This document shows positions 1 to 64,000 of a stretch of 64,000 nucleotides of DNA, in pieces. Source of the stretch: Isoetes taiwanensis. Lineage: Eukaryota; Streptophyta; Lycopodiopsida; Isoetales; Isoetaceae. The DNA lies in contig JAJEKV010000166.1 of assembly GCA_021234155.1 (NCBI GenBank), forward strand, positions 498,324 to 562,323, read 5' to 3'. Both the position numbers and the translations under genes were made by a program. The notes beneath the pieces are model-generated. The model saw only the letters and a list, made by a program, of their open reading frames with translations. It ran no database searches and was not told where the DNA came from. Each line of letters starts with the position of its first letter. Positions within the stretch are counted from its first letter, which is position 1.

Positions 1-1589
1 TGCACTTGTAAGGGCTTTGAAAAGGAGCCCCGCGCTTCAAAAAGCTGCTTAAAACTGGGCAAAGCTTTGATTTAGCAATAAAGCTAGGTAATCATTTGAT
101 AGCAGACTATCATTGCAGATTTTACAAAGGCACTATGATCCTCCATGACGTCAACTGCGGCGAGTCTTGCTGATATTAATGACTTGGACACTTACTTATT
201 TCTGTCTGTAAATATTCTAATCTTAACCCATCTTAACATGGATTCCTGAGGATGTCCTAGCATGTTTTGTATAATTGACTAATGGAATACATACCACCTG
301 TATATGTTCGATGGAATCTAAATCACTGGCAGCCTGATTTGCAATTCTGATGGAATCTAAAGCATTTGCTCATGACTGATGGAATCTAAATCACGCTCAG
401 CATGATTTGCACTTTTGAAACAATCTAAATTATTAGCATATGACTAGGATCTAAATCACGCTTAGCATGATTTGTAGTTCTAATGGAATCTAAATCACCG
501 CAGTGTGATTTGCACTTGACTAATTGCAGCAGGGGCCTGGCACTTTGTTGAAGTATGCTAACTCACTAATGGAGATGTGATGAACTCCTTGCAACATCTA
601 GCATCATAAAAACCCCTCGTTGTTTAAATCTATTTCTGAAAAACAAGATTTCCCTCGCTGGGGGAGTTAGGGTTTTGATTTGTTTGCTATGGTTTTCTTT
701 TTTTAGGATTAATCTTTTTGGGGTATTATAGAATTAAATAAATTTGAATAGCCTTATGAGTGTGCGCATTTCAGTTTATTGTGCTACAATCCTTGCTATG
801 ACATTAGGAATTTTGGAGCATGACTTCCTCCTCTATCTCATATTTTATTTTCCTTGTCACTACGTAGCATGTACTAGGTAATGTTAATTGATCTATATAT
901 AATATCATACCAATATACCAATATTAATATATGAGGTAGCATGTGCATTATATTAGCATCATTGTTAGCTATGGCATTCGATTCATATATTATGCAAACA
1001 TTTTTTATATTATTAATCTTCGTTGATATAATACAAATTTTTTGTCTTTCAGGATGATACCTCATCTTGATATGAAGCTAAGGGGCAAGCACTTCATTGA
1101 ACTAATAGTGCAACTTGTACATTGCCACTTGACTTAAAACCACATTGACATGGCTTGAATTGCATTTAAATACACATTTTGACACATTTTGAATTGCTTC
1201 TACAATCAAACTGAGGCCCTAAATCCACCATTTTGTGCTCCAAAAAGCTTTGCGACAAAGATTTCCTGGGCCAGTTTATGCCTATTATGAATAACCTGGC
1301 TATGGGGTTGACAATGAATGAAATGTCAGAATCACGTCTAGAACTAGACGGAATAATTGACAGGGAACCATACCTTGTTACTTATGTGGAAAAATATGGA
1401 TTGGTCCCTTAATGTTTTATTTGAATATAGCATTATTTTTATTGATTCATAATTTTTGGGGTTGTTCTTGCCCAAAAAACTTGTAATATGTTATCAAATT
1501 ATATATCTTTTTTGTCTCAATGTTCTAAGATTATGGTGTTATAAATTTGAACAATTTGCCCGCATAGAATAATGTTGAGCTAGACTCCA
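1..1589. other. AT-rich noncoding flank
   Basis: No credible coding frame is visible. The first 300 bases are ordinary AT-rich sequence, a degenerate tandem repeat follows (annotated separately), and the rest is AT-rich DNA with short chance frames only. The 63-codon frame near 874-1065 is low complexity and looks like a chance frame. Confidence 0.6.
300..520. repeat. Degenerate tandem repeat around 'ggaatctaaatcac'
   Basis: The phrase ggaatctaaatcac, or close variants, recurs at about 311, 352, 382, 451 and 485. Most copies are followed after a few bases by a variant of gcatgatttgcac. Spacing is irregular (roughly 35-70 bases), so this is a decayed minisatellite. It has no visible coding content. 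Confidence 0.7.
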
Positions 1590-1908
1590 ACATTTGCCTG
1601 ACATTGCCATAGCCCAACCAACTGCCTCTTGGCCTTTGCCTAGTTCTGCCACATACTGACCACCAAACCCCCTAGCCCTGCCAGACCTGACAAGCCCCTG
1701 CCATAGCCTACCTAAACCTTGCTTGGCGTGCCATACCCAAAGTCATGGCCCACGAAGCCCCCTGTCCAGGACTCATCCCCAGCGGTGAACTTCTACGGCA
1801 CCACAACACCCCACCTGCAAACCCCAAAGATAACACAGCCGACCTCCCCATAGACCGAGCCCCGGGGAAACCAAGAAGGGCCAACAAGGAAGCGGCCTGC
1901 GCACGCCA

Positions 1909-3276
1909 ATGGGCAAGGGAGAGACATCCTCCATGAAGAAGGGAGGCCCGGCCATGGCCCATTACCAGCCGCTCGGCAAACGGGTTGATGCTCAGGTCCC
2001 CCGTGGCCCCCTCCATTGGCGTAACCTTGGGCCGCCATCCAAGCTGGAGTTGAGGTTAATAGTGCGCATTGCGGCCCGAGATGGAGTCGCAACATCCCAC
2101 GTGGTTGCGGCCAGCTTGGTGATAGCAAAACAACAGACACCGAAGTTGGAGACCCAAGCACACCGGGTGGACGACAAAGATCCGCTTGGTGCACCGAGAG
2201 ACAAAGCAAGACCGGCAGTGTGCCTGGAGACATGCGGTGCTCGCGTGCGGATACCCGGGACGCCGCGAGACAGAGTGGAGGGGCAAAGGCGTAGCGAGAC
2301 ACTTTTGCAATCACGCCTCCGGATCGTGAGGTCGATGAGGCCAATGCCATGGCTTGCCAGCATGTGCCACACCAGCTTGAAGTTGAGGAGGCTACCGCCG
2401 CGAAAGGGAGGTTGCGTCGCCTTTGAAGTTAACCAAAAGACCGAGTCTTAGGAGAAGGATTTGGCACGATCGAAATGCAGGAGCTCCGGACCGCCGTTGC
2501 CAAAGAAGGCAAGGGCCTCAGGGCGGGGCGATGAACAATGGGCGATCTGCACGCCGAGATGGCAAGGGGACTCAAGCCTTGCAAGAGCCGAGCCCGACAT
2601 CAGAGACGTAGCCGCAGCAGACATGACACACCAGCATCGCAGCCCAACAACCCGCAAGACGCCAACGTGGTCACCGTCAACCCATCGCCGATACCAGCCG
2701 GCCGCGACCATCATCACGCATGCCGCCATCAGCCCCAATAGACTGGTGCCCACGAGCGCAGCTCCGCGGACAAGGCGGCGAACCACAACGGTAGTTCGGG
2801 GCTGCTTGGGAAGAACAGGAGAGAATCTCACGGAAAGATACACCTGGATCCTTGAATATATAACGTTTCTCGGTCGGGACTCATTCCAGTTACGCGGCCC
2901 ACGATGGGTCTGGGCCCGAACCCGAAGCCGTCATTGTTCTGTTTCGCCGCGATGCACAAGTTCGAGAGGCCATCTGCGGCGAGAGGCGTTACCGGGGCAT
3001 CTTTTGTATGTGAGTAGGGATCTTACTCCACGCAACGAGAGGCACGCAGCGGGGATTCACCGTGGTCAGGGGCGCCCGCCGTCGACCAAATGTTGTACCG
3101 TGACCTTCGGGACCAAATGCTACCTAGCGCCTCAGCTTGATCCATCGCAATACGCTTCCCAACTTCTTCGGTATGCTCATTTCGACCAAATTACTTGCCC
3201 CCTCACGCCTCATGCCTTGTCAGAGTCCCGCCCCATAACTTCGATTTGCTCCCATTTGGCCGGGTCCATCAAGTGA
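1909..3276 (+). pseudogene. LINE ORF1-like remnant
   Basis: Two overlapping frames (1909-2451 and 2461-3276) lie where ORF1 is expected, upstream of the endonuclease. A charged stretch with coiled-coil character runs across about 2380-2560 once the frame changes are allowed for. No zinc knuckle or RRM is recognisable. The assignment rests on position within the element and shared base composition rather than on a domain match. It is certainly nonfunctional as it stands because the frame breaks repeatedly. Confidence 0.45.
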
Positions 3277-3335
3277 CACACACCACACAAGCATCTCGGA
3301 GCCGCTCAATAGGAATTGTGCCTCGGGGTGGTGGT

Positions 3336-6300
3336 GCAGAATGTCGGGGTTTCCGTGGCGGGAAGGGTGATAGCCTCAATTCGGTAGGCGTGGACATGGA
3401 CCTCATCTTCCTCATGGAGACATGGGAACACCTGACCCACAAGCCGCCCCGACCGCGTGGTACCCGGCATTTTTCAGGTGTTCAATGGTTGTGCAGGGGA
3501 GACGTGGGCACGGTGGGGTTGCCTGCTACTAACGGGTAGGCTTGGCACATTTGGTTTCCCTCCAGAAGACCAACAGACATAACCGCTACTTGTGGATCCG
3601 AGTGCACCACCCTGGCGGAGACCCTTTCTTCCTAGCTGCTTGCTACTTTCCCCATGCAGAGAGTCCCTTCTATCACGCCACCACAGGAGATGGGCCGGGA
3701 TGGACCCATAGGTCGATCTATATGATGACATATAGCAGCACAAGCGGATGGACAGAGTCATGCTCCTTGGAGACTTCAATGCATGGACAGAGGTGGAACA
3801 GGCCATGCGGATGGACCCCCTCGCGGATGATGTGCTGCAATTGCGTCCCGCAGAGGCAGCTTGCACACGACACTTTCGATGATGGCCGGATGGTCACCCG
3901 CCGGCGGATAATTGCTCGATGTGTGGTATCTTTGACTTTGCTCATATGCAATGGCCTACCACAATGGCCCCTCTTCCCACGGGAACACTTGCGAGACGGG
4001 GACAATCACGGCCCGGCAGAACTAGTGTCGTGGATTATGTCATAGTGGTTGCGCAGGATGTACACCTTGTCAGCCATTTTCATGTCGGCACGGACAAATC
4101 GGGACGAGGAGGCCGACTCAGATCACCGCCCACTCTATGTGAAGCTGGCCGGCCAGCCGCCACGCCCCCCCTCAGTGGTAGTACCTTGTCGACCACCGGT
4201 TTGCTTGGATTATGAGCGCACGGAGGGTTGAGGCCGACATGCTCGCAGAGGCCCTCCGACAGCGATTCTGGGCCCACACGCTGGAGCAACAAACCCGACC
4301 AGCTGGTTGAGCCTCGTAATGTGGGCGGTGACAGTGCTTTGGGAGACCCTCCCACGCCAGAGGATCGAGAGGCCGCAACCTTCCAGCGTAACGGATGGTT
4401 TGATGGCCGAGTGTAAGGAATGCAAGCGACTCCATCTCATCGTGGATTAGACACGCTCGGGCTCGTGCCACCACCCATGCCTTCCTCAAGGAACAAAGGC
4501 AAGGTACCCAGCAAGGCACCAAGGAGAAATGTTCGCCTACCTCGGCACCCCAGAACTTTTCTCAAGCGGGGGTACTCGCAGCCGCCGACGTTCCTGCTGT
4601 GGAACATCACGGCTGTGCAATGGGAGCAAGACTGCGAACAGCCTTTTATGATCCCCCGAACACGGACAGATGTGCCCCAAGAACATGGTCCACCGCTGGT
4701 GATCATGTAGAAGAAGATGTCAAGAAGGGCAAGGCATGGTTAATGGAAAGGCAAAGAGACTTGGACTACGCAAGCAGGGAGTTGCTCAAGTGGGCAGGAT
4801 GACAGCCCATGGTGCCCGGGCCGCTACACTGCTCAACATGGGCAATCGCAAGGTTTCCCGGTCATGGAACGCGGGGGTTATTCCATCTACAAAGGTTTCC
4901 TACGGTGTCCCGACCAATTACGAACCATCATGGTTTCTCGGTGTTTGCTGCCGGGCAACCAGAGGTAGCCGATGGGGAGGCAAGGAAGGCACTTACCCGA
5001 GGCGAGCTTTAGACCCCCGACATTCGACCATTGATCACATCTTCTCACTCGGAATACCGTGGGGATAGCGGAACCGGTCGGAGGACCTATCTTCTTGTTT
5101 GTGGACTTTGCAAAAGCTTTCGACCACGGTACCGGAAAAGTTGTGGGCGAGATTGCACCATCTGGGTCTCCTCATGGATCTGTAGAGCAAAGGATTAATA
5201 CATTGTCTGAAGCTACCTGACAGCCGCATGCTGTGGGAAGGACGTCATTTGCCGGTAGCATTGGAGTCGGGCAAGGTTGTCCTCTCTCACCCACACTCTT
5301 TGGACTTACATTGACGGTTAAGCAGGCTGGCGCCAATGGGGGCCGGTATCTGACTCTTGCACCAGGTCATCCGGCGGCTCATCTATGTGGATGATGTGGA
5401 CCTCTTGGCCCATACAACCGGAGAGGGCATGCAGGCACACCTAGATGCCCGGACACATTCTCTGTCAGCGATGGACATACGTGTCAACCGGCCAAGACTA
5501 AGGTGGTCCTCATATCCTCCTCTCCGTCATCCCAGGCACCTCCGGCTCACTTATCGTGGGCGAGTAGAGGTCACACCCTACAACAAGTACACGGGGGTGG
5601 AATTTCCGGCCCTCAATGTATTGGGATGCATTCATTCGCCTTTGGGTGACCGCAGTTGGAAGGCTATATGCATAATGCAAAAACAATAGTCAGGCGTAGT
5701 CAGATGGATGGGGGCCACCAAATCCACATTTGTTCCGCACTCGGGTGGGAGCCAGTTCTTGTATGGGGGTCGAGGTGTTGGGCCCGGTGGTGTCTTTGGC
5801 GACTTGGAATGACTTAGAGCAAAAGTACGTAAGGCATTTTTGGAGCGGGCATTTAGGGTCAAGCCCTCGGTTCTATATCGGATCTTGTTGCAGGAGATGG
5901 GATTCATGCCCTGCGCATGCGCCCTCGATAGACACATTGTTTATTTCCTGTAGGTGGCCAGAAAGATGACACTTTCGGCTCCCGCAGACTTCTGGCGTGG
6001 GCGATGATCCCGCGAACGACTCGGGGCTTGTTGGAAGGACAAAAGAGAGCCCGGGGGCGCTACCGAACGTAGACAAACATAGGTCGCCCAGTGCACATGC
6101 ATTTACGGGATAGGGAGGGGTACTTGGACTTTGTTTCTTGGGAAAGCTGGGAACACCATGCTCGAACAGGTAAAGGTGGCACACTACAAACAACACATAA
6201 ACCCCCCGGCAGTTCGAGGCCCACAGCTCTACCGCATTCTCGGTTTCCCATGAAGAAGCATTGGATCATCGCGTCCATTGACGGGGCCCACCATCTTGGC

Positions 6301-6430
6301 TTGAGACAGGATCGATGGGTTGGAGAGCCGCCAGACAGGCTTTGTCGGTGTTGTTGCCCATTTGGGGGTTGTGTAGGATGAAAGCCATGCCTTCCGAGAG
6401 CATCCGACCTATAGTCGGTCGGGCTCGCTA
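3336..6430 (+). pseudogene. LINE endonuclease-reverse transcriptase remnant (copy A)
   Basis: Endonuclease (EEP family) signatures are spread over three frames: FLMETWEH near 3405-3430, LLGDFNAWTE near 3762-3792 and SDHRPL near 4116-4136. Reverse transcriptase blocks follow: FVDFAKAF at about 5097-5124, GVGQGCPLSPTLF at about 5262-5306, and a YVDD box at 5383-5394 where copy B keeps YADD. A cysteine-rich stretch (DRLCRCC) near 6330-6360 is the usual zinc-binding tail. The protein would nick DNA and prime reverse transcription at the nick. Frameshifts between nearly every block make it a dead copy. The replacement of Ala by Val in the catalytic box is a further change, although YVDD occurs in some active RTs. 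Confidence 0.85.
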
Positions 6431-6445
6431 CATTCTCTCACAAGG

Positions 6446-8207
6446 CCCCCAAAAAATAATTGTTATTAGCTTTTTACAATACTCTTTGCATAAAACCACT
6501 ATAACAAACTAATATTACTTTGTGGGTTAATATGTTGAATAACCACGACCATTTTTTTAGTGCAGTTCCTCATCATAGTTCTTTATAATGGTTACTTTAT
6601 TTAGTTTAGTACCATATTTTATTGTTACACATTTTTGAGTATGTTATGCAGTGAATCACTAGTGATTTTAGGTTTTTATTGTCTGGTAACTTAAAGTGGT
6701 TTCTTCTTAAGGCCACCTATACTTCCTCGTGAACTAATGTTATTCCAGACATTATTTTATCTACACTTTGTATTAGTTAAGTGATAATGGTTTTTCATCA
6801 AGATAGTGATTAATGTAACAATGTAAATGCTGATGATTTTTTCATCCAAATAGTGATATTAAAACAATGCAACTGATATTAGTTGAATAAATATACTAAG
6901 ACATACTTAGTTTATGAACCATTGCCATTGGAACAAAGCAACTAATAGTGGTTAAATAAATGAAATAAGGCATACTTTAACTTATGAACCATTGCCATTT
7001 TGCAAACGTAAGTGATGACAGTTTCTTCATCAATTGGCATGCAAAACTAATACCATTAAGAAATTTGATACAAAACAACAATATTGTTAAATTAAAAAGC
7101 ATGTGCATTTGCAATATTATAATAAACAAAAAAAATATTTTAAACCAACTTAAAGGGCCCAGGGATTTGAACCCTGGTATTTCCATTTGGCCTAAACATG
7201 CCACTGACAAATCACAAAAGTCAAACAACACATCTTGCACTTCTCAAAGCCCAGCTAAATTATGATCTTTACCAAAATCTTTGCAAACAGAGTAACGTTT
7301 TATTTTAACCATGTATCGTGCTTATGCCAAAACATCTGGATAAAATTAAATCATCACAAACATAATTAGCTGAAAGAAAAGTACCATAGCACTTTCTGCA
7401 CACCCTTTATAAGAGAAACACGTGAAGGAGAACGACATGGAAAAGGATCACATGAAACTCGCTCGATTAAATGAGTTTCAAGAAGCAATTACCCTGTATA
7501 ATTTGGCATTAGTATTCCATGAAGGGAAATATACAAATATTTTATCACAAGATCTATATTACCAACAACAAGGGAAGAAATTAACAACCCAAAAAAAAAA
7601 AAAAAGCAATATAGTAACATCATGCATGCAAATTTCGAAAAGCTATTTTTGCAAAACTATCAATAACTAAATATAAGACAAAGAAAGAGGGAATTTAGAA
7701 GATCCAACCTTGAATAACGCTTCATACTTCCAACTCATGGAGAAGGATTTGATCCGATTGACTCAGAATAGCGGACTTACGCAAACATCCAAGATTAACA
7801 GTTATAATATTTAGGATCTCCAAAGTCACCGAGATCAATCTCGGGCAATCGCTTTTAAGTTTAAAAAAAAAAACTATGTTACTATAAAGCGCAAAGTGCA
7901 ATCCGAATGGAGGACCTTACATGATTGGTACTACTCATCTATGATTTAACTAAAGATATCCGATAAAATAAAGAGAAAAACCTAGCAGAAAAAACAAGCA
8001 AAGGATTTCAAGAGGGTCAAGAGACCAAAACCCGAATGTATAATGTGACTATAATCTTGTACTTAGCAAAGCCATGCTTTTCTCTCTTATTTCTAGAAAT
8101 ATAAACATTAATCGCACTATAATCTTGTACTTAGCAACTAGAAATATAAACATCGCCCAAATATAAACATCACATCACCCTTCGAACTAAATTATCTAGA
8201 TAAAAAC
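6446..8207. other. AT-rich noncoding stretch
   Basis: No supported gene is present. A tandem duplication of about 80 bases (unit ending in cttatgaaccattgccatt) covers roughly 6870-7000. The remainder is AT-rich with poly(A) runs (for example near 7590 and 7860). On the minus strand, a short ATG-initiated stretch around 7710-7735 ends at a possible splice donor, but it cannot be linked to other exons. Confidence 0.55.
7155..7186 (-). repeat. tRNA-like T-arm / Pol III B-box remnant
   Basis: Read on the minus strand, GGTTCAAATCC (7163-7173) is a near-perfect B-box flanked by a short complementary stem, as in a tRNA T-arm. No matching A-box, anticodon arm or acceptor stem is visible, so a tRNA gene is not supported. 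It may be the remains of a tRNA-derived SINE head like those near 44.6-44.9 kb. Confidence 0.3.
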
Positions 8208-8549
8208 ATGGAGAATCAGATCAAAGGAAAAAAAAAGAAAGAGATGTTTGAGTACGATTTTTCGAGAACTCTCGACGAATACACAAGATTCCTCAAGAAC
8301 AAAACACATGAACATGGAATAAACAGCCCACAATTGCAAGATCCGGTTCTAGGCACATACATATCCTGCAAGAGAGAAACACAACTAATGGGGCCGCTTT
8401 CTCCGGGCTATTTGCAACGAGACAATGCGGGAAACTTCGAGGAGGCTGACCGATTCCGCATCACAAAACGAGAAGGATACACGATGGATAGGCACGTTAA
8501 TGCTACTTACAGGAAGAGAGCACCAAGACATCGCTACCGAGAGATCTAA
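8208..8549 (+). CDS. Hypothetical small basic protein (113 aa), doubtful
   Basis: An open frame of 113 codons starts at an ATG in an AT-rich context. The predicted product is rich in Lys, Arg and Glu (it begins MENQIKGKKKKEMFEYD) with no hydrophobic segment and no recognised motif. Nothing around it suggests an operon or exon partner. The minus strand of the same interval holds a short ATG frame ending at a consensus donor (gtaagt) near 8510, so the plus-strand frame could be a shadow of a minus-strand first exon. I would treat it as an unproven ORF. Confidence 0.2.
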   Translation: MENQIKGKKKKEMFEYDFSRTLDEYTRFLKNKTHEHGINSPQLQDPVLGTYISCKRETQLMGPLSPGYLQRDNAGNFEEADRFRITKREGYTMDRHVNATYRKRAPRHRYREI

Positions 8550-8654
8550 CCCTCAATGCTACTTACAGGTCTTCTTTGCTCCTCCTTATAAGAAACGAAA
8601 ATAGTCAATATAGAAGCCGAAGCATATGGAGAAAAAGCGCAACAAAAAGTATTA

Positions 8655-8732
8655 GCCTTTAGGGTTAGATGAGGAGCGTCCGCAGAAGAAGGCTGCAAGA
8701 AAATTTCATTGTCATTTCCGTTAGGGTTAGGT
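8655..8732 (-). promoter_or_regulatory. Pair of telo-box-like motifs
   Basis: Two copies of ttagggtta (near 8659-8667 and 8721-8729) give AACCCTAA on the minus strand, the plant telo-box often found in promoters and 5' leaders of housekeeping genes. They lie about 100-200 bases upstream of a minus-strand ATG near 8530 that reads into a good donor. This hints at a minus-strand transcription start, but no downstream exons could be chained. Confidence 0.25.
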
Positions 8733-8734
8733 CA

Positions 8735-10754
8735 AGAGCCAAATATACCATTACATTTTATAAATTCCCACATTATTAATTGATTCTTACACTAAGAACA
8801 TGAGGCCAAGATGAGACCATTTTTTTTTTTTTGCATGGTGCAACATTTAAATGTGCTTTCTTTGCCATGTAGGCAGATCACTTTGCAATCTCTGATGTGG
8901 GTTCTCCATGTTGGAGCTCTGTTAAATGGCAATGGCAACTAAGTCCAAAATGACACCCTGTAGTCTTCAAAGGGCAATAAGATTTGAAAACATTGTCCCG
9001 CAACCCAATCTATGAAAATCTTAACTTCAATAAGCTCTGACCACACAAGACAATATATATACATAGGTATTAAGTGGGATGGAACGAAGGGATAAATTTT
9101 AGGATGCATTTTTATTTTACGCAACCCTAACTTTATGGAAGGAACTAGTAACAGTGCCCAGCGCTGTTGGCGCATAAGTTAAGAACGCGTAAATGATATT
9201 CAAGAGAAGGAGATGCCTTAACAGTTTGGCTTTAGAATCAATAAGAATCTAACACTTACCAAGGATCTTTCCTTTTGCTCCATATATAGTCTTTAATAGT
9301 TTAAGGGTACATGATATAAAGCATTGTCTCATTGGTTTTCAATTGTTGTACGGAACCGCATCCTTGTCCAAAGTTTGTCAATTGCTACATATGGCAAAGG
9401 ATCTTTCATTCTTTTGTTACAATGCATAAGCTAGAAACATATTGTGTGAGAGTACTTGTAATTGTTTGTTGTTTTCAAACAATTATCTCCAAGCTCAAAC
9501 CATGAAAATGATTGTGAACATTTTGAAAGTATATAGCACAAAACCATGAATAAGAATCAAGTGGCATCAAATTACATCAAACAAAACTTATCAACCATTG
9601 TTGAGCATACGCATCCTACACTCACTTTTTACAAAAACATGCAATGAAGTACGACTGCAAAAGAGAGACATTGAGACGCAACATGCCTGAATCAACATAC
9701 GAAAATCAGCTACGGTCATAAACGATACAATCGCCTATACTTTGTGACTATATAATTGCATAAAACTTGGTTGTATAGCAAGTAATATAGAAATTTAGTT
9801 TGCCCTCCAAATTGTAGTTCAAGGTTCCATGTTTTTTCACAACAAATCCCTCACCAGGTTTGATTCAATAGGTTCCAGCAACCTTTTCAAGACGTAAAGA
9901 TTTTTGAACTGCTTATGATTTCCAAAGTGCAAGATGATTATAGGGATAGAACTGGAATGGTTTCCTTGGCAAACAAAATACTTACAGTTTTATCCATGTG
10001 CTCCTGAACCATCAATGCTAGAATTGCATAATGCTACGTGCTCATGGTATATTATTATTGTCACTTCTGGAATGGAAATTGGACGTTCATGCCTTGGATA
10101 TGCCAACGACAGCTCAGTTCATGTAGCCAATGTATCATCGGTACTTGCTTAAGTTATGCCCCAGTTGGTATAGTTTTTGGGGCTGTAAGGCCAAACATGT
10201 CCCAAAATTGTTCCATATTGAATCTATATTGGCTGCACAGTCATCTCAAACATTTGATTTGCATGTACACTAATATAAACCTGGATTTCTAACAGAAGCC
10301 CTCTAACAAATACGGAGGCATTATGAAGCATGAGGCGCAAATGATCAAAATAACAATTTAGCAAACCGTCGCTACAAAATATAAATTTTCACAAAACACT
10401 TACTTGGTAATCTGCATGTTGAATCCAAGACGCACAGAAAGAAGAATTATGGGGGAATTGCATGAAAGAAGTCATGTGAGCTTATAAGAATCTATTGATT
10501 GTAGACATGGAAAACACTTAACTAAGTCCATGACATGATCACAATTGGACAAATTTGTGAAGCAAAGAATGATAATAAACCACTCAAGCTGGACATAGCT
10601 TGTAAGCTCTGATATTGGTGTTCTTTAGTTTTGATGGTTGAACACAAAACTCTCTAATGTGAAGCAGAAGTAACATCTGAACAACATGCACAGAGCAGGA
10701 AGAAACACCTTTGCATATTTAAAAAAACATAAAAGGAGACCGTCAATTACTTAC
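8735..10754. other. Noncoding or intronic DNA downstream of the 10.8-11.6 kb gene
   Basis: If the minus-strand gene at 10755-11599 continues, its next exons should lie here, because the last recognised exon ends at a consensus donor. I could not identify a further exon with confidence. A plus-strand frame at 9934-10152 has no recognisable domain. The remainder is AT-rich. Confidence 0.4.
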
Positions 10755-11599
10755 CCGTTGTGACTTCAACACCAAGTGTCTCAAAATGTCCAAGATGTCC
10801 TGGCTTCGTGCTTCCCAAGTGTCGACATTATGTGCACGCATCTACTTTGAAACAAATCTGCATTCTAAGGCAAAAATCACTTTTTACTTGGTTTCATTCA
10901 TCCGCAAATGCATAGCTGCTATCAGCAGATCTGATACATTGAGCACAACATATTTTGCCAGAGCTCATGAAGCCTCTGGGGTAAATACATAAATACATAT
11001 AGGATTCAGCCATGGTTCATCGACCAAGCTAAAACCTGTGAAGCATAAATCCCCAAGCTCTGCCATCGCTGAAACCACAGAGGCATGGTTGCGTACATAT
11101 ACTCAGGGATCATAGCCCTGAGAAACACATTGAAATATCCAAGAGATAGCTCTTCTTATAGTGATATCAGTTGGTGCAGGCTTTTTGCAGGAAGACATGG
11201 GAAAGCGAATTTTTTTTTTGCAGGAAGACATGTGCAGCAGAAGCATGCTCTTTCTTAACCCAGATGCACATTCTGCTCAGAGGTAAACATCTCTTGCCAC
11301 AACTGCAGAACTCGGATGGTAGAATCGCCAAACATGAAGATTATGAAAGCAACATTAGAAAATCTAAGGCTATAAGCTAGGGCAAGCCAATGTCTCAATA
11401 GCGATGGCATAGGAAAGGAAGGATTGAAAGAGCCCGGAAAGGAAAATAACTCCAGAGATGGGTTGAAGATTATAAGGGCAGCATTAGAAAATCTTAGGCT
11501 ATAAGCCAAGGCAAGCCAGTGTCTCAATAGCGATGGCATAGGAAAGGAAAGGATTGAAAGAGCCATCGTCCAACATGCTGGCGGATCCTCCTGGAGCAT
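10755..11599 (-). CDS. Unrecognised split gene with duplicated hydrophobic segment (partial)
   Basis: Three minus-strand exons join in phase: 11599-11260 (ATG start, ends phase 1 at gttaag), 11154-11036 (acceptor AG, 39 codons after the split codon) and 10841-10755 (29 codons, ending at gtaagt). Together they give 182 residues with no stop; the 3' end was not found. An in-frame stop just upstream of the ATG supports the start. Exon 1 contains a 43-residue tandem duplication: the segment LLRHWLALAYSLRFSN occurs twice, and each copy looks like a membrane helix. The second exon includes IPEYMYATMPLWFQRW. I do not recognise the family. A plant-like leader lies upstream around 11640-11700. The matching splice phases argue for a real or recently lost gene. 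Confidence 0.45.
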
Positions 11600-13484
11600 A
11601 TTTTCATCCTACCAATTTTCATTCTTCTAAGGCCGTCGGCCGTCGGATTTAGATCTTGAAATCCAATCAAATCCTTGCCCTCCGATTTAGGGCTTGATAC
11701 AACACATCAAAACATTATAATATAGGAGGATGAGACCATGCTTTAGTTGAGTGTAAAACCATGCATTGCAATGGAATGAAGCAACATGCATCCGATTGTG
11801 GGTGCATCCAAACTTAATTGTAGAAGTTGGACTTTTCCTTTAATATTCCCATTCCTATGGTTCCTAAAAAACATTACACAAATTCCATGAATCTTGCACC
11901 CAACAAAGCATAATTGGGATGTATAGCTATATGAGCAACATAGGGTGTTTATCACAACTTAAAATCTAGGAACTCTGTACCATGGGCGCCTTTTATATCA
12001 GTGGAAATGTATATCTATAAGACCATGTACCTACTCTTCTCAACCTACGGTGTTATGTATCACAACTTAAAAACTAGAGAATTTTGCACCAAAACAAAGG
12101 ACATTTAGGTGCCTCTTTTATCAACGGGGTTGTATGTCTATAGGACCATGTGCCTAATGTCCCATATAGTCAGTATGTCAATGAGCCTAAAATTATGGTA
12201 TGCTTAAAATGTAAGGGAATAATTGGCCAAGGAATATATTTTCTCAATATTGCCACCAACTATAACTTTAGACAATATAGAAGTTGGGTATCATTTTTAT
12301 CCCACTGTATATTTTGGTCGTGACACAAGGCCTACTCTAATATAAGATATTGGGGCTTCCATTCCGCTTAACCGGTTCGTAGCAGGTAATATTTTAGGGC
12401 TTAATCGGTTCAGAGCAGTAGATATTTAGGGTTTCGTTAGGGTTTGCGGCCGCCCTCTCTTGCGACCACAAACCACCTGTTACTGCCAAAATGATTTCAA
12501 ATGAACCAGGTCTGTTGGAGCTCGCTGGATCTGCTTCCGTGTTTGCAGAGCTCGCCGATTTATTTTTTCATGCTTCCATATTTGTAGCTCGCATGATTTA
12601 CCCTGTACATTTGTTAGATTCATATCTTCATCTATAGCCCTTACCATACGAGGTGCCAGACCTACATCAGAAGAAAATGATCTTCACATATTATAGGGGA
12701 ACTGCAATTTCTCTGCCATTTGTACACATGGAAGACCCGCTCCTGGCTATCGCCAGTCGTAGGGCCCCTTCCGATGTGTCAGAATGGCACCCAAACTGCA
12801 GTCTACTGGTCTAATCACATTGGGTTTCTACACTCTTGCACTAGCATATTACATTTTAGGAATGCTTGAGTGACGTCCATACTTACGCCTCGGGTAAACC
12901 TACATAATAATGACCACATTGTGTTTCTTGTATTTGATTTCATGCTACTATTTTTGGTCTATGAGGATGATAAAAATCAATTTCGATTTATGTTTTTTGA
13001 AATTTCCTGTCTATCCAAACTAGTTGTCATTAAGCAATCTTAGTTCTTTATCCAATACGTTAAGGTGATTAAACTAATAGGACTATGTGTTTAAGTGCTT
13101 GTTGTACGAGTTTACATTCATAGACTATAATTTGGGCAATAAAAATTTTAGCATTGGTCTGTGACAATGTAATTACCATGGGGTGGGATTAATAAGTCAT
13201 ACTAGTTTCAATAAACCACTGTTGCATGCATAAAAACCACAAACAATTTTAATAAACCACTATATCACTAACCATCAGCAATAAAACTATATCATAAACT
13301 ATCATAGGCGTTGAAAAACCACTACAGTATGTGGTTTTCTTTTATCAAGTAAATTCATGCATAAAAAACCACATATATCATGGTTTTTAGATGATATGAT
13401 ACTAGTTAAAGATAATAGTTCTTTTTTGGGCTCCTTGTGTCTTGATGCGACCTGGTCTGCCCCTCCATGAGCTACTCAGTGCGC
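11600..13484. other. Noncoding DNA with short repeats
   Basis: No gene is supported. A duplicated unit of about 32 bases (gcttaaccggttcgtagcag and a diverged copy) lies near 12365-12430 and is followed by two TTAGGGTTT motifs, which resemble telo-boxes. The stretch 13200-13400 is AT-rich with repeated 'aaccac' phrases. I see nothing else in it. Confidence 0.5.
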
Positions 13485-16400
13485 CGTCAGTTCGATCCCT
13501 TGGCCCTACCTCCAGGAGGTTTTGGATCTGCGGACTCACCTCTGCCCCCGGGCGCCTACGGCGCGGCTTAGGAATTCATGTGTATATGTATATTTGTATG
13601 TGTTTGCCAGTTTTGTTGCACACCGGCGCGGAGATCCTCTCTTCCTAGCTGCTTGCTACTTTCCCTATGCAGAGAGTCCCTTCTACCACAGCCACCCAGA
13701 GGTGGACAGGATGGACCCGTATGTCGATCTATATGATGACATACAACAAAGACAAGCAGATGGGCGAGTCATGCTCCTTGAGACTTCAATGCGGACGGGG
13801 TGGAACGAGGCCATGCGCCCCGGACCCCTCGCGGATGACGGCTTCGTAGCTTTTGCGTCCAGAGGCGCCTTTGCACACGGCTTTTCGATGATGACCGGTC
13901 GGTCACACGCTTTGGCGGACAATTGCCCCGATGTGCGGTATCTTTGACACGCTCATATGCAATGGCCTACCACAATGGCCCTCTTCCTTCCGTACACTTG
14001 CAAAGTGGGACAATCACGACGGCGGAACTAGTGTCGTGGATTATGTCATAGTGGTCGCCACAGATGTACACCTTGTCGGCCATTTTCACGTGGCACGCGG
14101 ATAGTTCGGAATGAGGAGGCCGACCTCACCTCCCACTCTATGTGAAGCGGGCTCGCCGGCCGCTTCACGACCCCAAGAGCAGCAGCACCTTGCCGAGGCC
14201 TCGGTTTGCTTTGGATTATGAGCGCGGAGGGTTACGCCGACATGCTCACGAAGCCCTCCCGACATTCTCAAGGCCCACATCTTTGGAGCGAGAAACCCAG
14301 ACACCGGTTGAGCTCCCGGAATCAGGCGCAGTGGGTGCTTTGAGACCTCCCCATGCCGTAGATCGAGGCCGCAACCTTCCCGCTGCAATGCATGGTTTGA
14401 TGCCGAAAGTGTAAGGGAATGCAAACGACACTGGCCTCATCGCGGATCGTGACACGCTGAGCTGCGGGCCACCGCCAGCCATTACCGCCTTCCTCAAGGA
14501 ACAAAGGCAAGGTACCGCAAGGCACCAAGGAGAAATGTTCGGGCCTACTAGATGCCCACCCGAGAACTTTTTCGGCGCTGTGGTACGCCAAAGCCGCCAC
14601 GTTTTTACGGGGAAACATCACGGGCGGTGTAATGGGAGCGCATTGCAATAGCTTTATGATCCCCCGAACACGGACGGATGTGCCCCCGCGAACATGGCCC
14701 ACCGGGTGATCACGTAAGAAGATGTCGAAGAGGGTCATAGCCGGGTTAATGGGAAAGCAGCCAGACTTAGGCGGCGCCGGCAGGAGTTGCTCAAGTGGGC
14801 GTAACGTACTCATGGTGCCCGGGCCCTTCTTTCGACCGTGTTCAACAGTTTTGCGAAGAGGGTTTTCGGTCATGGACCACAAGCGGGGTTGTTCCGATCT
14901 ACAAGGCGGGGGACCCACACCGCCCGTCGACAAATTACCAAACCATCATGGTCATTTCGGTGTTTGCCAAGCCGTGGCGGGCATTCTCGAACGGCGGGTA
15001 AACGGATGGGGCAGAGGCGATGGAAGTCAAGGCACTCACCAGGCGGGGCTTCGACCCCGACATTCGACCATTGATCACATCTTCACACTCGGGGCCTCGG
15101 TCAAGGACAAGTAGGGAACCGTCGGGGAGGACATCGTTTGTTTTGTGGACTTTGCAAAAGCTTTTCGACAATGCACACCCGGGAAAAGTTGTGGGCGGAT
15201 TGCACCATCACGGGGCTCCCTATGGATTTGCGAACGCAAAGGTACGAGACATGCAAAGGCACTGCGGGCCGCATGCAACCAGGAAGAAGCGGTCATTTCG
15301 CGGCAAAGCATTGGAGTTAGGCAAGGTTGTCCTCTCTCACCCACACTCTTTGGACTTTACATTGACCGGTTGGAAGCCCGCTTGGCGGCAATGGGGGGCG
15401 GTATATAGCTCTTGCACCGAGGTCATCCGCAGTGACTCATCTATGCGGATGATGTGGACCTCTTGGCCCATACACCGAGAGGGTATGCGGGCACACCTAG
15501 ATACCCTGGACACATTACGCCAGGCGACGGACATGCATGTCAACTGGCCAAGACTAAGGTGGTCCTCATATCCTCCTCCGCCATCCAAAGCACCTCAGGC
15601 ACACTTATCGAGGCGGATGGTAGAGGTCACACTCAATAACAACGGGGGTGGAATTTCCGTCCTCAATGTATTGGGATGCATCCATTCGCCGAAAGTGACC
15701 GAGGTTGGAAGGCGTTGTATACAATGCAAAACAATAGTCACGAGGCGTAGTCAGTATGGTGGGGGCCACCGATCGCATTTGTTCCGAACGGGTGGAGCCA
15801 GTTCTTCCATATGGGGTCGAGGTGTGGGGCCCAAGATGGTGTCGTCGGCGACTTGGAACGACTTAGAGCAGTCCGAAGGCATTTTTTTGACGGGCACGGG
15901 GTCAAGCCCCGGGCCCATATCAGATCTTGTTGCGTAAGACGTGATTCATGCCCCGCAAAGATGCGGCCCTCGATAGACACATTGTTTATTTCGTAAGGTG
16001 GTAATAAAGATGGGCTTACACTTTCGGCCCCGCGACTTGGTTTACGCCGCGGGCGATGAGCCCGCAACGACTGGGGAGGCTTGTTGGAAGGACAAGAGAG
16101 CCAGTGGTACGGGCGCCACTGAACGTAGATGCACATAGGTGGGTGCACACAGGACGACGCCACCGATAGGCCGAGGGGGGTACTTGTACTCTTGTTTCTC
16201 GGGAAGCAGGGACCACCATGCTCGAACAGTAAAGATGGTACACTACAAACAAAGACATAAACCCCACCCCTGGTTCGGGCCCACAGCTCTACCCGCGTTC
16301 TCGTTGCCCATGAAGAAGCGCAGATCATCGCTACCCATTCGAATGGGGGCCCACCACCTTCGGGCTTGAGACAAGGCCTGGGTTGGAGAGCCGCCACAGA

Positions 16401-16812
16401 TGTGCTTTGTCGGTGTTCCTCCGCCGGGGTTGTTGAGGATGAAAGCTATGCCTTCCAGAGCTGTCCAACCTATAGTCAGATTCGGGCTCGCTACGCTCTC
16501 TTGGTGCTACCTCGGTTCCGCCTCAAGACGAAGCTACTCAAGACGCGGCCCGGATCCTTGGCTCCTACCTCCGTGAGGTTTTGGATCAAGCGGACTCACC
16601 TTCGCCCGAAGCGCCCACCGAGGTGCCGGGAATTCATGTGTATATGTATATTTGTATAGTCATGCCAAAGAAGGCTTGTTGTCGCGGACGCTTTTTCCCC
16701 CGGGGAGGGGGTTTAACCGGGTAGCAACGCTTGCCGCACTGTAATTTGGGTCCCATAGGCCGATTGGCCTCCGCAGACGATAAAAGAACCTTCCTTCCTT
16801 CCTTCCTTTTGT
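13485..16812 (+). mobile_element. LINE copy B, rearranged, with (CCTT)n tail
   Basis: From about 13620 this aligns with copy A from its endonuclease region onward and continues to a complete 3' end. The first 120 bases (13485-13605) instead match the element's own 3' terminal region at 16545-16655 (shared phrases include gaggttttggatc and gaattcatgtgtatatgta). A piece of 3' end is therefore joined directly upstream of a piece of the endonuclease region. The 3' untranslated part contains the phrase ggtcccataggccgattgg (16749-16767), ends in gataaaaga and then has a CCTT microsatellite tail at about 16788-16808. Confidence 0.85.
13625..16525 (+). pseudogene. LINE endonuclease-reverse transcriptase remnant (copy B)
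   Basis: The endonuclease part is heavily deleted: the GDFN region seen in copy A is broken near 13770-13795 by a lost base. RT blocks are better kept, with FVDFAKAF-like sequence near 15139-15165, GVRQGCPLSPTLFGLYIDR at about 15315-15370 and a YADD box at 15442-15453, followed by NWP-K-KVVLIS further on. The C-terminal zinc-binding segment (CRCS...VEDESYAF...C) falls at about 16400-16470. Single-base and short deletions put these blocks in different frames, so no protein can be made. Confidence 0.85.
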
Positions 16813-17559
16813 TTTACATATTTCAAGTCACATATAAAAGAACAAAGCGAAATGCAATGTCTATGTGATTTAGCAAGTCAAAAAAAAATTTAAGAAAAAG
16901 CAAAAGTCCCTAGAAAACAACCGTAGGTTGACGTGATTTTGGAGTTGAGATAATCCCAATTTAATTGGATGATGGTTAAGATTATATCGAGATGACTAGT
17001 TGAGAATAGCTCTCAATGTAATAGGCGGTGACTCTTCATCCTAATAGATATGACCGTTGGGTAGAGTTGTGACTCTTAGCATGGTTTGGCAACATGGCAG
17101 TCCACCTCATCTGTATACGCCACATCAACTATATTATATTCATCTATATGATCGCCTATTCTTAACACTCCCCTTTGATCTATAAATCAATGAGTTTAAT
17201 TTGAACTTCCTTAAGTAATCTTCTACTTCTCAACCTTGAACACATCTAGATGGCTTTGTATCTTCTAATGATGTATCCCATTAACATAAGAAGTGAGGAT
17301 GCCTAGATAATTGGCCTTCCATTTTATCTAAGCATTTGAACTGCTAAGATCAATTATACTAGGGCCTCACACACTAGGACTATTAAGGCATATATGATAC
17401 CATTTTTTCCTTACATATGGTACTTATAACATACTCCGGATGTCCACGAGTATGTCTCTTCGCCATCAATAGATGTCACTTCCACGTGAATCTCTCATTG
17501 GAAGGGGGCCTGCAACGTTACCTGTGTACCCATCTCTTTATGAAAAGGCGTAGATAATT
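16813..17559. other. Noncoding spacer between LINE copies B and C
   Basis: AT-rich sequence without a supported frame. The stretch 17155-17280 on the minus strand has a faint resemblance to the end of a Copia-type polyprotein, but only over a few residues. I do not call it. Confidence 0.4.
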
Positions 17560-18052
17560 GACACAATCCGCACAGGTGCTCATCGTCTTTGCATTGAGAC
17601 ACGAAGATGGATTGGGGAATCACGGCAGGACAGGCTCTGTAGATGCTCTTAAATGGGAGCCGTTGAAGATGAATGCCACACCCTACCAGGATGTCTGGCA
17701 TATGACCAAATCCAAGCACGCTATTTTGAGTTGGTCAGGGCTGGGCAACTGCTACCCGTGGTACAGAGCGCAGCTTTAGTCCGGATGCTGGGATTATACC
17801 TACAGGAAGTCATGGATCTGCATAATCAACTATGTCCTAGGACACTCACATGACTTGAATCTTTCTTGTTTCGTATGTATACTTGTACAGTTTGTTAGTA
17901 TTCTTATTATTGCCACGCTTTTTCCCTCAAAAACCTTTCGGGACGGGGTTTTTTTAACCTAGGGAGTAATAAGTCTACTATGCTCTCTCTTTTAGGTCCC
18001 ATAGGCCGATTGGTCTTCGTGGATGATAAAAGCCTATTCTATTCTATTCTTA
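17560..18052 (+). mobile_element. LINE copy C, 3' end only, with (TATTC)n tail
   Basis: Only the C-terminal zinc-binding coding end and the 3' untranslated region remain. The coding end is visible around 17610-17740 (DRLCRCS, then VEDECHTL, then IQARYFELV) with a frame break between the parts. The untranslated part shares gacggggttttt and ggtcccataggccgattgg (17995-18013) with copy B, then gatgataaaag, and ends in repeated TATTC (18032-18050). This is a typical 5'-truncated LINE insertion. No clear target-site duplication was found. Confidence 0.8.
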
Positions 18053-19375
18053 AACCTCAAGGATGATCTAGACTTCTCTCATTATGCATGAATGAGCCAT
18101 TATGCTATTGAAAAGTTTTAAAGTTTTGCTTAATGTTCCCTTGTTTAGCTTGTGCAAGAACTGCCACGTCATTTTTTTTTTTTGATGAAGCAACAAAACT
18201 TGATTAGGATTATCTTCATGATTTTTTACAGCAGAACACCATTCCACCTGTGCCCCTTGAGTTCCTGCGACAATTCCTCTATAAAAATTTAAGCTTCTTA
18301 TTTCCTTTGCAGGTCAGGCACCTTCAATATGCACAAATTCTGGGATTGCTTTTCTTTAGGCCGCTTCTCTTGTGGGGTTTACAAAGAGTATCTAAATTTG
18401 CAGCATCTTCTGGGCATGCTATGGATGTGGAAACATGGCCCTTGCTCTTCTAGAGTTCGTCATCGCAATTTCTGAAGCTATCAATTCTTCTATAGCATCC
18501 TCTTCATCAAGATATGTTGATTCTGTTGGTCTTTGATATTTAGAGTCTGCATATCTACAAATATAAGGACATGAAGCTCTTTTTCAGCATTAGTCTTATT
18601 TATGGCAATACATATTTGATGGATAATCATTCCTCACGGCTTCTTGTTTTTTGACACCAATCTCCTTTCATTTTGGGTTTGTATTAATGCCATATTCTTG
18701 GATTTTTCTGAAGCAATCTCTACTACAACATGTTTTGCAACCCAAGTACGATAGCAGATTTCAGGACCAATTTTTGTTCCTCTGGCTCTACTCCAGCATA
18801 TCCATGGCAATTGTTTGCAATGCCTGCTATGCACACATTTGTACAGGACATCTCTTTGTGAGAATAAAGCCCTTTTATAGCTTCCAGTGCCATCATATTC
18901 TTCAAAGAATTTTTTCCATTTTGTCTTGCAAGAGGGTTTTGCCACAGGGCCCGAGGCATTCAAATACCCATATGCAGAAAAGGGGCCAAAAGAGTTTTAT
19001 CAAGCACGAAAAAAATGGCTCATGAGTGAGAATAAATGGTTTTGTGTTTCGTTAGATGGACCATAAGTTTTATGAATGTCTCACACATCTAGAAAAGAGA
19101 GAAGCAGAAAATAACACACATAAGCTTAAGTTGGGGACAAAGAAAGATGGCAAAAGTGAAAAGGTAGCTTCTGTTCTTCAGGATGGCAAGAGAAAAAGGT
19201 AGCTATAGGCACTGCTAAGAATAACAGTCTCTTATGATTTTGGGCTACTATTCAGGATCAAAAAGTACATGTCCTGGCAATGAGTTTGACTTAATCTCTG
19301 CTAGGTTTGTAAAGTAACTTAAATTAATCTTTGTGTCTTTATCAATTGTTCTAGAATATCTTCTGCTTTCTTGAA
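18053..19375. other. Noncoding DNA; one open minus-strand frame of unknown meaning
   Basis: A 109-codon minus-strand frame (18963-18634) overlaps a second open minus-strand frame (18959-18723) that contains NNCHGYAGVEPEEQK. Neither matches a family I know, and both cannot be real. They could belong to a decayed exon. A poly(T) run lies at 18171-18182. Nothing else is supported. Confidence 0.3.
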
Positions 19376-19411
19376 TATGGTTAAGGATGTCGAGTTTCAC
19401 CTGCCAGAGTA

Positions 19412-19450
19412 TTCTGGGAAAGGACTCGCGAGAGATACAAAACTGGCCAC
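19412..19450 (-). repeat. B2 repeat (element 3' end)
   Basis: It starts attctgggaaaggactcgcg and goes on agagatacaaaac. It is the terminal copy of B1 and forms the 3' boundary of the minus-strand element. The flanking sequence (ctgccagagt) is the other half of the interrupted target. Confidence 0.75.
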
Positions 19451-19779
19451 CCTAATGAGAAATGGTCGCCACCAACCTCGAATGTGTTGCCTGGAGAACA
19501 AAGGAAAAACGGACGAGAGCGAAGGCGAACATAGAGCACGACCCCAACAATGGTGAAAAATCCCCTAAAGTAACAAAGAGGAGGACGAACAGAAACGCGA
19601 CAGGTCCCCAGCAATTGGCGGAATATAAGAACCTGTAAGACCAAAGAACTCCCAAAAAAAACACCCGTAAACGATTAGAACAACAAAAGAAGCGTAGCCA
19701 TAAAAAGAAGCTGGAACAACAAAGGACCAAAGAGACGAGAAATAAAAATAGGTAGAAAAAGAACATAACAGAAAAAGAT

Positions 19780-19945
19780 AGCATCACCTATAGGGTGGAA
19801 AAAATATCACCCAGCGGGTGGAAAATCACTATATCAAAATATGCGTCACCCTCAAGGTGGAAATAAATAGCATCACCCGCAGGTGGAGAATAACACAGTA
19901 GAATGCGAAGGAAACATGGAAAAAGCCACACCCACAGATGGAGAA
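19780..19945. repeat. Row of short dyads CACC-N-GGTGG in the A2-B2 spacer
   Basis: Five short inverted motifs occur in 160 bases: cacctatagggtgg (about 19785), cacccagcgggtgg (19808), caccctcaaggtgg (19847), cacccgcaggtgg (19874) and cacccacagatgg (19928). Each can fold as a small hairpin with a 3-6-base loop. They lie between the A2 and B2 repeats of the tyrosine-recombinase element. The function is unknown; protein binding or RNA structure in the 3' region are both possible. Confidence 0.6.
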
Positions 19946-20013
19946 CACAAAAGTGCATAAATAAAAATATATATAAATGAAAAAGAAGTAGACGCCAAAG
20001 AGGGCGGGAAGGG

Positions 20014-20140
20014 GGAAGCTACGAGAACTAAGAATGCTGGCCGGTGAGAAGAAGACCGATAACCGCTTTAAAACGACAATGGTTTATATATGCTTGTCCT
20101 TTCCTTAATGGCGATCCGGATGGCTCGGATCGATGGGATT
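20014..20140 (-). repeat. A2 direct repeat (internal)
   Basis: Internal copy of A1, in the same orientation. It ends in gggatt and continues without a gap into cgggaaaggactcgcgagag, the B1 repeat. The direct B1/A2 contact is what a circular intermediate's junction would look like. Confidence 0.8.
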
Positions 20141-20180
20141 CGGGAAAGGACTCGCGAGAGACACAAAAACCGCCGACTAC
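20138..20180 (-). repeat. B1 repeat (internal)
   Basis: It starts attcgggaaaggactcgcga and goes on gagacacaaaa. The same sequence occurs at 19412-19450 with few changes. It overlaps A2 by the shared bases ATT. Confidence 0.75.
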
Positions 20181-20196
20181 CAAAGGACTTCCTCTA

Positions 20197-20400
20197 CTAT
20201 GTTTTCTCCCCACCGCTAAACCTCCAAGTGTTGAGTTGGATCGCTGGGCACATAGCAGAGTGAGAAGAAGAAGAGCGCCACCGCCGTGGAGCATGCGCCG
20301 CGATCATGTGGAACTCCGCGAAGTAAAGAAAACCGGCTCCTCCGCCGACGAAATAATGAGTACCATATTGGGATGGATTTAACTGGACAGCCGAAGACAC
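20197..20400 (-). pseudogene. Tyrosine recombinase C-terminus remnant
   Basis: The minus-strand frame reads NPSQYGTHYFVGGGAGFLYF, then HMIAAHAPRRWRSSSSHSAM. This resembles the second conserved box of tyrosine recombinases in DIRS-type elements, where a His-x-x-Arg motif (usually HSFRRGGAT) is followed by Gly-Arg-Trp and the nucleophilic Tyr. Here the Arg of HxxR is Val and the Tyr position appears as Ser or His, so catalysis would be lost. It lies at the 3' end of the element's coding region, just before B1, as expected. Recognition rests on motif pattern and position; the N-terminal box was not found. Confidence 0.5.
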
Positions 20401-21194
20401 TCCCCCACCACCCCCGAAAGTAGTTGGATAAGATAAAGGACGAAAGAAGAAGGCGAGGAACGAAAAAGAGGTCACGGAGGGAGGATCGAGGAGAGGATAA
20501 GAACCGGGTAGAAATCAAAGGTGAAGGATAGTGACAGTAAGGTGCAAACAAAGGCAAGCTGAAGCTAAAGAAATGGTATGACCCCGAGCAAGTTGGTCGC
20601 GCTTTGGAGTGATGAATAAGAACATCAACATGCAATAAGGAAAAGAAAGATCACCAATTGAGAGCAAGGGCCTCCGAGACGAAAAAAAGCGGCAAAGGAA
20701 AGCACTGATAGCCAAATGCGAGCCAAAGAGGGAAAAGAAGCGGTGGATATGGCGGAAGAACAATCGAAATTAACATGTCGAGGCAAGAGAGGAAGAAAGG
20801 GGGGGGGGGAAGCCTCAAAAAAAAGTAGACCTGATCGTCAAAGAGGGTAAAGGTAAAATGGCGGAGAGGAAGGTTGAAGATTTGATGGAAAAAGATATGG
20901 CAATGAGGGGCTAAGAAATGGAGGAAGGGGACATCCGAGGATGATGAAGCGAAGCGAAAAAAGGCCCGAACAACAAAAAGGTGAGGTCGGGAAGAGAAGG
21001 GACAAGATGGGAATGACACCAAATAACAAAATCCGGAACATCGTAAGCGAAAGGAAGAGGAGGGCTGGGAGGAAAAAAAAACTAAAAAGTAAAGTAAAAA
21101 AAAAAAAAACAAAGGGAACCTCCTGGGGGATGAGCAAGCGAGAGGCAGCTGCCATAACAACATAAAACCATGTTAACTTTATTCAAATTGACAA

Positions 21195-21685
21195 CTAAAA
21201 ACATAAAGAGCTACATGATCGACACCCCAAGCAAAAAGTTGCCGATAGATGGGGCAATAAAGCTAATGAAAATGCATCAAAAAACAGAAATTCTTTAATA
21301 AAAGATGCCCATGTCGATCCTGTCCAGAGTAAAGGCCACCAGGGTGCGGAAGGCCAATGAAGAACCACCAGTGTGATACGAGCATGACACGCGGCTGCAT
21401 GGTATAAAACGCGAGGAACTAAAGAGGGCGGAGGAAAACAAAAATTACTAAAGAGGCGCCAATCATGGGTCCCTGGGCCCACGAAAGAGCATAACCAAAA
21501 CGGATCCAAGATAACACAAGAGGGTGCGCAGAAATAGAATGCCAAAAAGGTAAAGAAGCAAAGAGACGCCCACACGCGGGCAAAGTCGCATAGTAAGAAT
21601 CAAGAGCCACCGGATCAAAGGGAAGATGGGGCAAAGCAGAGGTAAAAAGTTGGCAATCTGCAAAAAACGACTCGTCAGAAAACAA
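21195..21685 (-). pseudogene. Reverse transcriptase entry region remnant (DIRS-type)
   Basis: The minus-strand frame contains ACGRLFASLPFWHSISAHPL, then VLSWIRFGYALSW, and after a frame change VLHWPSAPWWP. In DIRS-type polyproteins a GRL...W...I...P.VL..I..GY segment precedes the RT palm, followed by a stretch ending in a conserved P..VVNPL-type motif. The palm motifs themselves (LDLR, YxDD) are not seen. Downstream sequence to 20400 is pyrimidine-rich on the coding strand and uninformative, which suggests internal deletion and decay. It is a weak but positionally consistent identification. Confidence 0.4.
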
Positions 21686-21745
21686 AATGCTTTATTAATG
21701 ATCAAAAGGAAAATACAACACGTATTTCAAAACAAAAAAGACGGC

Positions 21746-22420
21746 TCAAGAAGACCAAGGCCGAGGCAACACAGGGGGAGGAAGGGCCGAATGTTGAGGT
21801 GGCGGTGGAACGGCCATTAAAGGAGCAGGATTGAGGGGTACAACCTGAGAAAAATAAGGGGAGGAAAAAGGAGGAACAACATTATGGGAGAATTGACGAC
21901 GAAAACAATTGTCCGCAGTGTGGCGAAACCGACCGCAAAAAGTACAACGGAGGGTAGAGGAATTGGCAGAAGAAGCAGCAGAAGAAGAAAAAGAAGCTGA
22001 GGAGGGGTATGGCGAAGGTCGAGTAGAAGAGAGACGCCTCTCCTGGGCGAATTTCTTAGCTTGATGCAGGCGTTTGGACTCTTCCGAAGAGAAGGTCAAA
22101 CTAGGGGACTCGCTAAAGTGCAAAGCAACATCATAGCCATGTTGATCAGCAATAAGAACAAATTTCATCTCCTGATCCGCCAAACGCCTACCTTCCTCCA
22201 CCATCAGAAAGCACATCATCCGGAATGGCAACCCCTAACATAGCAAGACGCCCATGGATCCAGCCTGAATCGAAGTGTCCATAGCGCACGCGAAACTGTA
22301 ATAATGCCGCATGGAGTCGCTGGGCGTGCAAAGGAAGGAGTAGGGCGAGCGGCGCCCGCCTTCAATGTCTTGCCGGAGATGTCTCCAATTGAGTCTCGAA
22401 CCTAACAACCGGGCCATCAA
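21746..22420 (-). pseudogene. Gag-like protein with CCHC zinc knuckle
   Basis: Two minus-strand frames (22420-22235 and 22231-21746) read as one protein with a break near 22233. The first part contains MARLLGSRLNWRHLRQDIEG, the second VEEGRRLADQEMKFVLIADQ. A CCHC zinc knuckle, CTFCGRFRHTADNC, lies at about 21905-21946, preceded by a Ser-rich linker and followed by a Pro-rich tail. This is the usual gag layout of retroelements, in which the knuckle binds the RNA. It is the clearest coding unit of the 19.4-25.7 kb element. Confidence 0.65.
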
Positions 22421-23982
22421 GTCCTGAGGGCCCCGAGTGTAGCCCCTTTGCCGTTGAAGCTCATGAAGTAGCCGAAGTTAACTCTAAGAAACAAAGAAGA
22501 AACGGGCGGGGCGAAAAGCGAAGATGCGGCGGAAGAGAAGAGAAAAGAGGAGCCATCCGAAAGAAGAAGCAGAAAAGCAAAACCAAGCAGGAGAAGAGAA
22601 AGGAAGAAAAAGTCGAGGGGACTAAAAAGAAAAAATAGATGAGACGTAAATCGGGTTAAGCAAGGGGAGGAAAGGGAACTGTGGTCCGAAAAGATCGTGT
22701 TCCAGCGAAGGGAAGCTTCACGCTGATCGCCGAAGTACCAAAGATGGGCTGAAAGCGAAAGCCGTGGGGGAGAAAGCGACGCGTAAGAAGAGCCGTAAGC
22801 GCCATATAGACCGACGATCACCAATGACCAAAAAGAAAATCATGAGAATACAAGCACAACTTTAACGAAAAACACGCTATATGTCCCCCTAAGGAGGAAC
22901 GGAAGAAGCCCCAAAGTGGTCAACGACAAATCACCAACAAAGTGATGAAAACAAATGACGTGAAAAACACCATCACGATAACCCATAAGAAGGCACTGAA
23001 AAAATACGACGAAAAGAAGCAACGCATGGAAATGGAACAATACATAGTCATAAAGCAGACAAAAATGCAAGCGAACATAAGTTGTCAAGAACAAAGTGCA
23101 ATTGTGCATGAAACGGACAACTGGAAACATGAGATCCAAGGAACGAGCAACAAGCCAAAAACAAGAATCCCAACGATGAATAACCAAGAATATGCCAAAT
23201 AACTGCATAATAAAAGAAAGACGAACCCATACGAATGTGCAAAAAATGGATATGCATGAAAAGACGAAAAGCAACTCATCAGATAATGCCAATAAACCAT
23301 AAACCATGATAGACGTAAGAATCACAACATGATATAAACAACAAGACCAAACAAGAGGTAAAAAAATCATAGGGATGAAATGATACAACGACCCCAATAG
23401 CGCGACACCAAGTCCATGCATATAAAGCCAAACACGCAACCCCCTTATGCCAAAACCCCCAAGTTATCGAGAATCGAAAATAACGTAATACCAAATGAAG
23501 GAACCATTACAATGTGATATATACAAGGCAACAAAGTGCGCACCCAACCTTTCAAAGGGAAAAAAATAACAGGACACAAATTACCCCACCACAACTAGTA
23601 TAACACAACGCCAACCCAAATGATGCCCCACATATAACATTAAACAACCTATGGTTTATGAAGGATGCCCATATACAAAGAAACCACCGCAATCACCCAA
23701 ATGCGTAAAACAAGAACAAACAAAGCTACCCAAGGATAAGGAAGCCCACGTCAAACCTCATAAAACATCTCGTAAAAAAGCCCCGATAGGTGCACCATAC
23801 CCGGAAAACAATAAGTAAGAACCTTAAATAAAGTACATATGAAACCGTAAACCCACACATCGAACATATAACATAAAAAAGAAAAACATTTATCTTATTC
23901 CATTTTATTCAAAGATGGCATTAACACCCTTACAATGCCCAAACACCAAACACAAAACACATGTCCCAGAGATCAGGGATAA

Positions 23983-24300
23983 TCAGGCAAGGAGGCCCAA
24001 CGAAATTGCCGGATAAGTCGGGAGGAATTGAGGAGGATACTCAGTCAAAATGAGCAAAAACTCGCGCAGCTGGATGGGACGTAAAGATGAAAAGCCCCAT
24101 AGCAAAATAATGTCTCCCAGGAAACGAGCCCGAGCTGGATCCACAAATCCATAATGAAGCGGAACACCCTTAACAGCAGGAGAGAAAAGCAAAGATAAAG
24201 GCGCAATGCCCGGAAGAATTCTTCGGGCCAGTCGATGTCTGCATGTGCAAGCCGCAAAGCATTCCCGAAAGCGTAAGGGTGCAAGGCCTCCAAATGTGAC
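23983..24300 (-). pseudogene. Upstream ORF remnant of the tyrosine-recombinase element
   Basis: Joining two overlapping minus-strand frames across one frame break gives a protein-like stretch containing HPYAFGNALRLAHADIDWPE and later LHYGFVDPARARFLGDIILL. It ends at a stop near 23983. It has normal amino acid variety, unlike the surrounding pyrimidine-rich frames, so it is probably an element-coded region 5' of gag. I do not recognise it. Confidence 0.35.
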
Positions 24301-25555
24301 GATAAAGATGGTGCGTGGTCATCTAATCTCCTCGGTGGTGAAAAGGCGGAAAAAGCCCAGAGGGAAAATCTTGGCAGAGCACAAAGGACAAGGGAACGGT
24401 GATCGGACCCGAGAACGAACAAAAGGTAATCGGCAAAGAACCCAGATGCCCAAAGCCCACCGGGAAAAAGGGGAGCCATGACGTAAATATAAAGATCAAG
24501 AAGCCCCGTGGGAAGGAATGAATTTACAACTGCGAAGCCGAAAGTGAATGGAGGCCAAGCACGGCCGGAAAAGCATGCAAAAACCAGTGGCAGCCAAAAT
24601 CCAGCAAAAATAGCGAGCCTAAAAGAAGCAGTCGAAAATACAACAGAAAGCTTGATGGCAAATAAGCGAAAACATACCAGATAAGAGTCAGGATGAACAG
24701 ATTTGGCCAGCATAACACTAAAAGGAAGCAAACTCGACCGAAAAACTTGAAGCCACGGCTTAAAAATCCGCAGACAGCGCCCATGCAAAGAAAGAGAGGA
24801 TCCAGGGAACAGAGGCGGGAAACCAAATCACAGAGGGCAAATACAGTAAGGACAAAAAAAAAGGGTAGAAGGAACAAATGTAGCCCAAGTTGCGGCCATG
24901 CAAGAGAGGCTAAGAACAGAGACACCAGCGCAGATAACACAAGGGAAACGAATCTTCCATGCCGCCAGCATCATGCAGGGTAAGAGGCAGAACCAGAAGG
25001 GGAATGACAGAACAAAAAATGAAGTGAGCATAAAATGAACTGAGAGCACAGATAAGCCCGAGCCGGAAAGGACTAAAGAGATGATAAAACCGTAACCAAA
25101 AAACAAGAGCAGGCCCGAAAACCGAGAAGAAGCTCGAAGCAATCAAGGGATAGATCAGATAAAACAAGGAATAGAAAGAAGCATGCGCCCCAATGCCCAG
25201 TTCATGCAACCCGAAAATCATCCCCCACAAACCCAGAACATCCACAGTACATGAACAAGCCATTCAACAGAACGGACCAAGAGCCCAAACACAAACCCAT
25301 CACACCCGAACATCCCAAAAAACAATAGAAATACAGAGCCATGCATAACGAAGACGATGACAAAACAAATGGGTAGAAGCATACCGAGTATGGAAGAAGG
25401 ACAAATTCGTAGAATCATGCTAAGCATGGAAGAGAAGGGAGCGTACCGTCCAAAGAATGATGAAGAAAGTCGCCAGGCAGGTGCAAGCGGCGAGAAGGTG
25501 AAGCACGAGACGGGTGGAGAAGCTGGGGAAGAAATCCATCGAATGAAGAGCCATC

Positions 25556-25682
25556 GAAGCTACGAGAACGAAGAATGCTGCTGTGAGAAGACGCCGATAA
25601 CCAAGCGGAAAACGACAATGGCCTAATATAGGCGCTCGTCCTTTCCCAGAATGGCGATCCGATGGCTCGGATCGATGGGATT
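25556..25682 (-). repeat. A1 direct repeat (element 5' end)
   Basis: This 127-base segment matches 20014-20140 from gaagctacgagaac through cgatggctcggatcgatggg-type sequence to the terminal gggatt, with scattered differences. It marks the 5' end of the minus-strand element; outside it begins atctataagc, the interrupted target sequence. Confidence 0.8.
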
Positions 25683-25800
25683 ATCTATAAGCATTCCTTC
25701 AAGGTCTTTGACTTTGGAGGCATGGATGTTATTCTAGGAAAATCGTGGCATAAGACATTAATCCTCGATAAATTGGAACATGTTATCCATGGAAGGGTAT
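25683..25800 (+). pseudogene. Retropepsin-like fragment (Ty3/Gypsy type), interrupted
   Basis: The plus strand reads HSFKVFDFGGMDVILGKSWH and continues KTLILDKLEHVIHG before a stop. The DVILG-x-x-W pattern is typical of the second half of retropepsins in Ty3/Gypsy polyproteins. The first half may be on the other side of the 6.3-kb insertion: 19376-19414 reads VKDVEFHLPEY in the same orientation. Deleting the insertion would bring both parts together, off by one base in frame. It is a dead remnant of an older LTR element that served as target for the younger insertion. Confidence 0.45.
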
Positions 25801-26093
25801 AAAACACCAAGATTATGAAGGATAATATTTTTGGGTTGCGCCTAGGAGGCAAACCCTCGCTTATGTGGGTTTTTGGCATATCCTAGGTATATGCTGGAGT
25901 ATACTTAGGATATACTGGTAACTGCTTCGAACCTATTGTTCCCTGCGTTCTGGATCGCGGATGTCTCAACCCGGTAACTGGCAAGGCAGACCGAAGCTCC
26001 AATTTGATGCAACTGCAGGCAAATAATATGTTGAGCCCTGTGGTTATGGGTTCATTAGATGCAGTGGGAAGCATGACATCGCTCACACAGTAA

Positions 26094-26157
26094 GCGTGGC
26101 ATCGCTCACACAGTTGCGGCTCCAAGCCAATGAAATAACAGGTCCAATTCCTGCTAG
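26094..26157 (+). pseudogene. Leucine-rich repeat fragment
   Basis: The frame reads VASLTQLRLQANEITGPIPA, followed by SLCNG, which is a textbook plant LRR unit (LxxLxLxxNxITGPIP). Only one repeat is visible, and a tandem duplication of catcgctcacacag (26078 and 26101) sits at its left edge. It lies 40 bases before the kinase exons but belongs to a different family (receptor-like proteins), so the juxtaposition is probably accidental. Confidence 0.4.
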
Positions 26158-26194
26158 TTTATGCAATGGTGTTTTCATTTTGATTCATTTGTAG

Positions 26195-27954
26195 GTTCTT
26201 GCTCTTGAGCATTCTTTTGGCGTTATTCATCGAGATTTGAAGCCTGACAATCTCTTAATTGCTCATGATGGGCATATCAAGGTAAATTTTTAGCTTTTGT
26301 GAAGTCCATTCAAAAGGATTGCTTTGTAACTTTTATGAAAAGCAAACGACCACAGCCACAGGCCATTTGTCAGGAAAGAAACTTTTGGTTAGCATGCCAA
26401 GATTACAAGTTGCGACTAGCCTAAGACTTAGATGTGGGGCATATTATAGATGTGATCACGAATGTTGAGACCTTTAGGTGCTTTGCATAATATATGTATG
26501 CTTTTACACAATGTTCTATAGTTATGCATCTTTTGCTTTATCTCTTATAATTTAGCTTTATGGTGTTTCAGCTCACAGATTTTGGTGTATCAAGATTTGG
26601 CCTTATCAATAGGATAGATGATTTGTCAGGCCCTACTGCCTGTGAAAATGTACTGTTTGATGACATTGAAAGCAATAAGGCTCCAGATTACAACAATAAG
26701 ATGGAACATCGGCAACAACAATGTGCAATTGGCACTCCAGATTATTTGGCACCGAAAATTCTTTTGGCAACTGTTCACGGTGACCCTATAGTATGGTTAT
26801 CTTACTCATATGACCTATTCGTTAACCATGTCTATTTCACTGTATATAGGTTCCACCGCTGATTGGTGGTCATTTGGGGTCATTCTTTTTGAGCTATTGA
26901 CTGGTGTTCCACCTTTCAATGCAGCAAATACTTTTTTTTTTCTGGAGGTATTATTCTTCAGGGGATAGTGTATAGCTGATCTCTTCATGTTTAAGAGCCT
27001 CAGTTAATACGCTATTTATAATATTCTTTTTGAATGAAGCGGATAATTTATAATATTCTGTTTGAATGACGCAAATAATTTTTAATAGCATTCTCAATAG
27101 AAACATTCCTTGGCCCGATGTCCCTGATGATATGTCTTTTGAGGCCCGGGATCTTATTGATAAGTATGGAAGTGCAATATTTTGTTTCTTTTAGAAATTA
27201 ATGTCACTCTTCTTGGTTAATTATAGAAACGCAATTGGATCACTTTAAGAACTGTTGCTATAATCTCACCTTTCAGGTTACTCCTGGAGGATCCAGATCA
27301 ATGGCTTGGAACACATGGTGCATCTGAGGTACAGGCCCATGAATAGTCCTTTTGGCTTTTATATAAAGGGTGCAATGTGGCTAATTATAGTTTTGCTTTT
27401 ACAGGTCAAAGTACATCCCTTTTTCAAGGATATTAAATGGGACATTCTGGCAAGGCAAAAGGTGGAGATTGCTAGGCATCTTATGTTTTTGCACAAAATA
27501 TAAGTAGATTCTAAAGTATAACTAATCTTTTACAGGCAGCGTTCATTCTAGCCTAGAGGCCATTGATGGCACAAGTTATTTCACCTCACGGCATCCATTG
27601 GCGTCTCTAGATGGCCGTGTTTATGCAGAACATGAATTTGCAGACTATAGTGACTATGCAAACAGTAGTGGCGGAAGCAGTAAGTTCAACTAGTATATTT
27701 TCCTTTTGAATTTAAGGTGAGGCCTTGTGAACATGGAAGTTTTTTAGATGAATGCAGAGATCTCGCTGAGCTTGAAAGCACACCATCTGTCAAATATTCT
27801 TTCACTAACATTTCTTTCAAGGTAATATTAGCGCTTGAAATAACCTGGTGCCATCAAGTTGTTGATTTATTCTACATGTGTGTAGAACTTATCTCAATTG
27901 GCATCAATAAATTATGATCTATTGCCAAAGGATACTTCCAAAGGGAGTCAATAG
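26195..27954 (+). pseudogene. IRE-type AGC protein kinase, 5'-truncated and frameshifted
   Basis: Exons match the C-terminal half of the INCOMPLETE ROOT HAIR ELONGATION-type kinases (MAST-like AGC kinases): 26195-26281 ([11 protein letters not shown]), 26572-26779 (LTDFGVSRFG, then GTPDYLAPK), 26850-about 26935 ([18 protein letters not shown]), about 27072-27162 ([12 protein letters not shown]), 27277-27328 (LLLEDPDQWLGTHGASE), 27405-27461 (VKVHPFFKDIKWDILARQK), 27536-27679, 27717-27821 and 27886-27954 (NLSQLASINYDLLPK, then stop). The ATP-binding lobe and long N-terminus are absent. Damage: the APE motif is APK; two residues are missing before HRD; RLG is WLG; a lost base in exon 7 shifts the frame (SLEAIDGTSYFTSRHPLASL reads in another frame); exon 3 runs into poly(T). 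The C-terminal tail is otherwise well kept, so the loss is fairly recent. Confidence 0.85.
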
Positions 27955-28311
27955 TCAACCCATGCGAAAGAGCAATTAAATTTTGTCATTGGTGTATATA
28001 CAATATGTAATTCCAATTGGCCAGTCTCCCATCAGCAATAAGTCTTCATAGTTTTGAAGCTTCTTGAAGCTTGATGTGGCAGAAACACCAGTTTGTTGTG
28101 GCATCTTGGTTGTTGCTGGTCATGCTATGGGGATTATATCAGAAGCATGGGATGGCGGTTTAGTATGTTGGATTTGAATGAATATTTACCAGCACCTTCT
28201 GATGTTGACTCCGGCATTGTTGGCCCTGTAAATATAACTTTTATGGCTGTTACTGACAGGTACTTTGGGGTGTACCTCGCATGCTAATATGTCTCAACTA
28301 AAAAAGGTTTT

Positions 28312-28460
28312 GCGTGTTCATGAATGCTATAATTGATGGGTATGCACAGCAAGGGGATGATCTTGAAGCAAGCAGACTCTTTAAACAAATGGTGTAGGAA
28401 ATCTAATCAAGCCACGTTCAATGGTGTTCTTTATGCTTGTAGCCATAGGACTTAGTGGGT
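28312..28460 (+). pseudogene. PPR repeat fragment
   Basis: The frame reads NAIIDGYAQQGDDLEASRLF then KQM, a stop, and after a frameshift ATFNGVLYACSH. This is a PPR motif of the PLS class followed by the start of the next one. PPR proteins bind organellar RNA. Only about 45 residues remain and two frame breaks are present, so it is a relic. Confidence 0.6.
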
Positions 28461-29144
28461 TATGGCTGCCATCATTTTGTCTATAGCCCAAGCTCTTCTT
28501 GTGTTCAAAACTACCGTCAGTGGACTTCCAGATCTTAGGCTGGGAGATCCATGTATCTGTAAGTTTTTAAGAGGTTCTTTTGGAGGAAGATATTATGCTT
28601 ACAAATCTGTGGACTACTGTCACCAGTATAATTGCAAACAGAGCATATTAGGCAGCTTAATCCAGTGAACATGCTTTGTTAGCATCTTTGCATCTCAAAA
28701 GTATAAAAGTATAATGGGTTTTTGCAAGTGTTTTTGTGTCTACTTCTATCTCTAGATGCTCCATGACCTGTATTTTATGAGTAATTGGTTGTTTCATGAT
28801 ATTTTCTATGAAAAGCTTGTGAATTGGCATTTTAACAAAGGTATGGTGTTATGTATTGATAATCATGGAGATATCACTTCAACAATAAAGGGTCTATAAG
28901 AAGAAAAGCATTATAACCAGGTATGCTTGCCAATCGACATGGGTATGACAGGTTTGGCAGGTACATTTGAATAATTAGTCTTATTCTAATTAATTGATAG
29001 CCGCTTATTTGCTAGACATATGTATTATTGCAAGCAAACCATGGAACATAGGAGCAACAAGAGTCAACGTCTATGATTGATTTCAATGCCTATAGGCATG
29101 CTCCAGGTGTCCTGTTGTTGCAAGACCAAGTCATGAATTCGAAT

Positions 29145-29515
29145 GGTGAACAATCCTGTATATACAAATTGGAGTAAGCTACAAGATTAGGGAAGTATAA
29201 AGTTATCCGTAAAGAATCTAAGCTTAACAATCCAAAATAGAATGTGTTTGAACTTTGGGAAAAAAAGCTTGTGGACAAGAAATACATCTATAATTGTGGT
29301 AAGTGTTGTGAACTAAATGCATGTGGAGATGTGAATTGTAGAAACAACGAAGAGTGTGTTGGCGAGATGAATAAAGAAGCAGGCCAATAGCCCCATAATT
29401 GGAGCAAGCTGCAGCACTAAGGAAGTGTGAAGTCATCCTTGAAGAACTGAAGTAGCAATCCAAAAACGAATTTGTTTGGGCCGTGGAAAATTATTATGGA
29501 AAGGAAATAGGAAAT
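29145..29515 (+). repeat. Duplicated coiled-coil-like unit
   Basis: Two related units (about 29160-29250 and 29395-29485) share phrases such as ttggag-aagct-ca and aatttgtttg/aatgtgtttg. The second unit can be read EQAAALRKCEVILEELK, a coiled-coil sequence; the first is a decayed version. It may be a duplicated exon of an unknown gene. A further coiled-coil stretch lies at about 32480-32720, beyond the inserted retroelement. Confidence 0.35.
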
Positions 29516-29767
29516 ACTAGAGGTCTCTATTTTTGCTCAGAAGTTTAAGTTGATTGGGGATGCCAGTTTGCAGTTGCCTTACTCATATGATGACTACTTG
29601 TGGCTACTTTCCATGAATGGAAGCTCAAAAGTAAGGATTTTGAAAAAAAATGAAATGCATGCGACTCAATACATGACTTGGATGTGAGAAAACTGTCTAA
29701 TCAAGTTTGAACTTCATTGCCTTAACTCACTCTTCTAAAATGGTGGACATGCTTGATTGGAGTCTGA

Positions 29768-31812
29768 TGAACAAAGGGATAGATTAGATGGAAGCATGGG
29801 CGCTGTGATGACCGCCATGTAGGGTCTCGACGCGGTTTTCTTCATAACTTCTGGCTCGGGTGTCAGATTCGGGTGTTTTTTAGTGCGTTGGAAAACTAGA
29901 GATGTGAGCTTTCCATTGGTGTATAATTCATACAGTTTTATTGTGTCTATCTGGGCCGGATTTGGAGTTTACAGATTTAGGCTACCATGGCAAACCCTAG
30001 TTCGCCAGCTTCGGAAACACGTTCGTCAGCCAAGAAAATGGTAGGTGGTGCTTTTGCTTCTTCTTTTGCGCATGATATGAATTCTCCTTTGCCGCTTCCT
30101 AATTTACCCAATAATTCTCGCCTCAATCCTCTTGCTTTTGACCCTTCTCTTCTTGATATGAGTACAAGCTTGCAGCACTTTTCCCCTCTTTCTAAATTTG
30201 CACCTTTGTCTACTTCTCAAGTAGAGACCATCAGTAAATACTTCTACTATTGCTTACGCTTCTTGTTTGTCTCTACTGGAGTGTGTGCGCTCCTTCGCTC
30301 CTTTGAGTTCTTCTCGATGTTGTGGCTAGGACGCTTCTACACGATTTAGATTGGATCAAACGCGGATTTGACATCCGGTGTGCACCGCGCTCATGTATGT
30401 CGGCCGCATTGAATATTATGGTACAGAATAACAAGAAAGAATTGAGCTCGTATCTAAATGAGTTACAAGCACAAGATGATCGTATGGATGTTCAGTTGCC
30501 TCCTGAAGGTGTATTCTATGAGACAGCAGTGTTCAAATGCTTTTACACAGGCTGGCCTACCGGTTGTCGAAATTGATCATAATGCTCATTTGCAGTGTGT
30601 TCAAAACCTTGTGTCTTATGCAGTTGTTTGCCATTTCACTGGACAGTTTTTGGATCTCAGGAGAGTTGGATTCGGCTAAAACATCACCTTCGTGAGACCT
30701 GGGTCCTCCTCACTATGAGTCTCTAAAAGTTTTGGATAAAGATAATAATTTCTTCCTGGTCATGTTTGACTCTTCACTTGCAGTTGACAGGCTTGTGGAG
30801 CATGGTGTTGATCCTCTTTGGGGACATTATCTTCTATATCAAGTGTATTCTCCGGATTCTTGCCAAGTAAGTTCGGTGCATTGGCGATGCCTTATTGGCT
30901 TGCCTTAGAGGATTTTCCACTAGAACCGCAAGTGTCCGATTTTATGATTGCTATTGCCAATGGATTGGATATACATCTTGCCCATTCTATTGTTAATGGT
31001 CCTCGAATTTGTGTATCTCTTCCTACTTGTGTCTCTATTCCCCGGTCAAGAGTGGTCAAAAGTGGCCCACTTTTTTTCAAGTATAAACTACGCGCTTAAT
31101 GTATCCGAAGCTTGCCAAGATGTTTCCCAATGTTGAGGCTTTCGCTACTTACTGGTCTAGGCATACTTTTTGTCTCTACCTCCCCAATTGCTCCTATCCC
31201 CGTCACATAGCGACCACTTCACTCGAGTATCGTGTAGTATCATCTTCTTCCCCATCCGCCTCTGACTAGTTAATCCGCCAAGATATTACCCATTTCGTGT
31301 GCCTTCTTCTCTAGCTATTTTCGCACCATCGCCTTCTTTGAGTGCATCTCCATCTCAGTCTATATCAGTAGACCCTCTTAATGAGGATCAACACTCTCGT
31401 CTTCTGGACATTGCTCACAAGCAAGAACTATTGGAAGAAGGATGGTGTACTCCACGCTTGAAGAAGCTTGCACGTCGCAAAAATAGCTCGGCTCCTCAAT
31501 CTGTGTTAGTTCACTCTGTAGCGTCAGTATCTGCTACGATTGTTACAGTGGATGTCCCTGATTCAGTGGCATTGAGACACCAGGGAGCAGATCAATTTGC
31601 TGTTAATGATTCTATGGATGTGGAAGTTCGACCTGGATAAAGTAACTTTTCTCTAAATATGATTATATATTATTCTACTGTCATGCTTAGATGGGTGGCC
31701 CTGCTCACTTGGATCTGATTGTCCACCGGGTTTTTTATTCCTGTCTCTGCATTGTATTATGTATTATGATGGAGTGTTATTAATAAAGTTTGACGTCCTT
31801 CAAAAAAAAAAA
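29768..31812 (+). mobile_element. ORF1-only retro-insertion with poly(A) and 19-bp target duplication
   Basis: The sequence atgcttgattggagtctga occurs exactly at 29749-29767 and again at 31813-31831. Between them lie about 220 bases of leader, a protein-like region (29987-31640) and a 3' region ending in a run of 11-12 A after a possible aataaa signal near 31780. A long target duplication plus a poly(A) tail is the hallmark of LINE-type target-primed reverse transcription. The insert has no endonuclease or reverse transcriptase, so it is non-autonomous or an ORF1 transcript mobilised in trans. Confidence 0.85.
29987..31640 (+). pseudogene. ORF1/gag-like protein of the 29.8-31.8 kb insertion
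   Basis: The reading begins MANPSSPASETRSSAKKMVG and passes through several frames: KGFDIRCAP-like region near 30350, VQNLVSYAVVCHF near 30605, FFLVMFDSSLAVDRLVEHGV near 30750, LALEDFPLEPQVSDFMIAIA near 30905, and a Ser-rich end with EEGWCTPRLKKLARR near 31435-31480. The middle resembles the DUF4283-type domain found in ORF1-like proteins of plant LINEs (a 'flv.Fds..drv...g....g..ll' pattern). At least four frame changes separate the blocks. No zinc knuckle is visible. The identification is by pattern only. Confidence 0.45.
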
Positions 31813-31831
31813 ATGCTTGATTGGAGTCTGA

Positions 31832-33039
31832 AAAGTTGTATCTTTCATGGTTGTTAAAGGGCTTGCTAGTTGGATATAAATAGTATATGTATTTCACATC
31901 AAAGGGAAACACTTTAAAAATATGGACAACACATTCATAAAAGGTGATGCAGGCATCACTGGCTGGTTAAATATCTTCTTAAAAGCAGTATGATTAAGTT
32001 GTGATCCCAATGGTGTGGCATAATGATGGCCTTTTTGATGTTATGCTTATGGTAATATTTACAGGTTGTTGTGGGCTGGGGATATGGATTTGGAAAATGA
32101 AAGTAATATTTTATAAAAAACTAGACAGTTATGCCATGAAACAATGGCACATCTAGACTGCCTTAATGTGCTGCAAGAGTGAAATCGACTTCATTTAATG
32201 ATGATGGTTAGATTATCATGTTGCTTGCATGTTACGTGAAGCCAGAGTGGTCTGAAAACTTCTACAAGCATTATGAAATAGTTTTTGGTAAGCGGGAGGT
32301 CACCAACCGCCATGTACCTGAGTACTTTGCTCGTGCCTTTGCCCTTCAATTAACAGGTAAAAAAGTAGATTGGGATACATTTAAAGTTTTGGCCAAAGAT
32401 TTGGCAAAGGGAGGAGCAAAAGAATCCGCTATCACAGAATAAATAGGGACCTTAAATCCACATCGAAGGTCTTTAAATTGCAGCAAGAATTTTACTCAAG
32501 AAAGACCTTCAATTTGCAGAAACTCTGTTGCAGCAGTGCCATGGACAGCTAATTAGCAGCTCTTCCAAGGTTGAAAAACTAAAAAATCAGCAGGCACAAT
32601 TACGTGACAACATAAATAAGTTTTCAGGAAGAAAGGATGCACATGAAGAGGACCTAACACAGATTCAATAAGACATTGATAATGTGTTTGATGATGCTAA
32701 GCAGAATAGAGAGACATCCAGAAGGTCTTAGCAAGGTCAAATTTGTTAGATATTTAAGTTTGGTGCCATTATGTTGTGGTATTTGGCAAGATATAAGGAA
32801 ATAAGAAATCAAGTTTTGTTCGTTTCTTAGTTCCTGTGGACGTAAACATTCATCTTATCTTATTTTATCTTTTGTTTGAGGAACAAACTTCTTGGCCTTG
32901 CTTAACACCAGGTGTTTCAAAGTCATCGTGCATAATACCCTTTCTAAGAATTAATTCAGTAATCAGGCCTGGGCATAAATATTGCACATAAACAGTGTAG
33001 CCTGTGTATCAAAACAGATAATGTCATCAAATCATCGTC
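31832..33039. other. Noncoding DNA with a coiled-coil relic
   Basis: Apart from the small frame at 32218-32442, the stretch 32480-32720 reads LKKDLQFAETLLQQCHGQLI, then KVEKLKNQQAQLRDNINKF, with one internal stop. This is a coiled-coil exon or its relic; the parent gene is unknown. The rest is AT-rich. Confidence 0.4.
32218..32442 (+). CDS. Hypothetical 74-aa frame, possible exon of an unknown gene
   Basis: The frame reads LLACYVKPEWSENFYKHYEI, and later VPEYFARAFALQLTGKKVDW before a stop. The amino acid mix is natural and soluble, so it may be an exon rather than chance. It is followed within 40 bases by the coiled-coil stretch at 32480-32720, to which it might be joined, since the intervening sequence has no strong splice sites. 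I do not recognise the family. An annotation as a free-standing gene is doubtful. Confidence 0.3.
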   Translation: MLLACYVKPEWSENFYKHYEIVFGKREVTNRHVPEYFARAFALQLTGKKVDWDTFKVLAKDLAKGGAKESAITE

Positions 33040-33545
33040 TCCCTAGCTCCATTTTGCTACGCATACCAGAGACTTCCATCTTAAAATGTTGGGTTTCTTA
33101 AAAGATTTAAGTAGATCTTCTGCCTCATTTGAACACCTAGCATGATTTAAAAGGTCAACACATCTGTAGTGATCTATATCTGGTGCAACAAGATAGTTTC
33201 TCATATGCTTATCTATTAGGCCAGCATAACAAAGCATCTGGGAATGGATCTGTTTGCCCGTTGCAAGTTATTTCAAGCCAGTGCAAGTATCCAGTAGAGC
33301 CAAGTTGTCATGCCCCATAATTGTGCAGGCTCCAATAATGGCTGTCTAGGATATTGCATTGTGCAAAATCATTCTATTAAATAATGCACATGCATCTCTC
33401 AGATTCTCACACTTTGTATACATCTTGATAAGAGCATTACAAATACTTAATGCTAAATGGAACTTCCTCTGAGTAATTTGAGCATGAAGAACTTTACCAA
33501 GATATTCACTACCCTGTAGACATCCAATCCCTTGGTACAAGAGTT
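33040..33545 (-). pseudogene. PPR protein C-terminal fragment
   Basis: On the minus strand, 33540-33346 reads LGKVLHAQITQRKFHLALSI then CNALIKMYTKCENLRDACAL, which is a PLS-type PPR block (the usual HAQI...NALI.MY.KCG..DA). After a stop where WTAIIGA is expected (Trp codon changed to TAG) and a frame change, 33237-33043 reads CYAGLIDKHMRNYLVAPDID, HYRCVDLLNHARCSNEAEDL and WKSLVCVA, matching the last PPR and E motif. These proteins act in organellar RNA editing or processing. The N-terminal repeats and the DYW end are missing. Confidence 0.75.
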
Positions 33546-34566
33546 TAACTTGGCATCATCACAGATATATAGTGCAATGTTTATACAATGAAGAACTAAG
33601 AAGCATCACTGTTTTCGAGCTTCTGTTTGTATAACTAAGGTGTCCCCAAAATAACAACTCAAAAAAGCATACGAGACTTTATCCTATTGGAAATTCAACA
33701 AGCCTTTGCATTTGGCTTGGTCTTTGAAGCCTTCCAACAAGTTTCCTCTTTGGGGTTTCTTAGAAACCAAAAATAAAATAATTTAAGACACCTTGGAAAT
33801 ATTCCTTAAGTTAAGCGCTTCATCTTTTGAAGAAGCTCTCATATTGAGATGAGACTACAACCTCCATCTACAACAACTACATATCTTCTACGTGCAAGCA
33901 ACATCCTTATTATAAAAAGCTATACTATTTAAACCTATTTAACTTCTAACTAGATATTACCTGAAAGCATTCATAAAAGAAACTTGGATGACTTTTATGG
34001 ATGGTGGATTAACACCTTTGGTAACTCACCGGCCTTTGTATCAAGGGAGATTGCATTGGAACTCGTCTTAAATCTATTTCAGAATTTATATTATTCGCAA
34101 AAGTATCATTTTGATGATGATGAAGCATCCTCAGTTATCGTTGATGCTACACCTGCAGTCGAGAACTCTAGTTGATGTTGATACATGTTATGAATAATCT
34201 CTAAATTAAATAACAATAAGAAGGAACTTGTGGAATCTATTGGACTTAGTAATTTTTAGAAAGACGTTCATGGTCAAGAAAAAGAAGTATATCCTAATAG
34301 TAATAGTAACCACTGGTTCGCTATTAACAATTTGCATTCTATTGTGAAATATTTAAATTAGGGTTGGAACATAAGAACATGTGGCATTAAATCATGGGCT
34401 CAACTCTAAGGCAATAAATTTCTTGGAATATTTAATTTAATCTATAACAGTGGGTGTGTAAGTACCCTAACAGTGTTTAATCCCTTAAAAATCAATAAGA
34501 CATTTTGTTTACTCCCATTCAAAAGTAAGACTGTTTACTCGATTGGGATCATCAGGCAATTTGTCT
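33546..34566. other. Upstream region of the UFSP2 gene, otherwise noncoding
   Basis: A 63-codon frame at 33984-34175 is unrecognised and AT-rich. The last few hundred bases are AT-rich and should hold the UFSP2 promoter, but no clear TATA box or other motif could be fixed. Confidence 0.4.
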
Positions 34567-37500
34567 ATGAGCCATAGCATGGCTTCTGTGAAGGTAGCAT
34601 GCGATCTACAGGGTTTAGGGCGCTCGAGCGAAGGCTTTCTATGGTTAATTGGTGCTGAGTGGATGCCGTTCACGATCATCTCTGCAATCCGTTGCTTGCA
34701 TTACGTTGGAGGGCATCCGTTGAAGCCCAATCTTCAAGAAGAAGCAGGTTTTACAATTTCTGCTGATTCTCTCTATTAGATTGGTAGATACATAAATGCT
34801 AGATGCAAGCAATTCTTTTTCCTCATTCCTGGTGTAATATGGCACTTGTAATCGTTTCACTTTTTGATCAGCGCATTAGATTTTGGAGGTATAGTTACAT
34901 TAGATGTATCTGCTTTGGGGACCAGTATACCTGTATTCTAGTTTCTCCTGCTTCATGACAAAGCAAAGTGGCAGAAGAGTGCCTACCAATTGATCTGGCA
35001 TGGACAAATTGTTTTTATTAGATTTTCTAATGTCCCTTTGATTAATTTCGAATTTTGCAGCTGCCTGCTTATTTGGAGAACTGTAGAAAAGGTGTTCTAG
35101 ATCATTACAAAATGTTGAAATGCACTTATTACAAATCTTGGTGCAGATGACTTGTCTATCCTCCTTCCCACTGGCCTACATATCATTGGTGCAATGGCCA
35201 ACTCTCATCACGATACTGCTGAAATTGCTAGGAAGGCAGAAAAGCTTCGCCAACTGTTGTCAATTTCTTCTGTCCAACAATCCAAAATTATAGTAGCTGT
35301 TGGAAGTGATAAATTGGAAACTTTGACCTTCTATTTATATGGATTGGGAGAACAATCTTATGAAATACTAGAAGGAGCGAGGGTTTCCCAAATTAGTTAT
35401 GGGAAGGATATATCTCTTCTTAGATGTCGTATGTGTCTCAGCCACTCAGTATATAGCGCTGGGACAGAAGGTATGCAGTCAGTTATTTGACCATTATAAT
35501 GGTAAATGTAAAATAACATGCTAAATTATTCTGTGTTAGATTACAGGAAACAAATCAATGAGATAGTTGATGGCATAATCTGCAATCTTACTGGTACAGA
35601 AATTGCCTTTGTAGCTAAGAACAAAGATGCTCCAAAAATCTTTTGGCCAGCACAAGTAGCAAGTCATAATGGGAGTGATCCTATTTCAAGTTTGATGAGC
35701 GATGCAACATTCATGACTGCAGGAGAATATGTTGTAAGTGTCTGGCACTTCTTTCTCTTTTCCGAATATATGTTTTTGAACAACTCTTATGAACAACTCT
35801 TCTGGAATTAGTGATAAATATGCTGTTGCTTGAGAAGCAATTAGTTTTGGCGTAGATGTGTTGTTGCTTGAGAAGTAATTAGGTTTAGCTTACAATAATG
35901 TAAATCAATAATGTATCTTGAAAATCATGCATCTATATCCTCCCCAATGATTATAGGGAACTATGGCATGGGAATATTTTGATACCTCATATGCTAGGCA
36001 TTTTAATGTAATGCATGTCTCTTCTCATGTGACAAATTAAATAACTGTTTTGTGCTAAGTAAGTAAACTTTGAAACATCTTTGTAAGACCCAAGTGGAAA
36101 TGAGAAATAGGAAGAGAAGTATTAGAAGACGTTCCTTCCATGTTGCCACTCAACAAACTAGCTGTCTTGCAATTGCAGCCGTATATGGACTGCCCGGTCA
36201 TGTATAACCAACTGGGCAGTGCCAGCCAGTGACAGTAAAGTGGTCTAGTTTTTCCATGGAGATTTTAACACATCAGAACATTTTTAAGCTTTGAATGTTT
36301 GCAGATTCCAGTACCACTTGACATAGAAATTCTAATAACGCGGTCAAAATCTGTGGATCATGTACCTGCCCCCATTTTGAAGTATATTCCAGGTAAATAT
36401 TCACGATTGAAGAGAATGTGATCAGCAAATCACGTCACATTAAATTGCTAAAGGTTTCCTTCCTTGTGTAGCACAAGGAACAAGTGTTGGACTTGTGAAG
36501 CTAGACCTTGACCTGTTATGTTTTGAACATTGCGAGTCTTCTATTTTACAATCTATAACATCCAAGATAATACCCTCCCTTTGTCGACAATTAAGAATTA
36601 TGGCGAAGACTCTTAAGCCTCAGGTAACAAGTTATGAATGCCTTTATGCATTTACCTTCCCTCGATACTAATTAAGGTGTCAAGGCCAGCTTCAACGATT
36701 TCATTTCTGCCCTCCTGGATTGTTGCATCCTGTTACTGTCTTTTACGATCTTCACCATGGTGAAGCGGAGGCTGGACTTTGTAAGTATTTGTTTCTCATT
36801 TCATATCAAAACTGTGGCTGTTACATAGAAGTATCTCATTAATTAAGACCCTTAAATGGGCTCCTTCGATCTGTTTGACAGTGGAAACAAGGAAACAGTT
36901 GCATCATAGACTGGGACTGCCAATGGACCGCCCACTTCTTTGCGTTGCCAATTCTTTGATATTTCACAAAGGAGACATGAAGTTAAGCCCTTCTGAAGGT
37001 AAAATGCACATAGAAGTTCTACCCCTGGGACAAGCTAATGATGTAGACATATTCTTCTTCTAAATGCAGGAAGCAAACGTTTGGTTGATGTTCATGTTGG
37101 CATCTCTACGTCAGGAGGTCTGTTATATGTATGTAGTTGTTGAAAGAACACAAAAGTGGTTTCTTAGCGTTGTTGGTTTGCCAGTCAATGGAGGGGAAAT
37201 AAGCACAATACAAGGATCCTATGAATATTATCATTACCTTCAGAATAGATGCGATGATACTGTATGCTACTATTCCTTAAGCTCTATTGGTTCTAAAAGT
37301 TTTTGGCATATTATTGAAGAATATATATGATTTTACTAGGGTTGGGGTTGTGCATACAGATCATTGCAGACCATTGTATCCTGGTTCAAACTTCAAAACT
37401 ACACAGATCTACCTGTACCTTCACATCGGTAATTGCATGCTCTTTTATTAATTGATTTAGGCATTTCCACTGGTCATTCAAATTCACATTGCATGGTTTG

Positions 37501-38174
37501 TTTTGTAGTGAGATTCAACAAATTCTTGTCGATATTGGAGATAAGGAAGCCTCGTTTGTCGGCTCACAGGAATGGATTGGTGCAATTGAGCTCAGTTTTG
37601 TCCTTGACAAGCTTCTTGGTGTATGCACAATTGTTTAGTTAACTTCATCTTGATTATTTATTTCCTTGAAGTGCCATGACTATGCATGATAAAGAGCTTT
37701 ATCCAGGATCTTTAGAATTATAGCATCAAACACCATATCTTCCTTTAACATGCTGACTTGCTTTTTCTTGCAGGTAACAAGTAAGATCTTAAATCTGCCC
37801 TCTGGAGCAGATATGCCTGAGAAGTGTAGGGACTTAGCAGCACACTTTAGAACTCAAGGCACACCTGTTATGATTGGTCAGTTTGCTTTAAGTTAAGAAA
37901 GGTATGTTTTTATGAAACTAAAATCTCTTAATCTTTCCATATAGGTGGGGGAGTGTTGGCATATACTCTATTGGGTGTCCATTATAATGAGCACACCGGT
38001 GACTGCGCCTTTCTTATTTTAGACCCACATTACACTGGCAAGGATGACTTAAAGATGATTCATAATGGGGGTTGGTGTGCTTGGAAGAAAGCAGTCAGCA
38101 CTACAGGCAAAGAATTTTTCTTGCGGAATAAGTTCTACAACCTTGTTTTGCCACAACGACCAATGACCGTATAA
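34567..38174 (+). CDS. UFSP2: UFM1-specific protease 2 (UFSP2), 13 exons
   Basis: A cysteine protease (peptidase family C78) that matures UFM1 and removes it from target proteins. Exons: 34567-34747, 35147-35470, 35540-35733, 36305-36392, 36472-36623, about 36678-36780, 36882-36998, 37070-37117, about 37184-37261, 37340-37428, 37509-37620, 37774-37876, 37945-38174; about 600 residues, the size usual for plant UFSP2. Signatures: N-terminal FLWLIG...[12 protein letters not shown], then [27 protein letters not shown], the catalytic Cys in [30 protein letters not shown] and the catalytic Asp/His in DPHYTG, ending [10 protein letters not shown]-stop. All catalytic residues are present and most splice phases match. 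Two joins are irregular: exon 5/6 is off by one base, and exon 8/9 lacks a clean acceptor. The start could also be the ATG at 34579. Confidence 0.9.
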
Positions 38175-38341
38175 AGGAACATTTCATGGAACATACTTTT
38201 TGTAGCAAAGAGCATTTTGCGGAACAAATTGTATTGAGTGTCGCCTTCCTCTTCCTCTAGTTATAGGGGAGGGTCGCCAATAGTGGACCATAACCCAGTT
38301 GTGAATCATACAAAAGTAGATCAAATTCTCCAATAGTGGAT

Positions 38342-38465
38342 CTATTAAGATTTGGAACCTTGTGCTTGAAAGCGCTTAACAGCCTGCTGATCAGAAGGAG
38401 GGATCACCAATACATAGGTAGCTCCTGAAATCTCTCGGAGGTTCTATTGCCTGTTTGCCTGTATT
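38342..38465 (-). repeat. LTR fragment (left copy)
   Basis: Partner of the repeat at 41362. The differences over the first 91 bases are almost all C/T transitions, consistent with deamination of a methylated repeat. The match ends after 'attgcctgttt'. Confidence 0.55.
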
Positions 38466-39034
38466 TACCGGAGGCAATAGACTACAACAAATTGAAATCC
38501 TCCAGGCACCAAGGGGTAGTTTTCGTTTTACACACACCCCCCAAAGCTTTTCAGGCCCTTTTTTTCATGTTTTCAACACTTTCCGATGCCTTTTATTCAT
38601 TTTTTTCATGTTTTTCCGTCATCTGTAATTTTCCGGTGGTGGTTTCCGGTGGCTGTAAACCAAAAGTCTCCCCCCACCAAGAAGACAGTAGGCACGGCCA
38701 CATTAAGGGTGGCCACATGTGACTGTTCCGGTTTCACCGGAAGGAGTTTCCCCCAAAAAAATGGAGGTGGAGGCCTCCGATTGATGTCGGAGGGGAGGGC
38801 GTCGAAGATCGCATGTGGCCACCCCTATTGTGATATTTTATTACCCCCCTCCTCCATTTACGTTTCCCTCCCCCTCAAACTAGAGCCAAAACCCCAATAT
38901 CTATTCCCCTTGCATCTTGAAGGCAACTGATTCGTTGGCCTCTGCTTAGACCCATTCTTTGAAATTGCAAAGGAGCAGTCATATTGTCATACTGCCAAAC
39001 TGTGGGTATACATAAAGAATAAGAGCCCTCTGTA

Positions 39035-39945
39035 ACGACTGCCACGTGACCAAGTTTCTACTCCATATCCATCATATTTCCCATCAACCCAATCTCCCTT
39101 ATACCGTCCACTCACGTAGAAATAATAGACACCTTTTTAGACACCATTTCATGAGCAACGGCCTTTATAAAGTTCCCCCAAATAGACATCGCCATTGCCG
39201 AATTCCTGCACTCCCTCTCCATAGAACTTGCCCTTTTTTTTTTTTTTTCAATTTTGGACTTAGAACCAATGGACCATGTCACTCCAGGACTGCCATTTTC
39301 TGTTTATCCTTTTCATCTCTATAGAAAGCAATCCCCAAAGTCCTTAAACATAAATTGCTGAGACAACTTTGCACAAGCACGGATCTGAGCACATTACAGA
39401 GCCCGCCTGCCCTTTTGCCTTCTGAACGGCTTTGCCCTTTTGCCTTATGAACAACATCACTTGCTTTATTCACACGGCCATCAACACATGGCACTTCTAA
39501 TGCTCTCTTTGCTGCATACCTAGCTTCCTGAATAACATTTAGAACTTTGCATGACTCATAGCAGATGATGAACCAGAAGCTGGATTCAGTGTGCTAGGAA
39601 CTTGTAATGAGCCAAAGTGCCAATGACCTACCTTGGTCTTTCCATTTCTGAACCAAGCCCTTGCTTTTTCCCTTCATGCTATGCACCTTCATAGAGATGG
39701 CCATTGGCAAAATGATATACACCACATCCATGCATTTTATCTGCTGCCATCCTCACAAGTTTGAACACCATATCCATGGCTCTGCCCATTTGACCATTCT
39801 CCTAAATATACATCACCTGTATAATATAAAACCGATAAACACCATAATCATCACGCACACCGTTTCTATATTGCCCTCTGTTGGCTACAGCTTGCATCTA
39901 CCAGTTCTGATCATACATGCCTTGTCGCATTCAAAAGCGGAGGCT
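39035..39945 (-). pseudogene. MORN-repeat protein fragments, left arm, exon order scrambled
   Basis: Minus strand, from high to low coordinates: an intron-like start, then MORN repeats (the antisense of the right arm), the Ala-rich C-terminal region, a 3' region and a poly(A) run (39248-39234 read as A). Directly after the A run comes an earlier part of the same gene: GKFYGEGVQEFGNGDVYLGE, then YKGDWVDGKYDGYGVETWSR down to about 39040. MORN motifs (YxGxWxxGxxHGxG) bind membranes or serve as scaffolds. In a normal gene the second piece would precede the first, so the exon order is inverted by rearrangement. Stops (for example after GRCS) show that it is dead. Confidence 0.7.
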
Positions 39946-40859
39946 CTATCTTGACATCTCCATGGATTTCTCTTTATTTCTTGAAGGTTTCCTTGATCCC
40001 TGTAACGCAGACTCCTTGATGCAAATTGACAAGAAACCATACCACTGCAAATTTTCCCCACAGCATTATTTTTGAAGATTTGTGCAATTTAAAAGAGTAG
40101 CTACATCCTTCCCATGTAAAACCGGCTATTGAGTAAGGGCCTTTGCTTTTGAATGCGACAAGGCATGTATGATCAGAACTGGTAGATGCAAGCTGCAGCC
40201 AGCAGAGGCAATATAGAAAAGATGTGCATGATGATTATGGTGTTTATCGATTTTATACAGGTGATATATATTCAGGAGAATGGTCAAATGTTTAGAGCCA
40301 TGAATATGGTGTTCAAACTTGCGAGGATGGCAGCAGATAAAATGCATGGATATGGTGTATATCGTTTTGCCAATGGTCATCTCTATGAAGGTGCATGGCA
40401 TGAAGGGAAAAAGCAAGGGCTTGGTTTGTGTACCTTCAGAAATGGAAAGACCAAGGCAGGCTATTGGCACTTTGGCTCATTACAAGTTTCTAGCACACTG
40501 AATCCATCGCCTGCTTCATCATCTGCTGTGAGTCATGCAAAAGTTCTAAACGTTGTTCAGGAAGCTAGGCGTGCATCAAAGAGAGCACTGGAAGTGCCAC
40601 GTGTTGATGACCATGTGAATAAAGCAGATGCTGTGGGCACCTATTGCACGAGTTGCTGCAGTTAGAGTTGTTGCAGATCAAAGCTGTTCAGAAGGCAAAA
40701 GGGTAGGCTCTATAATGTTCTCAGAGCCGTGTTTGCGCAGAGTTGTCTCAGCAATTGACTTTGGGGATTGCTTTCTATGAGATGAAAAGGATAAAAAGAA
40801 AAATGGCAATCTTGTAGTGACATGGTCCATTGGTTCTAAGTCCAAAATTGAAAAAAAAA
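39234..40859. repeat. Large inverted repeat (two arms of about 0.7 kb, 188-base spacer)
   Basis: 39234-39947 and 40136-40859 are reverse complements of each other over their full length with scattered differences; each arm ends outward in a T15 or A9 run followed or preceded by caattttggac/gtccaaaattg. The spacer 39948-40135 is unique. Any transcript through it would fold into a long near-perfect hairpin of MORN-gene sequence. Confidence 0.85.
40136..40790 (+). pseudogene. MORN-repeat protein fragment, right arm
   Basis: Plus strand: an intron-like lead ending in ccagcag, then QYRKDVHDDYGVYRFYTGDI and YSGEWSN with a stop, then after a frame change HGYGVYRFANGHLYEGAWHE and GKKQGLGLCTFRNGKTKAGY. 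The tail contains VVQEARRASKRALEVPRVDD-HVNKA, which is the conserved end of the plant MORN family sometimes labelled 'SET7/9-like'. Frameshifts and the absence of the 5' half make it a pseudogene. It is an almost exact inverted copy of 39234-39947. Confidence 0.75.
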
Positions 40860-41361
40860 GAAAAGAGAGAAAAAAAATATATGGAAGGCTTCATGTTTGC
40901 CAAATATTGCTTTCTTGCTCTCAAGATCATCACCCCAGAAATCCGTGTATGTACTGCCACAAATCAGCACACCAGACGACTCAGAAGGCCTCCTTGTTTT
41001 GTTGCCCCAAAGTCTCCGACTCAGAGGAAAGGCAATCCTGCCTCTTTTGCTGCATTTGCTTTTGCAAGATCACCATAGATCTTCCTCATTTAAAGATCAC
41101 CGTAGATCTTTACACCATTAGGTTCGTCCTCTTTCTAAGATCTACCGAGGTTGTAGCTTCAAGCCACACTTCAAAATTTCCTATTCTGAATCCCCACCAG
41201 CTTCCTCGCTGGACTTTTCAAAACCAAGATCCTCTTGATTTACCGAGGCTGTAGCTTTAAGCCACGATTCATAATTTTCTATTCTGAATCTCCCACAGAT
41301 CTCACAAAAAGTGAGTTCTTGAGTGGTTTGTCTCAAGAACACTTTTCTCGCTCTGATACCA

Positions 41362-41725
41362 TGTTAAGATTTGGAATCTTGTGCTTGAAAGCGCTTAATA
41401 GCCTGCCGATCAGAAGGAGGGATCACCAATATATAGGTAGCTCCTGAAATCTCACCCCTGCCACGTCTAATCCACATCTATTGCCTGTTTTCAACAAGAC
41501 CAATCCATAATTATTTTATCAATTGGATGAAGTGGATAAAAAATGGAGATTTAATCTTAACCATTAAACCTTATCCACAATTGGAGCATTCAATGATTCT
41601 TTCTCCAACTTTTTGAAAAAGAATTTGTATAATACCTCTTCTTAATCACGTAATCTAATTGACAAAATTACTTTATTCTTGACCTTCCTTGACCATGGCT
41701 TTCAATTGGTCCACTATTGGTGCAC
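41362..41725 (-). repeat. LTR (right copy), Copia-like, outer limit uncertain
   Basis: Starts (on plus) tgttaagatttggaatcttg, immediately beside a primer-binding site at 41350-41361. The first 91 bases match 38342-38432, and a shared 'tctattgcctgttt' follows after a gap. Beyond that the two copies diverge, so 41725 is only a guess for the other end. Confidence 0.5.
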
Positions 41726-44544
41726 CCCATATGCAATTGTTATTACATTTTTCAAGGGATGGGAGACTTTCCCATCATTCTAGAAAGGGAACCATAATAT
41801 GCACCTAATATTGTTCCAATAGGACAACTTGATATGCAAACTCTCAAAAACATTTACCCAACTTTTCCCATAAATATAGTGACCTCAAACTGAAATTGAT
41901 TTATGATCAAATTTTTGCACTATACTATAAAAGGCAGACTAATCCTCGTCAATATTTCTATGCATGTCCCATATTCTATTTACAAATAATGCATGGTGGG
42001 TGGTGTCAATTCTCTCTTGAACCCTACATATGTGAAAGACCACATTTGTTGCATGTATCTAAGCACATGTCTTGGTTTTCTTTATGTTTGACTAAGCACC
42101 TTGGTTTTCTTTATGTTTGACTAAGTACCTGTCAACTCTTTGGTTTGATGTTTGACGACTCCAATTTTTTTTTTTTCCAATGGACCTATATTTTTGCTTT
42201 AAGAGGCTCATCTATCTACCATTTTTAGGAGGTGACAATTCTAATTTTTACTGGATCCTCTCTGCCATGTCCAAATATCTTGCTGCCAATGAGTCTATAA
42301 ATGCAATTGTTGATTGACATGTATATTTTCCTTAAGGATTCCAATCACCTAATTAAGGATTACCATTCTTTGGATCACATAGAACACTAGGAGCATCATT
42401 AATTCTCAGAATTGGGGATTGATAGAAATGATTAGAAGATGTCTAACCAAAAATATAAAGTAGAGTGTGAGCTTGCTTGTTTTCATTCATATATAAAGCA
42501 GTGTCAATTTTCCAAACTTTTCCTATTTATTTGATGCTATTTATTTGAGACAAGCTCCTGCTGACACGTGGTGGTCAATTCCTCAACCCAACCAACCGAC
42601 TGTTATGAAAAGCAATATTAAAACATAATAAATGCAATGACGTCATGGTGCAAAAAATCCATTGATCTTCATATTTCTTGCTCTGCAATCAATCCCATGT
42701 TGGGAGTGAGGCGCGCCCTGCAAGCATGGCTCATAGTGGCCCTTGACCTTGGCGTGAGCGTGGAGGCTGCTGGCGTTTTCACCGCCATCGCGAGAGAAGC
42801 GATAAACCAGTTGTTGCGGTGAAGTCGGCCATTTGTCCGGAACATGAGCTTGTGGATTGTGATGAAAAACAAAATCGGGGTGGCTTGATGGATTATGCTT
42901 CGAGTTTATAATCCACAACGGTGGCCCCGGATTGGAGGGCGATTATCTTTACCGAGCCCAAATGGGGCAGCTGCGTTGAAAACGAGGGTACATTTTTCAT
43001 TTTATTTTTACGTTTGATTGTCCTTAAACATTTACAATATCAAAGAGTATTTGAACACGAAAAATTCGAGTTGCAATGATTGATGGGTTTGAGGGCGTTC
43101 CTCCAGATGGATGATAATTCCCTTCAAAAGGCGGTTGCAAACCAGACCGTGGAGTGTAGCAATTGAAATTTTGGGGTTCTAGATTTTCATCGTACCAAGG
43201 GGTAAGAACTTTCGCAAGGCTTAATAAGTTAGATCAAATGAAAATTTCTGCCAAAATTTTACATTCGAGCCATATTAATTGTGTGAAATAAATCATTGCG
43301 GGGAGTCTTCACCTGCGGGAATGTGGCACTTATTTGGATCATGGTGTAGTAGCAGTTAGGGTATGGATCAAGATGGTCTTGATTCTTTGGATTGTGAAAA
43401 AATCCATGGGAGGCGTTTGGGGAGAAAATGGATACATCGAATTCAAAGAAACATTGGGATGCCATATGGAAAATATTGCATTGCAATTGAACCTTCATAT
43501 CCGTGAAGAGTGCTCCAAGATCGATAGCATTGCCCAAAAGCTTTCAGCTCTCATTGGCATGGCAACGGAATGAGAGCATCCCGAAAACACAAGGGTCTTT
43601 TTTTTTCATTAACCCGCTTTCTTTGGTTAAATTGAAGTTATGGCAAGCGTATTGCTCATTCATTCAAGTGGGCCTCTGTTAGAATTTACAGCTTTTACAT
43701 GATGGGTCTCCTCTTTGTGGATCCGAAATGTCGTTTTTTAGCTTAATTATTTTAATCCTCCATCATCTCCTTTTTCGAGACAGGCGAATACTCCAACACA
43801 AATCTTCCCCGCGAATAGCCTTATTCTTTCTTTTACGCCACTTTATTCTAGCGAGTAAAGTGCCACTACTAGCCTTTGCCTCAAATTCCTTTAAAATCGA
43901 TGCGGTTTGACCCGGTTGTTGCAGATTCTATGGTCGCCCTAATCTCCCGGATTAGTTTTGGCTCGCCCTAGATCTCAACCTAAATCTTGATCTAGGCATA
44001 GAAAGCGATGACTCGCTGTCTAACTTTGGAAGTGGGGCTCTCTTCTTTTTCGCATTTTCTGAAACTTTTTTTTCTCGATATTTTTCTATTACTGCGTTGG
44101 AAATGGCATTTGTTGGGATGTGTTTTTTTCTTCCTTCTTTGTAGTGTATGTTATCGTGGTGCGTTTTTGGGCTATGTTGTACCCTTTTATGCATTGTACT
44201 GATTGTGTGACTATATGTCTTCTCGGATAGTCCGGGCCATGCCCTCAAAATGAAATGAAGGTGACTATATTTCTAGCTCTGCATGTGATCATGGTTAAGA
44301 AAGAAGTGATGGGCATCGAAATGAAGGCGACTCTATATTTCTAGCTCGAACGACCCATTGTAGCATCCTTCATCATGGCGTGAGCTCTTCTAGCTCATAA
44401 TGAAACCAGGAGGAGCAACACTTCGGCACAGGATCTTTGCTTTGAAGCAAAGCTTGTGATTGTGCCATTGCCTCAGCTTGCAACAACGAGTTTTTTCACC
44501 GAATATGAATTGTGACGATTAAAGTGTGATGTATGGGGGGATGG
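41726..44544. other. AT-rich noncoding stretch with small unproven frames
   Basis: A tandem array of a ~30-base unit (cttggttttctttatgtttg, then actaag) lies at 42065-42130. Small frames at 42637-42822 (61 codons, MTSWCKKSIDLHIS...) and 43334-43573 (79 codons) have no known motif and no context. A duplicated phrase aatgaagg-gact-tatatttctagctc occurs near 44250-44350. The rest is AT-rich with nothing further visible. Confidence 0.45.
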
Positions 44545-44930
44545 AAGTTGGGAAGCTGATTCTAGGGGTCCTGCGACCGGCTCAAACCCCACTTGCTATC
44601 AATGGGTGGCATGATTGATCGATGAAAAGTGCTTATCGCAGTACTAGTCTAGTGGTTAGGCTGTTGGATATGGGTGTCCCCTGTCCAAGCTCAAATCCCA
44701 CTGACCATGGATGATCTATGTCATGGTGATCATAGCTTGGTGGTTAGACCATTGGATATGGGTGTTCCCCTGTCCAGGTTCAAAACCCACTGGCTATTGT
44801 TGCATGACATGATTGTCAAAAAAAAAGGGCATCTTATATTCGTTATGGTCAGCATCCTTCTATCGTGCGGGCACTGGACACAGGGCAAAAAAAAAGTGCA
44901 GGTTCAAATCCTGCATGTTCTAGCACGTAT
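44545..44930 (+). mobile_element. Tandem tRNA-derived SINE heads
   Basis: Units carry Pol III promoter boxes: A-box-like ctagtggttagg (44649-44660) with B-box-like gctcaaatcc (44689-44698); A-box-like cttggtggttaga (44736-44748) with B-box ggttcaaaacc (44777-44787); a third B-box ggttcaaatcc at 44901-44911 inside a perfect 5-bp T-stem (gcagg/cctgc); and a weaker first unit with ggctcaaacc at 44579-44588. The two middle units are 88-89 bases apart. Poly(A) runs at 44818-44826 and 44887-44895 may be old tails. No unit folds into a complete tRNA. Confidence 0.6.
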
Positions 44931-47510
44931 AGATGAGTTGGTGAAGAGAAACGTTCGCGGCGGCCGCCGCGATAAGTTTCTTGTAGTGTATAATGTTGAA
45001 TGTGATTGTATTCACTTAGCATTTCGCTATCACACAAGTAATGGAGTTCCCCATTCATGGTGGGATTACGAAGCAAACCCATACAATATGTACATGTGTA
45101 ATACCTTACTTATGCATCCTGTCTATGGAGAGCTAGAATGACATGCATTTACATGGGAGGTCCCACCTTATCCAAGGTGGTCTTTATTCTCTTTTCTTGG
45201 CGGGGATGAGTTGTTCGATCAATCCTGTCTCTTATACAAATCTTAGGTATCAACTAACATCCAAATCCAAATTCTATATTGTGGTTTGGAATTTGAGAAA
45301 GATAGATAGGTAGATGGTATTTTAGCATTGGGGCGGATTTGGGGTCTCAAAATGGCCCATATCTTGGATGCCAGAATTCCACGTCATGTTTCTCGCGACC
45401 AATGATGTTTGCGCATTTTTTTCCAAAGTCAGTATTAGTTGGCAAGTAGAAAGAGGAGCAGGCTTACTTGGCATCCACATGGCGAAATTTCATAGGACAT
45501 GTTTGTGCATTCATTGCAACCACATTAATGGCCCGCATTTTTCGAAAATCGTATCGCGGACCAAAATAATGGCTACTTTTCAGCGTCTTTGTGCACATGC
45601 CCACATGCACCAACCACTTTATCAAATTTTGGCACCAAGATTTCCATTGTTCACATTAAGCGCCGCTCGTGTATCCTCTCCTCATAAGCTCTTCATTTGG
45701 AATCCAAGTCTCCAATAGTGTCCGTGTTTTTTGAGGCGAGCATAGAGTTAAGCAACAATGGCGGCGATGTCGGACAAGCAAACGTCACGTTACATGCCAT
45801 GTTTTACTACCCAAATTTTCATTACGGGTTTTCCTACTTTTCGGCTCTTCCCATTCATCGTATTGCTCCCCGCCATTCATTCTTACAATTCAACGGCCGT
45901 CGATCCGACGTTGGAAGGATATCTATCCATAGGCTCGTGGGTGAGAATGCTATTCTTAACGAAGGGTGAATATGTAGCATAATAAGGGGTTTTCTTTGTG
46001 TTTTTATGCGCTTTTCACTAAGGTTTTCCTATGATTTCGTGATGTATTCAAATGGATGTACTAATCGCGTACATCTAGAGTGCACCATTTCGAGCCATTG
46101 ATTTTAGCCTTTTTTCAATGGTCAACAACCAATGGCTCACAACAAAAGCCCTTTTTTTTGTGCGTGTGGTGCATAATGGGCACATGAAGGGCCATTGATT
46201 TTTAGCCTTTTTTCAATGGTCAACAACCAATGGCTCACAACAAAAGCCCCTTTTTGTGTGTGTGGTGCATAATGGGCACATGGCGGGCTTGAAGGGCGCA
46301 TGTAGTGCGGTTCCCGTAGACAACACATTTTCTTATCATAACTTTTGATCGAGCTCTGTTTGAGATGATTTTTATTGCGTTGGAAAGCTCTCTCAGAGAT
46401 CTTTTTGATAGTATATGACATGGATATGTTTGGTTAAGTTATCTATGCTAAAACAGAAATTTTTCGGCCGGGTTTGGTAGGCTTTCACATCCTACCAGTT
46501 GATTAATACAGGATTGCGCTATTGGATATTATTTTATGGCTCATTCCGAATGAAGCTTGCAAAAAATTACCATGCATTTTTAGATTTTGAGGCAGTTATT
46601 AAGCAAATTCAAGGCTTCTAGATCCTTGTGCTAACAAGCGTAAAAGTTTCCCACTTTGGTTTCTCACCACAAGAATCCATGGAGGCCAAAGGCTGCTGTT
46701 AAATTCCAGTTGAAAATGTTTGTGTATGGGTGTTGCAAACTTTATGACTTTCAGAATAATGGGATCAATTTGCTCTATCTTTATGGTAACTTTTACTTAT
46801 GTTCTATTTGTTTTATTGTGATCAAATTCAAAAGCTACAGGTGATGAAAGCCTCAAATGAATTCTAGTTTTTTTCTGGTTTGAATTCTAAATTTTTTGTC
46901 AAATGGGGGGGGGGGCGTCCCTAAGGCCCGAAAGGGGCCAAAATTTTTTTTTTGCAACACAAACCATTAACATCCAACATATAAAAATTAAATCCCCCAA
47001 CACATAACAACCATTGACATTAACAACCAACACATAACTACCATTGACATTAATTAACACAACCATTGGGTCCAACACATTTAAATTAAAATCCCCCTTA
47101 AACCCCCTTTGGTTTGGGTGTGGGGTGACGTAGGACAGCGAGAGCCCTCATAATTGTATTTTGCATGTATGAAATAAACACCATATAGTATTCCGCTTGA
47201 AATCTTATAGTATTTTGCGAATCTTGTCATACAGTATAGCAAATTTTGTACTTGCGTACCCCACAAACGAGGAACTTTACGTACGGTGTAGATTAAGGAA
47301 TAAGGGGTGAATATGCCTATCCAACAGCTCTCGTTGCCTGGAGTGACTATGGAGTTACATCGCCGGAGCGACATTCATACGCAATGAATAGGTAGAACTA
47401 TAGGGTTCAAAATAAATGCTATGGATAGTATATTGCAAAAAAAAAAGGGAAGGGAGGGGGGAGGGATTTGAAGAGGAGGATATTTGCAAATTTGCACCCT
47501 CAATAATACA
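44931..47510. other. Repeat-rich noncoding DNA
   Basis: It holds the 98-base tandem repeat (annotated separately), one copy of a terminal repeat at 45325-45388, a run of 11 G at 46905-46915, and a short tandem array of 'accattgacatta' phrases at 46965-47060. The longer frames here (for example 45368-45718) have no domain and run through repeat sequence. No gene is supported. Confidence 0.5.
46093..46290 (+). repeat. 98-base tandem repeat, two units
   Basis: The unit starts gccattgatttttagcct and includes caatggtcaacaaccaatgg and gcataatgggcacatg. Copies start at 46093 and 46191 and differ mainly in the lengths of T and GT runs. Confidence 0.85.
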
Positions 47511-49178
47511 TGGATCACACCATGCGAAAATGCATATGCACTTTGTAAATGTGTAGTGAGATTTCGCGTCATGTGATCCTTGCTTCCTTTTTTTTCCCTC
47601 TTCTTGATTTATATTCACTCACTGAATCAAATATTTTTCTTTGGGCTATATTTATCAGATGTCGGGGATTTGAGACTAGGGAAAAGCATTATTAGCATCG
47701 TTGTTGTCTAACATATGGACATAAGAGACATGCTTTTCCAAGATATACATTCAGGGCAATGGGCATCTAGTTTTACGTTGTAAAGTTGTGGGAGCCGAGC
47801 TTGAAAGTCGTCCCATGACCTCTTTTAAGCGAAATTGTGCAAGCCTTATGAGAATGGTGTCCTTGCAATGAAGAAATGTTTGATAAGACGTGCATCCAGG
47901 GTTGTTGAAAAAATGAGTTACAAAATATTTGCTCCATTAGAGGTGTTTACTAATGCCACGACACAAAAGCTCCAAAGATATATTGTATAAAATGTCGATT
48001 TCATGAGCCTTTGGATCAGTTAACTCAAAGTGTCACATATGGAAACATTGTTAGGTTTGATAAAATAACATAAAAATCTTATTTAATAAAGCTTTGGTTG
48101 TTGGTAAAGTGTTGGCTTATTGATTAAGTGTTTGTATTTTGCTTTGGGACCCTCTTGAAAAAAAGTTTAGTTCATAAAACATAATATAACTTGGAATGAT
48201 ACATATTTTATATGCAAATGGGAGACTATTGATGAGGGACTTGGTGTTATTATCTATTGACAACAAACAAGAAAGTGGATCACACCATGCGAATTTAGTA
48301 TATTCCAACATTTTAGCTTATACAAAATTAAACTTGGTGTGATCTTTTTTGAAAAAGATGACTTCTATAGTAAAATTACTTTGATTATCTTTTAATAAAA
48401 GAAATATATATGTGTCTTATTTGAAGTTAAGTGTGGATATGTGACGTGCTCATTTATTGATAAAGTGTTTGCTTTTTAAAAAGGCTAATAACTTTATGTA
48501 CTACTAGAGTTGGTAAAGTATTTTAGATGCAAATAGGATGCTTGATGTGATCCTTCTTAAAAAAAAAAAGATATGCTCTTTGAAAAGGACTAATAACTTT
48601 ATGCACTTAGGGTGGTAAAGCATTAAATGAGAAGGGTACTTGTGTTTAATTTTAATTTGACAACAAATAAGAAAGTGGATCACACGATCGAATTTAGTGT
48701 GTTCCATTTTTTGTTGCATATGTACTATTCGCTTGGTGTGATCCTTCTTGAAAAATAATATGCTCTTTGAAAAGGGATAATGACTTATGTACTTTAAGAG
48801 TGGTAAAGCATTTTAGATACAAATAGGAATTGAGTACTTGTGTTTAATTTTAATTTGACAACAAATAAGAAAGTGGATCACACCATGCGAATTTAGTGTG
48901 TTTTTTTTTTTTTGCATATGTATTATTAAGTTTGGTGTGATCCATTTTGAAAAAAAAAAATAGCTTTTCAAGTAAAAGGAAAAGAAAGAAATATCTTATT
49001 TAAAGTGTAAAGTGTTAGTATATAAAGTGTTGGTTTATTAAAATACTATTTGTTTACGCTAAGTTGTAAGTTCAATATTTGTGTTTCTATTTACTTTTTT
49101 TACATAAAAGATCACACCGAGGCGAATTTCTTATATGCAATTACTTTGGCAAGATGAAGATTTCGCATCATATGATCC
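47511..49178. repeat. Dispersed and tandem hairpin repeats (GGATCACACC ... GGTGTGATCC)
   Basis: Five units have inverted ends about 65-70 bases apart: 47512-47579, 48277-48344, 48677-48744, 48875-48943 and 49110-49178. A typical unit starts ggatcacaccatgcgaattt and closes with ggtgtgatccttcttg. Two of them lie in a ~198-base tandem unit that also includes 'gacaacaaataagaaagt' and 'gtggtaaagcattttaga'. A half-site without partner lies at 48542. The pattern suggests a small foldback element amplified together with flanking sequence. Confidence 0.75.
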
Positions 49179-50921
49179 TCTTTAAACAAGGATGGCTTTG
49201 ACCTTCAATGTTCATAAATTTTATGAATGTTTGCATATAAGAATGTCACATATCATATTTTCTTAAAAATGGTCATCAAATGGATAACTAGTCAAAGAGT
49301 TCTTCTACTACTTAAAGAGTTTCAAGACTCATTTTTGCTATAATTTAAATAGCAATAGATTTTAAAGGAATCTATTGTTAAAAGTAGTCAAAGACTTCTT
49401 GTATTAGAGGTATCTAAACACAAACACCATAACCTTTGTACTTCAAGAATGTATAAACCCTTAGCATTCAAAGTATAATGTCATTTATTAGCATCTTGAG
49501 GGACATTTCCCTTCCTTATCGGAAGCAGCTCATCTCAAGGAACGTATTGATTCGGAATGCCTTCATCCCTCTCAATCTCTCACAATATCCTAGGAGGCGA
49601 GTTCACAGTCACCACAAAATCGGACTAAACTTGAAACGTCCTGAAATGGCGGTTTCTTGCCACTCAACGGATCCAATGGATATAAGCGCCATCCGCCCGG
49701 ATGTCGACACTTTTGAGCCACCCAAGACACAACACGCCGAGGGTCTAAGTTCTTATTTTTTTAGACCTCTTTTTTTTTGCGATTGAAGACCTGGAGCATA
49801 TTAGGTGGAGTCAGTTGGATCCTTATCCACACATCATTTGGAGCTTCCATCTTTGCGTGGATCGCGACCTTGAAATGAAGGTGTATAATTTGTATGCCCG
49901 GCACAATTAAACCCGTGTGGTAGAGCGTCCGCAGTACTAACCTCGTTTTTGAAATTTGTAGCGTGCATATGGAAATCGAAAAAGTCCATTCTCCTACAAT
50001 CCATGCTTTTATACATTAAGCAAATTCAAATTTGAATTGTAGTGGGGGGAAGCTTTGTATTGGGATGAAATAACGATCGGTTAATCTTTGGGTTCACATG
50101 GAATGACTACTGCTGGCTTAAAACCGGGCTTGAACTTGGGCTGAGGCAAAAAAAAAAATTCAGCCAGCGTTTTGGAAAATCAGCCCTTGCAAGATCCAAC
50201 TTGCGTAGATGATCGGCTGAATTTTTTAATCGATCTTGACTCCGCCCGGAACTTCGGTTGGAGGGCCCAAACTTCTCCATGTGAACCACCCATAAGAAGT
50301 AGCCCATGGCGCCTCAAAATGAAAAGTCGATACAAAGCTTCAACCTACACATTCAAATTTTGAAATGTGGAAGGCGGAAGCTTGTATGGCCATGGCCTCT
50401 AAATAAAAATAGCGCAAGAATGGGTGACACGCACGCGCTTGGTATCCGACAAACCAAGAGACAAGTCATGAGTTCTTGGTATGCTATAATGCAAGTGGCT
50501 TTTAGAAGCCACATGTTGCATCGCCCGTCGACAACCAACAACAATTAAATACATATGGGCCATGAATGCTAATCCCCTTATTCGGGAGAATATTCCAAGT
50601 AAATCTGTAATGATGAGATTTTGGTATCCTAGGTGGCATGGGAAAAAAGGAGTGGAAATATGACGTGGAATGGCTGATAGGAGGCCATTTTTAGACCCAA
50701 AATCCGCCCTAATGCATCCACTGGAAGCTGTAACTTATAGGACAGTTTACAACACATCCAGATGGGTCCTGCCCCCCACCACTATATATGGCTGAACTAA
50801 GGGTCCTCCCACCAACTTTACAAAAATGCATGAGATAGGAATACATGTTTTGAATATTTGTGATGGTCAATGGGAGGTAAACAAACTTATGTGTTTGCAA
50901 TTTCTTGAGGCGAGTCGCAAA
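49179..50921. other. Noncoding DNA
   Basis: A 102-codon frame at 49478-49786 and a 66-codon minus-strand frame at 50307-50107 show no known motif. A 13-base inverted pair (gggttcacatgga near 50090 and tccatgtgaacc near 50277) brackets about 190 bases. Nothing else is supported. Confidence 0.45.
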
Positions 50922-51044
50922 AGCCATGCCTAGTTACTTCATATTTTCTAGCCATGCCTAGTTACTTCATATTTTCTGTTTTGGCAAAAGCCATGCCTAG
51001 TTACTTCATATTTTCTAGCCATGCCTAGTTACTTCATATTTTCT
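50922..51044 (+). repeat. Nested tandem repeat (28-base unit within a 67-base unit)
   Basis: The 28-base unit agccatgcctagttacttca-tattttct occurs at 50922, 50950, 50989 and 51017. Each pair is followed by gttttggcaaa, so a 67-base higher-order unit is repeated twice with essentially no differences. The identity implies very recent duplication. Confidence 0.9.
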
Positions 51045-51517
51045 GTTTTGGCAAAGTGAATTCCATTTTGGAACTTAAAATGTCCCTTCTGGCTTTACTA
51101 ATAATAGCTCATATATTGTGGAGATGGCTCTTAGTGAAAATAGGTCCATGGAAGAACTCAGTGTCGGAATATTATTGATCAGATTTGGGCTTGAAATCTA
51201 TGTGGGGTATCCCAAGGTACAACCCTATTGGTCCTGCCCCATTCACCTTACATCGCTAGGGAAATCATGTGGCTTCATGCCCTAAGATGAGACCTCAATT
51301 TAAGACTGGAAAAGCAACATCAGAATCTATGCAAGTAAGATATAGTACATGTCCATGCTAAACTATCTACAAAAACTTTATGCCTGGAATAAATACCACC
51401 TCTACCTTTCGCTTATTCTTTTTATCCTGCATTTGACTACTTGTCTCAGCTTAAGGGGCATCTCATAGAAGTTGAAAACTAGCATAATTCTTGATAGTAA
51501 AGTCCAATTGAGCTCGC

Positions 51518-51711
51518 GTTTGGTGCAATAGATAGGCCTCATTGAGATCTTACTAAGCTTAGTTGCTTTACATATACTTTAACCCCTTGTGATCATTAAA
51601 ACTCAAAAAAATATCATTTTTATCATTTTTTTACTATTATGTGGGGTTAAAACATATGCAAACCAACTAAGCATAGTAAGATCTCAATGAGATCTATCTA
51701 TTGCACCAAAC
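51518..51711. mobile_element. 194-base foldback MITE
   Basis: The ends are near-perfect inverted repeats of about 68 bases: gtttggtgcaatagatagg... on the left and its complement ...ctatctattgcaccaaac on the right, extending inward to ttaacccc/ggggttaa. The spacer is short and AT-rich. No transposase is encoded. I could not find a target duplication, so the superfamily is open. Confidence 0.8.
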
Positions 51712-52849
51712 AAAGATTCATTTGAAGTATTCTATCAAATGGTATGTTAGAAAATATGATCCAATAAATTCGTTATAATTGTTTTGCTGACTGGATTATC
51801 AGTTCTATTTTCTTATTGGTACTTTAGTTAGCATTTCTTAGAAAGCCCTTTTAAGATCCCTAGTGATACACCAAGTACCATGGTAAAAGCACTAAAAATT
51901 CAACAGCTCATGGATGAAAGCAAGGTTCTCTCAACCAAAGAGAAGGATGATGACAAGCACACTACACAGAAATCCAAAAGCCAGTTTTGAAGGAGGCGCC
52001 TATTGCTAAGGAGAAGAGAAGTCTTGCCAAAACCAATTCTACTACACCTAAGCTTACGTTTGAATATATGTTCACATCAACTACCAGTGTGATGACATCA
52101 AACAGTGTCTCAACAGAAGAGATTGACATTAGCTGATTGAAAGTAAAAGGGTCTACTCCGCCTTTAAAATGTAAGCCCGATGAAACTTCGCCATGGCTCA
52201 GTTAAGAAGCTAAGATATCCCATTATACCAAGCAGTCTAGAATAACATAAGAAGACATGAATACAAATGAATCAGGTAGCAGATCCGAGGGTACCACCAG
52301 ATAAATATCAGCTAGTGGATTGACTATAGAGCAGGAAATTTTTATCTCAAAGCACAATCCTAAACATGAAGTCTAAGGATAGAACTTATCCTCCTAGGAT
52401 TCACTTTGAGTTAGAAATAGATATTTTCAAGATGCGCAAGCTCCTGCAAACAGGGCATGCAGAATCATCAGTGCTGAGTATATGAACACACTCTCAGACT
52501 CCTTCATTACTCATTCGATGCGTCCTCCCTGTGCTGGCATAGTTCCTTTTGATGCGAGTACTAATCAGGCTATCAAGTGGAAGAAGGCAAATGATCTGGA
52601 GGGCGTAGAATTCTGGATTGTTAATGGCAACCATACTATCTTTTGACCACATGAAGAACTATTTTAGTCTGGAGTATTCCTCATAATAGGAGAGGTATTA
52701 CTATCTGGATGGATGGAGTGAAAGATAAAGTCAGGCAAGAAGTGCTCAATAGAGGGGTGACCAACTACATGGCTTTTATTAAGCCAATAATTGAAAAAAG
52801 AGGACATAGGCAAGTTGGGAAACCTCAAAGAGCTCCAAATAAACTTTCC
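51712..52849. other. Noncoding DNA, possibly 3' part of the L1-type element
   Basis: Short plus-strand protein-like stretches (for example KVLSTKEKDDDKHTTQKSKS near 51930) are interrupted every 20-40 codons. They match nothing I know. Being downstream of the minus-strand RT pseudogene, part of this may be its 3' end read antisense. No call is made. Confidence 0.35.
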
Positions 52850-54250
52850 TCCAAGAGCACAAGCTTGAAAATAAAGATTTTTGCAGGTAAGACCTCCATT
52901 TTCTTATTTTTTGTCACTGTCTTCCAATTAACTAGGTGACTACCATCCTAGATAAAAGTCTTGATAATCTTCTCAATTTCATTGTAGACAGTCTTAGGAG
53001 CAATCATAGCTGAGGCGTAATAGACATGGGTAATGGCAAGAACTGAGTTAGCAATAATGCTTCTGCCAGCAAAGCTCAAACAACCTTTATAAAGATTCAG
53101 CTTCTTTCTAATTTTCTCAATGATGGGAGACCAAAGACCTTTAATATTGGGATCAAGAGAGAGAGGCATGCCTAACAATTTAAAAGCAGCATTGGTTTTA
53201 AGCATCTCAATGCCAGCAATGGAGTCTAAGTCAGAATCCCCAATAATGACACTTTTTTGCAAATTTAGAAAAATCCCCGAGGCATCAGAAAATTGGCCCA
53301 GGATATCTAGGAAGAAAGAGATATTAGGATCGTTAGCCTTTAAGAAACAAAAGGTGTCATCAGCATATTGAATGATCCTTATGGTAAAGCACAGCTTTGG
53401 TCAAAAGCTCTCCCACAATTAGGAAAAGATAGGGGGCTAGGGGACAACTCTGTCTGACTCCTCTTTAAGAGGGAAGAAGCTGGAAGGAGAGCCATTAATG
53501 AGAACAATGAGCTAGCTCAGTAGTTAGTCCCATTATGAGTGCCTAAGCTTAACTGGGAAACCAAACTTAGTCATAGCAAAGTCAATAAAATCCCAAGAGA
53601 TAGTGTCGAAGCTTTAAAATCCAATTTGAAGAGCACACAGTTCTAACAACTTATTTTATTCCAATGCAGACGCTCCATGGCACATATATAATTGTCTAAA
53701 ATGTACCTATTTGAGAGGAACGCAGACTGATTCAGACTTATATTGGATTGGAGATGAGGCTTGATTCTCAAAGCAATAATTTTGGCACAGATTTTGTAGG
53801 AAGCATTATAAAGAGAGATAGGCCTCCAATAAACAAAATAAGAGGGAAAATCCACTTTTGGAATGAGGGAAATTAGACCACTAGAGATGGAGATATTATT
53901 GATATATCTCAAGAAGTCATCCTTCATAATCTCCCAGAAATGAAGGTAAAATTCTGGAGAAGTCCGTCTGGCCCAGGGGATTTACCTCTAAGATTCTAAT
54001 AACCTTTAAGACTTCATCTGCAGGAGGAACAACCACAATATTATCATCTAAAGAGAGAGTGGAGTCATCCATGTTATTAATAAGGGAAATAAACCTGTCA
54101 GCATTGAAGAAGAGATGGAATTAGGCTGAGAAGAGAACAAATCTTTATATTTGGAGTGGAAGAAGGAAGAGATCTGATCCTGGGAGGAAATAGGAGAATC
54201 ATTGACATCTTGGATCAGAGAAATACTCTTCTTTAGGATTCTACAAGGAA
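52850..54250 (-). pseudogene. L1-type LINE reverse transcriptase remnant
   Basis: On the minus strand from high to low: KSPGPDG with a break (about 53985), FYLHFWEIMKDDFLRYINNI, LISLIPKVDFPSYFVYWRPI, LNQSAFLSNRYILDNYICAM (53927-53643), then DTISWDFIDFAMTKFGFPVK, LINGSPSSFFPLK, APYLFLIVGELL, the catalytic IIQYADDTFCFLKAND (about 53380-53330), and FKLLGMPLSLDPNIKGLWSP...LSFAGRSIIANSVLAITHVY (53262-52948). This is the plant L1-like RT order (A to F blocks and the C-terminal 'LAGR..L..SVL' region). It is separate from the LINE family at 1.6-18 kb. Frameshifts and stops (for example Trp to stop in TFIWDG) inactivate it; the endonuclease is missing, so it is 5'-truncated near 54250. Confidence 0.85.
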
Positions 54251-55323
54251 ATTGCCCATCTTCGGTGGGCTTTCTATGTGATTGTATATGAAGACTGGGA
54301 CACTAATGCGTTGTCTATGAATAAGTGATGTTAAATTGAAATTTGTTGAGGTTCTTCACGTCGGTTAAGAATGCAAGCAATTGAATAATTTTATAGACAT
54401 TCTGACATGCAAAAATAGAATGACTCAATATCATACCAAGAGGGCTTCAAAGAGTAATCTAAAGAAGAGAACAGTAAGAAGCTTGATCTCCAATAAATCA
54501 TCACCATGAAATCACATATTAATAAGATTAGAGTCTCCATGTTACTGCAACGTTCTAGCTGCCAAGAGTTAATGAAGAAGACGCTACAGATTGCATCAGC
54601 CATTCTAGCAAATCAGTTTTTCAAATGCTATTTGATGATGCTATTGCTACTATGCTTTGGATTCTTGCAATATTATTTGTTCTTCACATCATTGAGATGA
54701 ATTGGATATTCTATTTGATAAACAAATGAAAATATACATCTAGAAAAAAGTCGTATTTTCATCAAATACAGCCACGTCCATCACCTGCTTTAAACACAAC
54801 GCGAGAGAGTGACCTACACATATTAACATGAATTGGCCTAAGATGTACTTAAACAAAACAGAAAATAGATCATGGAGTTCATGACTCTCAAATACAGCCA
54901 CACTACAATCACAAATCTGATAGCTTCAAGTTAATCTGTGGTTTTGCAAGAAAGCATGTACAGCCAAGGGGAGAAAGTGCGACGAACTTAAATAGTTAAT
55001 ACCATTACTTGTATGGCTGCCAGTGTGTAAATTTGACGGCTGTCATGCCCGTTTTTAGCTATTTTGCCCGTCAAAACGGGTAGAAATTATTTTTACCCTG
55101 CAAATGAAGGGCACCAAATTATGAAATGCCCGTCATAGGAAAGACTAGAAAAAAATTTATATGGCATTTGAAGGGCTGGGAATGTAGGCTTGCCTGTCAT
55201 TTTTTATCTATGGTATATCAATATAATACTTTGTATAATATGCTATAGTATTTGTATTTGTATATGTATTTAAAAAATTAGAACCAAGTCAATGGTTCTA
55301 ACTATAAATAATATCAATTATAA
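54251..55323. other. Repeat-rich noncoding DNA
   Basis: 54770-54890 is related to 60595-60700 and partly to 61025-61110 (shared phrases 'aaacaca', 'aaaatagatcatggagt'). A phrase cagtgtgtaaatttgacggc at 55022 recurs inverted near 60500. These are scattered copies of one or two repeat families. No gene is supported. Confidence 0.5.
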
Positions 55324-55352
55324 CTAGAAACGTGTGCCCGGCGATGCCGGGC
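55324..55352 (-). mobile_element. Helitron-type 3' terminus
   Basis: On the minus strand a perfect 7-bp hairpin (GCCCGGC-ATC-GCCGGGC, 55352-55336) is followed by eight bases and CTAG (55327-55324), then T. A GC-rich hairpin about ten bases before CTRR, with insertion next to T, is the classic Helitron 3' end. The body would extend to higher coordinates; the 5' TC end was not found and no RepHel coding sequence is visible, so it is a non-autonomous or fragmentary copy. Confidence 0.5.
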
Positions 55353-58222
55353 ATTAGTCTTGAATGTGTGGGATGGGTAGGTGCAGTGGAGTTTGTAGGT
55401 GAAATAGAATCTTGTAGGTTTGTCATGTCCTGTAGCATCAAGGTGTTATAAGTATCTTGCATGTTGTAGTGGACGAAGAATAGATACTTGTATGAATGAA
55501 AAAAATAAACCTTGCATTTACATAGGAACAAAGTATTAAATTATGAAACCTATTAAATTTCAGTTTTTAAAATGCCCAAAAGATGTCACATATTCAAATT
55601 TTGTTGTCAAAATGCCAATTTTAGAAGGGTTAATCAAATGCACAAAATATTAGTTTCAAATGCCACTTTCCAAAGTTGTGAAGGTGGACAATGGATTCTC
55701 ATGCGCCTCATGAATGAGAAAAAGATGTATCATCATTATTGGATGATAGGGCTTAAGGAGATCGATGTTTGCAAGTCTTGTTTAAAAATAATTGGTGCAT
55801 GAATTTTGTATTCAATCAACAGATCCTAAACAATGTAAAAGTGCTTTTCAATTGCACACGTCAAATATATTAAGTTTAGAGAATAGATAGTTTTAAAAGA
55901 GGAGATAATAACTTTGAAAGGCCATTATCTATAAAAATGATGAAATTATCATTACTATATATCTATTGTGCTCCTAGAACTATGTCCACCGAGCCTCTAT
56001 GGACGTTAATAAATTATTACGTTATGCTACATCGAATAAAAGAGAGCATGCTCTATCTTGTAACCAAAGAGCACCACTTAAATTGTTGCAAGAGAATCCT
56101 AATCAAAAGTTAGAGAAGGAAAATAGCATGTAAATAGACTGTACAATTTTTTCAACAATGTTTGCATGTAAAGTTTTGGATGCTTCAACCTAATAAAGAG
56201 AGGTATTGTTTGCACAGGAGATAATTGCTTAGCAATGAGTAAATTTCAACCTACTCTAAATATGGAGCGGATGTTGAAAATGGAAAATATTACAACACAA
56301 TAATTTTGTCATGCTCCAACACCTAAAGCATCTCCTTGGTCTCAGAGCGGATAGATATATTTTGAAATTTGAGGCAGAAGAAAACATCTTGCTCCGTTTT
56401 GCAAGTCTTGCCATTTAAGTGAGAAAACTACCATACAGCAAAAAGAATACTTAAAGACTTTCTTCTACATAATTTTATCAAGCCCAAGCATGCATGCAAA
56501 AAGCGACTATCGGAAGAAAGATAAAAAGGCGATAAGTGCAAATAACTCAACAAATGTCATTTGAGCTAGTTATGTACCCTAGTATCATAAGAATCAAACA
56601 AAAGCCGTTGCAATGGCATTGCAGATGAAGAACCCCAACATATACCTTTTTGAGCTTTCCACGTATACTTGTGTTCCTAATTCCTTCTAGTTTGCACCTT
56701 CATACATAACATAAGTTAGTATATACATCATATTTAACGTATCCCTCAACAAATAACTATACAGATAAATATGCCCCATGTTTGTAGAAATAGTATTGCA
56801 CATGCAAGAAGATACTGAGTTGGAATCCATTCAAAATATAATACATTTGACATAAGTATTTGTCAAAAGAAGAATGCAATCAAATGATTTTCTCTTTTCC
56901 TAACCACCAAATTGTGTACAATACATCTAAAAATAGGTCTATAGCTAAATTGCTGACTTAAGACATTACAACAATACCTACCTATTTCTGTATGCAGCAG
57001 CCTATTCAAGTTTAAAATCAAACTTATAAAACATCTACAACTTATTTCTATAACTAAGCAACATGACTACGAATTTGCAACATCAACATCTGTATCTACT
57101 CCATCCCCTGGACTATTCAATGATTCAAAGCACAAGAGCATTGTCGCCAAGAAAACAATTGTTGCAAAGTTATTTGTATATTGTTATGCATGAGCTTGGT
57201 AAAGCCATCTTCAAATGAACTGCATGAATACTCAATGACGCTGCTGCTTATAAATTAACACATCCATAAGATTTGGAGTACCTCAAGCAATAGCTTTAAA
57301 AGTTTCAGATGTTAATATGTCTTGTTGTATCTCACTTCAGACCACCATCTGTAGAAGAACAATAATTCATGGAAAAGACAAACTTTTGTTCTAAATAACA
57401 AAGATGGAGACAAATTCTTGAAAATGCAGAGATGGTACTTGATTGCGTCCTTACCATGTTCGTAAGATCCGTTGATTTGTGCCTTGCTAGGTGGGATGTC
57501 TCGCAAATAGAGCAGATATCGTCTATGATACATAGGCTTGTCCATTATGCAACCAAACCTAATTCAATGATTTCACAACAAATAAGAGGCTCTACGTTAT
57601 ACTTCTAATTTAAAAATTTTAAACCTGAATAAAGCTTTCCTTAGCTGACATGAACTACCTAAAACGGTGTAAGGACAAAGGGCACCAATCACATGAATTC
57701 TAAAAAGCGGTACAATCATAGATAATAATGCAAAGGATCTAAGCAAAGGCAAACAATGAAAGTACATCTTTTAATCTTGCTTTGGGCTTGGCATCTTACC
57801 GAGCATCTACTATATTTGCCTCTTCATCTGCCATGTGTGTAGATGAATATCAACCTTCTTCGCGTGCCATTGTCTGCAAAGAAAAGGATAAAATAGCAAA
57901 TGAGCACAATTTGGCATAGACTCTACAATATCGGGAGTAATCATCATCACGAAGAAGGAAAATTGTGGCAAAGCCAGGATTGTGAATTCCCCGGCGCCAT
58001 CATCGGGAGGAAAAACTTTGCATTGAATCCCACACAACTCACCACTAAATTCTATTCCATTCCATTCCGGCCACACAACTCACCTCACACCCATCTGCCC
58101 TATCAGCTTGCATTGTGACCTCATGCTCCCATGCAGGTGCCTTAGTTTGCTGGAGCTTCAGCTGTACATCTTAGATCAACCCCTAAATCAATAGATAGGT
58201 ATGAAAAGTCAAATCTTCTTGC
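55353..58222. other. AT-rich DNA, possible Helitron body and distal exons
   Basis: No clear gene. On the minus strand 57558-57455 reads FGCIMDKPMYHRRYLLYLRD, then IPPSKAQINGSYEH, bounded by an acceptor-like ttag and a donor gtaagg; 58168-58086 reads QLKLQQTKAPAWEHEVTMQA, then DRADGCE before gtgagt. Both look like exons and may belong to the tentative gene at 58223-59959, but their phases could not be joined. Confidence 0.4.
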
Positions 58223-59959
58223 CTGTCCCTTGGGAATTGAAGGAATCTTCTGTACTTTATCATGTCCTGGTGATAAAGTCCTAAAACAGTAAACAAAGGT
58301 CCACTTCATTAAACACTTCCACTAACTTCATGTCTACTTGCGACTCTCTAATCTTACCAAGCTATCATCATAATGACATTTTAGCGATTTCAAGAAATAA
58401 ACCAACGGGGTAAGTGTGTGTAAGGATGAGAAATGTTTACTTACGTACATATGGCATGGCCAGCCTCATGGGAGTGCATAAGGCTCTAAATGTACACCTG
58501 CAAAAAGTAGTTGCAAAGTAATGATACGTCATGAAAATAGATTCTAAAGTATTTGCATGAAATAATATAAAGATTGCACAGACAGCAGTCTTGGACAATT
58601 TGATCTAAAGATTAAATTCGTTGTATATAATTATAATTTGATGCACTAATACCTTTCTTTGGTGCCAAGCCATGAAAAATGTACTGAACAGAAGACACGA
58701 TTTCCAAGTCTAACGATAAAATAGATCTGGATCTGCTTGGCGTTATTGGGCCTCATGTGGTCTCTAAATGTTAACAAAATACCCCTTCATAAACAGCTAC
58801 TTATAACTGACAGCAGATACAGTCCATGCATAGTACTGCGCTTCCTGAAAAAAAAGCCAAAAAATGGTAAGGCATAGATAAAACAATGATCGCAACAATG
58901 GCAATAATCAAGCACTAACCTGACAATAATCAAGCACTAACCTGACTTGCACAGATTGAAGCAATAACCATTGCCTTTAAATGACCCAGAAATATTGAAT
59001 CTACCTTGTAGCTGATTTGAGGCAGTATAAAGTTAGAATCTGGTGATGTCACTGATAATCTACGATCAAAGTTGGTACATTTCGGTTTCTTAAAGTGAAT
59101 GCCATAGCACGACGTAAATTTGCCTTGCAGATTCATAAATAGGTAGCAGGGGACCAGAAAAAGAATGTGCTTGATCCATGTGTTTGAAAGCGATACAGAA
59201 CACAGCTTCAGACTTTGCATAAGGCTTCAACGTTAAATGCATTTCCTCCATCACGCAAAAATGGAGTCGGATTTGAGAGGGCAGAGTTGCCTCCACGCAG
59301 ATACTAAAAATCCAGTGCCTTTTACAGTCGTCAATATTCAAAAACCATGAGTCATTTCTGCAAATTCCAAGTTAGACCTGCGTTGGCTGCTGGAGCTCTG
59401 TTAGTGCAAAAAAACTGCTCTGCTGTACCCAATCGTACTCAGGGTTAGGTTGAAGACAGAACCATTTCCTCAGGCTTAAAACGCTTTTCTAGAAACAACA
59501 GAAGCAAGATCCTCAGATTAAATTGGCAGAAAAACGTACCACTGCTGAAGATGGCGTCCTACATAACAATGCGGTCTCCATGATAACTCCACAGATTAAA
59601 TTCTGGGCACTAAATGAGCTAAGCCGAACAGAAAAGTAAGACTTCTTGAGCTTTCCCGATTCTGGGTCTGCTGGAGAAGTGTTATGAGCACAAGCTCTGC
59701 TACGCCATGCACGTAGTTCAGGAGAACGAATGGTCCACAGCTCCAAGTAGACCATGGTTAGCAGGCCTCTGCTGGGCCGGATTGAGCAGCATCTAGCAAC
59801 CCCAGGCCGCCGCCGTCCGCACCAGGGGAAAGGAAAGTACAGAAGGGAGGGAGAAAATTCGAAATGAGAAGAACCCATGCGACCAAAATAATCCCGCAGG
59901 GGCGAGGGGAACGCCGCATGCGGCGTTCCATGCGGCTGCACAGGCACATTTCCCAACAC
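58223..59959 (-). CDS. Unrecognised multi-exon gene (tentative model)
   Basis: Five minus-strand exons join in phase. The exon ending at 58942 (LSVTSPDSNFILPQISYKVD, then FLGHLKAMVIASICASQ) leads to 58844-58801 (EAQYYAWTVSAVSYK), 58763-58653 (MRPNNAKQIQIYFIVRLGNR, then VFCSVHFSWLGTKER), 58497-58445 (CTFRALCTPMRLAMPYV) and 58280-58223 (LYHQDMIKYRRFLQFPRDR), the last ending at a possible GC donor. Upstream candidates are 59488-59378 (LRKWFCLQPNPEYDWVQQSS), 59341-59090 (MEEMHLTLKPYAKSEAVFCI, in a frame shifted against the next exon) and a GC-rich first exon near 59959-59538. I do not know the family. The mixture of perfect phase matches and one frame clash means it could be a gene with a missed intron or a young pseudogene. 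Confidence 0.4.
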
Positions 59960-62900
59960 CTTACCAAAATAAAAAAGAAGATATCACAAATTATCACCCA
60001 ACCAACCATTGAACTACTCAATCAGTTATGAAACTTATGATTACGAAATACCAATAGCATTCATTCAAGAAACTCGACCCGGCAGGTAGCCGACTACCCG
60101 TAGAAATTTTGGCGGGCTGGGGAAGAGGAATTGTCATCAGCGGATTGCTTGCCTGTTGAATGTTTCACAGCCTAGAGTGCTACAAGAGCTCGTATGAACC
60201 TAGAGACACTTGATGCACTTATGCTAATATCATTATGGGATGCACTATTTGAGTCCATAGATTAGCAAGCATGTTTTAAGGATTGGTATGAAGCAAAAGA
60301 TAGAAGAGGCAATGCCGCTTGTTAATTGATCATGTACTCTTTTTTGGTACGTTATTATATAGCACGTGAATTTTCTATGTATTTTGTTAAAAATTTGGAT
60401 TCTGTCATTTTAAATTTTTGTCTGGCATATGAAAGGTTGAAATTTGAGAACTTTCTGTCATGCGAAAAGGCATAAAATATTTTCCCTGTCCTTCGAAAAC
60501 CGTCAAATTTACACACTGATGGCTGCAACTTTACAAATGCATCCGAATGGCACGCAAAACAATAAAGTTTATAGCCTGATAACTCTACAGCCATATTCAT
60601 CACTTGCTTGAAACACAGTGCAAGAGAATGATTTACGCATGTTAACATGCATTGGCCTAACATGGACTCAAAACAAAATAGGAAAATAGATCATGGAGTC
60701 GCTAAACAACTCTGCTGATTGCTAGTCTGAACTATCATAGTCCCCATGTAGCAATACTGCCTTGACCTTGTGTTTGAAGTCTTGATGGTTCCGGATTGCC
60801 TTATACATGCAGATGGATACTACAAACCTTGCTTGAAACTGCGTTACCATCTTATGATAAAAGATTATGGATTTAAGGAGATTGGAAACTTCAACCTGAA
60901 TGTTTGCTTCAAGGTTAAATTCTTATGCGTGAAACAAAGAAGCATTGTACATGACATATGGAGCATCTTTTACCATGAGTCAGTGCAATGCAAAAGAATG
61001 ATCTATACATGTTAACATCTCCCAAATATAGCGATGTCCATCACTTGCTTGAAACACAACGCCTAACATGGACTCAAACAAAATAGGGAAAGAGGTCATG
61101 GAATCCGTAAATAAAAGTTGTATATACTTTGAGCTTGCCTTTGGAAGCATACAATACATTCACTATTTTACCAACTTCTTGTGTCTTTCCCAACATCTTC
61201 TTCTTGTAACTTCTTGTAAACCATGTAATGGAATAGTATATAGTTGATCCCAAAAATATTGTACTTACAGGCTAAGATACATCGCAAAAGAAAGCAATTC
61301 TAAATGTAAGATACATCGCAAAAGACATCGTGTTGTTGCTACAAAAGTGATGTTTCCATGTGCAGCTTATTATTTTGTCCTTCACGCTACTCGTTTTATC
61401 AAACAACATCAACTGGTTAAAACAAAACAAAGCAAATAACTTACATAAAAGAAAAAATGCCAACAGAAGAATGCCAAAAATATGAGGGCAACAATGAACA
61501 AAATAAGCAAAGCAGTCCCTGCAATCTACTATCATACTTCCCATGTAATAATACTCCTTTGACCATGTGTTTGAAGTCTTGATGGTTTCTAACAAAGATT
61601 CGCTACCCACCCCTTTGGTTTCTCCGAAATAAAGTCTTCAATGGTATATTATTATCATAAAAGAGTATGGATTTGAGGAAATTGATGAGTTGAACCCCCA
61701 TATGTGTCATATTATATGGAAACAACTCATAAACCTATGCGAAATCTATGAGGACAGTAAATGCTTCGCAATGCAGAAGCTAATTTAGTTCATAACAACA
61801 CAGCGATAATGTTTATTAGAAGCAAAGCAATTGTGTAATGGCTCTATAATAATCCAAGATTCGCTAATCCTGTTGAAAATAATTAATAGGCTTTCATCGT
61901 CAACCTTTTGCAGATAAAGGCGTTCATCCATCTAGTCTCCAAAGATGAAGTTGCATATGCAAATACTTCTTGAATAATTAAGTAACTGCTTTTGATTTCA
62001 AGATCCCATTCTATTAGCCACAAATGACACCAAATAATGTCTACTTTTCCTTTCAAATATCCCATTTTGTATACTACAAATGACATCTACAAAATGAATT
62101 ATATTGTAAGAACAATTGATTTACAAAACAAAAGGATAGTCTAGCTTCCTCTGATTTGCAATTTGTACACAACCCTTTCATCGAAGAGATGCCCTTAACT
62201 AAGAATTTCAGCCATATGCACACATTGTTGCCTTCTCAACATACATCGGCATGCTCACTTGAAACATGATTTTATCTAAAACTATAAACACTTAAACATG
62301 TTTTTCAAGATCTAATACTACAAACACCTGAATGATATTCCTGTATAACTACATTTCTTACATCTTAATTTTGTCCTCATTTTTTGCTCAAATGATTTTT
62401 AGGACCTTCTATGCAAGACCTTTTTTTTTTAACCTTCTATGCAAGACCTTCTACACATGGGCAGTAATATGAAAATTGTAGAACCTAATTGTAGTCTAGC
62501 ACAAAAAGTCAATTTGAATCTCTACATTATTAAACATGTAGCACATATTGCAAGCAATGCCAAGCATAATGAATATGGAAAATGAAAATTGCATTGATCA
62601 ATAAGCATGTTGGAGAAGGATCACTTTATTGTGGATGTGTAACAATTAATTGAGTCTCTATCTTGATTTGGAAATGATAAATGGTAATAGAATTAAGCCA
62701 CAACAATATAACTTGTTCCTAGAACCCATCTTCACAAATTGGTTGCTCTCAACCTACATTTTACTTGTGAATGCTTACACAGTGATGTTGATAATCAGCA
62801 ACATAAGATCAGAGTACTAATTTGCCAAAAATCACCTTGAGAATAAAAACCAAAAGAATATCCATCCACATTTTGGACTGCTTGGTTAGCAGTTCTACCT

Positions 62901-63457
62901 TTAAAATATGGTAAAAATGGCTACAGATTGCAAAAGCATTGCCACATGCTCTCGGAGTGGCACACATTGCACCACCATGGCTTTGCTTCTCAATGGGCTG
63001 TGGAATTCAAGAAATGATATTCTTAAGTGACAGCCGCAATAACTTTGCACTAAGCATTTAGGATTGGGTACCAAAGTACCTGGCAAAACTGCATGAGCCT
63101 GGCTATCAGCATTCTAAAATGGGCACCACAGTACCCTTTCCCCCAATTTTTGCAATGTGCACAGTACACCTTATTTTCTTTGCCCTCAAATTTTTAATTT
63201 GCATGGTCATTCATCTGAAACCAACTACGAAGCATCAGACATGCATTATACACATGTAAAAGGGAAAGAAAGGGCAAATAGATTATGTGGCTCACAAAAG
63301 CTTTTTTGATACCCTGCATAGACTTGACATACAAAAGAAGATTCTAAACGCTTACCAGCATAAGTTATTAGCAACTACATACAAATAAAGTATCAAGCAC
63401 ATGAACACAAATGGATAATATACATTTACAAAAAATCGCGAGGATGAAGTATTTTAC
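59960..63457. other. AT-rich DNA with segmental repeats
   Basis: Apart from the repeat at 60590-61760, no gene is supported. A minus-strand stretch near 63000-62900 (PIEKQSHGGAMCATPRACGN) follows an acceptor-like ttccacag and might be a further exon of the partial gene at 63458-63812, but the phase does not fit. A duplicated phrase 'accttctatgcaagacctt' lies at 62402-62450. Confidence 0.45.
60590..61760 (+). repeat. Diverged segmental duplication
   Basis: Matching phrases occur in the same order twice: catcacttgcttgaaacaca (60598 and 61033), atggactcaaa-aaaatagg (60664 and 61070), tgtgtttgaagtcttgatgg (60770 and 61568) and gataaaag-ttatggattt (60856 and 61656). Spacing between the copies has changed through insertions. 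A third partial copy is at 54770-54890. Confidence 0.65.
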
Positions 63458-63812
63458 CTGCAGAAACTGTCATGTGATGCAGCCATCTTTGCAGACCCAA
63501 CTTAACCTGCACGGCAAAACAGAGATACAATATAATCCTTCAAAAGTTGGCCAATAATAGAGTAGTGCAAGATGTTCACATGCTAGTGGAAAAGTAGCAT
63601 TTTTGAAATGCAACTTTTCTATTCAATTTGTTAATACTTCCCCATCAGTCAGATATGTTGCAGAGATAAGGAAGTCTCACCCAAGGACAGGCACCTTCTG
63701 CAGCTACTAAGAGACCTCCAACGCGAACAAACGGCAATGGTCCAATGGCAGTTTCATTCACTTTTGTATTCACTAACGAACCCTCGTGATGGAACGTCTC
63801 TATCCAAGCAAA
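63458..63812 (-). CDS. Two exons of an unrecognised gene (partial)
   Basis: Minus-strand exon 63812-63681 is bounded by tgcag and gtgaga and encodes exactly 44 codons: FAWIETFHHEGSLVNTKVNE, then TAIGPLPFVRVGGLLVAAEG and ACPW. The next exon, 63506-63458, is bounded by gtgcag and gtaaaa and continues in phase with VKLGLQRWLHHMTVSA. Clean borders, matching phases and a natural composition support a real gene whose other exons lie outside the window or were not found below 63.4 kb. I do not recognise the family and see no catalytic motif. Confidence 0.45.
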
Positions 63813-64000
63813 CTGCATTGAGAATTGATGGATCTTCATTTAATGTTGGTTATCTACATAAACAACAAACACAAACAAATATGTTTAAGATAATCTCTTA
63901 ACTCTGCCGAATAATTGCATTTTGGTTCCACATACTAAAAATACAATTTAAATTAACAAAAAATATTTGAATGAATGATCTATGGTGTATAAATATAGAT

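What the first reader, a model, noticed from the sequence alone, without database searches (positions are those of the whole stretch)
19412..25682. Split-direct-repeat tyrosine-recombinase retroelement in a plant genome
The repeat order on the minus strand is A1 ... gag (CCHC) ... RT-entry ... YR-like end ... B1A2 ... B2. The A copies are both 127 bases (20014-20140 and 25556-25682). The B copies share gggaaaggactcgcgagaga. B1 abuts A2 with no gap. That layout is known for PAT, kangaroo and Ngaro elements of the DIRS order, which are rarely described in land plants. The 560-base A2-B2 spacer is unusually long and may mark a distinct lineage.
Basis: partly seen in the sequence, partly recalled or inferred. 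Interest (0 to 1): 0.8.

Follow-up and report, generated by a model that had tools for sequence, protein, structure and literature searches.

The report
Split-repeat recombinase retrotransposon in quillwort genome

Summary
Window 19411-25682 (minus strand) is a degenerate DIRS-order (tyrosine-recombinase, YR) retrotransposon with split direct repeats A1...B1A2...B2. Relatives in the same genome settle it: L004 has the same layout, an open RT-RNaseH frame, a separate YR frame ending just before B1A2, and A1=A2 at 100%. The window copy lacks the RT core and RNase H, has a broken YR, and its A copies are 83% alike. Of 58 listed YR matches I read 44; 37 have a recognisable B1A2 junction. Genome-wide, junction patterns of two families match 1368 and 764 places (reversed controls 0). 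Empty sites for 4 of 5 tested insertions show insertion at a 3-nt core (AAT/TAT) without further duplication, unlike DDE-integrase elements. Assembly size nearly equals that of Isoetes taiwanensis, a lycophyte; a review says DIRS elements were known only from green algae. The A2-B2 spacer is ordinary for these families. Unpredicted: the B1A2 junction is a nested palindrome with compensatory changes in its outer arms and the crossover triplet beside its internal loop. PAT-like versus Ngaro-like stays open.

The parts
19411..25682 (-). whole element, both core triplets included (6272 bp), degenerate copy
   Evidence: ends defined by comparison with relatives; 82-84% identity to L004 in the long aligned blocks
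25556..25682 (-). A1, 5' terminal copy of repeat A; flank reads ...GAT-AAT|CCCATCG
21752..22666 (-). gag remnant with CX2CX4HX4C motif (CTFCGRFRHTADNC)
   Evidence: tblastn with the L010 gag frame, E 6e-72, 54% identity; ORF text
21467..21816 (-). 5' part of pol, stops short of the RT core
   Evidence: L004 pol residues 49-117 at 94% in 21673-21467; residues 1-89 at 54% in 21816-21559 in another frame
21466..21471 (-). deletion point: L004 4668-6147 (RT core and RNase H) absent
   Evidence: adjacent blocks E4934/4935 = L004 4667/6148; pol residues 118-609 missing
21204..21470 (-). remnant of the pol C-terminal, methyltransferase-position segment
   Evidence: L004 pol residues 610-697 at 89%
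20213..21182 (-). YR pseudogene, frame-shifted
   Evidence: L004 YR residues 1-21 and 50-285 (E 8e-34), and 96-326 in another frame (E 4e-7)
20138..20168 (-). B1, internal copy of repeat B
20014..20140 (-). A2, internal copy of repeat A, overlapping B1 by the core triplet
20096..20151 (-). B1A2 nested palindrome, decayed here
   Evidence: regular in relatives; window sequence
19449..20013 (-). A2-B2 spacer with short GCATCACCC..GGGTGGA repeats; about 180 nt shorter at its B2 side than L004
19411..19442 (-). B2, 3' terminal copy of repeat B, ends ...CCCAG-AAT
19411..19430 (.). end arm of the terminal inverted pair (partner 25633-25652, 90% complementary)
25633..25652 (.). subterminal arm of the inverted pair, inside A1

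Best explanation
The window carries a dead copy of a DIRS-order retrotransposon with split direct repeats (PAT-like or Ngaro-like in plan), one of many in a lycophyte genome that is almost certainly Isoetes taiwanensis. Relatives between them encode gag, RT-RNaseH and a tyrosine recombinase. The internal B1A2 block is a copy of the joined element ends. It most likely serves as template to restore the termini and close a circular DNA (inferred from the published DIRS model). The recombinase then exchanges the circle junction ...CCCAG-AAT-CCC... with a genomic (A/T)AT. The insertion keeps the target triplet at its 5' end and brings the element's AAT at its 3' end, with no further duplication or loss (products shown; enzyme and circle inferred). 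Non-autonomous copies keep only the YR tail plus B1A2, spacer and B2, with an A1 at the far end, and are probably mobilised in trans (inferred). The window copy also lost the RT core and RNase H to a deletion.
For: Layout in the window and relatives. RVT_1 E 1.8e-15 and Phage_integrase E 6.4e-9 in L004, 6.8e-15 and 6.2e-9 in L005; RVT_3 over its cut-off in an L009 segment. 37 of the 44 YR loci read, out of 58 listed, have a recognisable B1A2 junction. Junction patterns 1368 and 764 against 0 and 0 in controls. Empty sites for 4 of 5 insertions. Target triplet AAT 17, TAT 6, TTT 1, GTT 1 of 25 distinct A1 flanks. YR dN/dS 0.10-0.23 for pairs within a family. R, HxxR and Y of the YR invariant in 6 of 6 (motif recalled). 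L004 and L005 A1=A2 100% over 124 and 121 nt. Host: 1658258908 bases in 1110 contigs here versus 1658.30 Mb, 204 scaffolds plus 909 contigs in PMC8566536; AUX_IAA and ALOG matches.
Against: No circle, RNA or transposition was observed. No reference DIRS protein could be fetched, so there is no phylogeny. The methyltransferase domain that would make it PAT-like is not significant. The gag knuckle is below Pfam's cut-off. No copy that I read was shown to have all three frames open at full length: L004's gag region and L005's and L010's pol are interrupted, and L009's gag frame is shorter than L010's. The window copy itself has no RT core, and no empty site was found for its insertion.
Confidence: 0.94

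Rival explanations
1. A gypsy or copia LTR retrotransposon whose LTRs were rearranged so that they look like split repeats.
For: The best PDB matches of the L009 RT-RNaseH stretch are an RT/RNase H chain (4ol8, E 2e-10) and Ty3 Gag-Pol (7q5b, E 2e-9); DIRS and Ty3 RTs are known to be related (recalled; also PMC3266345 passages).
Against: The same B1A2 junction recurs in 37 of 44 YR loci read; YR beside RT; empty sites with a single triplet.
Confidence: 0.02
2. It is an Ngaro-like rather than a PAT-like element: split direct repeats, no methyltransferase, B1A2 downstream of YR.
For: B1A2 lies downstream of YR, as described for Ngaro in PMC4157794 (passages). No significant methyltransferase match.
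Against: About 130 residues after RNase H are 64-66% identical between families, and their only PHROG match is the T1-type Dam family phrog_111, weak at E 0.17 and 3.6. An SGNH ORF was not sought.
Confidence: 0.3
3. A and B are pieces of unrelated satellites or tandem arrays.
For: High copy number, and a short inverted A-B similarity.
Against: Fixed order and similar spacing in independent insertions, and clean boundaries with empty sites.
Confidence: 0.01
4. A Crypton-type DNA transposon (YR without RT) that neighbours RT sequence by chance.
For: The genome also has a different YR class, e.g. L012; 14 further listed YR matches, unread, are of its short type.
Against: RT and YR frames are adjacent or overlapping in L004, L005, L006, L009 and L010, and A1 lies upstream of both in four of these five (no A copy was found in the L006 stretch).
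Confidence: 0.01

Closest known systems
PAT-like elements (PAT of Panagrellus, SpPat1, Toc3; DIRS group)
   Same: A1-B1A2-B2 split direct repeats, gag with zinc knuckle in Pat1, RT before a forward YR (features from PMC4157794 passages)
   Different: host is a vascular plant; B only about 36-43 nt; methyltransferase not demonstrated; nested palindrome at the junction (not compared with PAT, no reference fetched)
Ngaro elements (zebrafish, Xenopus, fungi)
   Same: split direct repeats with B1A2 downstream of YR
   Different: a methyltransferase-position segment may be present; a Xenopus Ngaro has A 236 and B 152 bp and an SGNH ORF (PMC9210276 passages)
Kangaroo (Volvox)
   Same: split direct repeats, green-lineage host
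   Different: Kangaroo's YR is inverted and its repeats sit between MT and YR (PMC4157794 passages); here YR is forward and precedes B1A2
SymbioDIRS-Dnmt3 (dinoflagellate)
   Same: A-coding region-B-A-B arrangement with a separate YR ORF (PMC5890265 passages)
DIRS1-like elements
   Same: RT-RNaseH-YR; terminal arms in inverted orientation; insertion without target duplication
   Different: no long inverted terminal repeats or internal complementary region seen; the main repeats are direct
ALOG-type DIRS1 retroposons (PMC3537659)
   Same: DIRS-order YR retroelement; that group is proposed to have given plants their ALOG regulators
   Different: the YRs scanned here have no detectable ALOG domain, and the 7 ALOG matches lie apart from the 58 listed YR matches

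Membership tests
DIRS order (YR retrotransposons) | reverse transcriptase with RNase H | tested here: met
   relatives: RVT_1 1.8e-15 (L004) and 6.8e-15 (L005); RVT_3 1.3e-4, over cut-off, in an L009 segment, 0.0094 and below cut-off in L004. Deleted in the window copy
DIRS order (YR retrotransposons) | tyrosine recombinase instead of DDE integrase | tested here: met
   PF00589 over cut-off in L004, L005 and L009; R, HxxR, Y invariant in 6 of 6 (motif recalled); no integrase among the Pfam matches of the frames scanned, which do not cover every frame
DIRS order (YR retrotransposons) | insertion without target-site duplication beyond the core | tested here: met
   4 of 5 insertions tested have empty sites; none found for the window copy
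DIRS order (YR retrotransposons) | circular DNA intermediate | not testable with these tools
   only inferred from B1A2 equalling the joined ends
PAT-like | split direct repeats A1...B1A2...B2 | tested here: met
PAT-like | methyltransferase (MT) domain | tested here: inconclusive
   PF05869 genome search best E 0.45, below cut-off; Pfam none; phrog_111 E 0.17 and 3.6; hhalign 0.75% against T1 Dam relatives, unrelated controls 0.23% and 0.06%
PAT-like (Pat1) | zinc finger in gag | tested here: inconclusive
   CX2CX4HX4C seen in the window, L004, L005, L009 and L010; zf-CCHC_5 only E 0.14
Kangaroo | inverted YR | tested here: not met
   YR on the same strand as RT
Ngaro | split direct repeats with B1A2 downstream of YR | tested here: met
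Ngaro | no MT domain | tested here: inconclusive
   as for the PAT row
PAT-like or Ngaro | position in an RT or YR phylogeny | not tested
   no reference eukaryote sequences within reach
DIRS1-like | long inverted terminal repeats and internal complementary region | tested here: not met
   only a 15-20 nt inverted pair; main repeats direct
LTR retrotransposon | plain LTRs, integrase, 4-6 bp target duplication | tested here: not met
   (duplication size of LTR elements recalled)
ALOG-type DIRS1 | ALOG domain in the YR N-terminus | tested here: not met
   no PF04852 in the YR proteins of L004, L005 and L009; ALOG and listed YR matches do not coincide

The most novel reading that the evidence does not exclude
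The joined ends are a folded recombination site. In single-stranded form the B1A2 junction makes one hairpin: an outer 15-bp arm that ends at or one base past the crossover triplet, an unpaired internal loop, then an inner 8- or 13-bp arm. This resembles integron attC sites (recalled), so the recombinase may act on a folded single cDNA strand. Alternatively, an element with both split direct and short terminal inverted repeats is a surviving intermediate between the PAT and DIRS1 plans, a form that PMC4157794 (passage) says is not observed.
Probability: 0.12. Interest if true: 0.85.

Novelty: new member of a known kind. Interest (0 to 1): 0.63.

Why it matters
[quoted passage not shown] A DIRS-order population with recent-looking copies in a lycophyte contradicts that and makes it testable whether streptophytes kept, lost or regained these elements. 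PMC6338049 (passage) says methylase-encoding transposons are absent from land plants such as tracheophytes; that would also fall, but only if the unproven methyltransferase-position segment is real. It bears on the proposed DIRS origin of ALOG regulators, for which PMC3537659 (passage) knew no complete streptophyte element, although the YRs here show no ALOG domain. The host's published repeat account, in the passages I saw, names LTR elements but not DIRS. The empty sites give a nucleotide-level view of how a split-repeat element integrates.

Tried and rejected
Rejected: LTR retrotransposon (YR, no duplication); satellites; Kangaroo plan (YR forward); ALOG-type element; spacer length as lineage marker (spacers overlap). 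An 'AG' before the target triplet stood in 5 of the first 9 flanks but in only 6 of all 25, so I claim no preference.

Led nowhere: PDB search with the L004 YR, no match; PDB search with the MT-position profile, nothing meaningful; PF05869 genome search, best E 0.45; hhalign of the MT-position segment against T1 Dam relatives, probability 0.75%, aligned only over 24 columns, in the same region as the PHROG match (controls 0.23% and 0.06%). A window empty site was not found (40 of 324 candidates scored). Of the long ORFs between A1 and gag, the two tested (window 24045-24827 and 22840-23463, minus strand) gave no Pfam match; the coding strand is pyrimidine-rich, so I do not read them as genes.

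Rows left out of counts: alignment A1 used 15 of 18 distinct junctions. L003 and L049 were dropped for indels and L016 as identical to L010 inside the structure. The window, L001 and L047 junctions also have indels and never entered. This raises the paired percentage. Alignment A2 used the 8 distinct among the 12 rows; L009, L022, L027, L043, L048, L053 and L054 did not enter. In the target-triplet count, 3 of the 20 fetched stretches were A2 junctions and 2 repeated a flank. The 44 YR loci were chosen by me: the 14 unread of the 58 all match only about profile positions 86-168, like L012.
Full report
What is there. On the minus strand of window 19411-25682 lies a degenerate element with order A1 (25682-25556), gag remnant, pol stub, pol C-terminal remnant, YR remnant, B1 (20168-20138), A2 (20140-20014), spacer, B2 (19442-19411). 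A1 and A2 are 83% identical and the B copies 96% over 27 nt. A search with repeat A scored 40 of 385 candidates; all 40 match, 2 of them in the window itself. The B word matches 1156 places with up to 2 mismatches against 3 for the reversed pattern.

Relatives explain it. A Phage_integrase (PF00589) search of the whole genome listed 58 matches (148 of 246 candidates scored). Several lie beside the B word. L004 and L005 have the full plan in coding orientation: A1, pol, YR, B1A2, B2. L004 has one 704-aa frame with RVT_1 (E 1.8e-15) and a 329-aa YR frame (PF00589, E 6.4e-9) that begins where pol ends and stops just before B1A2. L005 has RVT_1 and YR matches too, but its pol is split over two frames. 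L004's gag region is interrupted by stops and L010's pol is split, so I did not show a copy with all frames open at full length. The window copy aligns to L004 at 82-84% in the long blocks, but L004 4668-6147 (RT core and RNase H) is missing, and about 180 nt are missing near B2. tblastn places gag at 22666-21752, the pol N-terminus up to 21467, pol residues 610-697 from 21470, and YR in several frames at 21182-20213.

Other families. L008, L009 and L011 have the same plan with different end sequences (A 163-172 nt, B about 39 nt). Their YRs are 48-50% identical to L004's. I read 44 of the 58 listed YR loci; the 14 unread are short matches (about profile positions 86-168) like L012. A recognisable B1A2 junction is present in 37 of the 44. 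The exceptions are L006 and L054 (B1 but no A2), L012 (another YR class), L015, L017 and L044 (none found), and L022 (inner palindrome only, not counted). In the 20 loci fetched to about 1.6 kb, B1 and B2 were found as a repeat 711-1023 nt apart in 16; in two of these, L018 and L032, the repeat stops before the core triplet of B2. Fused-junction patterns give 1368 and 764 matches, reversed controls 0 and 0. These are junctions, not complete elements. L001-L003 match only the YR tail, with no pol or gag match, and I take them as non-autonomous.

Integration. Flanks joined at a single triplet were searched for five insertions (window, L004, L005, L009, L002). Four have matches across the joint at 93-100%; the window has none among the 40 of 324 candidates scored. 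In the empty sites of L005, L009 and L004 the target holds one AAT, and the filled site has AAT at both ends. In L002 the empty site reads TAT, the filled 5' end keeps TAT and the 3' end has the element's AAT; this empty site lies on the same contig, about 6-8 kb from the L002 copy, in a locally repeated region. So a 3-nt core is exchanged, the 5' triplet is the target's and the 3' triplet the element's, with no further duplication or loss. Among 25 distinct A1 flanks the triplet is AAT 17, TAT 6, TTT 1, GTT 1 (3 junction stretches and 2 repeated flanks left out). AG before the core stands in 6 of 25, so no preference is claimed.

Age and selection. A1 and A2 are 100% identical in L004 and L005, 97-99% in L002, L008, L009, L010 and L011, 94% in L001, 88% in L003 and 83% in the window. 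Pairs of YR genes within a family have dN/dS 0.10-0.23; L009 or L008 against L011 gives 0.11-0.12 with dS 1.7-1.9; across the two main families synonymous sites are near or at saturation, 0.27-0.31 where a value could be computed. The YR frames are therefore genes that were under selection, and the window copy looks old.

Nested palindrome. At B1A2 the end of B (GTCCTTTCCCAGAAT in family 1) pairs with ATTCTGGGAAAGGAC inside A, enclosing an 8-bp inner pair; family 2 has its own outer arms and a 13-bp inner pair. On 15 junctions 96.5% of cells pair, 5 pairs change on both sides (shuffled mean 2.4; 4 of 500 shuffles reach 5), and the covariation score is 0.160 against 0.106 in shuffles (0 of 500 reach it) and 0.014-0.082 when slid. 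Against it: the number of further pair types, 12, is not above shuffles (12.3), and all five both-side changes are in the outer arm and none in the inner. The rows are related, so shuffles overstate this, and rows with indels were left out. Family 2 alone is weak: one pair changes on both sides (382 of 500 shuffles match that), covariation 0.041 against 0.020 (6 of 500), and a +3 slide scores 0.062. Four single junctions fold as DNA with z from -5.6 to -10.3. The crossover triplet is the end of the outer arm in family 1 and one base inside it in family 2, next to the internal loop. The two bases after AAT differ among the listed exact matches (at least eight dinucleotides) and lie in that loop in family 1. 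An attC-like folded substrate is one reading (attC recalled). Duplex binding sites for the recombinase are the plainer one, and my data cannot separate them.

Host. The genome has 1658258908 bases in 1110 contigs. PMC8566536 (passages) gives Isoetes taiwanensis 1658.30 Mb and 204 scaffolds plus 909 contigs. AUX_IAA (49 matches) and ALOG (7 matches, 2 nearly full) fit a land plant. The name is inferred. The copies read from end to end (L001-L005, L008-L011) lie in contigs of 9.8-27.9 Mb, so contamination is unlikely.

Literature. Passages only were read. PMC9033089: DIRS only in green algae until now. PMC6338049: methylase transposons absent from land plants such as tracheophytes. PMC3266345: DIRS1-like elements not described in plants among well-studied groups; PAT-like families in Chlamydomonas and Volvox. 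PMC4157794 says Dirs1-like elements occur in Viridiplantae, citing that survey. PMC6890710 lists 361 DIRS-annotated elements, 45 kb, in the fern Ceratopteris in a table; I saw no description. PMC11630846 lists DIRS as a plant class in general terms. PMC10541799 (Isoetes sinensis) has no occurrence of DIRS in its main text, and the search listing gives none for PMC8566536.

Classification. The scheme of PMC4157794 puts split direct repeats plus MT in PAT and split direct repeats without MT in Ngaro or Viper. The segment after RNase H is conserved between families (64-66% identity). Its only PHROG match is phrog_111 at E 0.17 and 3.6, the family that T1 Dam matches at 4e-86. Pfam, a PF05869 genome search and hhalign do not confirm it. 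I leave PAT-like versus Ngaro-like open, leaning to PAT-like.

Noticed in passing
L012 (G000:C1041:9436500-9446400), YR at 1467-2699 minus strand: A different YR class (411-aa frame, PF00589 E 6e-8, only the C-terminal half of the profile matched) that looks Crypton-like from memory, with 1.3-kb direct repeats of 95% nearby; 14 further listed YR matches are of this short type.
   Followed up: partly
L001 2427-2663 and 3700-4156; L003 2589-2771 and 3804-4026; L002 similar: Non-autonomous relatives hold tracts of short-unit repeats (copies 8 nt apart) and duplicated blocks where autonomous copies have genes.
   Followed up: no
window 26180-26860, plus strand: Frame text resembling protein-kinase exons ([10 protein letters not shown] and DFG words) next to the element; no Pfam match for the 103-aa frame at E 0.01.
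   Followed up: no
L002 2-225 and 8689-8913: Host sequence on both sides of the L002 insertion is repeated at 91-93%, 8687-8688 nt apart (element 7909 nt), and its empty site lies nearby on the same contig: a locally repeated host region.
   Followed up: no
L007 201-264 and 7918: Different family-1 junction types lie within one 10-kb stretch; the first has outer arms changed at several paired positions.
   Followed up: partly
window 14322-16445: Long open frames on both strands (207-311 aa), not examined.
   Followed up: no
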